DNA from: Flavisolibacter nicotianae
GTDB taxonomy: Bacteria; Bacteroidota; Bacteroidia; Chitinophagales; Chitinophagaceae
Direction: 5' to 3'
NCBI RefSeq assembly: GCF_003628535.1
Contig: NZ_RBCI01000015.1
Coordinates: 1-64,000 of the forward strand
Length of the DNA: 64,000 bases
Shown here in pieces: positions 1-64,000 of the stretch. The position numbers were made by a program, and so were the translations under genes. The stretch's first letter is position 1, and each line of letters begins with the position of its first letter. The notes under the pieces were generated by a model. That model worked only from the letters and a program-made list of their open reading frames with translations. It made no database searches and was not told the origin of the DNA.

Positions 1-195
1 AAACGAATTGGGCTCCCCCATTACCGTCGTGCCCACAATCTCCCCGTTCTCCACCCTGTATCTCGCCCTCCCATTCAACTGCTTCCAACCACTGAGGTCT
101 TTACCATTGAACAATGGCTTCCAACCGGAAGACGTTTGCGAACTGCCAAGCAGGAAAGCGAACAGCAGTAGAGTAAGTAGTGCATTTCTTTTCAT
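1..195 (-). CDS. DUF1080 (3-keto-disaccharide hydrolase-like) exported protein, N-terminal part
   Basis: Only the first 65 codons lie in the window; the gene continues past the left edge. It starts at the ATG whose complement is at 193-195. The N-terminus is a signal peptide ([19 protein letters not shown]), followed by the DUF1080 opening motif [13 protein letters not shown] and then [15 protein letters not shown]1080 is a concanavalin-like fold common in Bacteroidota, and some members hydrolyse 3-keto-glycosides in the periplasm. It shares the strand of the uxuA genes, which lie 350 bp upstream, and could belong to the same sugar-acid locus, though the gap argues for separate transcription. 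The family call is firm; the substrate is unknown. Confidence 0.85.
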
Positions 196-545
196 GTAAC
201 AGGATTGTAGATAATTGGTGTTAAGCTTTGTAATCATTGATAGTAGGTTAGGCAATTGCGAAATCCAGCACTAGCGAAAACAAGTTCGAAATGGAAGTTT
301 TATAAAGTTCAAATAAGTCTCATCCATCTCTTCTCTTCCTTCATCGTGTGGTCAAGTACACAAGTCCGATCTGCCGACGCAGGAAAGCCCTGCCCCGCAG
401 CCGTTCTCTCTCTAGCACTCTGCTTATTGCTCATTGCCAAATAACATTTGTTGTTCATTTTCTCGTTGAGTGGCTCCAAGAACCAGCCGCTACCAGCAAC
501 CGTCAGCCGAGGATAGCGGGAGTACCCGATTTATAAGCAAGGGAA
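196..545. other. Intergenic stretch between uxuA and the DUF1080 gene
   Basis: No convincing gene here; the short frames look like shadows. The only structure seen is a short run of 7-bp units at 421-441 (TGCTTAT, TGCTCAT, TGCCAAA), resembling the longer heptamer arrays elsewhere in the window. No clear terminator or promoter was found. Confidence 0.5.
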
Positions 546-1775
546 TCACGGTTGAAGTTGATAGCTGCCGGCCGGTTGGCTTGTATTGCCGGTGGCATTC
601 AGCCTCTCTTGCCGGCTGCGGGCAATTCCTAATTCAAGTCCGCGCAACTCTGCCAATCCTCTTAAACGACCGATGGCCGAGTAGCCGGGATTTGTTTTCT
701 TGTTTAAATCATCCAACATCTGGTGACCGTGATCTGGACGCATCGGGATACTGGTCTTTCTTTCTTCCATTACTTCAGCCACCGCTTTCATCACCCGGTA
801 CATGTCTACATCGCCTTCCAGGTGGTTGTCTTCATAAAAATCTCCATGTTCATTTCTTCGTGTACTGCGCAGATGCATGAAATTGATTCGATCGCCAAAC
901 TGCTTTACCATGGCTGGCAAATCATTGTCAGACCGCACACCAAAAGAGCCGGTGCAAAAACACAAACCATTGCTAAAAGAGGGAACCGCATCGAACAGCG
1001 CCTGAACATCCGCGGCTGTACTAACCACCCTCGGAAGACCCAGGATGGCATACGGCGGATCATCGGGATGAATGACCATCTTCACTCCCACTTCTTCCGC
1101 TACAGGAACCACTTGCTGCAGAAAATCAACCAGGTGCTCACGGAGTTTATCGGCATCAATTCCTTTGTAGGTATCCAACGCTTGTTGAAACTGGTCCAAC
1201 GTAAAGCTTTCTTCGCTGCCGGGCAGGCCGGCAATCATATTTCGCTGCAGCAGTTGCTTTTCGGCCTCACTCATTTCTGCAAAGCGGTCTTTTGCCCTTG
1301 CCAATTCTTCTTCTGTGTATTCCGGTTCTGCTCCCTTTCTTTTTAGCAGAAACACATCAAACGCAATAAAGGCAGCCCTTTCAAAGCGAAGTGCCCTGGA
1401 GCCATCCTCCACTTCGTAGCTTAAATCAGTGCGGGTCCAGTCAAGCACCGGCATAAAATTGTAGGTAATAATGATAACGCCACAGGTCGCTAAATTCCGG
1501 ATGGATGCTTTATAATTTTCGATGTATGTTTTGTAATCACCGGTCTGTGTTTTGATGGCCTCGTGCACCGGCACACTTTCCACCACAGACCACACCATGC
1601 CTGCCGCTTCGATTTCAGCCTGGCGCTTTTTGATTTCTTCTACCGTCCATACCTGTCCGTTCGGGATATGGTGCAAAGCCGTAACAACGCCTGTACATCC
1701 TGCCTGTCTTATATCTGCTAAACGTACCGGGTCATTCGGCCCGTACCATCTCATGGTCTGTTCTAACATTATCAT
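546..1775 (-). CDS. uxuA: Mannonate dehydratase UxuA
   Basis: Dehydrates D-mannonate to 2-keto-3-deoxy-D-gluconate in the cytoplasmic hexuronate pathway. The 409-residue product has the normal family length. It opens with [22 protein letters not shown] and contains [38 protein letters not shown] and FMHLRSTRR, the conserved blocks of the TIM-barrel fold with its metal-binding His, Cys and Asp residues, ending near [11 protein letters not shown]. The SDR gene immediately upstream on the same strand (12 bp gap) supplies the preceding reduction step, so the two form an operon. A divergent LacI-type regulator lies beyond. The start at 1775 keeps the second Met ([10 protein letters not shown]) as an alternative. 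Confidence 0.96.
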
Positions 1776-1787
1776 TGTTTCTATTTT

Positions 1788-2627
1788 TTAAACGCCGCTA
1801 AAGGCGCTGAAACCTCCGTCAATCGGAATCACGACACCTGTCACAAAGGCCGCTTCCCCGCTGCACAGCCACAGCAGGGCGCCGGTCAGGTCGTCCGGAG
1901 TGCCAAAGCGGTTCATGGGCGTATGACTGAGAATCGTGTTGCCACGATCCGTTAAACTGCCATTTTCATTCGTCAGCAACCTGCGGTTTTGATCGGTCAG
2001 AAAAAAGCCCGGCGCCAAAGCATTGACCCGTACCCCGGCTTTTGCAAAATGCACGGCCAGCCACTGCGTGAAATTGCTGATTGCAGCTTTTGCTGCACTG
2101 TAGGCAGGAATTTTTGTAAGCGGCCGAAAGGCATTCATAGAGGAGATGTTGATGATGGAAGTGCCCTGCCGGCCAATCATATCTTTTGAAAACACCTGTG
2201 TTGGCAAAAGGCTGCCGATAAAATTGAGATCAAAGACAAACTTGATGCCTTCCGGGTCCAGATCAAAAAAGGATTTGAGATCCTTGTTGGCGAGCAAATC
2301 TTCTTCCAGCAGAAATGGATTCGAAGTCGTGCCTTTGGGGTGATTGCCGCCGGCCCCGTTGACCAGGATATCACAAGGACCCAGGGTGTCCGAAAGTTTT
2401 TGATGGGCGGCTTTCAGGCTGTCCGTATCAAGCACATTGCAAGCGAGCCCAATGGCTTTTCCGCCTGCACTCGTAATCTGCCTGGCCACGCTTTCGGCAT
2501 TTTCCTGCTTCAGATCGAGGATGCCAACATGTGCACCTTTATCGGCCAACGCCATGGCCATTGTGCTGCACAAAACACCTCCTCCACCGGTAATAACAGC
2601 AACTTTCTTTTCAAAAGCAAGAGACAT
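1788..2627 (-). CDS. SDR-family D-mannonate oxidoreductase (fructuronate reductase)
   Basis: Short-chain dehydrogenase of 279 residues. The cofactor-binding loop ITGGGGVLCSTMAMALA is near the N-terminus and NGAGG is mid-protein. The catalytic tetrad is visible as the Ser of NISSMNAF and the Tyr and Lys of YSAAKAA. The length, with an insertion around residues 95-125, matches the SDR proteins encoded next to uxuA in Bacteroidota, Bacillus and Thermotoga, which replace the unrelated UxuB in reducing fructuronate to mannonate. The activity is inferred from context; the fold is certain. It is first in the two-gene operon with uxuA, and the operator-like palindrome at 2772-2785 lies upstream. Confidence 0.88.
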   Translation of the reverse strand: MSLAFEKKVAVITGGGGVLCSTMAMALADKGAHVGILDLKQENAESVARQITSAGGKAIGLACNVLDTDSLKAAHQKLSDTLGPCDILVNGAGGNHPKGTTSNPFLLEEDLLANKDLKSFFDLDPEGIKFVFDLNFIGSLLPTQVFSKDMIGRQGTSIINISSMNAFRPLTKIPAYSAAKAAISNFTQWLAVHFAKAGVRVNALAPGFFLTDQNRRLLTNENGSLTDRGNTILSHTPMNRFGTPDDLTGALLWLCSGEAAFVTGVVIPIDGGFSAFSGV

Positions 2628-2771
2628 GAATTCTTTTGGGTTTTATTCTTCGCCAAGGCGCAGATATCAAAAGCGGGAAAGGCGCATTTTCACACGAACC
2701 TTCGCAATCGCTCTCATTTCAAATTTTCGAATAAAAGCTTGATTTTGTGTAGTTTTCCAAATATTTATTTA

Positions 2772-2785
2772 CGGAAACGTTTTCG
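2772..2785. promoter_or_regulatory. LacI-type operator-like palindrome
   Basis: CGGAAACGTTTTCG is a 14-bp palindrome centred on CG with a single mismatched pair. The GAAAACGTTTTC core is the classic site shape of the LacI/GalR family. It sits 38 bp before the lacI-type start and about 145 bp before the SDR start, so one bound regulator could control both divergent units. The adjoining TTTCGAAA (2781-2788) is a second overlapping palindrome. Confidence 0.6.
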
Positions 2786-2823
2786 AAACATGACGACATT
2801 TTGTTCGGAATTTCTTTACACCC

Positions 2824-3840
2824 ATGAGCGAGGTTAATTTAAAAAGTCTGGCAAAAGAATTAGGACTATCTGTATCCACTGTATCAAGAGCACTGCGTGA
2901 TGCCTATGATATCAGTGCAGAAACCAGACAAAGAGTGCAGGCACTTGCAGCAGAACGAAATTATGTTGCCAACCCCTATGCGAGCAGTTTACGGAAAAAC
3001 CAAAGCAAAACCATCGGGGTGATCATACCGAATGTTGTCAACAACTTTTTTTCACTTGCCATCAATGGCATCGAGTCCGTTGCCCAACAAAAAAATTATC
3101 ATGTGCTGATTTATTTAACACATGAAGATTACGAAAAGGAAAAACAGATTTTAAACCACCTTCAAAGTGGCAGAGTCGATGGCATTTTATTATCGATGGC
3201 CAGTGAAACCAAGGACCAAACCCATATCAAAGAGTTTCAGAAAAACGGTCTTCCGCTGGTCTTTTTCGATCGTGCCAGCAAGGAGATAGAGGCTTCCAAA
3301 GTATCGACAGATGATTTCGAAAGCGCATTTGAAGCCACCGAACATTTAATTCAAAATGGCTGCAAACGAATTGCCCACCTTTGCATTTCAAAAAGTTTAT
3401 CGATCATCAAAGATCGCTTACGCGGCTATTCTGCTGCGTTAGAAAAAAATGGAATTCCTTTCGATGACACCATCATCAAGGAATGCGAAGACGACGATCA
3501 ACTCTCCTACCAGCAAATCGCAACGCTGTTCAGTGATAAGGACCGACCTGATGGCATTTTTGCCTCGGTAGAGAAGCTGGCGATTATTGCTTACCAGGTT
3601 TGCATAGACCTTGGGCTGTGTATTCCTGAAGAGGTGAAGATCATCAGCTTTTCGAATCTTTCGACAGCCTCGCTGTTGAACCCGGCTTTAACAACCGTCA
3701 TGCAGCCGGCTTTTGAGATTGGAAGAACTGCTGCCACGCTCCTCTTTAAACAACTGGAGAAAAAAAGGGTGGCTTCAGCACCTGAAACCGTTGTCATCAA
3801 ATCAGAATTGATTCGAAGAAGATCCTCTTCTGCCAGTTAA
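2824..3840 (+). CDS. LacI/GalR family transcriptional regulator
   Basis: The product has 338 residues. Residues 4-50 form the helix-turn-helix and hinge helix (SLAKELGLSVSTVSRALRD, then NPYASSLRKNQ), and from about residue 60 there is a periplasmic-binding-protein-like effector domain (TIGVIIPNVVNNFF, GILLSMASETK, PLVFFDRAS, GCKRIAHL, DGIFASVEKLA). It is transcribed away from the SDR-uxuA operon across a 196-bp gap containing an operator-like palindrome, so it most likely represses or activates that operon in response to a hexuronate intermediate (inference). The ATG at 2824 places the helix-turn-helix at the usual distance from the N-terminus. Confidence 0.95.
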   Translation: MSEVNLKSLAKELGLSVSTVSRALRDAYDISAETRQRVQALAAERNYVANPYASSLRKNQSKTIGVIIPNVVNNFFSLAINGIESVAQQKNYHVLIYLTHEDYEKEKQILNHLQSGRVDGILLSMASETKDQTHIKEFQKNGLPLVFFDRASKEIEASKVSTDDFESAFEATEHLIQNGCKRIAHLCISKSLSIIKDRLRGYSAALEKNGIPFDDTIIKECEDDDQLSYQQIATLFSDKDRPDGIFASVEKLAIIAYQVCIDLGLCIPEEVKIISFSNLSTASLLNPALTTVMQPAFEIGRTAATLLFKQLEKKRVASAPETVVIKSELIRRRSSSAS

Positions 3841-3866
3841 AAGCCACAATCGGTAGTAGCAGTAAA

Positions 3867-3957
3867 ACGTGAGAAGTGAAAGGTGAAACGTGAGACAGGA
3901 AAGTACAATCACTGGAAATCCTCTCCTTTCCTTCGTCTCATGTTTGACATCTCACTT
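3867..3957. repeat. Inverted pair of 7-bp repeat arrays (locus A)
   Basis: The left arm 3867-3894 is four consecutive heptamers: ACGTGAG, AAGTGAA, AGGTGAA, ACGTGAG. The right arm 3930-3957 read on the minus strand is AAGTGAG, ATGTCAA, ACATGAG, ACGAAGG, the same family inverted. The spacer is 35 bp. TGAGAC/GTCTCA and GGAAAG/CTTTCC can pair across it, so the transcript could fold into a long hairpin. It lies between the end of the LacI gene and the end of a broken hydrolase gene, where a bidirectional terminator would be useful. The same heptamer family recurs at 52583-52678. Confidence 0.75.
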
Positions 3958-4084
3958 TAAGTGTGTAAGCAGTTTTGCATAAGAGAGGACTGCAAGCCCT
4001 CCGGCTTTGAGACGTTTGAGGTTCGAGGCGAGCTTGCTTAGTAAATCGGGTAGAACCGCTATAACCAGCAGGGCCGCAGCCACA

Positions 4085-4600
4085 TTAACGCAGAAGTGCT
4101 GTAGCACACCATAACACCGGAGCCTGTCCGTGCAGATCGCCAACATTTCTCTTACGATCCAGGTAGTACTGGCGGTCGTTCTTTTTATTGGGGCCTTCGT
4201 AGACATTGGTGATGTCGCCGCTCTGATTTATATACTTAATAAGGCTCAACCAAGCCTTCCTGGCAGCCGGGCCAAAAGTCTTTGCATTTAGCCATCCTTC
4301 TTTCACCCCGGTGATAAACGCACAGGTAAACATGCCGGTAGTGGACGTCTCTTTCCAGGTAGCCGGATCATCGATCAGTTGGCGCCACATCCCATCTTCC
4401 ACCTGGTATTTCAGCAGAGAGGCCATCATCGTTTTATAGCCCCAGGAAGTCCTGCTCCCATAACTTCGCCCGTGGTCATTCATCCGATACCATTGCCCTG
4501 GGTGAAATCGGCTATCCGGGCAACGGGATTTTTCATAACACCTGTCATATTTTGCGTGTGAAGACTGTTTCTGTTCGCCAATGAAATTGCTCTTCACCAT
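4085..4600 (-). pseudogene. C-terminal remnant of a GH88/GH105-type unsaturated glycuronyl hydrolase
   Basis: The readable part resembles the end of glycoside hydrolase family 88/105 proteins, which cleave unsaturated uronic-acid disaccharides: VEDGMWRQLIDDPATW, MFTCAFITGVKEGWL, GPAARKAWLSLIKYI, NKKNDRQYYLDRKRNVGD and LHGQAPVLWCATALLR. Family members are about 350-400 residues, so more than half is missing. The 65 residues before MASLLKYQ are not recognisable, while another frame reads more sensibly there, suggesting frameshifts. The frame opens directly after the transketolase stop codon. It may be a relic of a uronate-polysaccharide locus related to the neighbouring uxuA genes. Confidence 0.7.
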
Positions 4601-6670
4601 CTAGTCGCTGCTTCGCTCCACATCTGCATTACCGGCAACAGGGCTTCCTTTCACCCGTTCTTGTTTTTGTAAAAGTGCCCTGGCCCGGTTGTAAACATTT
4701 TCTACCGTAAAACCAAAATGGTTCATGACCTCATTGCCTGGCCCGGATTCACCAAAGCGGTCGATGCCGATCACATCCCCCTCGGCAGTGACGTATTTGT
4801 ACCAGCCCACCGTAACGCCGGCTTCCACAGCCAGGCGTTGGTGAACAGAAGGTGGCAACACGCTATCCTTGTAAGCCTGGTCCTGTTTTTCAAACAATTC
4901 CCAGGAAGGCATACTCACCACGCGGGCATTGATACCGACCTGCTCCAATCGTTCCTGCGCTTCCACTACCAGGTGCAGTTCAGAGCCGGTGGCAATTAAG
5001 ATGATCTGCGGTGTGTCTTTGCTGTCACGCAAGATGTAAGCACCTTTCGCAACATTGTTTGCCGGTGCGTATTTGCCCCGGTCCAGGTTGGGCATTTTCT
5101 GGCGGGAAAGAATCAGCGCCACGGGACCTTTCAACCGCTGAATAGCGATGCGCCAGGCTTCCACCGTTTCATTGGCATCGCCGGGACGAATAACGGTTAA
5201 GTTGGGAATGGTTCGCAATGCCGTGACCTGCTCTATTGGCTGGTGCGTCGGCCCGTCTTCGCCAAGACCAATGCTGTCGTGGGTAAAGATGTAGGTTACC
5301 GGTGCTTCCGTCAAAGCCGCCAGCCGGATAGCCCCCCGCATGTAATCGGAGAAAGTTAGAAACGTGCCGCCATAAACCCTTACGCCCCGATGCGAAGCCA
5401 TGCCATTCAGGATCGCTCCCATCGCATGTTCACGAACGCCAAACCAAATGTTGCTGTCCTGGTATCGACCGGGTTGAAAGCTAAGATCTTCCTGTTTGGG
5501 TGTTTCGGTGGAACTGGCCAGGTCAGCCGAGCCGCCGATTATCCAGGGAATGTTTTTCTTCAGCGCATTGAGCGCCTTGCCCGACGCCTGCCGTGTTGCC
5601 ATGGCGTCGTCAGGACCAAAAGCCGGAAGGTCTTTGTCCCAGCCTTCCGGCAGGTCGCCACTGTAGGCCAGCTTGAAAATACCGGCTTCTTCAGGAAAGG
5701 CTTTGGTGAACTTCTCCAGCTGCCGGTTCCACTCCTCCTGCAACGCAGCGCCTTTTTTGCCTTGGTCCAAGAGGTAAGTCTTCACTTCTTCGGGAATATA
5801 AAAAGTCTGGTTCGGGTCCCAGCCATAAAACTCTTTTGTTTTCCTGACGTTCTCTTCGCCAAGGGCACTGCCGTGCACTTTGCTGGTGCCTGCTTGCGGA
5901 CTGCCATATCCGATGACCGTTTTCACGGAAATCAATGTGGGATGTTCCGTATCGGCCTGTGCTTCCAAAATGGCCTGTTCAATAGCCGGCAGGTCATTGC
6001 CATCTTCCACGGTCAGCGTTTGCCAGCCATAAGCCCGGAAACGGGCCGGCACATCTTCGGTAAATGCAAGACTTGTAGGGCCGTCCAGTGATATCTTGTT
6101 GTCGTCATAGAGATAAATCAGCTTGCCCAATTTCAGGTGCCCTGCGAGAGAGGCTGCTTCTGAAGCCACCCCTTCCATCAGGTCACCGTCACTTACAATT
6201 CCATAGGTGTAATGATCGGTGATGTTGTGACCGGGCCGGTTAAAGCTGGCTACTAAGAAAGCCTCCGCGATGGCAACCCCAATGCCATTGCCGAAGCCTT
6301 GCCCTAATGGCCCCGTTGTTACTTCCACACCCGGTGTCAGCATCGACTCGGGATGTCCGGGCGTTTTTGAGCCAATCTGCCGGAAGCGTTTGATTTCTTC
6401 CAAGGGAAGATTATACCCAAACAGGTGCAGCAAACTATACAACAAAGCCGAACCATGCCCCGCTGAAAGAATGAAGCGATCGCGGTTGGGCCAATGCGGA
6501 TTGGCCGGATTAAAACGCAAAAACCGGCTCCAGAGCACATAAGCCATGGGAGCCGCCCCAAGCGGCAGACCCGGGTGCCCGGAGTTGGCCTGTTGCACCA
6601 TGTCCACAGATAGAAAACGGATGGTGTCAATGCTAAGTTTGTCTAAATCGGTAAAGTCCTGACGAGCCAT
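4601..6670 (-). CDS. tkt: Transketolase
   Basis: A 689-residue cytoplasmic enzyme moving two-carbon ketol units between sugar phosphates in the pentose phosphate pathway. It contains the N-terminal substrate and TPP motifs [29 protein letters not shown] and PGHPE, the TPP motif GDGDLMEG..N in the form SDGDLMEG...[10 protein letters not shown], the middle domain [18 protein letters not shown], the catalytic [16 protein letters not shown], and C-terminal [18 protein letters not shown]. Length and domain order match full-length bacterial transketolases. No operon partner is evident; the gene downstream is a broken hydrolase. Confidence 0.97.
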
Positions 6671-7020
6671 ATGTGTAGATATTGACGTGATAAAGAGTAC
6701 TGTTTATTTCACTTTCTTTTCCAATCATTCCCAGCCAGTTTTGTTGAAAGCTGACATGTTTTTCATTGCAGGGTCTCTTTCATCCAGGAAAGCCGAAGGC
6801 ACAAGATGCAATTCTTAAACCCAAAGTGGTTTCTGTAACGTCTACAGCTATTGGTAAGTTTTCTGGCTACAACCAACCGGCCCATCCCACCGGCAATTCG
6901 CAAGAAGCATACTGGTTACAAAGGCCGACAGCCGATGAGTGAACCACCAGCTCGAAGACAGGCGGATATCTACCTCTACGATAAAATGCGCCAGCTATTG
7001 CACACCCAAAGATTGGTCAG
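6671..7020. other. Intergenic stretch upstream of transketolase
   Basis: No gene supported by motif or start context. It should contain the transketolase promoter, but no good TAnnTTTG element was found on the minus strand. Confidence 0.4.
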
Positions 7021-7578
7021 TTACCGGGGTGAAATTTTGATGCCGTCTGTTTTAAATGAAAATCCCAGGCTGCCGTCGGTACTAAGCATGATGGCCTGAA
7101 CCAGCGGTTCGCTTATTCCGTATTTGGAGGACCAGTTTACAATAAAATAGGCGCCAGCACCACCTGCTCTATCAGCTTCCTCCACGATAAATTCGGAGGA
7201 GTGCATTGGTTTTAGTAGCAACACCTTGTTGATGTATTTTTTTATCAGCTCGCCCTTTGAATTGTAGTAGTCAATATTGGAAACAAATATGCTGTCCCTA
7301 AAATCTGTACTGCGAATACTCAATGTAGCGGCAAAGTCGGTAGGACGTTTTCCGTTCACCATATAAGAATGCGAATAGATAGGGACATACACCGTAGTAT
7401 GGACTTTAGCTTTCGCCGTATCCAGCGAAGTGTATTCATATTCTTCAGTAGGATATTGAGCGATATGATCAGGTGTCTTATCGTTGCAAGAAAGAAAAAT
7501 AGCAGAGGTTAATAATGCTGCAAGCAATAGAAAACTACCGCAACTACGCTTCAGACACGTTCTCATCTCGTTGTTCAT
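7021..7578 (-). CDS. DUF3124 domain lipoprotein
   Basis: The product is about 185 residues from the Met at 7578; another Met lies 18 bp upstream at 7596. The A-rich sequence just before 7578 favours this start. It has a hydrophobic leader ending in FLSC, a probable lipobox, so it is probably anchored on the periplasmic side or at the outer membrane. The rest matches DUF3124: TTVYVPIYSHSYMVNGK, LSIRSTDFRDSIFVSNIDYY, SSEFIVEEADRAGGAGA and FIVNWSSK. The function of the family is unknown. It stands alone. Confidence 0.8.
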   Translation of the reverse strand: MNNEMRTCLKRSCGSFLLLAALLTSAIFLSCNDKTPDHIAQYPTEEYEYTSLDTAKAKVHTTVYVPIYSHSYMVNGKRPTDFAATLSIRSTDFRDSIFVSNIDYYNSKGELIKKYINKVLLLKPMHSSEFIVEEADRAGGAGAYFIVNWSSKYGISEPLVQAIMLSTDGSLGFSFKTDGIKISPR

Positions 7579-8432
7579 TTTATTTAAGTAAGTCAATAAA
7601 GCTACAAAATGAAGACTAGCTCTTCAAGTCACTTCATGTTTGTTTTCGACAATCGTCCGGTTAACGATTCTTCATTCCTATTTCATCGATCGCAGGTACA
7701 GACGCTTTTTTCACCAGTAGTGCAAGAAAGACCAAACAACGGATTTCCGCGAATGAAAAGCCGTTGCTTTCCAGCGCGGCAGGGAGATATAGAATTGAAA
7801 CAATCAATCAGTGGATGAAAAATGCTTTACCCTTCTTCAGTCTGCTACTTTGAAAATATGTCGCAGCACCTGATGAAAATATGGACAGGCTTCACAAGTG
7901 AATCATCGAGGTTTTTTACGAAAGGCTGATGGAAAATTAGCGACCGGCACATTTTCACATTTTGCCATGGTTTTAAGGAATAGATTTGCTGCATGCGGTT
8001 GTTGTTCACGTTTATCGTAACCTCTTTCCTTTTCCTCACCTCAAGTGGACGGGAGAAGGTTGTTGAACTGGGCGTTGACAAAGCAGCGGTCATCACCGGA
8101 CAACCCTCTAAATTTGATTGTGGCGGCTACCTGCAAAACAGTCATCTTACCATCTTCAATCTTTTTAAAGAAAGCCGCAAGCCAGCCAAACAGGCCAGGC
8201 TTTACCTGGGCTTTTTTACCGTTACCAGGCCTACCGTTCTGTCTTCTGCAGCAAGCTCGCGCCTTCAGCGCATGGCAGCGCCGGCTTATTCTTATTGCAC
8301 ACCAATTGCCTTAAAGCTGCTTTTTCCCAAGCACTATTTCTGGTAAACTCCTGTCGTTTTATACAGATCCCCTGATTGTGCCGGTTACTAAAACCGGCAA
8401 GGCCCTTTTTTTACTCACCAAATCGAATAATC
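7579..8432. other. Long gap with no well-supported gene
   Basis: Only weak candidates are present. The plus-strand frame 7993-8346 begins with a signal-peptide-like MRLLFTFIVTSFLFLTSSG, but the rest has no recognisable fold and an unusual composition. A hairpin follows it at 8380-8398, which is the only reason to keep it in view. The minus-strand frames look like shadows. Confidence 0.4.
8380..8413 (+). terminator. Possible terminator before the unknown paralogue pair
   Basis: GCCGGTT at 8380-8386 and AACCGGC at 8392-8398 form a perfect 7-bp stem with a 5-nt loop. A run of seven T follows, but only after AAGGCCC, so the fit to an intrinsic terminator is partial. Confidence 0.4.
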
Positions 8433-8951
8433 ATGTCAACAATATATGTGGCTGTGATCATCATTGCCATCACAGTTATCCCACCCTATCTTTTTGTACG
8501 GTTTAGCAAACGACAGGAACAAAAAGACCGCGATGCCCTTTTTTCTCAATTCAACCAGGCAGGCAGAGACCACGGGCTATCATTTACAAGGCTTGAGGTG
8601 CTAAAAGATAAAATACTTGGCTTTGATGCCGGCAAGCAATCATTGTTATTGCTTTCGTTTGATCGGGCAGGTAGTCCTGTCGTCATTGGCTTGTCGAATG
8701 TGCAGACCTGCACCTTACACAGAAAATATATCACCCTGGATAGCAGCAATAGCCAGGCAAAGGCGGAAGTGATCACCGACCAAATTGGCATTCGGCTGAC
8801 GCTGAGCCATAGCGCTGATTCTGCCTGGATTTCTTTTTATGATACCAATGTAAACGGCATTTACCAAATGCAGGAACTGGAACAGAAAGCGAAGTTTTGG
8901 GAAGGCTTGATCAACCAGCACATTTCGTCCAAAATGACCAGGCGTGCCTGA
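8433..8951 (+). CDS. Unknown protein with one membrane segment, first of a tandem paralogous pair
   Basis: The product is 172 residues from the ATG at 8433, chosen because it places a clean hydrophobic helix (YVAVIIIAITVIPPYLFV) at the N-terminus and follows the hairpin at 8380. The soluble part contains ILGFDAGKQSLLLLSFD, VIGLSNVQTCTLHRKY and AWISFYDT, and looks like a small beta-rich domain. The next gene encodes a divergent copy without the long membrane helix. Not assigned to a known family; it could be involved in sensing or envelope function, but nothing shows this. Confidence 0.7.
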   Translation: MSTIYVAVIIIAITVIPPYLFVRFSKRQEQKDRDALFSQFNQAGRDHGLSFTRLEVLKDKILGFDAGKQSLLLLSFDRAGSPVVIGLSNVQTCTLHRKYITLDSSNSQAKAEVITDQIGIRLTLSHSADSAWISFYDTNVNGIYQMQELEQKAKFWEGLINQHISSKMTRRA

Positions 8952-8992
8952 ACCCAATTACCCCTTTTGTTGATGCTAAAAAATGGAATGTT

Positions 8993-9466
8993 ATGCACAC
9001 AGTAATCATTTATTTGTCGAAATATATCAGTCGCAGGGTAAAGAGACTGGCAAGTTTGCCGTCCCTTCTGAAAGAAATCAATTTATCTGTAACAAAGCAG
9101 GAAAAGCTTGGTCACCAGCACATTGGCTTCGATAAGATCAAACACAAACTTTTTCTGGTAAAGAAGCGGGGAAACAGGTTGGTTTGCTGGATTGTAAACC
9201 TGCAAGACCTACAATGGTGCGCTGTGAAAAAAGTATACGGCGCTATTGGCGCCGGGGAATTGAAAACCCGCAACCTGAACCATTTTCTCCAATCCGTTTC
9301 GCTTCAACTTAAATTTAGAGGAAGTGCGAAGCCAGTCTCGGTTACCTTTTTCGAGAGCCAACACAACACAGCCGATGAATTGCCGGTCCTGGAAGCAGCT
9401 GCAAAACGGTGGGAACATGTTCTCTCCCAACTGCCTCCAAACGTGCTTCCCAGCTTTACGACATAA
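8993..9466 (+). CDS. Unknown protein, second of the tandem paralogous pair
   Basis: The product is 157 residues from the ATG at 8993, 41 bp after the preceding gene's stop; the open frame extends further upstream but overlaps that gene. It aligns with its neighbour block by block: HIGFDKIKHKLFLVKK with ILGFDAGKQSLLLLSFD, WIVNLQDLQWCAVKKVYG with VIGLSNVQTCTLHRKY, and VTFFESQ...ELPVLEAAAKRWEHVLSQL with ISFYDT...MQELEQKAKFWEGLINQ. The pair therefore arose by tandem duplication. Function unknown. A strong terminator follows at 9511. Confidence 0.68.
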   Translation: MHTVIIYLSKYISRRVKRLASLPSLLKEINLSVTKQEKLGHQHIGFDKIKHKLFLVKKRGNRLVCWIVNLQDLQWCAVKKVYGAIGAGELKTRNLNHFLQSVSLQLKFRGSAKPVSVTFFESQHNTADELPVLEAAAKRWEHVLSQLPPNVLPSFTT

Positions 9467-9510
9467 ACAAGACAGGTAAAACCCATTTCACTGTACCATC
9501 TTACAACCAA

Positions 9511-9544
9511 ACAACCCATTGAAAAAAGTCAATGGGTTGTTTTT
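9511..9544 (+). terminator. Strong intrinsic terminator after the paralogue pair
   Basis: ACAACCCATTGA (9511-9522) and TCAATGGGTTGT (9529-9540) form a perfect 12-bp stem with a 6-nt loop, followed by TTTT. It ends the two-gene unit 8433-9466. Confidence 0.88.
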
Positions 9545-9870
9545 ACGGCACAGCGTTGCCCGGGTTGGTTGCCTTGGCTTTACAATGCAAATCGTTGAGA
9601 AGTCGAAATAAACGCCGGCTTTTTCTGTCACGGCAAGTTGTTGATTCCCCAAATTTCTCCTTCCCCCTTGCATACCACTGGTAAAACCGGGTGATTTCAC
9701 CTTCGGTGTGCTGACTTTTCCTGTCCGCTGGTCTTCGTTACGCCGCGACAGAAGGGGAAGCCGGAAACTTTCAGCCAACCATGGAAAACAGGGTTTGCAT
9801 GAGATGTCGTTGGTAAGAGTATTGGGCAAAGATCCCTTCAAAACGAAAAAACAAACCCCTTCGTGGAAAC

Positions 9871-10242
9871 ATGGCTCCGCACATCAAAACCATTTCACAA
9901 GTGCAAAGGGTTCTTGCTACCTTGGTCTTCAAAACTGCACATTATATGAGCTTCCAGCTTGTTACTGGCAGGCCAGACACTGCCGATTACCTGGTGTTTA
10001 CCACAACCTTCATTCACAACAACACTTTTTACAAGGCCGCACTTGCCGAGACAATCTCCTGGGAGGGAAAGGCAACCGGTACTTATGATGTATTGCTGCA
10101 ATCCGGCAGGGGTACCCAGCGGCTGACCCTTGTTGAAAAAGGAGAACACTGGCGGGCAGGCGATGAAATTGAACAGATTGGTTGTCCAGAGCAAGCGGTG
10201 GTGGATCTGCTGGGGGCTGTAATTGGTGAAGTCCGCAGGTAA
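9871..10242 (+). CDS. Small hypothetical protein
   Basis: The 123-residue frame starts at an ATG preceded by A-rich sequence. The composition is protein-like with mixed charged and aliphatic residues (VEKGEHWRAGDEIEQIG, CPEQAVVDLLGAVIGEVRR). No family was recognised. It lies alone on the plus strand between a terminator and the 3' end of a sensor kinase gene. It may be real but has no independent support. Confidence 0.42.
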   Translation: MAPHIKTISQVQRVLATLVFKTAHYMSFQLVTGRPDTADYLVFTTTFIHNNTFYKAALAETISWEGKATGTYDVLLQSGRGTQRLTLVEKGEHWRAGDEIEQIGCPEQAVVDLLGAVIGEVRR

Positions 10243-10723
10243 ATCGCCACCTCCGCTCTACCCCACAAAGGACAATCTGATGGTTGTTTCTGCCCAATTG
10301 CTTTGCCAGTGCAAGGTGAAGAATACTGGCTGCTTACACGGCGAAAAACGTGGGCAGATAAAAAAGATCCGGCTGGCAACGAAATGATCGAAACGCGAAG
10401 GCCTGCAGACACAACACAAAAGGATACAGGGACCGTTTGCTTTTGGCGATTCTTTGTCTTTGCCTTGTGATAAGATTAAGGAACAGCAAAAGAACTTTGC
10501 ATTTCCAAACCCCAAACCATATGTCGATTGTAGACTACATGAACATTGTACTGACCGTTCTCAGTTTTGCCCGGATGACCCTTTACACCGCACTCAGCAA
10601 GCTATCCTGATTGATCCTTTACTCAGGGAGGAAAAGTTGAACGTTCCCGGCAACCGGCTGGCAATTATAAGAAAGCAGCACAAGAAAACAGGCTTGCAAA
10701 AAACGGCAAAGTGATTGCGTTTG
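10243..10723. other. Intergenic stretch with no convincing gene
   Basis: One tiny plus-strand frame at 10521-10610 encodes 29 residues (starts MSIVDYMNIVLTVLSF) with a hydrophobic middle and could be a small peptide, but there is no support beyond its start codon. The other frames look random. Confidence 0.35.
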
Positions 10724-12862
10724 TTACACTTCGTTGCTGAATGGCTGGCCGGCATATTTTTCCTCTGAAAAGCTCAGTTCCGGGAGAGGAATGGTCACTT
10801 TCAAACAGCATCCCTTTCCACCCGGCGACGAGAGACTAACTCTTCCCTTCAAAAAACTCACACGGCTTTCGATGTTTCGCACTCCGATCCCTTTGGAAGC
10901 CTGGATGTTTTTCAATCCGACTCCGTCATCCGTGATCTCGAGACAGACAGAATCCCTGTTGGTTTCCAGGACAATTTTTGCCTGGTCGGCATGTGCATGT
11001 TTAATGATATTGTTGCACTGTTCCTGCACAATGCGGTAGAGAATCAGCTTCAGTTTGTCGCTTACCCGATCTTCCGCAAACTCCTGCACGTTTAGCTCCA
11101 GCTGGAAACTGGCAGCAGCCTGCATTTCCTCTACCAATCCCTGGAGAGTTTCTACCAACGTACTGTGAAAAGCCGGCGGCACCAACTTGCGGGAAAGTTT
11201 TCTGATCTCTTCTATTGCCATATTGACATTCTGGTAGCCTTTGTGCAAGCCACGCTGCAGGTGATCCGTCCCCTGGCCCTGTGCCAGTTCGAGGTAGAGC
11301 TTGGCCGATGTGAGAATCTGGTTCACGTTGTCGTGCAGTTCACGCCCCAGCTCTTCGCGTTCCTTTTCCTGGGCATGTATCGTGGTTTCGGCAATTAGCT
11401 TTTGCTGTTTGATCTGGTGCTGCACCAGCTCGTTTTCCAGTTTCAGCTTTTCGGTTACGTTGTTGGCAAGCACCAAACGTGCCGGATGTTCTTCGTACAA
11501 AATCGTTTCCGATTTGATCTCCACCATCAGCAACTTTCCAGCCTTGGTTTTGTGTTTCCAGATCGCTGGAGACTGATCCGATTTCAGTTTCTGCATATGC
11601 GCCAAAAAAGAGGCGACCTCTTCGTCCGGCCGCAGGTCTTTGGCAGTCAGCTGAAGAAATTCTTCCCGGGAGTATCCGTAGGCTCCAATTGCCGCCTCGT
11701 TAACGTCGAGAACCTTCATTGTCGCCTGGCATAGGATCCACATCGGCATTGGGTTTTTTTGAAACAACAATTTATAATTGGCGGCTTCCTTTTGCAGGCG
11801 AAGCTGCGCCTCACTGACCTGCCGCGACATGGTGTGAAACGCACGGGCCAGTTTTCCGATTTCGTCGCGACGGTCTACCTGTACGAACGGACGGTAATTA
11901 CCGGCCGTCATCGCAACGGCAGCCGCCGTCAGTTCATTCAACGGCCGTGTAATGTTCCGGCTTAACACCCAGGCCAGGCCGACACCGACCGTCAGCAAAA
12001 GACCCGCAACCAGTAGTTGCCAGAACAGGGCACGGCTTGCCGCGGCTACTAATTTGTATTTCGGAACCGTGACGGCTACGACCCATTCGGTATGCGGTAT
12101 CAATCGGGCAGAAGCAAAAAGTTCATCGCCGTCCGGCTGCGGAAACCTCAGAATCGTTTTCATGGCCCCCACAACCTGTTTGGGCACCGTTACGATCTTA
12201 TCCATATCCGTCCACAAACCGGCATCCGTATTGCCGATATACATGGCAAACTGATCGCCCATCAGTTTTGCGATGTTGCTGCCACTGCCGCTGCGGGCCC
12301 GCATTTTGCGCCAGCGAACGAGATAGCCCAATACCGGTAAACTGTCACCAATGGGGACGATCACAGGATAGTAAACGGCACTCCCGAGCTGATAAAGCCC
12401 ACCGACGCAGCCAAACCGGGCACAACCGGGAAAATTTTCATGAAAGAAAGACTTTCGAAAAGCTGCCTCCTGCAGTTTTGCCTGCCCGGTTCCCATCACC
12501 GGTGCACCGGTGGTGTCGATCACTTCAATAAATGCGTATGTACTGTCCTGTTGTAAACCCGACAAATAGGCCAATGCGGCCTGACGGGAACTGTTTTGAT
12601 CGTTGGTCAATACCTTTTTGATCGCCTGCGGCTTTGCAATCACCCGGGCTGCCGCAAGCATTTCCTCAACATTTGCTGCAAGCATTTTGCTCAGTTGCCG
12701 CGGCAATGTCTGTAACCGTTCTTCTCCAACCACTAGGGCGGCATTGCGAACACTCCAGTACGACCCAATACCAAATACCAGGATGACACTTAACAGGAGC
12801 ACGCAGATCAAAAGCGAAAGACGCTGGCGAATGCGGAGACGGTACGTGAAGAACGAACTCAT
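10724..12862 (-). CDS. Membrane sensor histidine kinase (HAMP-PAS-HisKA_3)
   Basis: The product is 712 residues from the ATG at 12862, chosen because the transmembrane helix then begins at residue 15; the frame upstream has no domain. TM1 is about 15-35, an extracytoplasmic sensor region 40-275, TM2 280-301, HAMP 302-354 (SRNITRPLNELTAAAVAMTAG), PAS 362-473, and a HisKA_3 dimerisation helix with the phospho-acceptor His510 in EELGRELHDNVNQIL. A C-terminal HATPase follows (EITDDGVGLKN, GIGVRNIESRV). This class usually phosphorylates NarL/LuxR-type regulators, but no partner regulator is adjacent, so it is an orphan here. The signal is unknown. Confidence 0.9.
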   Translation of the reverse strand: MSSFFTYRLRIRQRLSLLICVLLLSVILVFGIGSYWSVRNAALVVGEERLQTLPRQLSKMLAANVEEMLAAARVIAKPQAIKKVLTNDQNSSRQAALAYLSGLQQDSTYAFIEVIDTTGAPVMGTGQAKLQEAAFRKSFFHENFPGCARFGCVGGLYQLGSAVYYPVIVPIGDSLPVLGYLVRWRKMRARSGSGSNIAKLMGDQFAMYIGNTDAGLWTDMDKIVTVPKQVVGAMKTILRFPQPDGDELFASARLIPHTEWVVAVTVPKYKLVAAASRALFWQLLVAGLLLTVGVGLAWVLSRNITRPLNELTAAAVAMTAGNYRPFVQVDRRDEIGKLARAFHTMSRQVSEAQLRLQKEAANYKLLFQKNPMPMWILCQATMKVLDVNEAAIGAYGYSREEFLQLTAKDLRPDEEVASFLAHMQKLKSDQSPAIWKHKTKAGKLLMVEIKSETILYEEHPARLVLANNVTEKLKLENELVQHQIKQQKLIAETTIHAQEKEREELGRELHDNVNQILTSAKLYLELAQGQGTDHLQRGLHKGYQNVNMAIEEIRKLSRKLVPPAFHSTLVETLQGLVEEMQAAASFQLELNVQEFAEDRVSDKLKLILYRIVQEQCNNIIKHAHADQAKIVLETNRDSVCLEITDDGVGLKNIQASKGIGVRNIESRVSFLKGRVSLSSPGGKGCCLKVTIPLPELSFSEEKYAGQPFSNEV

Positions 12863-13392
12863 AGTAAAGGGTTGTACAAAAGTGACCGCAATACAGCGTG
12901 CGGGTTGAAATTGATTGTTTCCAATTGAACGCGGTTGCCAAAATAACGGTTGCAAGCCAGAAATACAAACCGACCGCGGCCTTTCAGCACGTAAAATTGC
13001 CAGGATCCAGCGCATCCTGCACAACCCGTTTTTGGCAATCCACCGAGCAATAACGCCGGCATTCTTTGCGAAGCAGGAAAGAGTGAACGAATCACGCATA
13101 CCGATACACAGAGCTTCGCTAGTGGGGCGTTTAAAACAACGTTACTTTTTTTTGAATAATAACGCGGCAGAAGAAAGTCCTCTCAGCGCTGAACGACTAC
13201 GGGCCGATCACATTGCAAAACGCCTTCATACAAGGTGCTGCACACTCGTCCTGCCCCTTCCTATCTGCTCCCCTCCGAAGTAAGGCGATTTTGAAATACC
13301 CGCCTGTTGGCTACAGGGGTTACCCTGCAAACGGCAGCCCACCCATTTACAGGTTTTATGCCAATGACTTGCTGTGCAGGATCGCATTCATT
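12863..13392. other. Intergenic stretch upstream of the sensor kinase
   Basis: Apart from probable promoter sequence for the kinase, no gene or repeat is supported. The open frame that continues the kinase gene upstream to 13099 has no domain and an unusual composition, so it is treated as non-coding. Confidence 0.4.
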
Positions 13393-13563
13393 TCACCACT
13401 GTTTGGGATTCCATACCTGCATAACGGTTTCAATGCAATTAAGAAGATCCGTTCTGCTTTGCAGGTTGAAGAACAGGAACAAGATGAAGACAATGGCAAG
13501 AACAGTTACCAGGTAGAGGGTGTTGGTTAACGCCAAAGTGGGCTCGCACAAACGAAATATCAT
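13393..13563 (-). CDS. Possible 56-residue single-pass membrane protein
   Basis: This frame starts 44 bp after the TonB receptor stop on the same strand. It encodes one clean hydrophobic helix (TLYLVTVLAIVFILFLFF) followed by a short polar tail ending WNPKQW. Spacing and orientation suit a small membrane protein co-transcribed with the receptor. No family recognised; chance hydrophobicity cannot be excluded. Confidence 0.4.
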   Translation of the reverse strand: MIFRLCEPTLALTNTLYLVTVLAIVFILFLFFNLQSRTDLLNCIETVMQVWNPKQW

Positions 13564-13607
13564 GCGATACACGCTTTTCAAGCTTGGGTTTGCGCCGCCT
13601 TGTGAAC

Positions 13608-15812
13608 CTAGAGCTTTATGCCGGCCGTAATGTAAAAACTCCGCCCGTCTGCCGGCAGGATGCCAGGTCCAGGATACATGTTGATCCGTCGGGTAAAGTA
13701 TTTTTTGTCCGCTATATTGTTGATGCCAGCCGAAAGGGAATAGTTCTTTAAGAACCGCCAATTGACACTCAGGTCCCAAAGCTGGTAAGAAGGGACCAGC
13801 CCGGTCGCACCCAGCGGGTTTGCCACCGTGTTGTTGGCGTCTGCAAAGCTTTTGCCCACATAGGTGTACGTTACCTGCCCCACCCAGGTTTTGTGTTGCC
13901 AGGCAAGGCCTGTCCGGTTGGTCCACTGCGGTGTGCCCTCTACCCATTTGCCTTTCAGAGTGGTGTTGATTCCCGCTTTTGTTATCTCGCCACTGAGGTA
14001 CCGAGCATGGGTATAGGAAAGCGCATTGAACAGCCGCAGTTTGTACAAGGCTCCGGCATGATAACCCGGTAGCAGCAGGCGGGCAAAGGAAAACGACACA
14101 TACGCTTCCAGCCCTTTGCTGACTGCATCGCCGATGTTGGTGGTAAACAAATAACTTTTCCCGTTTTGATCCTTTAGCGTGAGCTGTCCGACCCTGTCGC
14201 CGTAAAAAAGATAAAAGCCATTCAGATCAAATTTAAGGACGTCCTGTACCTGGCCCCTGTACCCCAGGTCAATGTCATAGCCTTTGCTGTCTTTTAAATT
14301 GGGGTCAACTACATCAATCCGGTCGGCCGGTGTGACATTGGAATAAAGAAAGGGACGATAAGCCTGTGAGACGTTGCCATACAGTTCAGTTTCCCGGGAA
14401 AGCGTGTACTGCAAACCGGTACCAAACAGAGGGAAGTTGCGCCTGCTCGTGTAACTGACCGGCACCGACGCATTGTTGATCACACCCGTCATTTTGGTGT
14501 CAATGAGCTCATAACGAAAACCCGGGGTCACGGAAAACCGTTTCGTGAGTTGAAAAATATTTTCTGCAAAAAGCGCCGCATTGCGCGAATGCAGGCGAAG
14601 ATCAATTCCATAAGGCCTCACAAGACCCAGATCAAAATCACTGCCGGTTGTCCCTACTCCTTTTTGCCGCCGTTTGGTCGTTTGGTCAAAGAATCGAAGT
14701 CCAGCGGCAAGCGTCTGGCTGGCGCCCTTCAGGGTGTAGTGGTGCAGCAGCCTTGCCTCGGTGGTAAACCCTTTGTAGTAGTCCCTGTCTACCTGGCGTG
14801 GGTTGTAGCTGCCCAGCGAAGTATTTACCGTATCCAAAATGTTGGGCGGATTGAGGAACTGCACGCTGTTGCGTTCGCCGGTGAGGACATGGGAGGTTAG
14901 CTGTATACTGGTGCGGGCCGTAAATGCGTAGTGAAACAGCAGGGCAGGAATGTTGATGACCGGGCTGAAAAAATTGCGGCTGCGCAGCGAGCCCCTGGCG
15001 TTTGCCGCAAACTGCTCATCCGTCAGTCCACCTGCAATCTGCTCGCGGTACTGCATGCCGGAAAACTGGAACGCAACGGATCCCTTCTCACTAAACGCAT
15101 ACCGGACGGACGCATAGTAACTCTGGTAAAGGAAGGCCGCGTTTTTGCGCCAGCCATCACCACTGCGATTGTCATAATAGGCATAGTAACGCCATTTCCC
15201 TTTTTGCCCGCCAACCGCGCCGAAGGTGTTGAAGAAATTAATGGAACCGCGGGTTTGCTCCATTTCCAGGGAAAAGGCTTTTGTGCTATCCCCCTCTTTC
15301 ATTTCATAATTCAGCATGCCGCCAAACTGCGGCCCAAATTGAAGGGCGGCAGAGCCCCGCACCAACGCAATCCGTTGCACCCCCTGCATAGCCGGTGTAT
15401 AGTGCGCTTCCGGGTAGCCGAAAACATCGGAGTTGGTGTTGTAGCCGTTTTGGCGCATGTTCATTTCGATGGAGCGGTGGGCATCGGTGCCACGGGTCCC
15501 CACGTTGATCTGGGCACCACTCCCGCTCATGTCCCAGATGGTCAGTCCCGGGATCTGCGAAAACAACTGGCGGGAAAGATTGCCGGCCAGGTTGGCCTTG
15601 GCAGGGTCGAGCAAAACACTGTTTGTCTTTTTACCGGCATAGATGTGCATGCCTTCAACTGCTTTTAGATAGGGCGGGTGGTTCAACCGGAGGGAAGAGC
15701 TGACAATAATGCTGTCGAGGGTACGCTCCGGCAGGGTGTCTATCGATCGGCCGGACTGCCCGTTGGCCAACTGGCCCGCGAACAGTAATAAGGCAAAACA
15801 AATCTTTCTCAT
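13608..15812 (-). CDS. TonB-dependent receptor, FecA-like (iron chelate type)
   Basis: The product is 734 residues from the Met at 15812, which gives a proper signal peptide (MRKICFALLLFAGQLANGQ); the longer frame upstream adds only unlikely sequence. The plug domain covers about 50-190 (LSRQLFSQIPGLTIWDMSG, INVGTRGTDAHRS, QRIALVRGSAALQFGPQFGG), followed by a 22-strand barrel ending in ...DGRSFYITAGIKL. The plug wording resembles ferric citrate and other siderophore receptors rather than SusC proteins, and there is no SusD partner. It imports a ligand across the outer membrane using TonB energy; an iron chelate is likely but unproven. No Fur box was identified upstream. Confidence 0.88.
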   Translation of the reverse strand: MRKICFALLLFAGQLANGQSGRSIDTLPERTLDSIIVSSSLRLNHPPYLKAVEGMHIYAGKKTNSVLLDPAKANLAGNLSRQLFSQIPGLTIWDMSGSGAQINVGTRGTDAHRSIEMNMRQNGYNTNSDVFGYPEAHYTPAMQGVQRIALVRGSAALQFGPQFGGMLNYEMKEGDSTKAFSLEMEQTRGSINFFNTFGAVGGQKGKWRYYAYYDNRSGDGWRKNAAFLYQSYYASVRYAFSEKGSVAFQFSGMQYREQIAGGLTDEQFAANARGSLRSRNFFSPVINIPALLFHYAFTARTSIQLTSHVLTGERNSVQFLNPPNILDTVNTSLGSYNPRQVDRDYYKGFTTEARLLHHYTLKGASQTLAAGLRFFDQTTKRRQKGVGTTGSDFDLGLVRPYGIDLRLHSRNAALFAENIFQLTKRFSVTPGFRYELIDTKMTGVINNASVPVSYTSRRNFPLFGTGLQYTLSRETELYGNVSQAYRPFLYSNVTPADRIDVVDPNLKDSKGYDIDLGYRGQVQDVLKFDLNGFYLFYGDRVGQLTLKDQNGKSYLFTTNIGDAVSKGLEAYVSFSFARLLLPGYHAGALYKLRLFNALSYTHARYLSGEITKAGINTTLKGKWVEGTPQWTNRTGLAWQHKTWVGQVTYTYVGKSFADANNTVANPLGATGLVPSYQLWDLSVNWRFLKNYSLSAGINNIADKKYFTRRINMYPGPGILPADGRSFYITAGIKL

Positions 15813-16034
15813 ACAGTAAACGGCACAAGTGAATGGAGGCGCCAAGTTAGGAACAAACAGCGGCAGGACTCCGCTGCTTGCATACACGCAGCCAAAAATT
15901 GCGAAGTTTTTTGACGCCCATGCGTACACCAGCCAGTTCTAATCACATTTTAATCTGGCCAGGTACCCCTGCAAGGTGTTGAAAAGCGCCTTCCAGGTTC
16001 CCCTTCTATTTTGCCAGCAACCGGCAAGTAGAAT

Positions 16035-17786
16035 CTATTTTCGAAGTGAAAGGATATATCTAACCATTTCTGCTGCGTCCTTCCTGGACAGGTGCGGATG
16101 CGGCAACATCGGAACCCGTCCCCAATTCCCGGAACCGCCGAGCAGGACCTTGTTCGTTAACGTGCTGATGGCAAAAGACCGGTTTTGGTACCGCCTTGCC
16201 ACATCGATAAAAGCGGGGCCAACCAATTTCTCACCTATTCTGTGGCAGGTGTAACAATCGTTTTTTGCCAGCAATACCTCTCCCAGCTTTTTTCCCTTGC
16301 TATATGCTTTGTCTTTCCCTATTCGTCTACCGGTTGTGGCAGCTCGCTCTTTTTTAATGCCAGCCTTTGACAGTTTCGTTTTCCCCGGCGCAGCCCTTTC
16401 GACTATTTTTACTTCGCGACCACCTTCAAACCTGATCCAGTCCAATGCTGCCAGGTAGGTGTTGGGCGCATCGGCTTTTACAAATACAAAATACAGGTCA
16501 TGTTTTCCACCGGGGTCGGTAAGGGTGGTACTCACCTCTTCGTATCGTTCCCAGGCCCCGGTTACCTTGTAAGAAGCGGTACTGACCAACTGTCCACCAG
16601 GTGCATCGATGTGAACCTCGATGGCCGCATCCATATCTTTCGAGGAATACCGATACCTGAGGCGGTGAACATCTTTCAGGTCAATATTTTTTAGTACGAA
16701 GTACGAGCGGTTGTTAATGTGATTTAGTGTCCCCTTTTCTATCTTAATATCCCCGACAAAGTCCGCCTGTTCCGCCTCCACTTTTGAAGGACGCAGCACC
16801 ATCACATCTTTACTTGTCAGTTGCGTAACGGCATCACGTTTATCAGTATAGGAAGCTTTAAAAACATAGCGTCCTTCGCTGTCTGAACCGATATGTTCAT
16901 TCAATACCTCTGTTCCCGCCTGTGGGATTTCCATGTCCGGTTTATCGACGGCCATGGAAAGAATATACTTTACAACCGCTGTAGCTTCTTCTCTTGACAA
17001 CTGCGGGTGAGCACTCATAACCTGCACCCCCCAAACGCCACTCCCACCCGTAATGATTTTATTGGCCATGCGATCGATGGCATTTTTGTTATTCCAGTAT
17101 TTTTCGGAAACCTGCATAAATGAAGGAACAGAGGATTTGCCCATTACCTGGTGACAGGTTTTACAATCGTTAGTTGCCAGCAGGTTTCTGCCAACCTCGT
17201 AATTTTCTTTTTGTCGGTCATCAGTCACTACAGCATCATCTGCCACGTGAGGGAGGTATTTCATCGTCACCCGGAGTTTGTCCCTGTCGAATTCTTTGTT
17301 TTCATTTACCTCAACTGCATACCTGAAGGTAGTTGGCCTTTCAAAAAAAAAGGTACTGTTATCGGAAACAAGAATGGTCACCTTCGGCAGGCTGTGACCG
17401 ACCTTGATTTCTACCGTATCCATACTGCTTTTTCCGATGGAATTGGTGACTTTCAATACCACATAATAATTACCGTTGTTTGGAAAGGTGAAGGTTGGAT
17501 TGGGTTCAGTTGAAATGATCTCGTTGTTTACTGTCCATTGATAGGCAAGTTTCTCATTCCCGTCGTGATCATCGTTGCTCTTGCTGCGCAGGGCTGCTTT
17601 GAACGGTGCAAGGCCAAACGTGTCATTGGTCGAAATATTTGCTACCGGTGCAGGGTTGCCGCCGCTGTGATTGTTGCGCTCAACCCTCGTGTTTGCACGC
17701 GGTTTTACACTTTTACAGTCGTAAAGGGCAAACGCAATGAAAAACACTGCAAGGAAAGCAAACAATCTTTTTTTTTCAGCCAACAT
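16035..17786 (-). CDS. Exported PKD - cytochrome c - CBM6-like - cytochrome c protein
   Basis: The product has 583 residues with an N-terminal hydrophobic leader (FAFLAVFFIAFALYDC; the Cys could be a lipid anchor, though the lipobox is poor). A PKD domain covers about 45-130. The first haem site CKTCH is at 208-212, with a possible Met ligand in VMSAHPQL. A CBM6-like beta-sandwich at about 335-475 contains VEAEQADFVGDIKIEKG and YFVFVKADAPNTYLAALDWI. A second haem site CYTCH at 511-515 has MLPHPHLS as its Met region. Such domains are usually appended to PQQ or glucose-dehydrogenase-like enzymes in Bacteroidota; here there is no catalytic domain, so it may carry electrons from a partner dehydrogenase while binding carbohydrate (inference). 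Confidence 0.85.
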   Translation of the reverse strand: MLAEKKRLFAFLAVFFIAFALYDCKSVKPRANTRVERNNHSGGNPAPVANISTNDTFGLAPFKAALRSKSNDDHDGNEKLAYQWTVNNEIISTEPNPTFTFPNNGNYYVVLKVTNSIGKSSMDTVEIKVGHSLPKVTILVSDNSTFFFERPTTFRYAVEVNENKEFDRDKLRVTMKYLPHVADDAVVTDDRQKENYEVGRNLLATNDCKTCHQVMGKSSVPSFMQVSEKYWNNKNAIDRMANKIITGGSGVWGVQVMSAHPQLSREEATAVVKYILSMAVDKPDMEIPQAGTEVLNEHIGSDSEGRYVFKASYTDKRDAVTQLTSKDVMVLRPSKVEAEQADFVGDIKIEKGTLNHINNRSYFVLKNIDLKDVHRLRYRYSSKDMDAAIEVHIDAPGGQLVSTASYKVTGAWERYEEVSTTLTDPGGKHDLYFVFVKADAPNTYLAALDWIRFEGGREVKIVERAAPGKTKLSKAGIKKERAATTGRRIGKDKAYSKGKKLGEVLLAKNDCYTCHRIGEKLVGPAFIDVARRYQNRSFAISTLTNKVLLGGSGNWGRVPMLPHPHLSRKDAAEMVRYILSLRK

Positions 17787-17851
17787 GCAATACGGGTTTC
17801 CGGAACTTCGTTGGGAGACAGACCTATCAACAGGGATGGTTTCTCTTTTTC

Positions 17852-18214
17852 TTATTTGACACGATCAACTTCCTCACGCCTCCTGGATAGCGGATCGGCA
17901 CAGGCATAACCATCCCGCACCCATACCTGAGTTTTTGCATTGAGGTGATCCAGTATTTTCCGGTAAATCACCCTGAAACATTTTTCATCTATAGGGATAT
18001 TGAAACTGTTCCAGTGTACGTTGTTCTCCGTAAGCTCGTCTCTGACAATGAACTTATCCTGTGGTGCCCGCCCAGTGAATTCACCGGTGCGAATAGCCAG
18101 TGCGCCGGTCGAGGTAATCAGGCCTTCTTTCAAACATAAGGTATCTTGAATGAGCGCTTCCGGAGAAGACTGGTACCGGATAGCCGTTGTAATTTTCTTT
18201 AGCATAACCGTCAT
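17852..18214 (-). pseudogene. pckA: 5' fragment of ATP-type phosphoenolpyruvate carboxykinase gene
   Basis: About 100 residues match the N-terminus of ATP-dependent PEPCK (normally about 530 residues): EALIQDTLCLKEGLITSTGA, then RTGEFTGRAPQDKFIVRDE, then VHWNSFNIPIDEKCF and WVRDGYACADP. The match stops at ADP; a short unrelated tail and a stop follow. All nucleotide-binding and metal-binding regions are absent, so it cannot be a working enzyme. Candidate starts are the Met codons at 18214 and 18205. It lies downstream of the malate synthase-like gene on the same strand, at the left end of the SusCD-linked cluster, and looks like a breakpoint relic. An intact copy would be expected elsewhere in the genome. 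Confidence 0.82.
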
Positions 18215-18485
18215 CTTATGGAGGTGAAAGATTGAAAAGGAAAAGGGGTCGGCCTTTTCAGTAAAACAAGCAATGCAGAAAAAATCCAGCCTGCCATACA
18301 GCCAGCAAGACAGGCCCTGGCCTTTGCAAGAGTGAATCGATGGGGAAATAGAATTGTTCATGAAGGTGACTGCTTCTCGCAATGTGAGCAAACGCTTCAT
18401 AAGCAATGACCCAAAACAACGTATCCGGAAAATGCCTTACAGATAAAAACCTGGCAAAAAGCAGCCAAAAACAATGATGTTTATC

Positions 18486-20411
18486 TTACAAGGCTACCGA
18501 TAAACGACTTGCATCCAACGCTTTTTCAAAATCAATATTTTCTGTAATCCGGTAGCCGTCTTTCTCAAAGGCCTGCATATACAGGGTAATCCTTTCTTTA
18601 GCTGTTTCCAGGTCTTCGTTGTTCAAATTAATATTCAGCAGATCAATAAACCAAGGCACTTTGAAAGCACTCAACACGTAGGTGTTAGCAATCTCACGGG
18701 AGATGGGTAACGTCGTTGTTTTTGATGAGTCGAATACGTCTTTAGTATTTGCTTTCAGCAATTTGCCGTATTCTTCCTGCAGCAATTTTTCAAACAGCGC
18801 TGCCGAAAACACATCGCCTGCTTTTGCTCCTGTTTCCGCATCATCATCCGTCAGCCTCGCTCCTTTGTGTACCCACTCCCAAAGAATACTCAAACGAATC
18901 TCTCCAGTGGCCATATCCTCCATCAGGTACAACACATCATCGTTACCAAAGAAATCTGCCGGTTTCAAGGCAGCCGCCTGCATGCCCTGCCCAAAGGCAT
19001 TGCCATATTGCAGGGCCACACTCAGCAGGTTTCGGGCACCCCGGATGCTCCTCGGTGCAGGTTCCAGCAATATCAGCCCGTCCGCATCCGCCTGTGTGTA
19101 TGTCAGCGCCGGAAACCTTCTTCCGAGTTGATTTGCTTCAGCAGCTTTTTCCCAGACGGGTCTTACAATGTGGACCATTTTCCAGTGCGCCACCCATTTG
19201 CCGCTGGCTCCTTCCCGCTGTTCCCGCTCGGCTCCGGTCAGGGCTTTTTCCATGCTGGCGGCCACGCCTTCCCCGGAACCTACCGGGATGTTGGGTTCCA
19301 TTCCGCCCTGCCATAAGGCATAGTTGCCGTTCTGGTCCGGTGTGTTCACAGCCCGGCGCACACGGTCTTCATAGTTGCGCATGTAGCCGTAAGTCATGGT
19401 AATGGATTCAATATTGGGGTTGATAAAGCTGTCGTCCCAGAGCATCGCATCCGATACACTGTTGATATAATCCCAGCGGCCGGTATTGTACCCAACGAAA
19501 TGTTTGCCCAATGCTGCACGGATTTCCATCAGTTGATAGGTGGCCTCCAACTGCTCTACCAGCACGTACACTTTGATGGTGCCAACAGCAAGTTCTAAAT
19601 GTTCCTCCAGCGCACTAATCATTTTATTCCATAACGCGGCCTCGCCTGCTGTCTGAATCTTTGGCAAATACAGGACAATGGAAGAACCGGCCTTTTGCAA
19701 TTCCTTGTAGTTGTTGACAACATAGAGAGTCATGTCGACGATCGATGCCGCCATGCCAACGCCATCCGCATCCCGGATGTGCCGATCATCCAAATGAAGA
19801 CCACGGGCACGGAAAATCTTGGTGGTAAAATCAAGTTGCTTTTTCCAGTCGCCTATTGTTTGCTTTCCCAGAAAGCCATCGGCCCATTGATTGATCTCGG
19901 AAGCCACTTTTTCCGCTACTTTCAGGAACAGGGCGTCTTTGGCAATAGCCAATTTCAGGTTTCGCTGATTATCGAGCGACATGGTTTGAATTTGACCCAA
20001 CGCATCTTCACCGTCAAACATCCAGCCGTCGGCACCGGAAAGCAAGGCATAAGCAACATTGCGGATGCTGCTTTCGACCGGTGCATTGGGTTTTGCCGCA
20101 GGGCCTGTGCCTTGTATCCATTGGCGCTCGAGATCAGGCGGAATCACCGCACCTTCAAATTTGCCGTCGCGGGCATCCTGCACGTTAATGTCAGTGCCGG
20201 GAACCAAACTTTCCGGATCGAGAAAGGTGATCCGCTGCTTTTGCGCAATGCGTTGCTGCCGGCGTGCGGTGCGTTCGGCCATGGCCTTTTTGACCTCCTT
20301 GTTGAAATGAGCCAGCGCATCCAGTGCACCCAAAACCTCCGGCGTATAAACATCGCTGTATGTTGCCTGTAAATTGTTGCGGATTTCAAACGAATAGGCT
20401 TGCATAAACAA
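18486..20411 (-). CDS. Malate synthase-like protein, enlarged
   Basis: Condenses glyoxylate and acetyl-CoA to malate if it behaves like its family. Recognisable blocks are GTGPAAKPNAPVESSIRNV, SGADGWMFDGEDALGQ, RARGLHLDDRHI, YLPKIQTAGEAALWNKMI, LVEQLEATYQLMEI (catalytic-type Glu), VGYNTGRWDYI (Asp), GKWVAHWKMVHIV and MEDMATGEIRLSILWEWV (C-terminal catalytic-type Asp). At 641 residues it is about 100 longer than malate synthase A, with extra sequence scattered through the middle, and FEDS of the usual enzyme is GEDA here. No isocitrate lyase is nearby, so glyoxylate would have to come from the hydroxyacid enzymes of the cluster. It is last in the long minus-strand cluster, 66 bp after the permease gene. 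Confidence 0.85.
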   Translation of the reverse strand: MFMQAYSFEIRNNLQATYSDVYTPEVLGALDALAHFNKEVKKAMAERTARRQQRIAQKQRITFLDPESLVPGTDINVQDARDGKFEGAVIPPDLERQWIQGTGPAAKPNAPVESSIRNVAYALLSGADGWMFDGEDALGQIQTMSLDNQRNLKLAIAKDALFLKVAEKVASEINQWADGFLGKQTIGDWKKQLDFTTKIFRARGLHLDDRHIRDADGVGMAASIVDMTLYVVNNYKELQKAGSSIVLYLPKIQTAGEAALWNKMISALEEHLELAVGTIKVYVLVEQLEATYQLMEIRAALGKHFVGYNTGRWDYINSVSDAMLWDDSFINPNIESITMTYGYMRNYEDRVRRAVNTPDQNGNYALWQGGMEPNIPVGSGEGVAASMEKALTGAEREQREGASGKWVAHWKMVHIVRPVWEKAAEANQLGRRFPALTYTQADADGLILLEPAPRSIRGARNLLSVALQYGNAFGQGMQAAALKPADFFGNDDVLYLMEDMATGEIRLSILWEWVHKGARLTDDDAETGAKAGDVFSAALFEKLLQEEYGKLLKANTKDVFDSSKTTTLPISREIANTYVLSAFKVPWFIDLLNINLNNEDLETAKERITLYMQAFEKDGYRITENIDFEKALDASRLSVAL

Positions 20412-20477
20412 ATGAATAAAGTTTAAAAATATGTTTTCAATAATCTTCCCTTGAATGAAAAGAAAGGCGTTGGTTTT

Positions 20478-22253
20478 CTACGTCATTGTGGCTTCCAGTA
20501 ACACTTTCTTTTTTCGATTGAGCAAAAAAACGGTTGCGGCAATCAGCGCAAGGATGATGGCCAATACCATTAGGTAAAAAAACCCTTTTGACAAACTTTC
20601 CGTTTCTGTTTTAATGATTGTTTCCACCGCTTTATACCTGGGCACAATCCACTTGATTGCATAGGCCTGCAACATTGTAACGATGCAGATCACCGTTAGC
20701 ATGATAAAACTATGTTTGACTGTAAATCGAAAAAGTTTTGATTCCTGGCCAACCAAACCAACAGATGCCGAACCGATGGCAATGGATTGCGGAGAAATCA
20801 TCTTACCGGTTACACCGCCGGAAGCATTAGCACTGACGGTAATCACGGGATCAATGCCGATTGCATGTGCCGAGTTATACTGCAACTTGCAGAATAATGC
20901 ATTTGAGGAAGTATCAGACCCGGTCAGGAAGACTCCTAACCAACCGAGTATGGGCGAAAAGAAAGGGAACAATGCGCCTGTACTTGCCAGGGCCATGGCG
21001 ATGGTAATGGACATACCCGAATTATTGGCCACAAAAGCAAATCCAACAACAGAGGCGATGGTAATGAACGGAAGCTTCAACTGGTTCAGCGTGGCCAGAT
21101 AGATCTTGGCTCCTTCCTTAAAGCGCATGCCGATCAGGGGCAGCGATATCAATGCAGCGACGAGCAAACCCGTTCCTGGTGTGGAAAGAAAATTGAATTC
21201 AAACGGCTTTATCACCAAGGGTGTTCCGTCAGGTTTCAGAATCGAATTTTGCAAACCGGCTATATTGAACTTGAGATTACCGATTGAATTCAGTGCCGCT
21301 TTGATGGGTTCAAATCCCCAGGCAATCACGATGATGGTCATTACAATAAACGGAGACCAGGCCCGGATGATCTGGCTGGCAGAATACCGGCAGGTGCTAT
21401 CGATTGTTTGCTGCGGCTCTTCTTTGAAACGCCAGATCGTTTTGGGTTTCCAAAAACGCAACAGCAACAGGAGTGAGATAATGGAAGCCAGCCCCGCGAT
21501 CACATCCGGCAGCATAGGCCCTAAAAAATTGGATGAGTACCACTGAAAAAAAGCGAACGTAATGCCCGAGATCAGGATGGCTGGGAGCACTTCCATCGAC
21601 CGTTTGAAACCGGCCATTAGGACAACAAGGTATAAGGGAACAATGACCGATAAAATAGGAAGTGTTCTTCCCACCAGCTGTGAAATTGCCATCTCCGGTA
21701 AATCAGAAACTTTTGCAGCCGTAATGATCGGTGTGCCAATCGCACCAAATGCAACGGGAGCCGTGTTGGCAATCAGGCAAAGGCCGGCCGCATAAAGCGG
21801 GTTAAAGCCAAGCCCGACCAGCATGGCAGCACTGATGGCAATCGGAGCACCAAAACCGGTGGCGCCTTCGAGAAAAGCACCAAAAGAAAACGCAATCAAA
21901 ATGGCCTGCAACCTTCTGTCCTGGGTAACTGAAGCCATAAAACTTTTAATGATTTCAAACTGGCCGCTCTTCACCGTGATGTTGAACAAAAACACTGCTC
22001 CCAGAATAATCCAGCAAATGGGAAACAGCCCATACATCGCCCCATACAGGCCTGACAGGAGCGCCAACTGAACCGGCATGCCATACATGATGGTCGCAAC
22101 GGCAATCGCAAGCAGAAGCGTCAGCAAACTCGCCTTGTATCCTTTCATTTTTTTCAGGATGAGTGCCCAGAAAATAAAAAAGATCGGCAGCGAGGCAAGC
22201 AACGCAGAGAGTGCAAGGTTAGAAAGAGGATCGATAACTTGTGTCCAGTTCAT
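20478..22253 (-). CDS. L-lactate permease family transporter (LctP/GlcA)
   Basis: An inner-membrane protein of 591 residues with about 13-14 hydrophobic helices. Signature regions include WIILGAVFLFNITVKSGQFE, FSFGAFLEGATGFGAPIAIS, LGFNPLYAAGLCLIANTAPV, FLTGSDTSSNALFCKLQY and NASGGVTGKMISPQSIAIG. The family moves lactate, glycolate and similar 2-hydroxy acids with protons. Together with the adjacent malate synthase-like gene and the upstream hydroxyacid dehydrogenase, glycolate or lactate is a plausible substrate. It follows the exported GH-like gene with a 54-bp gap. Confidence 0.94.
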   Translation of the reverse strand: MNWTQVIDPLSNLALSALLASLPIFFIFWALILKKMKGYKASLLTLLLAIAVATIMYGMPVQLALLSGLYGAMYGLFPICWIILGAVFLFNITVKSGQFEIIKSFMASVTQDRRLQAILIAFSFGAFLEGATGFGAPIAISAAMLVGLGFNPLYAAGLCLIANTAPVAFGAIGTPIITAAKVSDLPEMAISQLVGRTLPILSVIVPLYLVVLMAGFKRSMEVLPAILISGITFAFFQWYSSNFLGPMLPDVIAGLASIISLLLLLRFWKPKTIWRFKEEPQQTIDSTCRYSASQIIRAWSPFIVMTIIVIAWGFEPIKAALNSIGNLKFNIAGLQNSILKPDGTPLVIKPFEFNFLSTPGTGLLVAALISLPLIGMRFKEGAKIYLATLNQLKLPFITIASVVGFAFVANNSGMSITIAMALASTGALFPFFSPILGWLGVFLTGSDTSSNALFCKLQYNSAHAIGIDPVITVSANASGGVTGKMISPQSIAIGSASVGLVGQESKLFRFTVKHSFIMLTVICIVTMLQAYAIKWIVPRYKAVETIIKTETESLSKGFFYLMVLAIILALIAATVFLLNRKKKVLLEATMT

Positions 22254-22307
22254 AGCTGCCTGTTTGAATAAATAGATAAGTAATCAACTAAAAGTTACTG
22301 ATAATTT

Positions 22308-24575
22308 CTATGTCGTCATCTGAACATGAATCGCACAAAAGTCTGCCAGCTTCGGTATGTGGATGTCCAATGTGTTTTCAACTGATTTGATGTGACATTC
22401 ACTCTGTGAACGCAACACCTTGCAAAGACCGACAGACCTCCCGTCAAGTTTCAGTTTGATCTTAATGTCATGCACCGGTACCAGCTCACGAATCGGGCGG
22501 AACATTCCAGACGTTGTGTTCACCAGGGTAAGATTGTATTGTCCTTTTTTTTGCAGGGACGTCGTCAGCCCGATGTGCACGCTGGAAGGTGCATTTGTTT
22601 CAATTGGTATGGCAGTTCCCGCCAGGTAACGGATCGTTCGCAATAACAGGTTTCGCGGGTCGGGGTGTCCCGTTTCATAGCTCAATAAATCAGGTTGATT
22701 GGCGAAGTAAAACACGGTTCCCTTCCCGTATTTATTTTCAACGATGGTTGGATATGCTGTCGAAAATTCCCTGACCCAGGCTTTATCCGGCGGTTGGTTT
22801 GGAATGGCCGGCACCCAGGTGCAAATAACCGTCGCCTTGTCCCTTGGCTTCGTTAGCGCCGTATAGCCTGCAGTGAACAGCAATTCCGTTTTCGGGCTGT
22901 CCACTTTAACCAGCGGATGGCCCTTGTCAAGGATGTACTGGTAATTATCCTTGCGGGTGTTTTCTTTTTTCCCCGCATAACGAACCCCAAACAGTTCGGA
23001 AAGCCCGAAGTCAGCACGATCATTTCCCCTGGTGTCACAAAGACTGGTGCTGTATGTTGCTACCAGGTTCCCGCCTTCACGAACATAATTTTTCAAAACC
23101 TCTATTTCTTTGTCAGCCATACAGCGAACGTTGGGCAGGATGACCAGCTTGTACTTCTGCAGGCGTTCTTTGCTGACCTGATCGTCCAGAATAAAATCAT
23201 GCGGAATATGATTTTCCATCAGCACCGATTCCACACCTCTGATTTCAGCACCAAAGCGATCGCCTTCAGCCGTTTTACTCCGGTAAGAAATGCGGGTTGG
23301 ATTTGAATAATAAATCCCGATGTTCGCTACCGGAACATGCTGTACCAAAAGTTCTTCATTTGCCTTCACAAACTGGAAGGCTTCTGTTTCGTTGAACGCA
23401 TTGCGATTGTCATGCGTTTGTGTAGGAACATTGGTGAAATAACAATTCCAGAACCGCCCGCCTGCCGATAAAATTTCCCAAAGCCACACCTTCAGGTCAA
23501 GCGGGGGATCCATAACCAAACGATGCGTGGTGCCATTGCCGCCATACATAACGACTGCTTCCTTGTCGGGGACCATGGATTTCAAAAACTTGATAATGGT
23601 GCTGCCGTAGTTCAGGTCCTCGTAGGTAAACCGCTCACCCTGGCTGTTTTCCGTCAGAAACGCAACACTCACCAGGATATCAAAATGTTTTCGTGCACTG
23701 TCCAGGTCAATACCAGAGTCGATGCGCTGGCCAACGCCGTAAATGCTGAAAACCTCGGCCGTGTAAACTTTGTCCTGCCCGAAAGATTTAACCGTTCTCC
23801 TGATGCGATCCATGTATTGATCCGCCGTCTGCGTTTTCCATGTCATGTAGCGATCCAGTTCTTCTTCGGAAGCAGTACCTACCACAGGAATCTCTTTTCC
23901 TACGGTGGCCTTGTAGGCCTCTCTGCACCGGCTGCAATAACAAATCCCACCAAAGCCCGGCGCATTGTGCCAGATGCCGTCCACTGCATAATTGGTCAAT
24001 ACATAACGCACAAATTCATTGGCATATTCGTTCCGGTACTGACCCAAATAACAGGACTCGTACAAGACCGGTTTCGTATAGTTTGTCCTGACCGGATTTT
24101 GTGACGTATCTTTTTTAAACCAGTCAGGAAACTTTTGGTACACATGCTCCTCCACACCACGAAAATCGATACGGGCAATCACTTTGATGCCGGCAGCTTT
24201 ACAGGCTGTGGTGATTTCTTTGAGGATATCCCTGTTGCCCATGATCAGATTCACATTCGCAGCAGGCAATGGGTTTTGAAAAAAGTCAACGATGCCACCG
24301 GCATTTACACACAAGGTATTGTAGCTGCCTTTTTTCAGATAGTCAACCACCGCATTGGCATCGTAGTTCTTTGCATCAATCTCCCGTAGCACCGTGTGCA
24401 TAATGCGCAAAGGCTTCTGGTACCAGAAAAGAGGTGATTCCTTTCCCATCTCTTTTGACAGGGGAAGCCGGCCGAAAAGTGGAGAAACGGCAAGACTTCC
24501 TGCAAGCACACCGCTGTACTGAACAAACGTTCTGCGGTGCATTTGATTCGTGAATGAACGATTCTTTTCCGACAC
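22308..24575 (-). CDS. Tat-exported glycoside-hydrolase-like protein with beta-galactosidase trimerisation domain
   Basis: The product has 755 residues. The N-terminus carries a Tat-type signal (HRRTFVQYSGVLAGSLAVS). Residues about 50-390 form a TIM-barrel of the hypothetical-glycosyl-hydrolase type (NTLCVNAGGIVDFF, IKVIARIDFRGVEE, VDGIWHNAPGFGGICYC, with the CxxC of CYCSRC). From about 430-640 there is a GATase-like beta-galactosidase trimerisation domain (HIPHDFILDDQVS, YKLVILPNVRCMADKEIE, VREGGNLVATYSTSL). A small beta domain ends the protein. It is likely periplasmic. The substrate is unknown; its place in the SusCD cluster suggests a glycan or glycoside. Catalytic acids were not assigned. 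Confidence 0.8.
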   Translation of the reverse strand: MSEKNRSFTNQMHRRTFVQYSGVLAGSLAVSPLFGRLPLSKEMGKESPLFWYQKPLRIMHTVLREIDAKNYDANAVVDYLKKGSYNTLCVNAGGIVDFFQNPLPAANVNLIMGNRDILKEITTACKAAGIKVIARIDFRGVEEHVYQKFPDWFKKDTSQNPVRTNYTKPVLYESCYLGQYRNEYANEFVRYVLTNYAVDGIWHNAPGFGGICYCSRCREAYKATVGKEIPVVGTASEEELDRYMTWKTQTADQYMDRIRRTVKSFGQDKVYTAEVFSIYGVGQRIDSGIDLDSARKHFDILVSVAFLTENSQGERFTYEDLNYGSTIIKFLKSMVPDKEAVVMYGGNGTTHRLVMDPPLDLKVWLWEILSAGGRFWNCYFTNVPTQTHDNRNAFNETEAFQFVKANEELLVQHVPVANIGIYYSNPTRISYRSKTAEGDRFGAEIRGVESVLMENHIPHDFILDDQVSKERLQKYKLVILPNVRCMADKEIEVLKNYVREGGNLVATYSTSLCDTRGNDRADFGLSELFGVRYAGKKENTRKDNYQYILDKGHPLVKVDSPKTELLFTAGYTALTKPRDKATVICTWVPAIPNQPPDKAWVREFSTAYPTIVENKYGKGTVFYFANQPDLLSYETGHPDPRNLLLRTIRYLAGTAIPIETNAPSSVHIGLTTSLQKKGQYNLTLVNTTSGMFRPIRELVPVHDIKIKLKLDGRSVGLCKVLRSQSECHIKSVENTLDIHIPKLADFCAIHVQMTT

Positions 24576-24599
24576 TTTCGAATGATTGACTGGTTGGCT

Positions 24600-25712
24600 T
24601 TATGCGGGCAGGACTTCTGCCTTCCCTTTTTTTGAAACAGCACTCTGCCTGACAAATTCAAGCACTTTCTCTCCCATTTCCTTCGTACCCAAAATCTTGC
24701 TTTTGTCCGTTGCAGTATCGGCAATATCTCCCGTGCGATAGCCATTCTTCAATACCTGCCGAACAGCTTCCGTAATCCGGTTCGCCTCCTCCTTCAGGCC
24801 GAAACTGATCTCGAGCATCAGCGCAGCAGAAAGAATGGAGGCAAGCGGGTTAGCCTTGTTCTGCCCCGCAATATCATAGGCCGAGCCATGCACCGGCTCG
24901 TAAAAACCGGCTCCATCGCCGATGGAAGCCGAAGCCAGCATACCCATGGAGCCGGCAATCTGCGAGGCTTCATCGGTTAAAAGATCACCAAAAATGTTCG
25001 TGGTCAGGATCACATCAAACTGCCGTGGGTTTTTGATCAGTTGCATGGACGTCGTATCGGCATACATGTGCGTTGTTTCCACGTCGGGATAACGCTTGGC
25101 TACCTCCTGCACCACTTCGCGCCACAGGCGGGAGCTTTCCAGCACATTGGCCTTGTCAACTGAACAAAGTTTTTTTCTCCTTGTTCTGGCAGCCTCGAAA
25201 GCTTTGACGGCGATTCGCTCCACCTCATAACGATGGTAGATCATCAGGTCGGAAGAATAGTCGGCGGCACGGACTTTCTCTCCAAAATAGGCATCACCCG
25301 TTAGTTCGCGGAAGAAGAGAATATCGGTTCCTTTCAACACTTCCGGTTTAATGCTGGAAGCTTGCAGGAGTTCATCAAAGAGTACAATGGGACGAAGGTT
25401 GGCATATAAGCCCAACCCTTTACGAATACCGAGCAAGCCATTTTCCGGACGCACCTTTAAGGTTGGATCACTGTCATATTTGATATGCCCAACAGCACCG
25501 AATAAAATGGCATCGCTGGCTTTTGCTTTTTGGAGCGTTTCTCCAGGTAAAGGATCGCCGGTCGCTTCGATAGCCGAATGCCCCATCAGCGCTTCGTCGA
25601 AAAGAAATTCGTAGCCATTGTCTGAGGCAACTTGTTCAAGGACCGCTTTTCCACATCTTGTAACTTCGAGACCGATGCCATCCCCGGGTATGACCAATAT
25701 TTTCTTTTTCAT
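24600..25712 (-). CDS. Isopropylmalate dehydrogenase family paralogue
   Basis: The product has 370 residues from the Met at 25712 (KKKILVIPGDGIGLEV); the longer frame overlaps the upstream MFS gene end. It is a beta-decarboxylating NAD-dependent dehydrogenase with RPENGLLGIRKGLGLYANLR, FFRELTGDAYFG, SVDKANVLESSRLWREV, FGDLLTDEASQIAGS and YEPVHGSAYDIAG. In typical LeuB the segment before the catalytic Asp loop reads VDNAAMQL; here it is ADTTSMQL, and FVRELTGGIYFG has become FFRELTGDAYFG. There are no leuA, leuC or leuD genes nearby, so this copy probably oxidises another (2R)-malate-like acid such as malate, tartrate or a substituted malate. That role is inferred. Confidence 0.85.
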   Translation of the reverse strand: MKKKILVIPGDGIGLEVTRCGKAVLEQVASDNGYEFLFDEALMGHSAIEATGDPLPGETLQKAKASDAILFGAVGHIKYDSDPTLKVRPENGLLGIRKGLGLYANLRPIVLFDELLQASSIKPEVLKGTDILFFRELTGDAYFGEKVRAADYSSDLMIYHRYEVERIAVKAFEAARTRRKKLCSVDKANVLESSRLWREVVQEVAKRYPDVETTHMYADTTSMQLIKNPRQFDVILTTNIFGDLLTDEASQIAGSMGMLASASIGDGAGFYEPVHGSAYDIAGQNKANPLASILSAALMLEISFGLKEEANRITEAVRQVLKNGYRTGDIADTATDKSKILGTKEMGEKVLEFVRQSAVSKKGKAEVLPA

Positions 25713-25738
25713 TTTTTCGTTTTGAGTTGAAAGAATCG

Positions 25739-27040
25739 TTATTCGGGTACGGTGGTTTGTACAGGGGTTTGCAGGATGGTTCCCGGAACCTCTTCTGCAA
25801 GAGAAGGCTTTGCTTTTTCTTCCAGGTAATTCAGGTCTTTGCCAAAGGTTTCTTCCATTTTCCACAGACCCAACAAAGCGACACCGATAGCCAGCACAGA
25901 TAACAGACCCGTCCCTAACAGGATCCCGTATTGTTCTTTAAACAGGAGAAAGAGCGGCGTCATAATCAGAATACTGCCCCGGACAAAATTGGGAACAGTG
26001 GTGGCGACAGTTGCCCGCAGGTTGGTTCCGAACTGTTCGGCAGCGATGGTGACAAACAAGGCCCAATAACCAGCCGTGATTCCCAACAGCACGCAAAGCC
26101 CGTAAAAAAGCGACGTGGAATGCAAGGGAACAAAGAGATAAACGGCAACCAGGGCGGCGCAGGTGAGCACATAAAGGCGTACAACTTTTTTCCGGCTTCC
26201 GAAGTACTGGCTCAGGATGCCGCTGGAAATATCCCCGACCACAAGGCCAATGTATTCCCACATCACCGCTTTACCGGCAATGATGGGTGCATCCAAATGC
26301 AAGGCCTTTCCGATCTCCGGTGAGAAGGTCATCAGGATACCAGCCACCAGCCACACAGGTACACCAATCAGGACGCAGCGCAGGTATTTGAAAAATTGCC
26401 GGCCCGATGAAAAAAGCTGGAAAAAATCACCCCTGGAAACCGGCTTTTCCTTCACCTTGCTGAAGATGCCCGACTCAAAAACTTTTACCCGCATCAGCAG
26501 CAGCAACAAGCCCAAACCACCACCAATAAAATAAGCCGTGCGCCAGTCGAAATGGTCGGCGATGATGTAAGCCAACACAGCACCCAACATGCCCGTGCCC
26601 GCCACAAGCGATGTGCCGTATCCGCGGATTTCTTTCGGAAGAATTTCAGCAACCAGCGTAATCCCCACACCCAATTCCCCAGCCAGCCCTACACCCGCAA
26701 TGAACCGGAGAACCGCATATTGATTCACGGATGTTACAAGGCCGTTGGCAATGTTGGCCAGGGAGTAAATTAAAATCGAAGAAAAGAGGACAGAGATGCG
26801 TCCACGCTTATCCCCCATGATTCCCCAAAGAATACCACCAATCAGCAAACCGGCCATTTGCGTATTGATCAGGAAAACACCATCGCTTAACATATTGGCT
26901 TCAGAAACACCAAGGGATTTCAGGCTGTCGACCCGTACGATGCTAAACAACAGGAGGTCGTAAATGTCCACGAAATAACCAAGTGCCGCTACAATCACGG
27001 GTATCTGGATGAGCTGCCGCAGAACCGAACGCTGAACCAT
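25739..27040 (-). CDS. MFS transporter (metabolite:H+ symporter type)
   Basis: A 12-helix inner-membrane carrier of 433 residues. The MFS loop motif between TM2 and TM3 is present as GIMGDKRGRISVLF, with RFIAGVGLAGELGVGITLVAE in TM4 and KEIRGYGTSLVAG in TM5. It resembles the MHS and sugar-porter branches that carry organic acids. In the cluster it offers a second uptake route beside the LctP-type permease. Its C-terminal tail (about 30 residues, rich in Pro, Thr and Glu) is cytoplasmic. It lies 43 bp after the aldehyde dehydrogenase gene and 26 bp before the dehydrogenase paralogue. Confidence 0.92.
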   Translation of the reverse strand: MVQRSVLRQLIQIPVIVAALGYFVDIYDLLLFSIVRVDSLKSLGVSEANMLSDGVFLINTQMAGLLIGGILWGIMGDKRGRISVLFSSILIYSLANIANGLVTSVNQYAVLRFIAGVGLAGELGVGITLVAEILPKEIRGYGTSLVAGTGMLGAVLAYIIADHFDWRTAYFIGGGLGLLLLLMRVKVFESGIFSKVKEKPVSRGDFFQLFSSGRQFFKYLRCVLIGVPVWLVAGILMTFSPEIGKALHLDAPIIAGKAVMWEYIGLVVGDISSGILSQYFGSRKKVVRLYVLTCAALVAVYLFVPLHSTSLFYGLCVLLGITAGYWALFVTIAAEQFGTNLRATVATTVPNFVRGSILIMTPLFLLFKEQYGILLGTGLLSVLAIGVALLGLWKMEETFGKDLNYLEEKAKPSLAEEVPGTILQTPVQTTVPE

Positions 27041-27083
27041 AAATTCGTTTTATTGGAATTGAACAAAAAGGGTTAACGATTGC

Positions 27084-28634
27084 TTAGCTGATACCGCCGA
27101 AACAGAGGTATTTTATTTCCATGAAATAGTCCATGCCGTACTTGGAACCTTCACGGCCCATACCCGATTCTTTCACGCCACCAAACGGTGCAACCGTTGT
27201 GGAGATCAGGCCTTCGTTGATGCCGACCATTCCCGCTTCCAGGGCTTCGGCCACCCGCCAGCAACGGGCAATGTCCCGGCTGTAGAAATAGGAAGCAAGG
27301 CCGTAATCCGTGTCATTGGCCATTTGGATCACTTCTTCTTCTGTTTTGAAACGGAAGACCGGTGCCACCGGGCCAAACACTTCATCCTGTGCAATGATCA
27401 TATCGCTGGTGGCGTTGGACAAGACAGTTGGCGTGTAATACAAACCTTCTAACGGTTTTCCACCCTGAACAATGCATGCTCCTTTGGCAACGGCATCGTC
27501 TATGTGTTGCTGTACTTTGTCGAGGCCTTTTTGGTTGATCAATGGACCCACTTGTACATCTTTGTCCAATCCATTTCCGACTTTGAGTTCGGCGACGGCA
27601 CGGGAGAATTTTTCAACAAATTCATCATAGACTTTATCCTGCACAAAAAGGCGGTTGACGCAAACACAGGTCTGGCCGTTGTTGCGGAATTTGGAAACCA
27701 TCGCTCCTTTCACCGCCGCATCGATATCGGCGTCATCAAAAACAATAAACGGTGCGTTGCCGCCCAATTCCAGTGAAAGCTTTTTCAGCGTGGAGGCCGA
27801 TTGCCGCATCAGGATCTTACCAACACTCGTGGAACCGGTGAAGGAAAGCTTGCGCACCTTTTTGTTTTCGCAAAGTTCTTTGCCCACTTCGCTGCTGTCC
27901 TTTGTCGTAACAGTGTTGTACACACCGGGAGGGAAACCGGCTTTTTCGGCCAGGTAAGCAAGGGCCAAACCGGTAAGGGGTGTTTCAGATGGCGGTTTTA
28001 CTACCACCGGACTGCCCGCAGCCAGCGCAGGGCCAACCTTGCGGGTGATCATCGCCAGCGGAAAATTCCACGGTGTCAGTGCAGCCACCACGCCGATGGA
28101 TTGCTTGATCACAACAATCCGCTTGTCCTTCGCATGCGAAGGAATGACATCACCGTATGTACGTTTGGCTTCTTCGGCAAACCACTCTACAAAAGAAGCG
28201 CCGTAATCCACTTCGCCCAGGCTTTCCTGCAAGACCTTGCCGCATTCCATCGTCATCAGTGTCGCCAGTTCCTGCTTGTGCTCCAGGATCAGCGCATACC
28301 ACTTTTTCAACAGGCTGGCTCGTTCACCGGCTGTGAGGTCGCGAAACGAAGGCCATGCTGCATACGCTGCATCAACTGCTTCGCTCACGTCCTCCCGGTT
28401 CATGTCGGGAATGCTGGCGATCAGTTCTCCCGTTGCTGGGTTGGTCACATCAAAAGTTTTGCTGGAAGCAGCATTGATCCATTGCCCGTTTACAAAAGCT
28501 TTTGTTTTCAGTAAACTGTTTTGAACACTGCTTGTGAGCGCTTCCGGTTCGTTGATTGAATATTTTTCCACCTGGATTGAATTAGCGTTTAAGAAACTTG
28601 TTTGTTGTTCATTAGAGGCTTGCCTGTAACACAT
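27084..28634 (-). CDS. gabD: NAD(P)-dependent aldehyde dehydrogenase, succinate-semialdehyde type
   Basis: Oxidises an aldehyde to its acid; the sequence follows the GabD/succinate-semialdehyde branch. Key features: FVNGQWINAASSKTFDVTNP, LTPWNFPLAMITRKVGPALA, FTGSTSVGK, LELGGNAPFIVFDDAD (general base Glu), RNNGQTCVCVNR (nucleophilic Cys) and EVFGPVAPVFRF. Its 516 residues are about 30 more than usual. The annotated ATG at 28634 overlaps the upstream alcohol dehydrogenase by 23 bp and adds a non-homologous leader; a GTG at 28571 is an alternative. Paired with the alcohol dehydrogenase it would turn an alcohol into an acid in two steps. The true substrate may be glycolaldehyde or lactaldehyde rather than succinate semialdehyde. 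Confidence 0.92.
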   Translation of the reverse strand: MCYRQASNEQQTSFLNANSIQVEKYSINEPEALTSSVQNSLLKTKAFVNGQWINAASSKTFDVTNPATGELIASIPDMNREDVSEAVDAAYAAWPSFRDLTAGERASLLKKWYALILEHKQELATLMTMECGKVLQESLGEVDYGASFVEWFAEEAKRTYGDVIPSHAKDKRIVVIKQSIGVVAALTPWNFPLAMITRKVGPALAAGSPVVVKPPSETPLTGLALAYLAEKAGFPPGVYNTVTTKDSSEVGKELCENKKVRKLSFTGSTSVGKILMRQSASTLKKLSLELGGNAPFIVFDDADIDAAVKGAMVSKFRNNGQTCVCVNRLFVQDKVYDEFVEKFSRAVAELKVGNGLDKDVQVGPLINQKGLDKVQQHIDDAVAKGACIVQGGKPLEGLYYTPTVLSNATSDMIIAQDEVFGPVAPVFRFKTEEEVIQMANDTDYGLASYFYSRDIARCWRVAEALEAGMVGINEGLISTTVAPFGGVKESGMGREGSKYGMDYFMEIKYLCFGGIS

Positions 28635-29802
28635 CGCTGTTCATACGGGATGAAACAGCATCAGCCGATGAGGCATCAAAGGTTAGGATCTGCCGTATGG
28701 CTTCGCCTTTTGCCAGGCGCTCAAATCCTTCGTTGATCTCATCCAACCGCAGTTTGTGCGTCAGGAGTTTGTTTACCGGCAGGCGCCCGGATTGATAGAG
28801 TGCGATGTAAGCGGGAATATCACGGGAAGGAATGCAACTGCCGATGTAAGAACCCTGCAAGGTCCGTTCTTCCGCCACCAGTTTGACCGGAGCCAATTGC
28901 ATGGTTTTGCTGGGATGCGGCAGTCCCGCTGTGACGGTCCGGCCGCCTCTCGCCGTGGCGTTGTAGGTGAATTCCAGGGCCGGTACGACGCCGGCAAATT
29001 CAAGTCCCACATCCACGCCACCGTCCGTCAGATCCCGGAGTTTTTCCAGGGCATTTTCTTCCGTGGTATCAATGGCAACATGTGCGCCCAGTTCGAGAGC
29101 TTTCTGAAGTTTCTCTTTGTTTACATCGGCCACAATCACTTTGCTTGCACCGGCTGCCAATGCACCCAGTAAGGCAGAGAAGCCAACACCGCCAAGCCCC
29201 GTCACCAGGGCTGTTTCGCCCAAACGGATTTTTGCCGTATTGATCACCGCTCCCACACCTGTCATCACAGCACAACCAAACAAGGCAGCGATATCGTAGG
29301 GTAACGTTTTATCAATCGCCACAATTGACTGCCGGGAAACCACGGCATATTCAGCAAATCCGGAAACACCCATGTGATGAAAAATCTCCTGGTGCTGCTG
29401 GTTTTCAAGCCGGCTTTCGCCGCTTAACAAAAGGCCTTTATTGTTAGCAGCCACACCGTTCTCGCAAAGAGCCGGCCGTGCGATTGTGCAATGTTTACAA
29501 TGACCACAGACAGGCACAAACGAAAACACAACGTGATCTCCCACAGCAAGACCTTTTACGCCGGGACCGAGTTCCACTACTTCACCCGCAGCTTCGTGAC
29601 CAAGCACCATCGGTACCTGGCGGGGACGGTTTCCGTCAATCACCGACAGGTCGGAATGACAAAGCCCCGCAGCCCGGATTTTCACCAGGACTTCACTCGC
29701 CTGCGGCTTTTTCAGTTCTACTTCTTCAATCAACAGGGGATTGCTGATGTTGTAGGGACGTTCTTTGCCCATGGCATGCAGGACAGCAGCTTTAATTTTC
29801 AT
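28612..29802 (-). CDS. Zinc-dependent alcohol dehydrogenase (MDR family)
   Basis: A 396-residue cytoplasmic enzyme. Catalytic zinc ligands are Cys48 in GLCHSD and His69-Glu70 in GHE. The structural zinc lobe has four cysteines at 99, 102, 105 and 113 (CGHCKHC...ALC). The Rossmann motif is VTGLGGVGFSALLGA, followed by VIVADVNKEKL, whose Asp favours NAD. The sequence resembles class III and aryl/aliphatic alcohol dehydrogenases. The gene end overlaps the start of the aldehyde dehydrogenase gene, indicating translational coupling and a shared pathway: alcohol to aldehyde to acid. Confidence 0.93.
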   Translation of the reverse strand: MKIKAAVLHAMGKERPYNISNPLLIEEVELKKPQASEVLVKIRAAGLCHSDLSVIDGNRPRQVPMVLGHEAAGEVVELGPGVKGLAVGDHVVFSFVPVCGHCKHCTIARPALCENGVAANNKGLLLSGESRLENQQHQEIFHHMGVSGFAEYAVVSRQSIVAIDKTLPYDIAALFGCAVMTGVGAVINTAKIRLGETALVTGLGGVGFSALLGALAAGASKVIVADVNKEKLQKALELGAHVAIDTTEENALEKLRDLTDGGVDVGLEFAGVVPALEFTYNATARGGRTVTAGLPHPSKTMQLAPVKLVAEERTLQGSYIGSCIPSRDIPAYIALYQSGRLPVNKLLTHKLRLDEINEGFERLAKGEAIRQILTFDASSADAVSSRMNSDVLQASL

Positions 29803-29826
29803 TGTTTCTGTTTAAATGAGTCAATT

Positions 29827-30783
29827 TTATTGCTTCACCAGGAGTTCATTTTCCCTGATAAACTCCTGGATGTTCTGAACAACTTTTTCAATGAGTGCCG
29901 TGCGGGACTCAAGACTGGCCCAAATCGAGTGTGGCGTCATTGCCAGCCGTTCTTTGTGCCGGATATGCAAAAGAGGGTTTTGTGTAGAAATGGGCTCCTT
30001 CTCAAAAACGTCGACACCGGCACCGGCAATGACACCTTCGTCCAGGGCACGAGCCAAATCGGCTTCGTTAACGATCCCTCCCCTTCCGGCGTTTATCAAA
30101 AGAGCAGAAGGCTTCATCAGCAACAGGCGGTCGTAGGTGATCAGGCTAACAGTGTATTCATTGAGTGGCGCATGAATGGAGACAACATCGGATGTCCGCA
30201 ACAGCTCCTCTAAAGAAAGACGCTGATACGGCTGTTGATAGCTTTGTCCAGATGCGGAATAATAGACCACCTCGGCGCCAAATGCGTCCGCGATGGTCGC
30301 CACTTTGCGTCCGATGCTTCCCAGGCCGATAATGCCAAAACGTTTTCCGCTCAACTCCCAGAACGAATTTTCCAAATGCGTGAATATATCACTCTGCGAA
30401 TAGGAGCCGCTTTTGACATACGCATCGAAATAAGGGATGTTGTTCAACAGGTGCAGCAGGAGGGAAAATGTGCCCTGTGCCACACTGGCTGATGAATAGT
30501 CCGAAACATTTTTCACCGGGATATCCCGTTTCAACGCAGCCGCCTTGTCGACATTATTGGTACCCGTAGCCGAAATGCAAATCAGCTTCAGATGGGGCGC
30601 TTGCGCAATGGCCGTGCTGTCCAATACAACTTTGTTGGTGATGACGATGTCGGCATCGGCAATGCGTTCCTGCACTTGCCCCGGCGAAGTGGTTTGAAAA
30701 AAAGCCACCTCACCGAACTGCTTAAACAAGTGCAGGTTGGGAACATTGCCCACCGTTTTTACATCGAGAAATACAATCTTCAT
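29827..30783 (-). CDS. D-2-hydroxyacid dehydrogenase (glyoxylate/hydroxypyruvate reductase-like)
   Basis: The product has 318 residues and is cytoplasmic. The NAD-binding motif is GIIGLGSIGRKVA; the catalytic Arg is in INAGRGGIVNE, the Glu in the following GAGVDVFEKEP region and the His in MTPHSIWAS. Family members interconvert 2-keto acids and D-2-hydroxy acids such as glycerate/hydroxypyruvate, glycolate/glyoxylate or lactate/pyruvate. In this cluster, with an LctP-type permease and a malate synthase-like protein, glyoxylate or hydroxypyruvate is the best guess. It is separated by 24 bp from the alcohol dehydrogenase gene and shares its strand. Confidence 0.9.
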   Translation of the reverse strand: MKIVFLDVKTVGNVPNLHLFKQFGEVAFFQTTSPGQVQERIADADIVITNKVVLDSTAIAQAPHLKLICISATGTNNVDKAAALKRDIPVKNVSDYSSASVAQGTFSLLLHLLNNIPYFDAYVKSGSYSQSDIFTHLENSFWELSGKRFGIIGLGSIGRKVATIADAFGAEVVYYSASGQSYQQPYQRLSLEELLRTSDVVSIHAPLNEYTVSLITYDRLLLMKPSALLINAGRGGIVNEADLARALDEGVIAGAGVDVFEKEPISTQNPLLHIRHKERLAMTPHSIWASLESRTALIEKVVQNIQEFIRENELLVKQ

Positions 30784-30837
30784 GGATTTACGATTTGGAG
30801 ACTGCCTGCTTTGTGTAAATGTGTTTATAATGCCTGG

Positions 30838-31470
30838 CTACGCTTTCTTTACTTTAATCACGACCTTTTTGATGCGATCATTGTAGCCGTCGATTTTAAT
30901 ACCGGGCAAATGCGCATCTTTCGGAAAGACAATGAAAAAAGTATCGTTACCGGATTCGTAGAAGGTGCCATTGGCCTTGTAGAAACCGATGTCCTTCCCG
31001 CTGTCATACGGTGTAATCACGGTGGCCGTTGTTACCGGGACAAGGCCCATGTTTTCCTTTCCGGTAATTACATGGTGGATGTCAATGTACTGCTGGTGGT
31101 CTTCCCACTTTGCCGTGTCTGCACTTCGTGCAGGACCTTCAGTTACCAACGCATAAACATTATCACCTTCAATGGCATACTTACCGGGCTTGAGCGCTGC
31201 CAGATCGGTTTCTTTCAAATAACGAAAGGCTTTATCCCACATTTCCGGATTGGCCTCGTACTGCTTTTTGAATTCTGCCTGGTCGATGGTTTTGTGCGGG
31301 GTCAGGGATAAACCATTCAGCCAGGCCTTCCCCTCAAACCATTTTGCTGTCGCTGCATTCTCCTGGCTAAATGTTTTTGAAACCGCGCAGGAGAAAAAAA
31401 ACATCGATACCATCACGATTGCCTGTTGCGTAGAGCGCAGTACTGTTGTTTTCATACAAAAACGTTTCAT
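30838..31470 (-). CDS. Exported YhcH/YjgK/YiaL (DUF386) protein
   Basis: The product is 210 residues (205 from the alternative Met at 31455). The cupin-like family signature is clear: GKYAIEGDNVYALVTEGP, KWEDHQQYIDIHHVITGKE, FFIVFPKDAHLPGI and a C-terminal KKVVIKVKKA. The family includes sialic-acid and sugar-acid epimerase or anomerase-like proteins that are usually cytoplasmic and about 150 residues. This one carries an extra hydrophobic leader (IVMVSMFFFSCAVS) that looks like a signal or lipoprotein signal, so it would act in the periplasm. It is 7 bp from the end of the beta-propeller gene, which makes co-transcription near certain. Confidence 0.87.
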   Translation of the reverse strand: MKRFCMKTTVLRSTQQAIVMVSMFFFSCAVSKTFSQENAATAKWFEGKAWLNGLSLTPHKTIDQAEFKKQYEANPEMWDKAFRYLKETDLAALKPGKYAIEGDNVYALVTEGPARSADTAKWEDHQQYIDIHHVITGKENMGLVPVTTATVITPYDSGKDIGFYKANGTFYESGNDTFFIVFPKDAHLPGIKIDGYNDRIKKVVIKVKKA

Positions 31471-31476
31471 ACTTGT

Positions 31477-32691
31477 TTATTGAAATACTCTCCCGATGCC
31501 AAACTGGTTACCGGCATATACCGGTTTGCCTCCCTTAAATTCAATTTCCACCATCTTCTCGCTGGCAACACTGTTATTGGATTCATCGGTCAGCGTCATC
31601 AGAATTTTGCGGGTCTTTACGTCGATCACCTCACCACTGGACGGATATGCATACTTCCCGTCAACACTGAAGGTGACCCAGCCCGGCATATCCTGCAGCG
31701 GAATGGTTGACAGCTGCTGGTACGGCGGTTCGTTCCGGAAAATATGGATGCGCATATTGTGACCGTCACACACCCAGATTTCTTTTTCATCCGGTGTAAG
31801 ACCAATGCCATGGCTGGGATTACCGTGTCGCCTAACCGGTCCCTTTTCCCATCCTTCCACCACCACGCTGGCCAGCTTTTTACCCGTCTTCAGGTCCCCC
31901 ACTTCAAAGCCCAGCAGGCTGTCACAGGTCACATAGGCAAGCGTTTCCTTTCCATTGATGGTAAACGGACGAACATTGTTGTAAAAAGGTCCTACCTTAT
32001 TGACGATGGTATGGGTCTTCGCATCGGCTACAAATAACCAGGGGCTGGCAATATCGTCCAGGTAAACATGGTTACCGGATGCGCCGTAGATGGTGTTATG
32101 GGCCCGTCTGGTTACCGGGATCTTTGCAATGATATTTCCGTTCTCGCAGTCAACCACATTCCAGAAATCCTTTTCGAGCGAAGGCAGGTACATGGTTTTT
32201 CCATCCGGCGAAATGGCCATGCGGTCGCAGCCGCCCTTGTATTGTTTTTCCCAAACAATTTTATCGGTTATTAAATCAATCCGCTGAAGCGATTCAAGTG
32301 TACTAACGTAAACGCTGTTCAAAGGAATACTCACCGCAATGCCTTTCACGTTGGACGGCACTTCATCGCCTTTTGCGGAGGCATAGCCGCCTTGTTTCAT
32401 TCTTCCCATTAAACTATCGGAAAGGATGCCGCCGGTTTTGATTCGTTTGACAAAGTGGTGGTTGTTGTCCATGTCAAAGACCAGGATACCGTGTCCGCCA
32501 TAACCCAGGTAATTTCGGATACCAGGTGTGGCGACATACAAATAGCGCTTGTCGTAGATTTTGCCTTTGTTTGAATTAGTTTTTTGAGCCGGAGAGCTGA
32601 ATGTCTTTTTCACCGCAGTTTGTGCGTCTGCCATGAAGGACATGATCAGTAAAATTGTGATAAAGAATCCGGTTGGTGCGTTGCGTGTCAT
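31477..32691 (-). CDS. Exported YncE-like beta-propeller protein
   Basis: A protein of 404 residues with signal peptide (FFITILLIMSFMADAQ). It contains repeated propeller blades with phrases such as VKGIAVSIPLNSVYVSTLES, RMAISPDGKTMYLPSLEKD, ARSGN-like NHVYLDDIASPWLFVAD, HGIGLTPDEKEIWVCDGHN and GWVTFSVDGKYAYPSSGEVI. Such proteins bind ligands or serve as periplasmic enzymes (lactonase-like or quinoprotein-like folds), but no catalytic residues can be named. Its position directly after SusD suggests a role in surface or periplasmic handling of the imported compound. Confidence 0.82.
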   Translation of the reverse strand: MTRNAPTGFFITILLIMSFMADAQTAVKKTFSSPAQKTNSNKGKIYDKRYLYVATPGIRNYLGYGGHGILVFDMDNNHHFVKRIKTGGILSDSLMGRMKQGGYASAKGDEVPSNVKGIAVSIPLNSVYVSTLESLQRIDLITDKIVWEKQYKGGCDRMAISPDGKTMYLPSLEKDFWNVVDCENGNIIAKIPVTRRAHNTIYGASGNHVYLDDIASPWLFVADAKTHTIVNKVGPFYNNVRPFTINGKETLAYVTCDSLLGFEVGDLKTGKKLASVVVEGWEKGPVRRHGNPSHGIGLTPDEKEIWVCDGHNMRIHIFRNEPPYQQLSTIPLQDMPGWVTFSVDGKYAYPSSGEVIDVKTRKILMTLTDESNNSVASEKMVEIEFKGGKPVYAGNQFGIGRVFQ

Positions 32692-32788
32692 CGCTTATAG
32701 TTTTTGAAAGAGAAAAGAATTGATCAACTGTTTTTGTATTCAATCGTGCTGTTATGGCAGCCATGCTGTACCACTGGCGTCAAACCGA

Positions 32789-34240
32789 TCAATCATAACC
32801 GGGATTTTGGGGAAAAATAGCCGGGTTGTTGATCAATTGAATTTGGGTAATGGGAATGGGAAAAACGGTCATGTAATCCTTCATGCCTTTTGACGACATG
32901 GTTTGCAAAGCACGGCCCGTACGCACCAGATCAAACCAGCGGTGACCTTCAAACGACAGTTCCAGCCTGCGTTCCAGGTAAATTTTCTCCCGTGCTTCCG
33001 ATTGTGACAGCCCCGTTAATTCAGTCAGCCCCGCTCTTTTATGCACCTGATTGAGATAACCCAGGGCTTCGTCTGTTTTGCCGTTTTCGTTCAGGGCTTC
33101 GGCCAGCATCAGCAACACATCTGCGTACCGGATCACTTTCCAGTTAGCCCGGCTGTCGTTGGTCGCCAGCAGGCGTACCATGTACTTTTTTGTAAAGGTG
33201 GCCACGTCATTTGAGGTGGGGATCAACTTATGGAAAACACCGTTGTTATCGGTGTAGCCATCGGCGGCAGTAATATCCTTCCGCTGGTCGTCTGCCGAAA
33301 ACAGATCAAACAAACTACGTGGCGGGTTGTTGGCGCCGTTTTGCCCGCCGGTCACACCGTAGAAGGTCGCAATGTCCGGGTTCTTGGGACAGAAGTTGGT
33401 GGTAAACGAACTGCCTTCACCACTTAAACCCTGTTCGTATTCAATATCAAAAATGTATTCGCTGTGATGCTCGTCTTTTGTATAATCGAAAAGGTCGCTG
33501 TATTTGGGCAGAAGTGCATAGCCCATGGTGGTTACCTCCTTCAATTTTGTTTCTGCTTTTACAAAATCCTTCAGTGTAAGGTATACTTTACCCAACATGG
33601 ATTTTGCAGCGCCCTTGGTAGCTCTTCCCACATCGGCACCCGAATATTTTGCCGGCAACGAGGCTTCTGCATCCTGCAGATCTTTGGTGATTACATCAGT
33701 GTAGATCTTGCTTACTTTTTCGCGACCGGCTTTATACGCTTCTTCAATGGTAATGGGCGTAGTTACCATCGGAACATCGCCGTAGATCCGAACCAAATCA
33801 AAATAGGCCAATGCCCGAAGGAATTTGGCTTCGCCAATATAAGCCTCTTTGTTAGGCACGGTTCCCTTGTCGAGCGGTGCAATCTTCGCCAGCAACAGGT
33901 TGGCCCGGCTGATGATATTATAGTAATTGAGCCAGGTGGAACGGATGACTCCATCATCGTTGCTGATAGTGAAGAGGTCCATCGCAGCCGGAGTGCCTTT
34001 AACGAGTTCATCCCACGAGTCATCGCCGCGCATATCGCCAAACAACCACATGTTCTGGTATTGCGACTGATAAATATTATAGATTCCAATTTCAGCCTGT
34101 TTGAAATCCTGATCCGTTTTGTAAAGGTTGTCCACCCCGGCTGTTGAAGGCGGCGTCAATTCGATAAATGATTTTTTGCAGGCAGCGAGTAAAATCAGCA
34201 ATGAAACGATGCCGGCAATGTGTATATGCTTTTTCATCAT
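32789..34240 (-). CDS. susD: SusD/RagB family outer-membrane lipoprotein
   Basis: The product has 483 residues. A lipoprotein signal ends LLILLAAC at Cys21. The N-terminal SusD-like TPR region contains YNIYQSQYQNMWLFGDMRGDDSW and RANLLLAKI, with EAKFLRALAYFDLVRIYGDVPM. The C-terminal RagB/SusD segment has ADVLLMLAEALNENGKTDEAL and LERRLELSFEGHRWFDLVRTG, ending FPIPITQIQLINNPAIFPQNPGY. It forms the lid of a SusC transporter at the cell surface and determines ligand capture. The gap to SusC is 25 bp, so the two are one transcript. The ligand is unknown. Confidence 0.97.
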   Translation of the reverse strand: MMKKHIHIAGIVSLLILLAACKKSFIELTPPSTAGVDNLYKTDQDFKQAEIGIYNIYQSQYQNMWLFGDMRGDDSWDELVKGTPAAMDLFTISNDDGVIRSTWLNYYNIISRANLLLAKIAPLDKGTVPNKEAYIGEAKFLRALAYFDLVRIYGDVPMVTTPITIEEAYKAGREKVSKIYTDVITKDLQDAEASLPAKYSGADVGRATKGAAKSMLGKVYLTLKDFVKAETKLKEVTTMGYALLPKYSDLFDYTKDEHHSEYIFDIEYEQGLSGEGSSFTTNFCPKNPDIATFYGVTGGQNGANNPPRSLFDLFSADDQRKDITAADGYTDNNGVFHKLIPTSNDVATFTKKYMVRLLATNDSRANWKVIRYADVLLMLAEALNENGKTDEALGYLNQVHKRAGLTELTGLSQSEAREKIYLERRLELSFEGHRWFDLVRTGRALQTMSSKGMKDYMTVFPIPITQIQLINNPAIFPQNPGYD

Positions 34241-34265
34241 TTTCTGTTTTCAGCTTGAAGGAATA

Positions 34266-37200
34266 TTAGAAAGAAAGGTTCACGCCCAAAACGATGCTCT
34301 TGGCCGTTGGGAAATCATAGTTGGAAACGCCTGGTGTCAACGGATTGCTGGCCCGGCTAACATCCGGGTTGAATCCGACGTAGTGCGTGAACAGAAAAGG
34401 ATTCGTAGCCGTGGCATAAACCCTTGCCGAACCAATGCCTGCCTTTCTGAGCAAACGGTCGGGAATCATGTACGACAGATTGATGTTGTTGATGCGTACA
34501 TACGACGCATCATCAAGCCACAGCGTACTGTATTCGCCCCGCCAGTTACCCGTTGGTGTATCGTTCGGCCTTGGTGTTTTTCCATCGCCGGGTTCCTGCT
34601 CCGATTTCCAGTAATTGTTCATGTACCCATACTGGCGGAAGCGTGCCCGGTTATTGGCTGATTGCCCTCTTTGCAGGTCAAGCACCTTGTTTCCCTGCAC
34701 ACCCTGAAGGCTTACACTTAAGCTGATGTTTTTGTAAGCAAAGCGGTTGGTCATGCCAAAGATGACATCGGGATAGGGCGAACCGATGATGGTTTTATCA
34801 AAGCTGTTGATCACGCCATCGGGCTTGCCGTTCGGCCCACTGATGTCTTTGAACCGCACATCGCCGACACGCGACTGGTCGCGGGCACCTGGGTTCCAGA
34901 TAGGACCGGCCGCCAGTTCTGCCTGAGTTTTGAAAATACCGTCGGCAATCCAGCCGTAGAACATACCCACCGGCTGACCGATCATGGTGATGTTACCACC
35001 GTTAATGATCGGATCACCCTGCGGCCCCAACTTGATCACCTTGCCTTTGTTGGTAGAGAAATTGAAATCTGTTGTCCATTCAAATTTGTTTTTGAAGTTG
35101 ACGGTGTTGAAGGCAAACTCCCAACCCTGGTTTTGCACTTCGCCAATGTTTTGCAGGGCCGTGGTAAAGCCTGTAATGGCTGGAACGTTGACGTTCAACA
35201 GGAGGTCGTAGTTCTTTGAGCTGTAGTGATCAACCGTGATACCGATCCGGTTGTTAAACAGCTTTACATCCACACCACCGTTGAAGGATTTCTGCTTTTC
35301 CCAGGTCAGGGCCGGGTTGTCCAGACGGGCCGGTGCATATCCACCTGCAGCATTGTTGCCAAATACGTATTTTTCGTAGTTGATCGTTGCGTATTGCTCG
35401 TAGTTACCGATATTATTGTTTCCCGTTTCCCCATAGCTAAACCGCAGCTTCATGTCGGTTAAAAACGGCACCCATTTCAGGAATTGTTCATCAGAAATGC
35501 GCCAGGCAAGTGCAGCAGAAGGAAAGACGCCGTATTTGTTGTCGCTGCCAAAGCGTGACGATCCGTCCCTGCGGATAGACGTTGTCAGGTAGTACCGGTT
35601 GTTGTAATTGTAGTTGAACCTTCCGAGATAAGACAGCAGTGACCATTCAAACACATCGGAAGAACCATTGGTAATGATCCCACTGACAGCGCTCAGGGTT
35701 GGGATCAGGTTGTTGGGATAGCGGTCACTGGTAAGAAAGTTTGATTCATAGGTTTCCTTTTGCGTAGTATAACCAAGGAGCCCGCCAAAATTGTGTTTGC
35801 CAAAACTTTTGGTGTAGTTGAGCGTTGTTTCCGTCAGCCAGTTAAGATCCAAAGCGGCATTGTCGGAACCAATAGCCGGGTTGTTGTTGAACGCAGGCAG
35901 CTTGGGTTTGAAATACATCCCTTTTACATCCGTCATGTTAATGCCCAACATAACATTCAGCCGAAGTGACTTCAGGAGTTGAAAGTCGGTGCTGATATTG
36001 CCCAGGAAACCCATGGCCTTTTGGTTACGCTGCACTTCTTTGGCCAGCGCCAGCGGGTTTTGCGTAGACACGACGGCATCCAAACCGTCGCCAAAGGGAA
36101 AATAAGAACCATCCGGGCTCAGTAAGCTGTAATACATTGGAATTTGAATGGCGTTGTAAATGATATCGGAGCCCCTGCCACCGTCGGCGCTCACCTGGTC
36201 GGCACCCATGCCACCGATGTTGTGCTTCATGGTAAAAGAGGGATTCAGATTCATCTTTAACGTCATTTTGTTCGACAGCTTCGCATCGATGTTTGCCCGC
36301 GCAGAAAAGCGTTTGAAATTGGTGTTGATCACTATGCCATCCTGGTTGAGATACTCGCCGCTCAGGGCATACCGGATCGCTTCTGTTCCACCCGAAGCGC
36401 CCAACTGATATTGCTGCATCGGGGCGTCGTGGATCACTTCATAAACGTGATCCTTAAAGTCAAGGGTCGCACCGGGCTGTGTCGGTTGTTTACCGGCGAG
36501 CACTTCCAGGATGGTAATGGGTACGGCCTGTTTCCACTTCAGTGGATCACCGGTCACCGGATTGCCCTCATCGATGTTGCGGTTGCGAATGCCATCGTAG
36601 TAATGCTGCGCTTCTTCCAGCGCGGATTGGTATTTCGGAACTTTTGCAATGCGCTGGTAACCGGCATACGTACTGAACGTAAACACCGGTTTCCCGGCCC
36701 TGCCACGCTTTGTATTGATGATCACAACACCATTGGCGCCCCGTGAACCATAGATGGCCGTAGCCGACGCATCTTTCAGGATGTCCATGGTTTCAATATC
36801 ATTGGGATTGAGGGTTTGAATGCTGGCAACCGGGAAGCCGTCCACGACATACAGCGGCTCAACACTGGCCGAGATACTGCCCACACCCCTGATCCTGATT
36901 TGCGGCGGTGCACCCGGTTCGCCCGAAACAGGCTTTACCTGTACACCGGGCAGCTTTCCCATCAACGCCTGGTCGACACGTGTGGCGGTTTGCTCGGAAA
37001 TGTCCTTGCTGTTGACAGAGCCCACGGAACCAGTCAGGTCTTTTTTCCGTTGCGTACCATAACCAATCACGACGACCTGCTCCATTGTTTTTGTATTGGA
37101 AATCATTTTTACAGCCAGCGAGAGTGAGGCATTGTCCCTGATGTTATATCCCGACAAGGTTTGCTCCTCATAACCAACCGTGGAAAAGCTGAAGCTGTAA

Positions 37201-37451
37201 GGACCTCCCGATGGAAGCCGGGAAAAGCTAAAAATTCCCATGCTGTCCGTTGTAGTACCGGATGTAAAATTGGTTTTGGCATTTCGTACGGTGACAGAAA
37301 CGCCAGGCAGCGGCTCATTGGAACTGCCTTGCACGATTCCCCTAACACTACTGGACTTCTCCTGGGCAAAAAGAAACAAAGCGTTGGACAGGAACAGGCA
37401 GAACAGGAACACAACAGGAAAGAGCTTTCCTTTGAAAATGTTGAATTTCAT
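34266..37451 (-). CDS. susC: SusC/RagA family TonB-linked outer-membrane transporter
   Basis: The product has 1061 residues. The signal peptide ends near FLFAQEK. Residues about 33-120 form the carboxypeptidase-regulatory-like domain (VRGIVQGSSNEPLPGVSVTV). The TonB box region is VVVIGYGTQRKKDLTGSVGS, the plug is 125-240 with PGVQVKPVSGEPGAPPQIRI and KDASATAIYGSRGANGVVI, and the barrel runs to the C-terminal PTAKSIVLGVNLSF. It transports the ligand captured by SusD. There is no STN signalling domain at the N-terminus even though a FecR/sigma pair lies directly upstream, so a direct signal from this receptor to that FecR is not obvious. Confidence 0.97.
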   Translation of the reverse strand: MKFNIFKGKLFPVVFLFCLFLSNALFLFAQEKSSSVRGIVQGSSNEPLPGVSVTVRNAKTNFTSGTTTDSMGIFSFSRLPSGGPYSFSFSTVGYEEQTLSGYNIRDNASLSLAVKMISNTKTMEQVVVIGYGTQRKKDLTGSVGSVNSKDISEQTATRVDQALMGKLPGVQVKPVSGEPGAPPQIRIRGVGSISASVEPLYVVDGFPVASIQTLNPNDIETMDILKDASATAIYGSRGANGVVIINTKRGRAGKPVFTFSTYAGYQRIAKVPKYQSALEEAQHYYDGIRNRNIDEGNPVTGDPLKWKQAVPITILEVLAGKQPTQPGATLDFKDHVYEVIHDAPMQQYQLGASGGTEAIRYALSGEYLNQDGIVINTNFKRFSARANIDAKLSNKMTLKMNLNPSFTMKHNIGGMGADQVSADGGRGSDIIYNAIQIPMYYSLLSPDGSYFPFGDGLDAVVSTQNPLALAKEVQRNQKAMGFLGNISTDFQLLKSLRLNVMLGINMTDVKGMYFKPKLPAFNNNPAIGSDNAALDLNWLTETTLNYTKSFGKHNFGGLLGYTTQKETYESNFLTSDRYPNNLIPTLSAVSGIITNGSSDVFEWSLLSYLGRFNYNYNNRYYLTTSIRRDGSSRFGSDNKYGVFPSAALAWRISDEQFLKWVPFLTDMKLRFSYGETGNNNIGNYEQYATINYEKYVFGNNAAGGYAPARLDNPALTWEKQKSFNGGVDVKLFNNRIGITVDHYSSKNYDLLLNVNVPAITGFTTALQNIGEVQNQGWEFAFNTVNFKNKFEWTTDFNFSTNKGKVIKLGPQGDPIINGGNITMIGQPVGMFYGWIADGIFKTQAELAAGPIWNPGARDQSRVGDVRFKDISGPNGKPDGVINSFDKTIIGSPYPDVIFGMTNRFAYKNISLSVSLQGVQGNKVLDLQRGQSANNRARFRQYGYMNNYWKSEQEPGDGKTPRPNDTPTGNWRGEYSTLWLDDASYVRINNINLSYMIPDRLLRKAGIGSARVYATATNPFLFTHYVGFNPDVSRASNPLTPGVSNYDFPTAKSIVLGVNLSF

Positions 37452-37719
37452 TTAGCAAGGTTTAAACGTGAAGCAATCGGACAGTAAAAGCATGAAAGGA
37501 TTACCCGCCTTTCACTGGAACGCAGATAGCGTTTACGGGCTGTTTACACCTGTTTTACCAGGGATGGAAGAGTGCTCAGGAAAGACGACAGTTTGCAACA
37601 GAAGGTCATGGCAATAGCAGGACCTTGATTTAAGGTGGTTAAATCGCATATAGCAACTGGTTTACGTGTAATGAATACTTACTTGTGCAATCGGGTTCTT
37701 CGTGCGTGGCGTTGGGCCT

Positions 37720-38904
37720 TTATTTCTTTACGATTTTCTTTTCGATTTTAAATGTATCGTTCTGCTTTGTCAATGTCAAGTTGTTCAGCAAGGCAATTTG
37801 TTTTAGGATCTTCTCAAGAGAATCTGATTTGTCGTACGTACCAATGAAATACATTTCTTTCACATCCTTTTTTTGATACACTATCTTACGATCGTACATA
37901 TCTGCCAACGCATCGAAGATCTCATTCAACGGCTGGTTGTTGAACATAAACCACGAACGTTTGTCATAGTGCGGAATGGCAGGACTTTCAATCGGTTGTT
38001 TATGTGTTTGCCCGTTCGGCAGGCTTTCTTTCAGGAACGAAACCAGCTTGATGGTTCCCAGCCTCTTGTCATAAACAAGTTCCTGACCGGGCACGATGTA
38101 AACTTCTTTTGACCAGTTGGCATTATATCCTTTCAAAGACTTGATCACAACTTTTCCTTCATGCAACCGCACCTGAATAAACCGTTCTTTTTCGTTTGCC
38201 GTAACCGTGAACTTCGTCCCAACAGCCGTGGTAGAAATTTCTTCGCTAAAAACCGTAAACGGTTTGGCTTTGTTTTTTGCAACCCTAAAGTCGGCTTTAC
38301 CAATCAGGTACACATCCCGCCTGTCTCCGCTGGTTGGTTCTTTGTAGGTCAGCTCACTGCTGTCGAAAAGAGCAATCTCCGAACCATCCGGTAAAATGAG
38401 CTTTTTTGTTTTGCCCGACGTATTGACTTCATGCTGCACAACGGCCATCAGGGGATCGATTTTGCCCGGTTGTTTTGGCAATTGCGCCGACTGACCAGGT
38501 TTAGCAGGCTCCAATGCTTTACCGGAAAACCACCCGGTGCCCAAACCGATTAAAAGAATAACAGAAGCCGCAACGGCCGTACCAACGATCAACCTGAAAA
38601 TTTTCCGCCTGTGTTGCCCTTCACCCCTTCCCATCTCCCATTCCGGTGCTAAGGAGTCCTGCTCGTCGTGAACTTGCTTTTCTTTTATTGCATTCTGCAA
38701 CCGGATCCACTCCTCATCCACATTGATTTTACCGGTATTCTGCCGGACAGAGGCGAGATGCAACGTTTTTTGCAGCGACTCTACATACGACCTGTTTTTA
38801 TCATCGGCCTTCATCCATTCCTGTACAAAGGCCACCTCTTCCGGACCTGCTTCATTCAATAAAAACCGTGTGATAATTTCGTCATATGGGCTCTCAGGTT
38901 CCAT
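37720..38904 (-). CDS. FecR-type anti-sigma factor
   Basis: The product has 394 residues. An N-terminal cytoplasmic region binds the sigma factor (EVAFVQEWMKADDKNRSYV), a single transmembrane helix lies at about 87-108 (LIVGTAVAASVILLIGLG), the FecR domain contains KKLILPDGSEIALFDSSELT and VGTKFTVTANEKERFIQVRL, and a C-terminal DUF4974/STN-like domain reads NNQPLNEIFDALADMYDRKI...KILKQIALLNNLTL. It sits 60 bp downstream of the ECF sigma gene and 268 bp upstream of susC on the same strand, the usual Bacteroidota arrangement controlling a SusCD operon. Confidence 0.95.
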   Translation of the reverse strand: MEPESPYDEIITRFLLNEAGPEEVAFVQEWMKADDKNRSYVESLQKTLHLASVRQNTGKINVDEEWIRLQNAIKEKQVHDEQDSLAPEWEMGRGEGQHRRKIFRLIVGTAVAASVILLIGLGTGWFSGKALEPAKPGQSAQLPKQPGKIDPLMAVVQHEVNTSGKTKKLILPDGSEIALFDSSELTYKEPTSGDRRDVYLIGKADFRVAKNKAKPFTVFSEEISTTAVGTKFTVTANEKERFIQVRLHEGKVVIKSLKGYNANWSKEVYIVPGQELVYDKRLGTIKLVSFLKESLPNGQTHKQPIESPAIPHYDKRSWFMFNNQPLNEIFDALADMYDRKIVYQKKDVKEMYFIGTYDKSDSLEKILKQIALLNNLTLTKQNDTFKIEKKIVKK

Positions 38905-38964
38905 GTATCGTTATTTATTACGGGTAAGAAGGAATTTACCCTTACAACAGCTAAAAAAATATTT

Positions 38965-39591
38965 TCAAAAATGGATTAGCACGGCAAATGTGACCAGGAG
39001 GAGATGATGCGCCAACTTCCGCCGCAATTTGGTCAGGGCCCGGCTCATCTGGGTTTCAACGGTCTTTACCGAGATATGTAGCCGCGAAGCAATGTCGGTG
39101 TATTTTAACCCTTCGTACCTGCTTAATTCAAAGATGGTTCGCATTTGCATGGGCAACTCGGCGATCGCCTGGTCAATTTCTGCCGACAGTTGCTTTAGTT
39201 CTTGTTCATGAAAGCCTTCGGCCGACTCAGGGCGGTGTTGATTGCGGGATACGAATTTTACGTGTTTTTGTTTCACCTGCTCATGCCGCAACATGTCAAG
39301 ACCTGCATTCCTGACGATTTTGTATAAATAGGCCTTTGCCGACAAACCTGGAGAAATAGATTCACGGTTTTCCCAGAGTTTAATGAAGCCCGTATGCACC
39401 GCCTCTTTGGCTTCATTCAGGTCAAAGCCAAACCTGTATTGGCAATAAGCACACAGCGGTTTGAAGTGATCTTTAAATAAGGCCTCGAGAGCAGATTCGT
39501 TGAACGGGATATCATTTGCTAATGACATGGGGATAGAGTCAGACGCGGAAATATCAAGAGTCATTATTGAATCTTCTTTGTACCGGATCAA
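38965..39591 (-). CDS. ECF RNA polymerase sigma factor (SigK/FecI-like)
   Basis: The frame has 208 residues; later Met codons at 39564 and 39528 would trim a non-homologous leader. Sigma region 2 is seen as LFKDHFKPLCAYCQYRFGFD and EAKEAVHTGFIKLWENRESI, with AKAYLYKIVRNAGLDMLRH. Region 4 is IAELPMQMRTIFELSRYEGL and KYTDIASRLHISVKTVETQM. It is expected to direct transcription of its own FecR pair and the SusCD cluster once FecR releases it. The promoter it recognises was not identified. Confidence 0.95.
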   Translation of the reverse strand: MIRYKEDSIMTLDISASDSIPMSLANDIPFNESALEALFKDHFKPLCAYCQYRFGFDLNEAKEAVHTGFIKLWENRESISPGLSAKAYLYKIVRNAGLDMLRHEQVKQKHVKFVSRNQHRPESAEGFHEQELKQLSAEIDQAIAELPMQMRTIFELSRYEGLKYTDIASRLHISVKTVETQMSRALTKLRRKLAHHLLLVTFAVLIHF

Positions 39592-40328
39592 CCGTTTTGA
39601 TGTTCTAAATATATTCCTTTGTCATGAATGCATAAAATCAAATTTCACAAAGAGAAAGCCCGCTTTCAACTGCATGCGTTCGTTAAACAAATATTTTAAA
39701 CGATGGCACAGGGCCAGGCCATCGCATACTTCTTTTGTACGCCGCAGTAAACAGAACCAGAAATCATAACACCCATTTTCACAACGGGCAGGTTGGGCGG
39801 TTTTTGAATTTTGTATCCTGGTCGCTGAAAATAGCACTGGCGGTTTACGGGAATAAAAAAAGCTGCCATTCGTTCTTCAGCCTTCCTTGTTACAGTAGCT
39901 TTTCACAGTTGAAAATAGTTTGTTCTGTCCGGGGGTTCATTTGATGGTGCGGGTTCCTCGCATCATCCTGTCAAAGTCCTTAAACCCAAATTCCATGACG
40001 AGCTGTTTCATCATGAAAATCCAATCGCTCCCTCAACCATTGAACCGAAATTTCCATTATTTAGACAATACCCGTTGACATCCTGGATGATAATCACTCC
40101 TATTGGCGATGGGTTCTTTTTGCTCCTGATTTTTTATGTATTCAATATGCTGCTGCTGAACCATGCGACCAGCAGGTGAGCAAGACTGCTATCAAATATT
40201 TCAGCAATGGCGAGCGGGAACGCACGTTCTTCACCGGTTTCAATCTTTTTACGCAGGCGACAAGCAAGGTCAGTTAACTTAATATAAGCAGATTGTATCC
40301 TTCAAATGAAATCCGGTTGATGGTGCCA
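39592..40328. other. 737-bp stretch with probable gene debris
   Basis: No intact gene. A minus-strand frame around 40140-40280 reads like protein (LTDLACRLRKKIETGEERAF) but lacks a start and is closed by stops on both sides, so it may be decayed sequence. The stretch lies between the otsA fragment and the sigma-factor gene and fits with the area being a rearrangement scar. Confidence 0.4.
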
Positions 40329-40876
40329 TCAATTTTGTATCGATGCCATCGAGTGCAGAATGCTGGAAGCCCAGGCATACACGTTGTGGCTCATGACCAT
40401 TCTTCGCATTTGTTTCATTTTGTGGTGTTGCAGCTCACGGGACATTTCCAGTGCCGTTTTAATGGCATCGGCTGTTTGTTCAATATCATAAGGGTTAACG
40501 ATCAACGCACCGTGCAATTCCTGCGAGGCACCCGCAAACTGGCTCAGGATCAGCGTACCATCATTGTCATCACGGGAAGCAATGTATTCTTTGGCCACCA
40601 GGTTCATCCCGTCGTGCAGCGACGTCACCAGGCAAAAGTTGGCGGAGCGGTAAAAGGGAATAATTTCTTCATGGCTGTGATGCTTTTTCAAAAACAGGAT
40701 CGGCTGCCAGTTTCGGGATTTGAATTTCCAGTTGATCCGGTTCGCCTCATTTTCCACGGCGTTAATAATATCCGCATAGCTTTTGATCAGCGACCGGTTC
40801 GGAGCGCCAATCTGTACAAAGGTGAACTTTCCCTGGTAGGCGATCGAAGAACGCCTTCTGCAAACAGGTGCGTAAG
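40329..40876 (-). pseudogene. otsA: 3' fragment of trehalose-6-phosphate synthase gene
   Basis: About 175 residues match the C-terminal part of OtsA (normally about 460 or more): [95 protein letters not shown] and [18 protein letters not shown]. The UDP-glucose-facing [11 protein letters not shown] region is intact but the N-terminal half is absent. Upstream the match begins right at the terminator of the phosphosulfolactate synthase gene, with no start codon in a sensible place; a GTG at 40757 opens the frame but is internal. It is truncated, probably non-functional, and marks a breakpoint. Confidence 0.85.
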
Positions 40877-40877
40877 G

Positions 40878-40918
40878 AAAACAAAAGAGCTATCTTTTCC
40901 CGATAGTTCTTTTGTTTT
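40878..40918. terminator. Bidirectional intrinsic terminator of the phosphosulfolactate synthase gene
   Basis: AAAACAAAAGAGCTATC (40878-40894) pairs with GATAGTTCTTTTGTTTT (40902-40918) across a 7-nt loop with a single G-U-type mismatch. Read on the minus strand the stem ends in a T-rich run directly at the stop codon of the synthase gene. The truncated otsA begins immediately after it. Confidence 0.85.
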
Positions 40919-41687
40919 ATAGCTCCAGGTAAAATGAAAAACTATCGCTGCGCAAACCCACCCGCATCGCTTCCAGTGCAATTACTTCCGATGGATGGAT
41001 GTTTCCCAGGTTTGCATTGCAGCCAAGCAGCTTGATGAAATACAATTGCTGGTCTTTGCCCGGCGCTTCCCAGATGATTTTCTCTGCCGGAATTTTGGTC
41101 AGGATTTCCTGCACAAGACCTTCCCGTACCTCGCCGGAATCCCGGTAGATGCCCACATTGCCCATCTCCTTTGCTTCGGCAATCACGTACGATGAGCCGG
41201 CGTCCAGTTCGGCCTCCATCAGTTGGATCCATTTATAGGGCGGTGTCACCTGCACTTTGTCTTTGTCTTTCGAACCAATTTCGCTCACAACAGTTCTCTG
41301 CTTGCTGAACTGCCGGATGTAAGTACATTTTTGCTCGTGCGAAATAGTAATGGCACCATCGGAAACCTCCACCCAGGGAATGTCGTTTTCTTCCACCAGC
41401 CGGATATAATCGTCAATTTGTCCCCGGGTTATAAACGCTTCAAACAACAACCCACCAAAAAATACCGGCACGTTGTGCGACTGATAAAGTTGAATTTTTT
41501 CTGCCAGAAGCGGTGTGACCAGCGGTGTTCCAAAGGCCAGCTTCACCATATCGACATAAGGCGCCGACACCGATAAGAGGTTCGTTGCTTCTGATAGGCT
41601 AAGCCCTTTATCGCTGACAATGGTCAAACCGTTGGTGCGTGGCTGAACAGTCCGGGCAGGGATTTTCGAAAGGGGAAAATTCATCAA
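40917..41687 (-). CDS. comA: Phosphosulfolactate synthase (ComA family)
   Basis: The product has 256 residues and is a TIM-barrel enzyme that adds sulfite to phosphoenolpyruvate to give phosphosulfolactate. Family blocks are KPRT-like VQPRTNGLTIVSDKGLSL, YVDMVKLAFGTPLV, VPVFFGGLLFEAFI, WVEVSDGAITIS, TVVSEIGSKD and YVIAEAKEMGNVGIY with IIWEAPGKDQQLYFIKLLG. In methanogens it starts coenzyme M synthesis; in Bacteroidota its product may feed sulfonated metabolites such as sulfonolipid precursors (inference). It stands alone, flanked by a truncated otsA and a large T9SS protein, with a candidate promoter at 41721-41728. Confidence 0.93.
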   Translation of the reverse strand: MMNFPLSKIPARTVQPRTNGLTIVSDKGLSLSEATNLLSVSAPYVDMVKLAFGTPLVTPLLAEKIQLYQSHNVPVFFGGLLFEAFITRGQIDDYIRLVEENDIPWVEVSDGAITISHEQKCTYIRQFSKQRTVVSEIGSKDKDKVQVTPPYKWIQLMEAELDAGSSYVIAEAKEMGNVGIYRDSGEVREGLVQEILTKIPAEKIIWEAPGKDQQLYFIKLLGCNANLGNIHPSEVIALEAMRVGLRSDSFSFYLEL

Positions 41688-41720
41688 TTTTTAATTAAGG
41701 TGAAATTAGAATGCACAAGG

Positions 41721-41728
41721 CAAAATTA
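41721..41728 (-). promoter_or_regulatory. Candidate -7 element for the phosphosulfolactate synthase gene
   Basis: Read on the minus strand this is TAATTTTG, a perfect match to the Bacteroidota -7 consensus TAnnTTTG, 34 bp before the start codon. No good TTTG -33 element is seen at the expected spacing, so support is partial. Confidence 0.4.
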
Positions 41729-42153
41729 AAAAGCGATCGGCCTGGAAACGTTCGCTGCCGGAAAGATCTTACTGGAATAGCTTGCGGTATTCCTGCATGT
41801 CATGGTTGTCTCCCCTGTCGATGCGTCGGATCTATTTTCCGTTTGCATCAAAAATTGACCGGCTACCCTGTTGCTGTTGCTACTGTAACTTCTATTGTAG
41901 TGTTGTTCGAGCAAACTTTTAAATCAACTCTGAGTATCGTCGCAGGGAAAATCAAAAGTCATTTCATGTATGAACTGTTTAAGAATTGCGGCACAACAAC
42001 GCTTTTCAGTCAATGCGAATTTCATGGGATTACACGGTACCAACGCCCTGGTATTGCAACATCGAAAGCCGACGTTTTACCGGAACAATAATGATGTTAC
42101 AGCACGCGGATAAAAGAAAAAACGTGTGGAGCTTGCGATTTGTCCAGGAGTGA
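41729..42153. other. Intergenic stretch, nothing recognised
   Basis: No gene, repeat or clear terminator between the T9SS protein gene and the phosphosulfolactate synthase promoter region. Confidence 0.4.
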
Positions 42154-45036
42154 TCAACGAATGATACTGACAGTTCCTTTTTCCAGTTTTTCAGGCGACC
42201 CATCCAACTGATAGCGACAGGTCCATACATATACCCCTGTTTCCTGTTCTATCCCGGCAACTTTGCCATCCCAGCCCCTCGCTTGATCCACTGTATAAAA
42301 CACAACCTGTCCCCAACGGTTGTAAACAGTGAGCTCAAATTTCCTGGCAAGGCCAAAGACCTGTGCCCGAAACACGTCGTTCTTTCCATCCCGGTTGGGT
42401 GTGAATGCAGAAGGAACGTATAAACCGGCCATGCACTCTTTTGAGTTTACCAGGATCGTATCACGGCCAATACAGCCGTCTTGATTTTCGGCCTGAAGCC
42501 AAAAGAATCCTGGTTTTTCCACGGTCATGTTGGGAGCCCTGCTTCCATCAGACCACAGGTAGGAAGAGAAGCTGTTGATTGGTTTAATCGTCAATGTGCC
42601 GTAGGGGCATATCGCCGTGTCCGGAGGAAGGAAGCGGGTGGGAAGGGGGACGATCGCCTTGATCACCGTTACATCAGTACCGATGCACCCATGTGAATCG
42701 GTGACACGGACAACATAGGTTCCGGTGTCTTTAACAGTGTAGGTTCCGCCTTTACTTCCGTCCTGCCAAAAATACGACACGAAGTTTCCGGCATTTAATA
42801 CACGGGTTTCCCCGGCGCAAAGACCCGCGTTCTTGTCCAGATGAACGGATGGCAATGGCCAAACGTCTTTTACGATCAACGTATCCGTTGACTTGCAACC
42901 ATTCGCTGTTGTCCCGACAACACTGTAGTTTCCTTTCGTCCTGGCCGTGATTTTCTGGGTTCGTTCTCCTGTGTTCCAGGCGTATGAACTGAAACCAGCT
43001 CCGGCGTCAAGCACGGCCGAGTCACCATTGCAAAACTGCTGATCGGCACCCAGCTGAATGGGAATGGCATGATACACCTTCACCCGTACAGTATCGTACG
43101 CAAAGCAACCGGGTGTTTTTTCAGCCCTGACAAAATATGTTGTATCCATTGTAGGATTGACCACGACGGATGGTTCATTCTGCGAAGAGATGTTGTAACC
43201 GGGCGACCAACTGTAATTAAGAAATCCTGCAGGCGCCGTAAACTGGATCGTATCGGCATCGCACTTGGTACGGTCAGCACCGATGTCAAATAAGATCGGT
43301 GGATGGGGGTTGACGCGGATCGTGTCGGTATAATCCTTTCCACATGCATTTTGAACAGTTACATAATAAAGCCCGGGTTGCGTAACCTGGAACGCGGTGT
43401 CAGCGGAGCCATCTTGCCAGGTATAGGAAACGTAGCCTTTTTTTGCATTCAGCAGAATCGACGTTCCTGCGCAAAGGGTAGTATCAGCGCCCAGGTTTAA
43501 CGCTGCCTGAGAAACCGTAACATTGAATGTGAGTGTGTCTGCTAATGTTTGACAAGAAGCAGTTAAGGATCCAATCAGTTGGTACCGGCCACTCGTTGTA
43601 AACCGAACGGACAGCGTACTGTCGTTTACAAGGCTGCGTTCTGCTGGTTCACCAAGTATTTGCCACTGTACCGGTAACCGGCAACCGGGATCACGGCGGC
43701 CTTTGAATAAAACCGGCGTATCGTTGGTACAAATCCCTTTCTGTCCAATAATCTTGAACGAGGAGCATGTGCTGAGGGTTTTACATTCAGCCTTGACGAG
43801 AAACGGCCTGTTGGTTATGGCTACATTCAACCCTTTTAGCGTGAGCAATGTACTCCTTGCAGTCATTGTTTTGTTGACCGTTGCCGGTGTGATGGGCACG
43901 GAACCACCGGGCCAGTCTATTTCAGTGCAACTTCCCGTAAAGCCGTTTAGATCTGTTTTAAAGATTGTCCAGGATGTTTGCTCCAACGCATACAGGTTCG
44001 TTGGCGACATTGCAAACAAACCGAGGCCAAAGCCACCGTAATAGCTGTGAAGGGTTGCCCAGGTCAAAGAATCCCGTTTGTCAAAATGGAAAAAAGTCAC
44101 ATAAGCAGAACTGTAGCTGCCATAGTATCCACCGTCATCATCCGGCTCAATAAACAGCGGATCTGTGAACGAGACATTCTTGAGCCGAACTGCCTTGATA
44201 GGCCGTAACTGATCATCCAGGCGAACGATGGCACTGTTCTCATCAGAACCGGGGCCGTCGCGACGATCGTAAAATCCTTTTAGCAAGTAGCCACCCTTAG
44301 CTTTATGTATGGTTTGAAAATGGGTTCGAAACCCATCCAACGTGAGGGAAACCTGCCTTATCAGCGTACCATCGGCACCGCTAAAGCAAAGGGCCGTCCC
44401 ATCTTGTCGATCTCCGGACCACCCGCTGTAAGAACCAACGGTGAACACTTTGTCGTCATCGACGAGTAGACTTTGGAAAAGAGAACCGAGAATCGGCGCA
44501 AACGTCGCCGTCCAAAGAATTTTCGATAGGTCGGGTGCTATCTTGGCGATCAAATAGCGGTCTGTATCTCCACCATCAGAAGTGAAGAGAGCGAAAACGT
44601 TTCCCTGAACATCGGTTTTGATGTCCCAGACAGAATGAAACCCCCATGACATAGCCGTTGTCGCCGCTTTTAAAATAACACCGTTCGTATCCAGCAGAAT
44701 AAGGTTTGGCCCAACGGCAATAAGGATGTTCTTTTCTTTTGTTAAACAAGCCCTGGATATCTGGGCACTGCCATCAAGTCCTTCCACTCTTTTGTTGAAG
44801 ACAATGTTCCCTCCCGGCATAGTTTTCACCACACTGATTTGGGCCCAATTATCAAACGCTCGTCCACCGAAGATTGTACCCCCACCAGGAAGTACAAAGA
44901 AGAAATCAGTCTTGGGATTCTGAACATCGATGTCCTTTGTATACAGCTCTGTTGTACAGACTTGAGCGTGGATAGCTGTCTGACCGAGAATCAAAAAAAC
45001 AACAAGGGTAAGAAACGTCTTTAACGCAGTTAGCAT
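42154..45036 (-). CDS. Secreted multi-Ig protein with T9SS type-B (CHU_C) C-terminal domain
   Basis: The product has 960 residues. A signal peptide (LKTFLTLVVFLILGQTAIHA) is followed by a roughly 380-residue region rich in blade-like motifs that looks like a propeller. About six Ig/PKD-like repeats follow, with the recurring pattern LGADTTLCAGTSILLNAKKG, YTWQDGSADTAF, QFCNGDSAVLDAGAG and SYAWNTGE. The C-terminal about 90 residues are the gliding-motility-associated CHU_C domain (YVPSAFTPNRDGKNDVFRA, FELTVYNRWGQVVFYT, GVYVWTCRYQLDG). It is exported by the type IX system and attached to or released from the cell surface. Function is unknown; adhesion is one possibility. The repeats are diverged from one another at residue level. 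Confidence 0.92.
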   Translation of the reverse strand: MLTALKTFLTLVVFLILGQTAIHAQVCTTELYTKDIDVQNPKTDFFFVLPGGGTIFGGRAFDNWAQISVVKTMPGGNIVFNKRVEGLDGSAQISRACLTKEKNILIAVGPNLILLDTNGVILKAATTAMSWGFHSVWDIKTDVQGNVFALFTSDGGDTDRYLIAKIAPDLSKILWTATFAPILGSLFQSLLVDDDKVFTVGSYSGWSGDRQDGTALCFSGADGTLIRQVSLTLDGFRTHFQTIHKAKGGYLLKGFYDRRDGPGSDENSAIVRLDDQLRPIKAVRLKNVSFTDPLFIEPDDDGGYYGSYSSAYVTFFHFDKRDSLTWATLHSYYGGFGLGLFAMSPTNLYALEQTSWTIFKTDLNGFTGSCTEIDWPGGSVPITPATVNKTMTARSTLLTLKGLNVAITNRPFLVKAECKTLSTCSSFKIIGQKGICTNDTPVLFKGRRDPGCRLPVQWQILGEPAERSLVNDSTLSVRFTTSGRYQLIGSLTASCQTLADTLTFNVTVSQAALNLGADTTLCAGTSILLNAKKGYVSYTWQDGSADTAFQVTQPGLYYVTVQNACGKDYTDTIRVNPHPPILFDIGADRTKCDADTIQFTAPAGFLNYSWSPGYNISSQNEPSVVVNPTMDTTYFVRAEKTPGCFAYDTVRVKVYHAIPIQLGADQQFCNGDSAVLDAGAGFSSYAWNTGERTQKITARTKGNYSVVGTTANGCKSTDTLIVKDVWPLPSVHLDKNAGLCAGETRVLNAGNFVSYFWQDGSKGGTYTVKDTGTYVVRVTDSHGCIGTDVTVIKAIVPLPTRFLPPDTAICPYGTLTIKPINSFSSYLWSDGSRAPNMTVEKPGFFWLQAENQDGCIGRDTILVNSKECMAGLYVPSAFTPNRDGKNDVFRAQVFGLARKFELTVYNRWGQVVFYTVDQARGWDGKVAGIEQETGVYVWTCRYQLDGSPEKLEKGTVSIIR

Positions 45037-45531
45037 GGTATGTGGTAAAAATACACATTCTTAGAAAAGAAGAAAGTCTATGGATTTCTTCTACGCATTT
45101 CAAATAGGGAATGTCTTTCCCTTGTCACCGTGGGTAATTTGGTCCATAAAATATGCTACGATTGCCGCTGCTGCTGCTTTCGATTCAACCTGTGAGCACG
45201 TTCGATTCGACCTTCTTCCGTTCAGGTAGTTTTTGATCGTGGCATATAGTGCATCGTAAACCGCAGCCGCTACTCTTGCATTACCAAACAGCCGACCAGT
45301 ACATAGGCCTATCCCTGTTTTGCACTGTTTTGTTTGTTGATCAAACCTGCTTCATAAGCGTGCTGAGTGCTCCCGGCATTAGTGTCCCCGAGAACAGGAA
45401 AATGCGCCTACAGGTATGCCAAGGACCATCAAAAAACACCACCTTAGAGGAGTAAATCAATATTTAATAACCGGCGCAGAACCGGGCGCAGTCACAATCT
45501 GATTAGACTGAAACACTGACAGGGAGCAGGT
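45037..45531. other. Intergenic stretch upstream of the T9SS protein gene
   Basis: No gene supported. It holds the presumed promoter of the T9SS protein, but no clear TAnnTTTG element was found. Confidence 0.4.
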
Positions 45532-45566
45532 TTAAAAGAAAAAGCCCCCATTTCTGGGAGCCTTTA
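45532..45566 (-). terminator. Terminator of the tRNA gene
   Basis: On the minus strand AGGCTCCCA, loop GAAA, TGGGGGCTT form a 9-bp stem containing G-U pairs, followed by TTTCTTTT. It begins about 6 bp after the end of the tRNA. Confidence 0.8.
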
Positions 45567-45571
45567 AAGCG

Positions 45572-45645
45572 TACCGAGGAGCAGACTTGAACTGCCGACC
45601 TTCGGGTTATGAATCCGATGCTCTAACCAGCTGAGCTACCTCGGC
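45572..45645 (-). tRNA. tRNA-Met (anticodon CAT)
   Basis: The cloverleaf folds from GCCGAGG (acceptor), GCTC...GAGC D-arm, anticodon arm TCGGA-TTCATAA-CCCGA and T-arm GGCAG-TTCAAGT-CTGCT, to CCTCGGT plus discriminator A. The anticodon is CAT. The anticodon stem lacks the three G-C pairs of initiator tRNA, so it is elongator tRNA-Met or the tRNA-Ile2 that is later modified to read AUA; sequence alone does not separate the two. The innermost anticodon-stem pair is an A-C mismatch. CCA is not encoded. A promoter and a terminator frame it. Confidence 0.93.
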
Positions 45646-45654
45646 GAGGGGTTG

Positions 45655-45685
45655 CAAAAATAAGGCTTCGGCTGTTACGGCAAAA
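45655..45685 (-). promoter_or_regulatory. Bacteroidota-type promoter of the tRNA
   Basis: On the minus strand TTTTG (45681-45685), 18 bp spacer, TATTTTTG (45655-45662), matching TTTG-N18/19-TAnnTTTG. The -7 element lies 10 bp before the tRNA's first base, leaving a very short leader. Confidence 0.75.
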
Positions 45686-45832
45686 GGAATTTTTTCCTGC
45701 CTTTTCATTTTCTTAACAAAGCGGAATGAGCCATCATTCCACTGCGGGCTACCGAAAGAAGATTCGAAGGCGTCGCTTCCGTACATCGAAAACCGGTTGC
45801 TCTTTTACCGGCAACCCGTATTTTCACGCCCT

Positions 45833-46480
45833 ATGATTACGCCTGAAGTTTGCACGCTTGCCCAGTTGGTTTGGGACTACCACCACGTGAACCATACGCT
45901 CCTTCCCTCGGATTGCATCCTGACCCTGGGCAGCCACGATACGAGGGTGGCCGAAAGGGCCGCGGAACTCTACCACCAGGGCCTGGCACCCCTGCTCATT
46001 TTTTCCGGTGGCCTGGGCCGCCTCACCGACAGCATGTGGACCGAAGCCGAGGCCGACCTTTTTGCCCGGATTGCCATGGAGAACGGCGTGCCGCAGGAGG
46101 CTATCCTCGTTGAAAACCGCTCGACGAATACAGGAGAAAATGTTCAACTGGTGCGGCGGCTTCTTGGCGAGAAAGGCCTGGATCCGCAAAAATTCATCCT
46201 GGTGCAAAAGCCCTATATGGAACGGCGTACCCTCGCCACTTTTGCGAAAGCCTGGCCGGGAAAAGAGTTTGTCGTTACCTCTCCGCAAATTTCATTTAAT
46301 GACTATCCAACGGCAGATATCCCGGTAGAACAAGTCATCAACATCATGGTTGGCGACCTGCAGCGCATCCGCATCTACCCCGAAAAAGGTTTTCAGATCT
46401 ACCAGGAAATACCAGCGAATGTGTGGCAGGCATTCGAACGGCTGGTGGCACTGGGCTTCGACAAACAACTGGTGCGGTAA
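45833..46480 (+). CDS. YdcF/DUF218 family protein
   Basis: The product is 215 residues from the ATG at 45833 (MITPEVCTLAQL); the frame extends 12 codons upstream without homology. DUF218 motifs: DCILTLGSHDTRVAERAAEL, PLLIFSGGLGRLT, VPQEAILVENRSTNTGENVQ and FILVQKPYMERRTLATFAKA. E. coli YdcF binds S-adenosylmethionine; other members act in envelope-glycan metabolism. No membrane segment, so it is the soluble type. The gene ends 17 bp from the converging kinase gene. Confidence 0.9.
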   Translation: MITPEVCTLAQLVWDYHHVNHTLLPSDCILTLGSHDTRVAERAAELYHQGLAPLLIFSGGLGRLTDSMWTEAEADLFARIAMENGVPQEAILVENRSTNTGENVQLVRRLLGEKGLDPQKFILVQKPYMERRTLATFAKAWPGKEFVVTSPQISFNDYPTADIPVEQVINIMVGDLQRIRIYPEKGFQIYQEIPANVWQAFERLVALGFDKQLVR

Positions 46481-46497
46481 ACCAGCCTGGCAGGAGT

Positions 46498-47430
46498 CTA
46501 CAGGCGGTTTCCTGCGATCATCTCTCTTGGTTCATTTGGTAAAACCTCGTTCCCGGCAATCACTGCCTGCACGTCTTCCAGGGTGCCGGCAAACGGCCCG
46601 GAGATTCCAATCTTCAGCGTTGCCATCGCAGCGGCAAATTCCCCGGCCTCTTGTATACCGGCGCCAAGGCTGCGCTGAAACAGGTAGCCCGCCATGTACG
46701 TATCGCCGCAACCGGTGGCGTCCAGTAATTGCGAAGGTTTGTAAGCAGGAATGATATAAAACCGATCCCCGTCATAAACGACAGAGCCCCTGCTGCCCAG
46801 CGTGATAATTACTTCTTTGGCGCCCCACGCGGCCAATGTTTTTGCACCCCGTTCAAGGTCGCCGGTCCCCGTCATCACTTCCATTTCTTCTTCGCTGGCT
46901 TTCAGAAAATGAACAAACGGCAGCACGTCCTGTTTTTCTTTCCAGTCGGCAGCAACGACCCGCTGGTCGACGACGCGGCGCAAAAAGCCCTGTACATCCA
47001 ACGAAAGCTTTCCCTTCGCCGATAAGATGCGAAAATCATCAACAGAAAAATCGCCTGCGAGCAAAGGCCCTACATGATAGATGTCCGCTTCCACACCGGA
47101 AAAGTCTGCCGCGTTGAAAGGCGCTGCAACCTGTAATACGCGTTGGCTTCGCTGATCGGGGTTATCGCCATATCTGTTCTCAAAGTGCACCGAGCTCGGT
47201 GAGGGCAACACCTGCACCGCAATGCCTTTCTTCCGTAAACGATCGGCCACCGGTGCTTCGGAAGCCGCCATTGCCGTCACCAAAAGGCAGCGAACCGGCA
47301 TGTGGGTGAGGGCCATTGAAAAATAAAACGCGGTGCCACCCGGCATCGTCACGAATGTTTGTGGTGTGATGACAGTATCAACCGTAATGTGTCCGATACA
47401 ACAAATGGCTGGCGGCATGGTGTTTCCCAT
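46498..47430 (-). CDS. PfkB-family carbohydrate kinase
   Basis: The product is 310 residues from the Met at 47430 (an alternative Met lies at 47418); the frame upstream lacks homology. Ribokinase-fold signatures: CCIGHITVDTVITP, TMPGGTAFYFSMALTHMPV near the N-terminus, and the C-terminal catalytic signature DATGCGDTYMAGYLFQRSLG with the base Asp. It phosphorylates a sugar, nucleoside or related alcohol; the substrate cannot be read from sequence. It stands alone on the minus strand. Confidence 0.9.
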   Translation of the reverse strand: MGNTMPPAICCIGHITVDTVITPQTFVTMPGGTAFYFSMALTHMPVRCLLVTAMAASEAPVADRLRKKGIAVQVLPSPSSVHFENRYGDNPDQRSQRVLQVAAPFNAADFSGVEADIYHVGPLLAGDFSVDDFRILSAKGKLSLDVQGFLRRVVDQRVVAADWKEKQDVLPFVHFLKASEEEMEVMTGTGDLERGAKTLAAWGAKEVIITLGSRGSVVYDGDRFYIIPAYKPSQLLDATGCGDTYMAGYLFQRSLGAGIQEAGEFAAAMATLKIGISGPFAGTLEDVQAVIAGNEVLPNEPREMIAGNRL

Positions 47431-47568
47431 TTTTACGAAAAGCGTAAATGTAACAACGAAAACAGCATTGTGGTCTGCAGCAGCGAAGTAAATCACATTT
47501 TCAGTTTGATTACCTGTATTTGCTGTTGAAGCCTTGCTCGTCAGAAAATGGTTAAGTAGATAATGGGT

Positions 47569-47699
47569 ATTGGATATGCGATATTGGATATTTTGTCAAT
47601 ACCAAGCAGTGAAAACGGTAGCAGGCCCGCCTTTCAATTTCCACTTGCCGATCGCCGATTACAGATCGCCCATCGCCAATTGCTGATTGCAAATTGCTC
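47569..47699. repeat. Degenerate heptamer array, inverted arms (locus C)
   Basis: The right arm 47644-47699 is eight consecutive 7-bp units: CTTGCCG, ATCGCCG, ATTACAG, ATCGCCC, ATCGCCA, ATTGCTG, ATTGCAA, ATTGCTC (consensus ATYGCYN). The left arm 47569-47589 is ATTGGAT, ATGCGAT, ATTGGAT, which fits the inverted form loosely. The spacer is 54 bp. It fills the gap between the PfkB kinase start and the RibD-like gene, so it lies in a divergent promoter region. Confidence 0.65.
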
Positions 47700-47726
47700 T
47701 ACCTTTCAGGCCAAAACCGTTAAGCC

Positions 47727-48422
47727 ATGAAACCGTATATCATCTGTCATATGCTTGGCTCTGTCGATGGCCGTATCAGGCAAAACATCTGGGGACTGAA
47801 AGATGCGCCAAAGTATTTTGAAGAACCGGCTTCCAAAATCAAGGCCGACGCCTGGCTGGTGGGCCGTGTGACGATGGAGGAGTTTTCGAGCAAAAAGAAC
47901 CCGCCGCTGCCGGCCGGTCGGTTCACCATTCCAAAAGAAGATTTTATCGGCGAGCACAAAGCCAAAGCCTATGCGGTCGTCATCGATCCTTCCGGCAAAT
48001 GCCGCTGGGATACCAACATGGTTTCCACCGAACATGTAATCGAAGTATTGACCGAAAAAGTTTCCAGCCGCTACCTGGCGCATTTGCAGCAGAAAAACGT
48101 CTCCTACATTTTTGGAGGGAAAACGGAGTTGGATCTAACGCTTGTGGTGAAAAAGCTGTACGCCCTTTTTGGCATCAAACGCCTTCGCATCGATGGCGGT
48201 GGTCATGTAAACGGCTCCTTTCTCAAAGCAGGACTGATCGATGAATTCAGCCTGGTGCTGGCACCGATTGCGGATGGCACCATTGGTGCTCCCACTACGT
48301 TCGAAGCCGAAGAAGGTTATGGCAAGCGAAAAGCAACCCGGTTCCGCCTGAAATCGGTCAGGCGCATTTACGATGATTTTCTGTGGATCCGCTACGAAGT
48401 CGTTAAGGGAAAGAAACGGTAA
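47727..48422 (+). CDS. RibD C-terminal/dihydrofolate reductase-like oxidoreductase
   Basis: The product has 231 residues with a DHFR-like Rossmann fold: YIICHMLGSVDGRIRQ, KADAWLVGRVTMEEFS, VSYIFGGKTELDLTLVV and LRIDGGGHVNGSFLKAGLID. The family reduces deaminated pyrimidine intermediates in riboflavin synthesis, but stand-alone forms like this one act as NADPH reductases of unknown substrates. No other riboflavin gene is nearby, so a riboflavin role is not supported. The heptamer array of locus C ends 28 bp upstream. Confidence 0.9.
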   Translation: MKPYIICHMLGSVDGRIRQNIWGLKDAPKYFEEPASKIKADAWLVGRVTMEEFSSKKNPPLPAGRFTIPKEDFIGEHKAKAYAVVIDPSGKCRWDTNMVSTEHVIEVLTEKVSSRYLAHLQQKNVSYIFGGKTELDLTLVVKKLYALFGIKRLRIDGGGHVNGSFLKAGLIDEFSLVLAPIADGTIGAPTTFEAEEGYGKRKATRFRLKSVRRIYDDFLWIRYEVVKGKKR

Positions 48423-48570
48423 TCCCGTTTTCAATTCAATGGTTTGGATTAATGAGTCAGCAGCATTGGAGATTCGACAGCCACTTGCTTACTGCCTGCT
48501 CTCTTCCCTACTTTCGTTTTAAAAATACCTGTCTCACTACGATGCGCCGTCAGATAAGCGAAAGCATTGT

Positions 48571-49767
48571 TTACCATTTCGGAATTTCCAGGTCATCTTT
48601 CGAAGGCAGTTTCGGGAACGGCGCATGGGGTTCGCGCTGGTACCAAAACACCACGGAAGAAATGTCTGATTTCTGCGGGTAATACCGCCAGTCGTGCCGC
48701 CAGCCCAGGTCCTGGATGGTCACTTTTAAATCCTTTTCAAAACGGATCGGGTCCATGATGTGCCAGCGATACATGCCAAAGGCCTGCTGCGAAAGGTACA
48801 AGCCGTTCGGACGAATCACCTGGTGCAGGCCGGCATAAGCCGTCGAGAATTCCTGGTATTGCTTTGTTTTTTGATTTTCGAAATTGTACGAACCGCAGAA
48901 ATAATCTTCCGTACCCGTGCCGTTGATGGTGGGATATTGCGTGTCGCCGTCCAGGAAAAACTTGATCTCCCCTTCGCCCCACCAGGCATTGTTGTTGACG
49001 TTCCAGGCCATGTAGGTCCCCACGTATTGCCCTTTGCCTTTGATGCCGTCTACCAGCGTATGCGTGGCATTCACGGTCGGATTGGAGCGGCGAAACTGTG
49101 CATGAAAATAGCCCTCGTCATCACCGATCCTGGTCAGCGTATAATCTACCTGGTAATAGAGACGCATGGCCTCCCGCTTGTTGAGGTTTTCGATCGTGAT
49201 CTTTGCTTTTTTCCGGAACGGCATCTTCCAGTAACAATTGAATGCGCTGCCGGGATTGACGGTCACCGCCAGTGAATTTAGCGGTGCATATTCATTGAAG
49301 GCCATCCCGAAAAAATCACCGACCGGCACCTCAATGGACGGTTCATTTTCATCGTCCCAATAAAACCGTAAAATGGAAAACCGCCAGTTACCCGTAGGCG
49401 TCATCCAGATGTGCTGGATGGCACCGGGGCCGTCCATTTCGGCAATGGTGATCGTTTCGCCGCCACGCACTTCGATGAAGGGATTCACTTTCCATCCCTT
49501 ACCCAGGTCCTGCGCCGCATACCAGGCGTTGGCTACGTTGCGTTTCCCGCTGTCCAGTTTTGGATCGGCCGTGCCGCCCCCGCCTTTGGCACCGGTAAAG
49601 TTTTCCGGGCTGATGGAGCGTGTTTTGGCATCGGACAGGCGGGAAAGATTTCCCATGTTCATGTCCAACCCGTTAAAGCCACCAGGCTGTTGTGCGTTGG
49701 TAGCGGCGAGCAAAAAAATAAGGAATACCAAAAAGGGAATTCGTAACCGCAAGCAATTTTTTTTCAT
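48571..49767 (-). CDS. GH172 (DUF2961) exported glycoside hydrolase
   Basis: The product has 398 residues with a signal peptide (RIPFLVFLIFLLAATNA). The DUF2961 jelly-roll motifs are clear: GPGAIQHIWMTPTGNWRFS, FYWDDENEPSIEVPVGDFFG, NCYWKMPFRKKAKITIEN, TGTEDYFCGSYNFENQ and LHQVIRPNGLYLSQQAFGMY. GH172 enzymes act on fructofuranosides (difructose dianhydride) and on D-arabinofuranosides. Cotranscribed with the GH43 gene 30 bp upstream, so the pair probably attack a furanose-rich glycan. The linkage specificity is not known. Confidence 0.9.
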   Translation of the reverse strand: MKKNCLRLRIPFLVFLIFLLAATNAQQPGGFNGLDMNMGNLSRLSDAKTRSISPENFTGAKGGGGTADPKLDSGKRNVANAWYAAQDLGKGWKVNPFIEVRGGETITIAEMDGPGAIQHIWMTPTGNWRFSILRFYWDDENEPSIEVPVGDFFGMAFNEYAPLNSLAVTVNPGSAFNCYWKMPFRKKAKITIENLNKREAMRLYYQVDYTLTRIGDDEGYFHAQFRRSNPTVNATHTLVDGIKGKGQYVGTYMAWNVNNNAWWGEGEIKFFLDGDTQYPTINGTGTEDYFCGSYNFENQKTKQYQEFSTAYAGLHQVIRPNGLYLSQQAFGMYRWHIMDPIRFEKDLKVTIQDLGWRHDWRYYPQKSDISSVVFWYQREPHAPFPKLPSKDDLEIPKW

Positions 49768-49797
49768 ATAATCAATTAAGTCCTGGTGAACAAAGAG

Positions 49798-50877
49798 CTA
49801 CTGCTTTTTTTGTTTCCCCTTCCTGTTAGCGGAAGGGAGCGAAAGTGTTTCACCTGATTTCACCGGCTCACCGAAATACGGCATCCCATCCTTATTCCAG
49901 GTAAATTGTTGTGCCCTTGGCGAACGGTGGCCGCCACAGCCCTGCCCCGGTTCTGCATTGGCATGATAGAGTATCCAATCTTCTTTGCCGTCAGGTGATT
50001 TGAAAAACGAATTATGCCCCGGTGCGTACACACCGTTCCGGGTCGATTGCTTAAACACAGGCTCGGGATTCTTATGCCACGACGACGGGTCCATAAGATC
50101 GCTGCCGGCATCTGCCGACAACAGTCCCAAGGCATAATAATCTGTCCAGCAGCCGCTCGCCGAATACACAACAAAAACCTTGTTGCCGTGTTGCAGGAAC
50201 TGCGGCCCTTCGTTGACATTGACATGTGGCGGATCGTTAACATTCTTTAAATCACCATGTGTTTCCCAGTCCAACGTGGGAGCGGAAATACGTACCCTTT
50301 CCCCGTCAATTGTCCACGGGTTTCGAAGCCTGGCAATGTAAATATCCTGCTCCCCGTTTGCGTCTCCTTCCCATCCCGACCAGATCATGTACCACTTGCC
50401 TTTGTGTTGAAAGACCGATGCATCAATCGCCCATTTATCGGTTGCATCCGCCACTTTGCCCTTCAGGGTCCACTCACCTTCCATCGGGTCTTTTGACGGG
50501 TTCTCCAAAACCCAAATGCGGTGGTTTTCGTTTCGTCCGCTGTCAGCCGCAAAATAGAGGTACCATTTGTTGTTGATGAAATGCAGCTCCGGCGCCCAAA
50601 GCTGGCGTGAGTAAGGCATGCCTTTCGGCGGCGAATACACTGTTTTTTGCGGTGCAGATTTTACGTCGGCTATGCTTTTTGCTTTCCACAGCACCAATCG
50701 GTTGCCCGTTGTATGCGTGTAATAATAATAGCCGTCTTTGTAAATGCTCCAGGGATCAGCGCCGGAGGGTAATAAAGGATTGGTAAACGTTGTCTCTTCC
50801 TGTGAATTGCCGGCTATCGATACAACAAAAAAGCTAGCCAGGAAAAAACCTTTCTTCAGGTAAGTGAACCACTTCAT
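49798..50877 (-). CDS. GH43 family exported glycosidase
   Basis: The product has 359 residues with a signal peptide (KGFFLASFFVVSIAGNSQ). A five-bladed propeller typical of GH43/clan F: the catalytic base Asp41 in SGADPWSIYKDG, the transition-state Asp151 in KWAIDASVF, and the acid Glu222 in VNEGPQFL. WAPELHFINNKWYLYFAAD is the conserved core strand. GH43 members are mostly arabinofuranosidases, xylosidases or arabinanases. It is first in the two-gene unit with GH172 on the minus strand and no SusCD pair adjoins it, so import of the products must use another locus. Confidence 0.93.
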   Translation of the reverse strand: MKWFTYLKKGFFLASFFVVSIAGNSQEETTFTNPLLPSGADPWSIYKDGYYYYTHTTGNRLVLWKAKSIADVKSAPQKTVYSPPKGMPYSRQLWAPELHFINNKWYLYFAADSGRNENHRIWVLENPSKDPMEGEWTLKGKVADATDKWAIDASVFQHKGKWYMIWSGWEGDANGEQDIYIARLRNPWTIDGERVRISAPTLDWETHGDLKNVNDPPHVNVNEGPQFLQHGNKVFVVYSASGCWTDYYALGLLSADAGSDLMDPSSWHKNPEPVFKQSTRNGVYAPGHNSFFKSPDGKEDWILYHANAEPGQGCGGHRSPRAQQFTWNKDGMPYFGEPVKSGETLSLPSANRKGKQKKQ

Positions 50878-51027
50878 TTCGTCAGGGGAATTTTTTACGA
50901 ATGTTTGTTATTGACTGGTTCGACAAAATACGGCATTCCGCTGAAAATCCACCACCGTTTGCATGGGATAGCAAGCATTAGCGCAGCAATGCGATTTGCC
51001 GTTTTCTCTTCGGTAGCCGGATGGTTG

Positions 51028-51168
51028 GATATTGCGATATTGAGATAATGAGATATTAGTAACAGAAAATATAGCACTATCTGCTGCTGCCAATATTCTG
51101 CCGGTAAATTGAAACAGGTATAAAGCGTTACGGGTCGTCAACGACCGGTCGCCGTTAGCCGGTTATCG
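51028..51168. repeat. Short-period repeat arrays (locus D)
   Basis: At 51028-51059 four 8-bp units: GATATTGC, GATATTGA, GATAATGA, GATATTAG. At 51127-51168 six degenerate 7-bp units: GTTACGG, GTCGTCA, ACGACCG, GTCGCCG, TTAGCCG, GTTATCG. The intervening about 67 bp shows no unit. The stretch sits between the GH43 gene and the terminator of the REC-kinase gene; the gap 50878-51250 holds no gene. Confidence 0.6.
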
Positions 51169-51196
51169 CAACGAGCCATTGGCGTCGTACACCAGA

Positions 51197-51229
51197 AACG
51201 ACAAAAGCCCTGAAGGGGCTTCCGTCGTT
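51197..51229 (-). terminator. Hairpin after the REC-histidine kinase gene
   Basis: AACGAC-aa-AAGCCC, a short loop, GGGCTT-cc-GTCGTT: two stems separated by a 2x2 internal loop, placed 22 bp after the stop codon at 51251. On the minus strand only a weak T-rich stretch follows, so it may terminate or stabilise the transcript end. Confidence 0.55.
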
Positions 51230-51250
51230 AGAAAAAATTAGTCACTCCCT

Positions 51251-52564
51251 TTATTCTTCCAGGGAAAGTTTGTTCAGCGTGCCATCCGGAATTTTCATGA
51301 AGGACTTTTGAAGCGGCAGGTCGATGTAGAACCGCGACCCTTTGCCATTCTCACTTTCCGCACTGATGCGGCCCTGGTGTTTGTCGATAATTTTCTTACA
51401 GATCGAAAGTCCCACGCCGGTGCCTTCGTATTCATGGTAGCTATGCAGCCGCTTGAAAACAACAAAGATTTCTTCGGCATATTTTTCGTCGAACCCAATG
51501 CCATTGTCTTCAACCACAATCCGACAATTGGTATCAAACTCGCTATTCATTGGTGTATCGTTCGCCTGGCAATATATAGAAACAATGGGTACTATTTCGG
51601 GCTTCCGGAATTTTATGGCGTTGCTTATCAAATTCTGAAACAACTGCCGCATGCCGCTCGGATTGGCCCAAAGCGTCGGCAGCGAATCCACTTTTACCTG
51701 GGCCCTGTTTTTTTCAATCTCCACTTCCATGTCCGAAAGCACGTCGGCCACCAGGTGATTCAGGTCCACTTCTGTAAACCCGGCTGCATTGTCTTCCTGG
51801 CGGGAGAAAGCCAGAAGATCGTTGATCAGTTTTTGCATGCGCTCCGATGACTTCATGATCTTTTCCATGTACCGCATCATATCCTCGGTAACATGCTGGC
51901 GTTGGGTACTCAGCAGTTTGTCGCTGAAGACAAGAATTTTCCGCAGCGGTTCCTGCAAATCGTGCGATGCCACGTAAGCAAAACGGTCCAGTTCTTCGAT
52001 CGTGGCTTTCAGGCTGCGGTTATTTTCCAGCAACTGCTGGTTCAGCAGGCGCACCCTTTCTTCCGACATGCGGCGCTCTTCGATTTCACGGGCCAGGTTG
52101 GCGTTCATCTGTTTCAGCTTCTGCTCCTGCAACAGCAACTGGTGGTTCTTCTGGTACATCTCGGCGAATACACCCACTTTGAAACGCAGCAACTCGGGGT
52201 TGATGGGTTTGTAGATGTAATCGATGGCGCCGATTTTATAGCCCTCGAACACATGTTCGTCGTTATAGTTATGCGCCGTGATGAAGATGATGGGAATATG
52301 TTTGAGCTTCTCGCGCTGGTAAATAAGGCTGGCTGTCTCCAGTCCGTTGATGTCGGGCATTTGCACGTCCATGAGGATGAGGGTGAAATCGTGCTGGTTC
52401 AGCAGGATTTTCAGCGCCGCTTTTCCCGACTGCGCTTTGACGATCTCGTAATTGTCGTTTTCAAGAATCGTTTCAATGGATAACAGGTTATCGGGCCGGT
52501 CGTCCACGATCAAAATTTTGATCCGCTTCTCAAGCTTTATATCGTCCAGGTTCAAGGCTTCCAT
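51251..52564 (-). CDS. Response-regulator/histidine kinase fusion (REC-HisKA-HATPase)
   Basis: The product has 437 residues and is soluble. The N-terminal receiver (about 15-130) has the acceptor Asp66 in LILMDVQMPDING and the C-terminal KP of DYIYKPINPELL. A coiled coil (about 138-192) leads to HisKA with His201 in YVASHDLQEPLRKI, of the phytochrome-like type, then a HATPase (NLISNAIKF, VEDNGIGFDEKYAEEIF, GTGVGLSICKKII). A phosphate on the receiver is likely to tune the kinase. It is downstream of the giant poly-HAMP kinase gene on the same strand with a 112-bp gap containing heptamer repeats, so it may be its relay partner. Confidence 0.93.
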   Translation of the reverse strand: MEALNLDDIKLEKRIKILIVDDRPDNLLSIETILENDNYEIVKAQSGKAALKILLNQHDFTLILMDVQMPDINGLETASLIYQREKLKHIPIIFITAHNYNDEHVFEGYKIGAIDYIYKPINPELLRFKVGVFAEMYQKNHQLLLQEQKLKQMNANLAREIEERRMSEERVRLLNQQLLENNRSLKATIEELDRFAYVASHDLQEPLRKILVFSDKLLSTQRQHVTEDMMRYMEKIMKSSERMQKLINDLLAFSRQEDNAAGFTEVDLNHLVADVLSDMEVEIEKNRAQVKVDSLPTLWANPSGMRQLFQNLISNAIKFRKPEIVPIVSIYCQANDTPMNSEFDTNCRIVVEDNGIGFDEKYAEEIFVVFKRLHSYHEYEGTGVGLSICKKIIDKHQGRISAESENGKGSRFYIDLPLQKSFMKIPDGTLNKLSLEE

Positions 52565-52582
52565 CTGCTATTTTTGAATGAA

Positions 52583-52678
52583 ACATCAAACGCGAGACGT
52601 AAAACTGAAGGCCCCTGATTACCGGCTAACAACTGCTTTACGTTTGACGTTTGACGTTTGACGTTTCACATTTCACTT
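52583..52678. repeat. Inverted pair of 7-bp repeat arrays (locus B)
   Basis: The left arm 52583-52603 is ACATCAA, ACGCGAG, ACGTAAA. The right arm 52637-52678 read on the minus strand is AAGTGAA, ATGTGAA, ACGTCAA, ACGTCAA, ACGTCAA, ACGTAAA. The spacer is about 26-33 bp. The consensus ACGTSAA and the inverted-arm design match locus A near 3.9 kb. The right arm overlaps the stop codon of the giant kinase gene. Confidence 0.8.
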
Positions 52679-55600
52679 ATTTATACAGCCATACTCGCAT
52701 CAGCGACAATAACTGGTCAATTTTCACCGGCTTTGTAATATAATCCGATGCGCCGGCTTCAATGCATTTTTCACGGTCGCCCTTCATGGCTTTGGCCGTA
52801 ACAGCAATGATCGGCAGGCTGCTGTTCTTATGCTCCCGCCTGATCTTTTGCGTTGTTTCGTAACCGTCCATTTCGGGCATCATGATATCCATCAGCACCA
52901 TATCAACCGATTTGTTGTCGGTCAAAATATTGATGGCCTCCTGGCCGCTTTCCGCCGTGATGCAATTGATATTGTATCGCTCAAAAGCGGTGGTCAGTGC
53001 AAACAGGTTCCGCACATCATCATCCACGATCAGGATGGTCTTAGTAGCCAGCACATCCTCGCGGCTGCGGAGATTTTCAATGATCATTTGCTTCTCGGGC
53101 TGCAGCTCTTTGTGATTGATATGCAGCAGCATCACCACTTCTTCCAGCAGGAGGTCGACCGAGTTCACATCCTTCAGCAGAATGCGGTTGGCATACTGTT
53201 TCAACTGGGTTTTCTCTTTCGGCGAGAAATCCTTGGCCGAGTACACCAGCACCGGCATCATCTTGTCTTTTCTCAGTTCGTGGATTTGGGTTACAAACTC
53301 CATTCCACCAATGTCGGGCAGCATGTAGTCCACGATCACGCAATCGTACGATTTTGCGTTCAGCATGGCTATGCCCTGCTCGCCGGTGCTCACGAAATCC
53401 ATGTTGATGATATCCTCACCCAGGTCGAGGATCTTGGCAATCTGCGATGAATCGAGCTCATTGTCTTCCACGATCAGCAGCCGTTTGGGGCGGTCCTGCT
53501 GGTATTGAATGATGTCTTCGAACAACACGGAAAGTGCCTCTGCTTTCAGCGGTTTCAGGTGGAAACTGCGGGCCCCGCGCTGCATGGCCAGCAGGCGGTT
53601 TTCCTCACCCGAAATCAGGTGCACCGGAATATGTCGGAAGTTGATATCGTTTTTGAACAGGTCAAGAATGCGCCAGCCGCTCGCATCCGGAAGTTTCACA
53701 TCCAGCGTTACGGCAATGGGATTGTATTTGTTGGTCAGATCAAACACATCGCCAAAGCCCGTGGCCACCACCACCTTCAGGTTCATCTCGTGGGCTTTCT
53801 CCACCATGATCTTGGCAAAACGAATGTCGTCTTCCACCACCAGCACCACTTTATCGGTGGGTAGGATGTTGTTGCGGTCGTCGCCCACTTCGTTGATGAT
53901 CTCGTTCAGCACGTTGAGGTCTTTTACCTCGTTGGCCACTTTGATGGTCGGTACCGATTCGATCGTTACATCGTCGCTGCTCAGCGTCTCCGCCAGTTTG
54001 TATTCGCTAACGGTCAGGCTGCTTTGCTTTTCCTTCTTCACCATGTTGGGGTTGTAATCGATCGGCAGGTACAGGGTGAATGTACTGCCCTGCCCTACTT
54101 CACTTTCCAGTTCGATTGATCCACCCAGGAGGTCGGCCAGACCACGGGAGATCGATAGTCCCAAACCGGTACCGCCGTATTTGCGGGACGTGGAGCCTTC
54201 TGCCTGCTGGAAGGATTCGAAGATGATCTTGTGCTTGTCTTTCGAAATTCCGATACCCGAGTCTTTGATCTCGAAGGCCACGACTTTATTGGCGTTGTCG
54301 AGATTCGGGTTCAACTGCCGCCAGTTTCGTTTCGCCTCGTAGATCTTGAGTTGCACACCTCCCTTGTCGGTAAACTTAAACGCATTCGACAGGAGGTTCT
54401 TCAGGATCTGGTTCAGCCGCTGCACGTCGGTTTCGATCGTGTCCGGAAGGTGCTTGTCCATTTCGATGGCGAACTTGAGGCTCTTGCTTTCCGAAATGTG
54501 CTTGAAGGTTGTCTCAACAAACGAGGTGATCTCGTTAAAGCGAACATTGATAAATTCTGTGGAAATGTAACCGGATTCGATCTTCGACAGGTCAAGAATA
54601 TCGTTGATCAGCTGGATCAGGTCATCACCGCAGGAGTGAATGGTCTTTGCATAACGCACCTGTTTTTCGGACAGGTTGCCTTCACGGTTTTCGTAAAGTT
54701 GTTGTGCCAGGATCAACAGGGAGTTCAACGGCGTCCGCAGCTCGTGCGACATGTTGGCCAGGAACTCAGATTTATACTTCGACGTGATCTGCAACTGCTC
54801 GGCTTTTTCTTCCAGCGATTTCCGTGCATCTTCCACCTCTTTGTTTTTGGCTTCCACTTCTTCTTTTTGCTTTACCAGGAGGTGGGCTTTATCCTGCAGT
54901 TCTTCGTTCGTCCGCCGCAATTCATCCGTCAGCGATTGCGACTGTGCCAGCAGTTCCTCGGTTCTCGTGTTGGCTTCGATCGTGTTCAATACGATACCGA
55001 TCGATTCGGTCAACTGGCTCAAGAAGTCGAGGTGGGTTTCGCTGAACTCTCCAAACGAAGCCAGCTCAATTACCGCCTTGATCTGGTTTTCGAACAACAC
55101 CGGCAGCACGATCACACTCACCGGTAGCGACTCACCTAAGCCGGAACCGATCCGCACATAATTGCTCGGCACGTTGGTCAGCAGGATTCGTTCTTTTTCC
55201 ACGGCGCACTGTCCTACCAGGCCCTGTCCTAAGGCAAACTCTTTTTGGATGTTTTGTTCTTCGTTGAAGGCATAGGCCGAGAACAATTTGAGCTTTTTGT
55301 TTTGTTCGAATTCGTCCTGTTCCAGAATATAGAACATGCCCAACTGTGCATCGGCTACCTGGGCCAATTCGGAAAGGATCCGCCGTGTTACCGTGTTCAG
55401 GTCTTTTTGTCCCTGCAACATCTGTGTGAACTTGGCCAGGTTCGATTTCAACCAGTCCTGTTCCTGGTTCAGCAAGGTTGTTGCTTTCAGGTTGGCGATC
55501 ATCTGGTTGATGGTATCTTTCAGCTCTTCTACCTCGCCCCTTGCATCCACGCGGATCATCCGGGTCAGGTCACCCTTGGTTACCGCACTGGCCACCTCGG

Positions 55601-58600
55601 AGATGGCACGCACCTGGGTTGTCAGGTTTTCAGCAAGCTGGTTTACGTTTTCCGTCAGATCCTTCCATGTACCGGAGGCGCCGGGCACCGAGGCCTGTCC
55701 ACCCAGTCGTCCTTCCACACCTACCTCGCGGGCCACGGTGGTTACCTGGTCGGCAAACACCGCCAGCGTATCAATCATTTCGTTGATGGTATCGGTCAGT
55801 TGCGCTACCTCGCCACGGGATACGATCGAGAGTTTTTGTTTCAGGTTACCGGTTGCCACGGCTGTTACCACCTTGGCAATCCCCCGCACCTGGTTGGTGA
55901 GGTTCGAGGCCATCATGTTCACCGAGTCCGTCAGGTCCTTCCAGGTACCGGCCACACCCTGCACCTCGGCCTGGCCACCCAGCTTTCCTTCCGTACCGAC
56001 CTCTCTCGCCACCCTCGTTACCTCGAAGGCAAAGGAGTTCAACTGGTCCACCATCGTGTTGATGGTATTCTTCAGGTCAAGGATCTCTCCTTTTACGTCA
56101 ATCGTTACTTTTTTCGACAGGTCACCGGAGGCCACCGCTTTGGTTACTTCGGCGATGTTCCGCACCTGGAGCGTCAGGTTACCCGTCATCTGGTTCACCG
56201 AGTCGGTCAGGTCTTTCCACGTTCCACCCACACCGGGTACGAAGGCCTGTCCACCCAGTTTACCATCGGTACCTACCTCGCGGGCAACCCTTGTTACCTC
56301 GGAGGCGAAGGCACGGAGCTGGTCCACCATCGTGTTCAGCGTTTCCTTCAACTGGAGGATCTCACCGCGTACGTCCACCGTGATCTTGCGGCTCATGTCT
56401 CCGTTCGCCACCGCGATGGCCACTTCGGCGATGTTCCGCACCTGGGCGGTCAGGTTACCGGCCATGTTATTCACCGAGTCGGTCAGGTCCTTCCAGGTAC
56501 CCGCTACTCCCGGTACGTGCGCCTGACCTCCCAGCTTTCCTTCCGTACCCACTTCCCTTGCCACACGGGTTACCTCGGAGGCGAAGGCACGGAGCTGGTC
56601 CACCATCGTGTTGATGGTGTTTTTCAACTCCAGGATCTCTCCTTTTACATCCACCTCGATCTTCCGCGACAGGTCACCGTTCGCCACCGCCGTTGTTACC
56701 TCGGCGATGTTCCGCACCTGGCCGGTAAGGTTCGAGGCCATTTTATTTACAGAGTCAGTCAAATCTTTCCAAAGGCCTTCCACACCGGGTACGTCGGCCT
56801 GGCCTCCCAGTCGTCCTTCCGAACCAACCTCGCGGGCCACCCTCGTTACCTCCGAACCAAAGGAGTTCAACTGGTCCACCATCGTGTTGATAGTGTTTTT
56901 CAACTCCAGGATCTCTCCTTTTACGTCCACCGTGATCTTGCGGGAAAGATCTCCCTTGGCCACGGCGGTTGTCACCTCGGCGATGTTCCGCACCTGCGCT
57001 GTCAGGTTCGATCCCATCTGGTTTACCGATTCCGTCAAATCCTTCCAGGTTCCTCCCACGCCCTGCACTTTCGCCTGGCCGCCGAGTTTTCCTTCCGTAC
57101 CTACCTCGAGGGCCACACGGGTTACCTCGGAGGCAAAGGAGTTCAACTGGTCCACCATCGTGTTGATGGTCTTTTTCAGTTCGAGGATCTCACCGGCAAC
57201 ATCCACCGTAATTTTTTTACTCAAATCACCATTCGCCACGGCCGTCGTTACCTCGGCGATGTTCCGCACCTGGGCGGTCAGGTTACCGGCCATGTTGTTC
57301 ACGGAGTCGGTGAGGTCTTTCCAGGTTCCTCCCACTCCCTGCACTTTCGCCTGGCCGCCGAGTTTTCCTTCCGTACCTACCTCGAGGGCCACACGGGTTA
57401 CCTCGGAGGCAAAGGAGTTCAACTGGTCCACCATCCGGTTGATCACGTCCTTGATCTGGAGGATCTCTCCTTTTACATCAACGGTGATTTTTTGCGTCAG
57501 GTCACCGTTGGCGATGGCGGTTGCCACCTTCGATACGTCACGCAACTGGACGGTCAGGTTACCGGCCAGCTGGTTTACGTTATCAGTCAGGTCCTTCCAT
57601 ACACCACCCACACCTTTTACCGTTGCCTGGCCTCCCAGTTTACCCTCGGAGCCCACTTCACGGGCCACACGGGTTACCTCGGCAGAGAAGGAGTTGAGCT
57701 GGTCCACCATCGTGTTGATGGTGTTCTTCAGCTCAAGGATTTCACCCCGCACATCCACCGTGATCTTCCGTGAAAGGTCGCCGCGGGAAATGGCCGTCGT
57801 CACCTCGGCGATGTTCCGCACCTGGCCGGTTAGGTTCGAGGCCATCTGGTTTACCGAGTCGGTCAGATCCTTCCAGGTACCGGAAACACCCGGCACCTCG
57901 GCCTGGCCTCCCAGTTTACCCTCGGAGCCCACTTCACGGGCCACACGGGTTACCTCGGAGGAGAAGGAGTTCAATTGGTCCACCATCGTGTTGATGGTGT
58001 TTTTTAATTCAAGGATTTCACCCTGTACGTCTACCGTAATTTTTTTACTCAAATCACCCTTTGCCACCGCCGTGGTTACCTCGGCGATGTTCCGCACCTG
58101 GGCGGTGAGGTTACCGGCCATGAGGTTTACCGAGTCGGTGAGGTCTTTCCATACGCCGGCTACACCTTTTACCTTGGCCTGGCCTCCCAGTTTACCCTCG
58201 GAGCCCACTTCACGGGCCACACGGGTCACCTCCATGGAGAAGAGGTTCAACTGCTTCACCATGTCGTTTACCTCGGAGGCAATACGGGAGAACTCTCCCT
58301 GCAGGCGGTGCTCGCCGATCTGCAGCGGCATTTCCTGCGAAAGATTTCCCTTCGCCACCGACGAGATTACGTGGGCAATTTCAATCGTTGGGTGAACAAG
58401 GTCCGAGATCAGGGTGTTGATTGATTCGGAGGCAGCGCTCCAGGAACCGCGGGCCATGCGGGGCATTTCCACGCGGTGGTTGAGCTTTCCCTGCTTGCCG
58501 ATGATGTTCCGTGCCTGGTTTAGCTCGGATACCAGCGTTTCGTTAAGAGCAATAATCTCGTTAAGCGTATCGTAGATTTTCCCGCTGATGCCGACCTTGT

Positions 58601-58832
58601 CGACAGCCATGCGGGCAGCAAAATTTCCATTCTTGACTTCGGATAAAACCCGGAGGAGTTCACGGCTGTCGACCTCGTCGTCCAACGCTTGTTCGGGTTT
58701 GACCTTTCTGGGTTTTCCGGGCGTTTTCGTTCCGTTGGCCGCTTCGGTTTCGGAGGAAACCGGCACACCATCAAATACAGTAGGGACGGGTGTCTGCAGG
58801 ACACCATTCGTATTTTTCTTTTTGATACTCAT
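52677..58832 (-). CDS. Giant soluble hybrid histidine kinase with ten HAMP repeats
   Basis: The product has 2051 residues with no signal peptide or membrane segment. Residues 1-55 are low-complexity; about 57-200 form a degenerate leading HAMP stretch. Ten tandem 92-residue units run 201-1120, each holding a divergent HAMP ([14 protein letters not shown]...[10 protein letters not shown]) and a canonical one ([17 protein letters not shown]...[16 protein letters not shown]). A GAF domain is at about 1138-1285, a coiled coil 1288-1350, HisKA with His1363 in [12 protein letters not shown], and a HATPase 1465-1590. Three receivers have acceptor Asp1711, Asp1835 and Asp1982. The architecture matches fungal group III kinases (Nik1/Os-1, osmotic and stress sensing) with twice the usual repeat number plus GAF and two extra receivers. 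A -7 promoter candidate is at 58856. Confidence 0.94.
55473..58232 (-). repeat. Ten 276-bp tandem coding repeats (poly-HAMP)
   Basis: Each unit encodes 92 residues; the ten units lie end to end without spacers. Identity varies: 57043-57159 and 57319-57435, exactly 276 bp apart, are identical over 117 bp except one base. Other blocks (for example around 57638, 57908 and 58186) share long identical stretches too. The last two units near 55473-56020 are the most divergent. This mosaic suggests continuing recombination or gene conversion between units. Confidence 0.9.
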
Positions 58833-58855
58833 GGTAAAAGGTGAATTGAGTGCGC

Positions 58856-58863
58856 CAAACCTA
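58856..58863 (-). promoter_or_regulatory. Candidate -7 element for the poly-HAMP kinase gene
   Basis: On the minus strand TAGGTTTG fits TAnnTTTG and lies 24 bp before the ATG at 58832. No clear -33 TTTG at the standard distance. Confidence 0.4.
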
Positions 58864-59024
58864 GCAAAAAACTTCGGAATTTGCGGAAAAGTGATTTGGT
58901 AATTCTACTCCTTTTAACAGATGCCGAAAACCGCAGAAAAGGAAGTAGGAAGCACAACTGTTTTGTCTTTACCTTTAAGCCGTTAAAACCGACTGTTACA
59001 CTCCGACTAAACAATAAAAACCCA

Positions 59025-59423
59025 GTGTCCTGTACCATTTTCCTTGCTGAGGATGACATTGATGACCAAGAATTTTTGGAAGATGCGATCCGTTCGATCG
59101 CCCCTGACGTTTTCCTCACCAGCTTTACCAACGGTGCCAAATTCATCGAACATCTCGAAAAAACCGCCGATGAGCAGCTTCCCTGCCTGATCCTCCTCGA
59201 TTACAATATCCCGGAGATCAATGGGGCGGACATCCTGCGACACCTCAACAGATGCCCCCGCTACCAACACATCAAGAAGGTCATCTGGAGTACATCCAAC
59301 TCCTCACTTTTTATCAAAACCTGCCTGTACCTGGGGGCAAAAGACTATGTTATCAAGCCGTCCAGCGTTTCGGGGATCAAGGAAATCGCGCAGAAACTGG
59401 TGAACTGGTGCAATAACTGTTGA
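59025..59423 (+). CDS. Single-domain response regulator
   Basis: The product is 132 residues from a GTG at 59025, chosen because the receiver fold begins at once (SCTIFLAEDDIDDQEFLEDA); the longer frame from 58881 adds about 48 residues without homology and reaches into the promoter region. Acidic pair EDD, acceptor Asp in LLDYNIPEINGADILRHL, Thr/Ser in VIWSTSNS and Lys in DYVIKPSS. Such stand-alone receivers of the CheY/Rcp1 type often pass phosphate between kinases. It is divergent from the poly-HAMP kinase gene, so it may be its partner. Confidence 0.88.
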   Translation: MSCTIFLAEDDIDDQEFLEDAIRSIAPDVFLTSFTNGAKFIEHLEKTADEQLPCLILLDYNIPEINGADILRHLNRCPRYQHIKKVIWSTSNSSLFIKTCLYLGAKDYVIKPSSVSGIKEIAQKLVNWCNNC

Positions 59424-59447
59424 GCGGCTGCAGCGAAGGCCGGTGGT

Positions 59448-60392
59448 TTAACCGATCTGCACCACGATTTTTCCCCTGGTTTTTCCGGTTTCGATTTGGC
59501 GGTGCGCCTCGGCAATCTGTGCAAACGTGTAAATGTGCGAAACAGTCGGCTTAAGAAAGCCATCTTCCAGCAGGGTCGCCATCCGGGCCATGTCTTCGCC
59601 TCTCGAATGCACGAGGTAGTTTTTAGCCGTTACGCCTTTTTCCTTTGCCTGCTGCTGAACCGGCTCTTTGGCGCCGCCGACTATCGACACAAGTGTGCCG
59701 CCGGGCTTTAGCGTCTGCAGTGATTTGACAGTTGTTTCGCCGCCAAGCGGATCAAGCACGACATCCGCGTCGTTGACCGCATTGGCGACCTCTTCTTTCG
59801 TATAATCAATAAACTGGTCAACACCCAACGCCAACAGGAAATCTTTGTTTTCGGCAGAAGCCGTACCGGTGACAGATGCCCCAAGGTATTTGGCCATTTG
59901 CACGGCAAAATGACCAACACCACCTGCCGCCGCATGGATGAGCACACGCTGCCCCTTTTGCAGACCGGCCTGCTGCGTCAATACCTGCCAGGCGGTGAGG
60001 GCCGCCAGCGTTGTTGCCGCAGCTTCCTCGTGCGAAATGGCTGCAGGCTTCAGCGCCAGGTGCGCTGCCGGGGCCGCCACGTATTCGGCATAGGCCTTTC
60101 CATTCCCGGGAAAATTGACCATTCCAAACACGGCATCACCCTCACGAAAACCGTGCACATTGGCACCGACTGCCTCGACGACCCCCGAAATATCCCAGCC
60201 GAGGATCACCGGTGCGCTTTCCTTCATGCCGGCAAGCAAACCCCCGCCCTTGCGTGTTTTGATATCGACCGGATTAATGCTGAAGGCGTGAACCTTCACC
60301 AGCACCTCTCCTTCTTTTGGCTGCGGCGTTGGCAACTCCTGCATCTGCAGGTTCTCGGGTCCGCCGGCTTCTGTTAATACAATTGCTTTCAT
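59448..60392 (-). CDS. NADP-dependent quinone oxidoreductase-like protein (zinc-free MDR)
   Basis: The product is 314 residues from the Met at 60392 (MKAIVLTEAGGPENLQMQEL). Medium-chain reductase fold: EVLVKVHAFSINPVDIKTR, VILGWDISGVVEAVGANVHG, VLIHAAAGGVGHFAVQMAKY and VLDPLGGETTVKSLQTLKPG. The zinc-binding cysteines of alcohol dehydrogenases are absent, placing it in the quinone oxidoreductase/zeta-crystallin group. It interrupts the signalling genes and has no evident link to them. It converges with the response-regulator gene 25 bp away. Confidence 0.92.
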   Translation of the reverse strand: MKAIVLTEAGGPENLQMQELPTPQPKEGEVLVKVHAFSINPVDIKTRKGGGLLAGMKESAPVILGWDISGVVEAVGANVHGFREGDAVFGMVNFPGNGKAYAEYVAAPAAHLALKPAAISHEEAAATTLAALTAWQVLTQQAGLQKGQRVLIHAAAGGVGHFAVQMAKYLGASVTGTASAENKDFLLALGVDQFIDYTKEEVANAVNDADVVLDPLGGETTVKSLQTLKPGGTLVSIVGGAKEPVQQQAKEKGVTAKNYLVHSRGEDMARMATLLEDGFLKPTVSHIYTFAQIAEAHRQIETGKTRGKIVVQIG

Positions 60393-60458
60393 GCGAACGA
60401 TCGTTAACGGGTGAAAAGGAAACAGCAAAATTAAAGAAGGAAAAACGGAAAGAACGCA

Positions 60459-61037
60459 TCACGGCAGGAGCTCGTGAATCAGCGCAGGCATTTTTGCAAC
60501 CGGCAACACGGCATCGACACGGACATGGTCAATCGCGTATTGGGGCATGTAGCTCACAACCGCTTCCGTAGGGTCCTGCACGATGACGTACCCGCCTGCT
60601 TCTTTTATTTTTTTTAGCCCAACGGAGCCATCCTGGTTGGCGCCGGAGAGCAGGATCGCAATCAAAGATTCACCGTACACCTCGGCCGCCGACTCGAAGG
60701 TAACATCGATAGAGGGGCGGCTATAGTGCACTTTTTCGGAATAATCCAGCGAGATCGTTTTGTCGTTCTCGATCAGCAGGTGATAATCGGCAGGGGCAAT
60801 GTAAACGGTGCCGGCCAAGATGGTTTCTTTTTCCTCTGCCTCCTTTACCGGCCAGGCAATTTTCTCGGAGAGCAGGTTGGGAAGCAGTGATTCGCTATTC
60901 CGGCGGTGGAGCACCAGCACAATTGCCAGGCCTTTTTCGTTTTGGATTGCCGGCAGCAATTGCAGGATCGCTTCCAGACTCCCTGCCGACCCGCCAATGA
61001 GCAGCAACTCTTTTTTTATGATGCTCCCTTGCGCCAT
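60459..61037 (-). CDS. cheB: CheB-type protein-glutamate methylesterase domain protein
   Basis: The product has 192 residues: the CheB catalytic domain alone, without a receiver. Catalytic triad regions: LLLIGGSAGSLEAILQLLPA (Ser), LVLHRRNSESLLPNLL (His) and LLSGANQDGSVGLKKIKEAG (Asp). Its start overlaps the end of the CheR gene by 22 bp, so the two are translationally coupled. In this context the pair probably acts on a modular kinase or scaffold rather than on chemoreceptors, since none is seen here. Confidence 0.93.
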   Translation of the reverse strand: MAQGSIIKKELLLIGGSAGSLEAILQLLPAIQNEKGLAIVLVLHRRNSESLLPNLLSEKIAWPVKEAEEKETILAGTVYIAPADYHLLIENDKTISLDYSEKVHYSRPSIDVTFESAAEVYGESLIAILLSGANQDGSVGLKKIKEAGGYVIVQDPTEAVVSYMPQYAIDHVRVDAVLPVAKMPALIHELLP

Positions 61038-61825
61038 ATTTTTTCCTTGCCCAATTGTTTGTAGTGCGAAGCGATATCGGAAAAGCGGAGGGTTTCTTTT
61101 GCACCCAGTGCGAGGAAACCCAGCGGCTCGAGGCTTTGATCAAAAAGGGTCAGCACCCGGTCCTGCAACGGCTTTTCAAAATAGATCATCACGTTGCGAC
61201 AAAGAATCAACTGGAACTGGTTGAACGATCCGTCCGACACCAGGTTGTGCGTGGCAAAGACCATGCGCTGCGCCAGGTCGCGGTTGAATTTTGCATAGTC
61301 ATACCGGGTGGTGTAATAAGATGAAAAATCATGCGTACCACCGGATAGGATGTAGTTCTCCGAATACTGCTTCATGGTGCTGAGCGGGAAAATACCGGCT
61401 TTGGCTTTTTCCAGCACATCAGGATTAAGGTCGGTGGCATAGAGCAGGGATTTGTGAAGCAGGTTCGCTTCCTGGAGCAGGATGGCCATCGAATACACTT
61501 CTTCACCGGTGGAACAGCCCGCATGCCAGATGCGGATAAAGGGATAGGTTGCCAGCAGGGGTAACACTTCTTTGCGAAGCAGTTTGTAGAACGCCGGGTC
61601 GCGGAACATTTCGGTCACATTTACTGTGATCTCTTCGACGAAGCGTTTCAGATAGATTTCATCGTTGCGGACACGGTAACGGAACTCGGCAAAACTGGGA
61701 AATTTATCCAGCGCAAACAGCCGCTGCATCCGCCGTTTCAACGAGGCCTTGGAATAGTCGTTGAAATCATACCCATACACCTCCAGCAGATCGTTCAGCA
61801 ATATGTTCACCTCTTCATCCTTCAT
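61016..61825 (-). CDS. cheR: CheR-type methyltransferase
   Basis: The product has 269 residues. An N-terminal helical domain (DLLEVYGYDFNDYSKASLKR, LFALDKFPSFAEFRYRVRND) precedes the SAM-dependent methyltransferase domain: VTEMFRDPAFYKLLRKEVLP, IWHAGCSTGEEVYSMAILLQ (SAM loop), YATDLNPDVLEKAKAGIFPL and FQLILCRNVMIYFEKPLQDR. There is no TPR tail. Methylates glutamates on a sensor protein. It overlaps cheB and is 1 bp from the end of the receiver gene upstream, so at least three genes are one transcript. Confidence 0.95.
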   Translation of the reverse strand: MKDEEVNILLNDLLEVYGYDFNDYSKASLKRRMQRLFALDKFPSFAEFRYRVRNDEIYLKRFVEEITVNVTEMFRDPAFYKLLRKEVLPLLATYPFIRIWHAGCSTGEEVYSMAILLQEANLLHKSLLYATDLNPDVLEKAKAGIFPLSTMKQYSENYILSGGTHDFSSYYTTRYDYAKFNRDLAQRMVFATHNLVSDGSFNQFQLILCRNVMIYFEKPLQDRVLTLFDQSLEPLGFLALGAKETLRFSDIASHYKQLGKEKIWRKGAS

Positions 61826-61826
61826 C

Positions 61827-62210
61827 CTAGCTTTCGACTTTATGCGCTTTTAACAGGGACAGTAATACATCCACGTCGACGGGCTTGGAAATGTATTCGT
61901 CCGCACCGGCTTCCAGGCAGCGCTCCCGGTCGCCGACCATGGCCTGCGCCGTTACGGCAAATACAGGGATCTCAGCCAGGTCCGGCTCAGTTTTCAAAAT
62001 CGACAGCGCCTGGTAACCGTCCATGCCGGGCATCATCATATCGAGTAAAACAACCTTGATGCCTTTTTGTTTTTGCAGCAGCGCAATTCCTTCCTGTGCC
62101 GATGGAGCGGACAGCACGTCGAAGCCTTTGGCTCGCAGTACGGCCGACAGGGCAAAAATGTTGCGGCTGTCGTCGTCGATAAGCAGGATTGTGTTTTCTT
62201 TTTCGTTCAT
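61827..62210 (-). CDS. Single-domain response regulator (CheY-like)
   Basis: The product has 127 residues: a receiver with DDD at the acidic pocket (ILLIDDDSRNIFALSAVL), the acceptor Asp in VVLLDMMMPGMDGYQALSIL, Thr in VFAVTAQAMVGDRERCLEAG and Lys in ISKPVDVDVLLSLLKAHK. Closely resembles the last receiver of the two hybrid kinases in this island, suggesting it split off from such a kinase. Packed between the hybrid kinase (3 bp) and cheR (1 bp). Confidence 0.95.
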   Translation of the reverse strand: MNEKENTILLIDDDSRNIFALSAVLRAKGFDVLSAPSAQEGIALLQKQKGIKVVLLDMMMPGMDGYQALSILKTEPDLAEIPVFAVTAQAMVGDRERCLEAGADEYISKPVDVDVLLSLLKAHKVES

Positions 62211-62213
62211 GAA

Positions 62214-64000
62214 TTAAAAGCTTTTATCGTAGAGCCATACACGTAACAGCGACAACAACTGGTCGATGTCGACCGGTTTTGAAATATAATCCGAGGCGCC
62301 CGCCTTAATGCATTTTTCCCGGTCGCCAGTCATGGCTTTGGCCGTAATGGCAATGATGGGCAGGTTGCGGTACTGCGGCTTTTTCCGGATTTGCTGCATG
62401 GCTTCGTAACCATCCATTTCGGGCATCATGATGTCCATGAGCACGGCATTGATATCGGGATTTTCGGCCAGCTTTTGCAAGGCTTCCTTACCATCCATGG
62501 CCGCAATCACCTGCACGTTGTGCAGTTCCAGCGCTTTGGTGAGTGAAAAAATATTGCGAACGTCGTCGTCGGTGACGAGAATTTTTTTGCCGGACAACAC
62601 TTCGTTCAATGCGCCCATGCGGCGGTAGCCGGCGGGCTTGTCTTTGCGACTGGCTTCTTCCACCAGGTGAAGGAAAAGCGATACTTCATCAAGGATGCGT
62701 TGGTACGAATGCGCCGTTTTGATCACAATCGAATCGGCATACTGGCGAATCTTCGATTCTTCCGTTTTCGACAGGCTTTTCCCGGTGAAAATGATGATGG
62801 GCAGATTTTCGAGACCGGGATTTTGCTTGACGGTTTCAAGGGTTTCGTATGCCTGCTGATCGGGAATGCCCATGTCGAGAATCACGCAATCCACTTCGTC
62901 TTTCTGCAAGGCATTCACCCCTTCGTTTACGGTCGGTGAAATTTGTGCGGAGACATGAAACGATTCCAGAAAATACGCAAGCGCCTTTGCATGTTGCGGG
63001 TTTTCTTCCACAATCAACACTTTCTTGTGCTCCTTGCTCAACACATGCTCGATCTTTTTAAACACTTCCTGCATCTGGTCGAATGCAACCGGCTTGCTGA
63101 TGAAATCGATGGCACCTTTTTGCAGGCTTTCTTTTTTTGCCTCGTACGCCGACATCATGTGCACGGGAATGTGGCGGGTAGCGGGATTGGCCTTTAATTC
63201 TTCCATCACTTCCCAGCCATCTTTCACCGGCAATTGAATGTCGAGCAAAATACCCGTAGGCCGGTATTGCTGCGCCAGCGCAATGCCTTCGTCGCCGCGA
63301 ACCGCAACAAGGCCTTTGTATCCTTTCTGGTGTGTGTAATCGAGAAGGGCTTTGGCAAATGCCGTATCGTCTTCAATGATCAGGATCGTTTTGTCCTGCG
63401 AGTTTGTGCTGTTGCGATCATCCGGCAGGCTTTCGGGAATTTTGTCCGAACGGAAGTTTTTTGCCTTTGCCGGCCTGGTGACGGTGGTTTCGGCCGCCAC
63501 AACCGGTTCGGGAACAGCTGCCGGCATTGGCACGTCTTTCATCTTTGCCTTGGGTACATACACGGTAAACTCGCTGCCTTTTCCCGGCTCGCTTGCCAGC
63601 TTAATCTCACCGCCCAGCAACCGGATCAGTTCGCGGCTGATCGAAAGGCCCAAACCCGTGCCGCCGTATTTTCTCCGTGTGGAACCATCGGCCTGCTGAA
63701 ACGCCTCGAAGATGAGGGCCTGTTTTTCCGCCGGAATTCCGATTCCGGTGTCTTTTACGGTGAAGGCAAGAAATGGATGATCGTCCGGCAGGGTTGACAC
63801 GTTCAATTGTACCGAGCCCTGGGCCGTAAACTTGATGGCATTGGAAAGCAGGTTGCGCAAGACCTGCTCCAGCCGCAGCTTGTCAGTTTCGAGTTGCGAC
63901 GGCACCTCCGGCGCCACATTGATTTCGAACCCGATCCCTTTTTCCCTGGCAACCGGTGCAAAAAGCGCTTTCATATCGGCCGTGATTTCCTGCACTATTA
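62214..64000 (-). CDS. Hybrid histidine kinase, C-terminal part (HATPase and three receivers)
   Basis: The frame is open to the right edge, so the N-terminus and any sensor or HisKA domain lie outside. The visible 594 residues begin just before the HATPase ([59 protein letters not shown]). Three receivers follow, with acceptor Asp in ILLDIQLPVKDGWEV, VILDMGIPDQQAYET and [15 protein letters not shown]. The order and wording equal the C-terminus of the poly-HAMP kinase (ending KPVDIDQLLSLLRVWLY here, [17 protein letters not shown] there), so the two are paralogues. The second receiver has EEN instead of the usual EDD acidic pocket. Confidence 0.93.
   Translation of the reverse strand, partial: IVQEITADMKALFAPVAREKGIGFEINVAPEVPSQLETDKLRLEQVLRNLLSNAIKFTAQGSVQLNVSTLPDDHPFLAFTVKDTGIGIPAEKQALIFEAFQQADGSTRRKYGGTGLGLSISRELIRLLGGEIKLASEPGKGSEFTVYVPKAKMKDVPMPAAVPEPVVAAETTVTRPAKAKNFRSDKIPESLPDDRNSTNSQDKTILIIEDDTAFAKALLDYTHQKGYKGLVAVRGDEGIALAQQYRPTGILLDIQLPVKDGWEVMEELKANPATRHIPVHMMSAYEAKKESLQKGAIDFISKPVAFDQMQEVFKKIEHVLSKEHKKVLIVEENPQHAKALAYFLESFHVSAQISPTVNEGVNALQKDEVDCVILDMGIPDQQAYETLETVKQNPGLENLPIIIFTGKSLSKTEESKIRQYADSIVIKTAHSYQRILDEVSLFLHLVEEASRKDKPAGYRRMGALNEVLSGKKILVTDDDVRNIFSLTKALELHNVQVIAAMDGKEALQKLAENPDINAVLMDIMMPEMDGYEAMQQIRKKPQYRNLPIIAITAKAMTGDREKCIKAGASDYISKPVDIDQLLSLLRVWLYDKSF

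Follow-up and report, generated by a model that had tools for sequence, protein, structure and literature searches.

A poly-HAMP hybrid histidine kinase of Flavisolibacter nicotianae belongs to a widespread bacterial family with conserved repeat units and a recurrent downstream partner gene

Group III hybrid histidine kinases are described as fungal-specific (PMC11253588) and are reported to carry 5–7 repeats ahead of the histidine kinase, ATPase and receiver domains (PMC5159414). In the account of CaNik1 in PMC3848655, nine HAMP domains, arranged as four 92-residue pairs plus one, are combined with HisKA, HATPase and receiver domains, and a variant without all HAMP domains is reported to activate Hog1p without any stimulus. 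The latter observation fits a rod that sets the state of the kinase, a principle that may carry over to bacterial proteins. Bacterial kinases of this general build have been described as well: Amb07, AskA and AskB were likened to group III in 2020, with a poly-HAMP region longer than that of NIK1 (PMC7643160), and a 2015 survey of Azospirillum lists kinases with "nine tandem repeated HAMP-GAF" (PMC4618731). Because these two papers describe such kinases, the likeness between bacterial and fungal proteins is already in print. For Myxococcus xanthus, it is further reported that askC sits immediately downstream of askB, that AskC binds both AskA and AskB, its receiver touching Rec3 of AskA by two-hybrid, and that AskC binds ambruticin weakly (PMC7643160).

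Here, we analyze a poly-HAMP hybrid histidine kinase of 2051 residues encoded on the minus strand (52677..58832; ORF list and Pfam) of a 64,000-nucleotide stretch of the Flavisolibacter nicotianae genome, referred to as the window. The protein is a further member of a widespread and already published bacterial kinase family. We consider it probable, at about 0.6, that it is a soluble dimeric hybrid kinase of the AskA/AskB/Amb07 family, controlled by its HAMP rod and accompanied by a downstream partner with a receiver and a histidine kinase (REC-HK). To the published picture, our analysis adds the conservation of the repeat units, a distinct C-terminal pair of units, the presence of the partner gene across phyla, and a transmembrane paralogue encoded nearby.

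All parts of the kinase gene are given on the minus strand. An N-terminal cap (aa 51–200; 58233..58682) comprises three HAMP domains, recognized from an AlphaFold2 model and an alignment to PDB entry 9trk, which have diverged further than the repeats. It is followed by ten units of exactly 92 residues with two HAMP domains each (aa 201–1120; 55473..58232; Pfam and self-comparison), starting at residues 201, 293 and so forth to 1029, of which units 9 and 10 form the C-terminal pair. The remainder contains a GAF domain (aa 1143–1282; 54987..55406; Pfam GAF_2, E 5e-19), HisKA (aa 1354–1421; 54570..54773; Pfam), HATPase_c (aa 1469–1591; 54060..54428; Pfam), and three Pfam Response_reg receivers at approximately aa 1660–1785 (53478..53855), aa 1783–1910 (53103..53486), and aa 1931–2051 (52680..53042), the second of which shows the lowest conservation within the signalling half. 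From the positions of the motifs, we take His1363 and, in the three receivers in turn, Asp1711, Asp1835 and Asp1982 to be the putative phospho-acceptors.

An earlier note on this DNA had proposed ten HAMP-pair units of 92 residues without a membrane segment, followed by GAF, kinase and three receivers, and these claims are borne out. When the protein is compared with itself, the identity is 0.70 at a lag of 92 residues and at most 0.126 at lags of 5–299 other than 92, 184 and 276. Pfam HAMP (PF00672) recognizes ten stretches (E 1e-103, 339.8 bits against a cut-off of 25) and HAMP_2 (PF18947) eleven (317.6 bits against a cut-off of 24.3), so that the repeats are HAMP domains by profile, in agreement with the structural model and fold match described below. 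The highest 19-residue Kyte–Doolittle mean, 1.62, falls inside the GAF domain; hence no membrane segment is seen, and a reading of the protein as a membrane sensor was ruled out. With many HAMP domains, no membrane segment, a histidine kinase and several receivers, it has the hallmarks of the bacterial poly-HAMP hybrid kinases. Its description as Nik1-like applies to the rod, which shares the 92-residue HAMP-pair period reported for CaNik1, but not to the signalling half with its GAF domain and three receivers, since the Nik1 layout places histidine kinase, ATPase and a single receiver after the HAMP repeats. The rod does span aa 201–1120 as claimed, but the cap with its three additional HAMP domains had been overlooked.

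For the start of the rod (aa 51–292), an AlphaFold2 model of a single chain was obtained from an alignment of 54 sequences, namely that of the window and 53 of the 67 other reference relatives. It has a mean pLDDT of 88.9 and comprises six helices and five connectors, which we read as five HAMP domains, three in the cap and two in unit 1; if units 2–10 resemble unit 1, the whole kinase would contain 23. The model has the helix-connector-helix fold of HAMP domains, and in a Foldseek search the poly-HAMP region of Aer2 ranked first (probability 1.00, E ~0.009), with HAMP domains of both Aer2 and Af1503 among the matches and none at E <= 0.001. A single-sequence model of aa 45–476 reached a pLDDT of only 41 and was discarded. 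While the model covers one chain, HAMP biology suggests that the rod is a dimer. By sequence, a histidine kinase-Gcn4p fusion, PDB 9trk, matches the window kinase from the cap through unit 1 into the beginning of unit 2 (294 bits), with the cap aligned to 9trk residues 51–193; in 9trk and 9trj, both fusions of this kind, the fragment alone has been solved. No fungal Nik1 was found among the PDB matches to two units of the window kinase.

How widespread such rods are was assessed by scanning an alignment of the units against 84,980 species genomes, which gave 593 pattern matches, 585 of them confirmed; the best 80 of the 585, with a per-unit identity of 87–98%, were taken and correspond to 79 loci. 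Among these matches are members from Bacteroidota, Cyanobacteriota, Acidobacteriota, Pseudomonadota, Myxococcota, Planctomycetota and Verrucomicrobiota, together with incomplete ones from Chloroflexi, Eremiobacterota, Gemmatimonadota and Elusimicrobiota. Matches also occur in 171 plasmid records, 112 of them from Rhizobium, and in no phage record. Within Bacteroidota the array is patchy: in a sample of 296 genomes of completeness 90 or more, among them that of F. nicotianae, a match with E <= 0.001 occurs in 107 and one below 1e-40 in only ten, the others being weak. The corresponding numbers for a sample of the phylum of Polyangium are 26 of 95 genomes and four.

Complete members, defined as frames closed at both ends with at least six units, number 69 among the matches listed (loci L009–L117), representing seven phyla. 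Twelve belong to the genus or family of the window, whose own locus is L009 (L009–L019 and L022); loci that run off contig ends, are broken across frames, or have no or few units were left out. Two incomplete loci were kept, L113, with its kinase half in another frame, and L070, with its N-terminal part in another frame, and their unit numbers are therefore lower bounds. The earlier note counted twice as many units as in the fungal kinases; that such a rod is special is not supported by this comparison: the 69 members listed carry 6–13 units after the cap, namely 6 (6 proteins), 7 (1), 8 (2), 9 (10), 10 (16), 11 (22), 12 (10) or 13 (2), so that eleven is the commonest number and the ten units of the window kinase lie mid-range. 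Ten units are found in all ten complete loci of the same genus and in three Chitinophaga loci, eleven in four Flavobacterium loci, twelve in two Cytophagaceae bins, and six in L022 of the same family. The distance from cap to unit 1 is 96–98 residues in 68 of the 69, the exception being the L070 frame, which lacks the cap.

Several variants were observed alongside the complete members. At L113, L070, L072, L117 and L063, the poly-HAMP gene is spread over at least two frames, and at L113 a stop just ahead of the kinase part closes the HAMP rod; we take these cases for frameshifts, pseudogenes or assembly errors. Shorter frames of 1484 and 1491 aa from one Bacteroidota family (L138 and genome G202) have a last unit that matches weakly, with 71 bits in L138, and no kinase or receiver domain was recognized in the L138 array frame with the domains of the window kinase as queries. 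In an Acidobacteriota frame of 2736 aa (L115), the block of three receivers after the array looks duplicated as read from the sequence. Finally, a frame of 1649 aa with hydrophobic N-terminal stretches (L135) contains another HAMP-like array of 91-residue units, which are 82% alike within the array and score only ~20 bits each against the poly-HAMP unit model. In view of this array, we dropped sameness within the array as a special trait of the family; judged from sequence comparison, the special trait of the poly-HAMP units is their conservation between groups.

This conservation was quantified by comparing the window kinase with 19 representatives of nine groups, three of them other Bacteroidota. 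The identities are 0.82 for the core units, 0.80 for the penultimate and 0.78 for the last unit, compared to 0.60 for GAF, 0.62 for HisKA plus HATPase, and 0.40, 0.29 and 0.63 for receivers 1, 2 and 3. By this measure of sequence identity, the core units (82%) are conserved above the kinase core (62%) across groups. In 68 proteins, the identity among core units is 0.84 from one protein to another and 0.86 inside a single protein, whereas last units are 0.80 identical to the last units of other proteins and 0.58 to core units, and penultimate units 0.81 to other penultimates and 0.69 to core units. The last two units thus make up an old, conserved and distinct pair, which implies that the arrays change length in the middle.

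Units with as much as 90% amino-acid identity could, in principle, stem from a recent tandem duplication or from an assembly artefact without function. The eight core units of the window kinase, however, have a median dS of 0.98 and a median dN of 0.15, as expected for old units under purifying selection rather than fresh copies. Moreover, in 98 of 100 comparisons with the units of ten close orthologues, the unit of the same index matches best, and the spacing from unit to unit is exactly 92 residues in 69 of the 69 complete members listed. We therefore give next to no credence to a recent or artefactual origin of the array.

The same conservation could be explained if the rod were mainly a scaffold, whose frozen surface would bind a partner, DNA or neighbouring rods, with relay along the rod being secondary. 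Across 559 core units, identity reaches 98% or more at 40 of the 92 columns, and 25 of these 40 fall in the first half of the unit. This, like the conservation of core units above the kinase core, would suit a binding surface. DNA is a candidate: in vitro binding of PmrpC DNA is reported for AskB from both gel shift and pull-down and for AskA from pull-down alone, and partial HTH matches were taken there to suggest that the two proteins bind DNA (PMC7643160). The HTH-like profile matches of the window kinase are weak, however, and the modelled part of the rod consists of HAMP helices. Its best SpoIIID stretch (aa 595–621) lies in the HAMP repeats, but no single stretch passes on its own; the partial matches may be noise summed over the repeats, and the best HTH_6 stretch (1601–1635) lies outside the rod; DNA binding through these matches was not adopted. 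Overall, we regard a mainly scaffolding rod as unlikely and prefer a rod that controls the kinase.

Additional evidence on the input side comes from another minus-strand signalling cluster (window 60459–63995, genome C7:62214–67801; Pfam), which encodes a REC-HK protein (523 aa), a NIT-HAMP-GAF-HK-REC3 kinase (1339 aa), a single receiver, CheR and CheB. The gene of the transmembrane 1339-residue kinase (C7:62214–66233, minus strand) extends past the end of the window and lies 3.4 kb from the poly-HAMP kinase gene. In its product, the GAF, HisKA and HATPase domains and the three receivers are preceded by a NIT sensor and a match to HAMP; over 1004 columns, the product is 37% identical to aa 1081–2050 of the poly-HAMP kinase. 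The REC-HK neighbour of the paralogue is directly upstream, unlike the partner in the window, which is downstream, and the kinase halves of these two REC-HK proteins are 46% identical over 279 columns. The shared GAF-HK-REC3 half and the REC-HK neighbour suggest that the poly-HAMP rod stands in the place of a transmembrane sensor; of the local evidence, the paralogue offers the strongest hint that the rod is the input side.

The make-up of the signalling half also bears on whether the window kinase could be a true orthologue or near-ancestor of the fungal group III kinases (Nik1/Os-1) that works as an osmosensor in the manner of these. Both share the 92-residue HAMP-pair period and the absence of a membrane segment, according to the published descriptions, and the bacterial proteins are termed group III-like in PMC7643160. 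On the other hand, the window kinase has a GAF domain and three receivers, whereas the fungal proteins, as described in the available parts of PMC3848655 and PMC5159414, have a receiver after histidine kinase and ATPase, with no GAF domain named, and its signalling half resembles the NIT-sensor kinase of its own genome. In a tree of the GAF-HK core (68 of the 69 rows), Bacteroidota fall on one branch and Cyanobacteriota on another, and the window kinase is inside an ordinary Bacteroidota clade. The phylum labels of seven groups require nine changes on this tree, the minimum being six, with some joins flagged as long-branch and uncertain. Among these bacterial sequences, nothing marks the window kinase as ancestral, and orthology to the fungal osmosensors appears quite improbable to us.

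The candidate partner in the window is a REC-HisKA-HATPase gene of 437 aa (51251..52564; Pfam) on the same strand, 112 nt downstream of the kinase gene and AskC-like by position and layout. On the other side, a single receiver gene (58881..59423, plus strand; Pfam and neighbourhood) is transcribed divergently from the kinase gene; of the 11 further loci from the same genus or family, 9 likewise have a divergent receiver-only ORF upstream. In a count on stop-to-stop frames, with a limit of 600 nt for the distance to the first domain, 56 of the 69 listed members are directly followed by a receiver-first gene; in 48 it is REC-HK and in eight the receiver alone was recognized. This arrangement is found in Bacteroidota (31 of 31), Alphaproteobacteria (15 of 15), Acidobacteriota (4 of 5), Myxococcota (2 of 2), Verrucomicrobiota (1 of 2), Planctomycetota (1 of 1) and Gammaproteobacteria (1 of 1), and is rare elsewhere (Cyanobacteriota 1 of 8, Betaproteobacteria 0 of 4). 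Among the other 13 loci, CheR comes first in six, including L079, L064 and L054, where CheB and a REC-HK gene follow, and seven have another gene there or no recognized partner. Four Flavobacterium loci also have an HK-only ORF and receiver-only ORFs immediately ahead of the kinase gene and in its orientation. Three Polyangium arrays (L076, the gene also listed as L137; L080; and L136) are each directly followed by a REC-HK gene.

As a control using one definition for both sides, a REC-HK gene in the same direction was sought within 2.8 kb (~1.5 kb in some loci with shorter flanks), and was found downstream in 50 of 69 loci and upstream in 0 of 69. A first, ORF-based count had given 42 of 69 for a receiver-first gene downstream, leaving out genes whose first start overlaps the kinase stop; the two downstream counts differ both ways, as L104 and L105 have a receiver-bearing ORF in the ORF-based count only. 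We found no description of a cross-phylum pairing of poly-HAMP kinase and REC-HK in the open-access literature, with subscription journals and preprints mostly outside this search, and peptides of the repeat unit retrieved no related paper. In gene order and layout, the kinase and its partner in the window parallel askB-askC as described in PMC7643160.

Based on these results, we propose a model for the soluble, rod-controlled kinase. The HAMP rod would constitute a continuous dimeric stalk with a switchable conformational state, which might be set by an intracellular condition, such as a solute or the osmotic state, or by a bound partner, and would in turn control the kinase through the GAF domain and the coiled coil. 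His1363 would be phosphorylated, and the phosphate passed on to the three receivers, as presumed from the family. The downstream REC-HK protein may dock via its receiver and adjust or redirect the signal, by analogy with AskC acting on AskA (through Rec3) and AskB. A role as a stress sensor could be envisaged for the window kinase. Fungal kinases of this group relay to a stand-alone HPt protein, Ypd1; the three Hpt matches of this genome, two of them over the cut-off, all lie in frames of 724–1034 aa and none in a small separate protein, which lends no support to such a relay here, although a divergent HPt could be missed.

A bolder and rather doubtful conjecture is that poly-HAMP kinase and REC-HK form a two-gene intracellular module of several phyla, in which the units are near-constant because the surface of the rod recognizes a common ligand or partner, making the rod a sensor rather than a relay, and whose reduced eukaryotic version, without the partner gene, would be the kinases that fungicides target in fungi. 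Why 20 or more consecutive HAMP domains are needed, and what the input to the rod is, can be asked of the fungal fungicide targets as much as of the bacterial proteins. In soil bacteria that are easy to grow, both questions have two concrete handles in the conserved partner gene and the frozen unit sequence, and if AskC-type partners generally carry the ligand response, the fungal kinases may need an unrecognized partner too.

Among the systems described so far, AskA (MXAN_0712) and AskB (MXAN_6735) of Myxococcus xanthus and Amb07 of Sorangium are, like the window protein, hybrid kinases with a poly-HAMP N-terminus and several receivers; they come from a different phylum, and both the likeness and their domain counts follow the description in PMC7643160. 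The Azospirillum proteins AZOLI_p30171 and AZL_c01470, termed orphan kinases (PMC4618731), are reported to have a HAMP-GAF region repeated nine times, and a relative that is 87.5% identical across two units is found on plasmids of A. lipoferum 4B and Azospirillum sp. B510. Aer2 of Pseudomonas (3lnr, 4i3m), the best fold match, differs in being a soluble receptor rather than a kinase and matches at 14% sequence identity. The fungal CaNik1, Os-1, Bos1 and TcsC are described as cytoplasmic and without a membrane segment, like the window kinase, and CaNik1 shares its 92-residue HAMP-pair repeats, but combines nine HAMP domains with a receiver after the kinase and no GAF domain in the published description available, in place of the GAF domain and three receivers of the window kinase.
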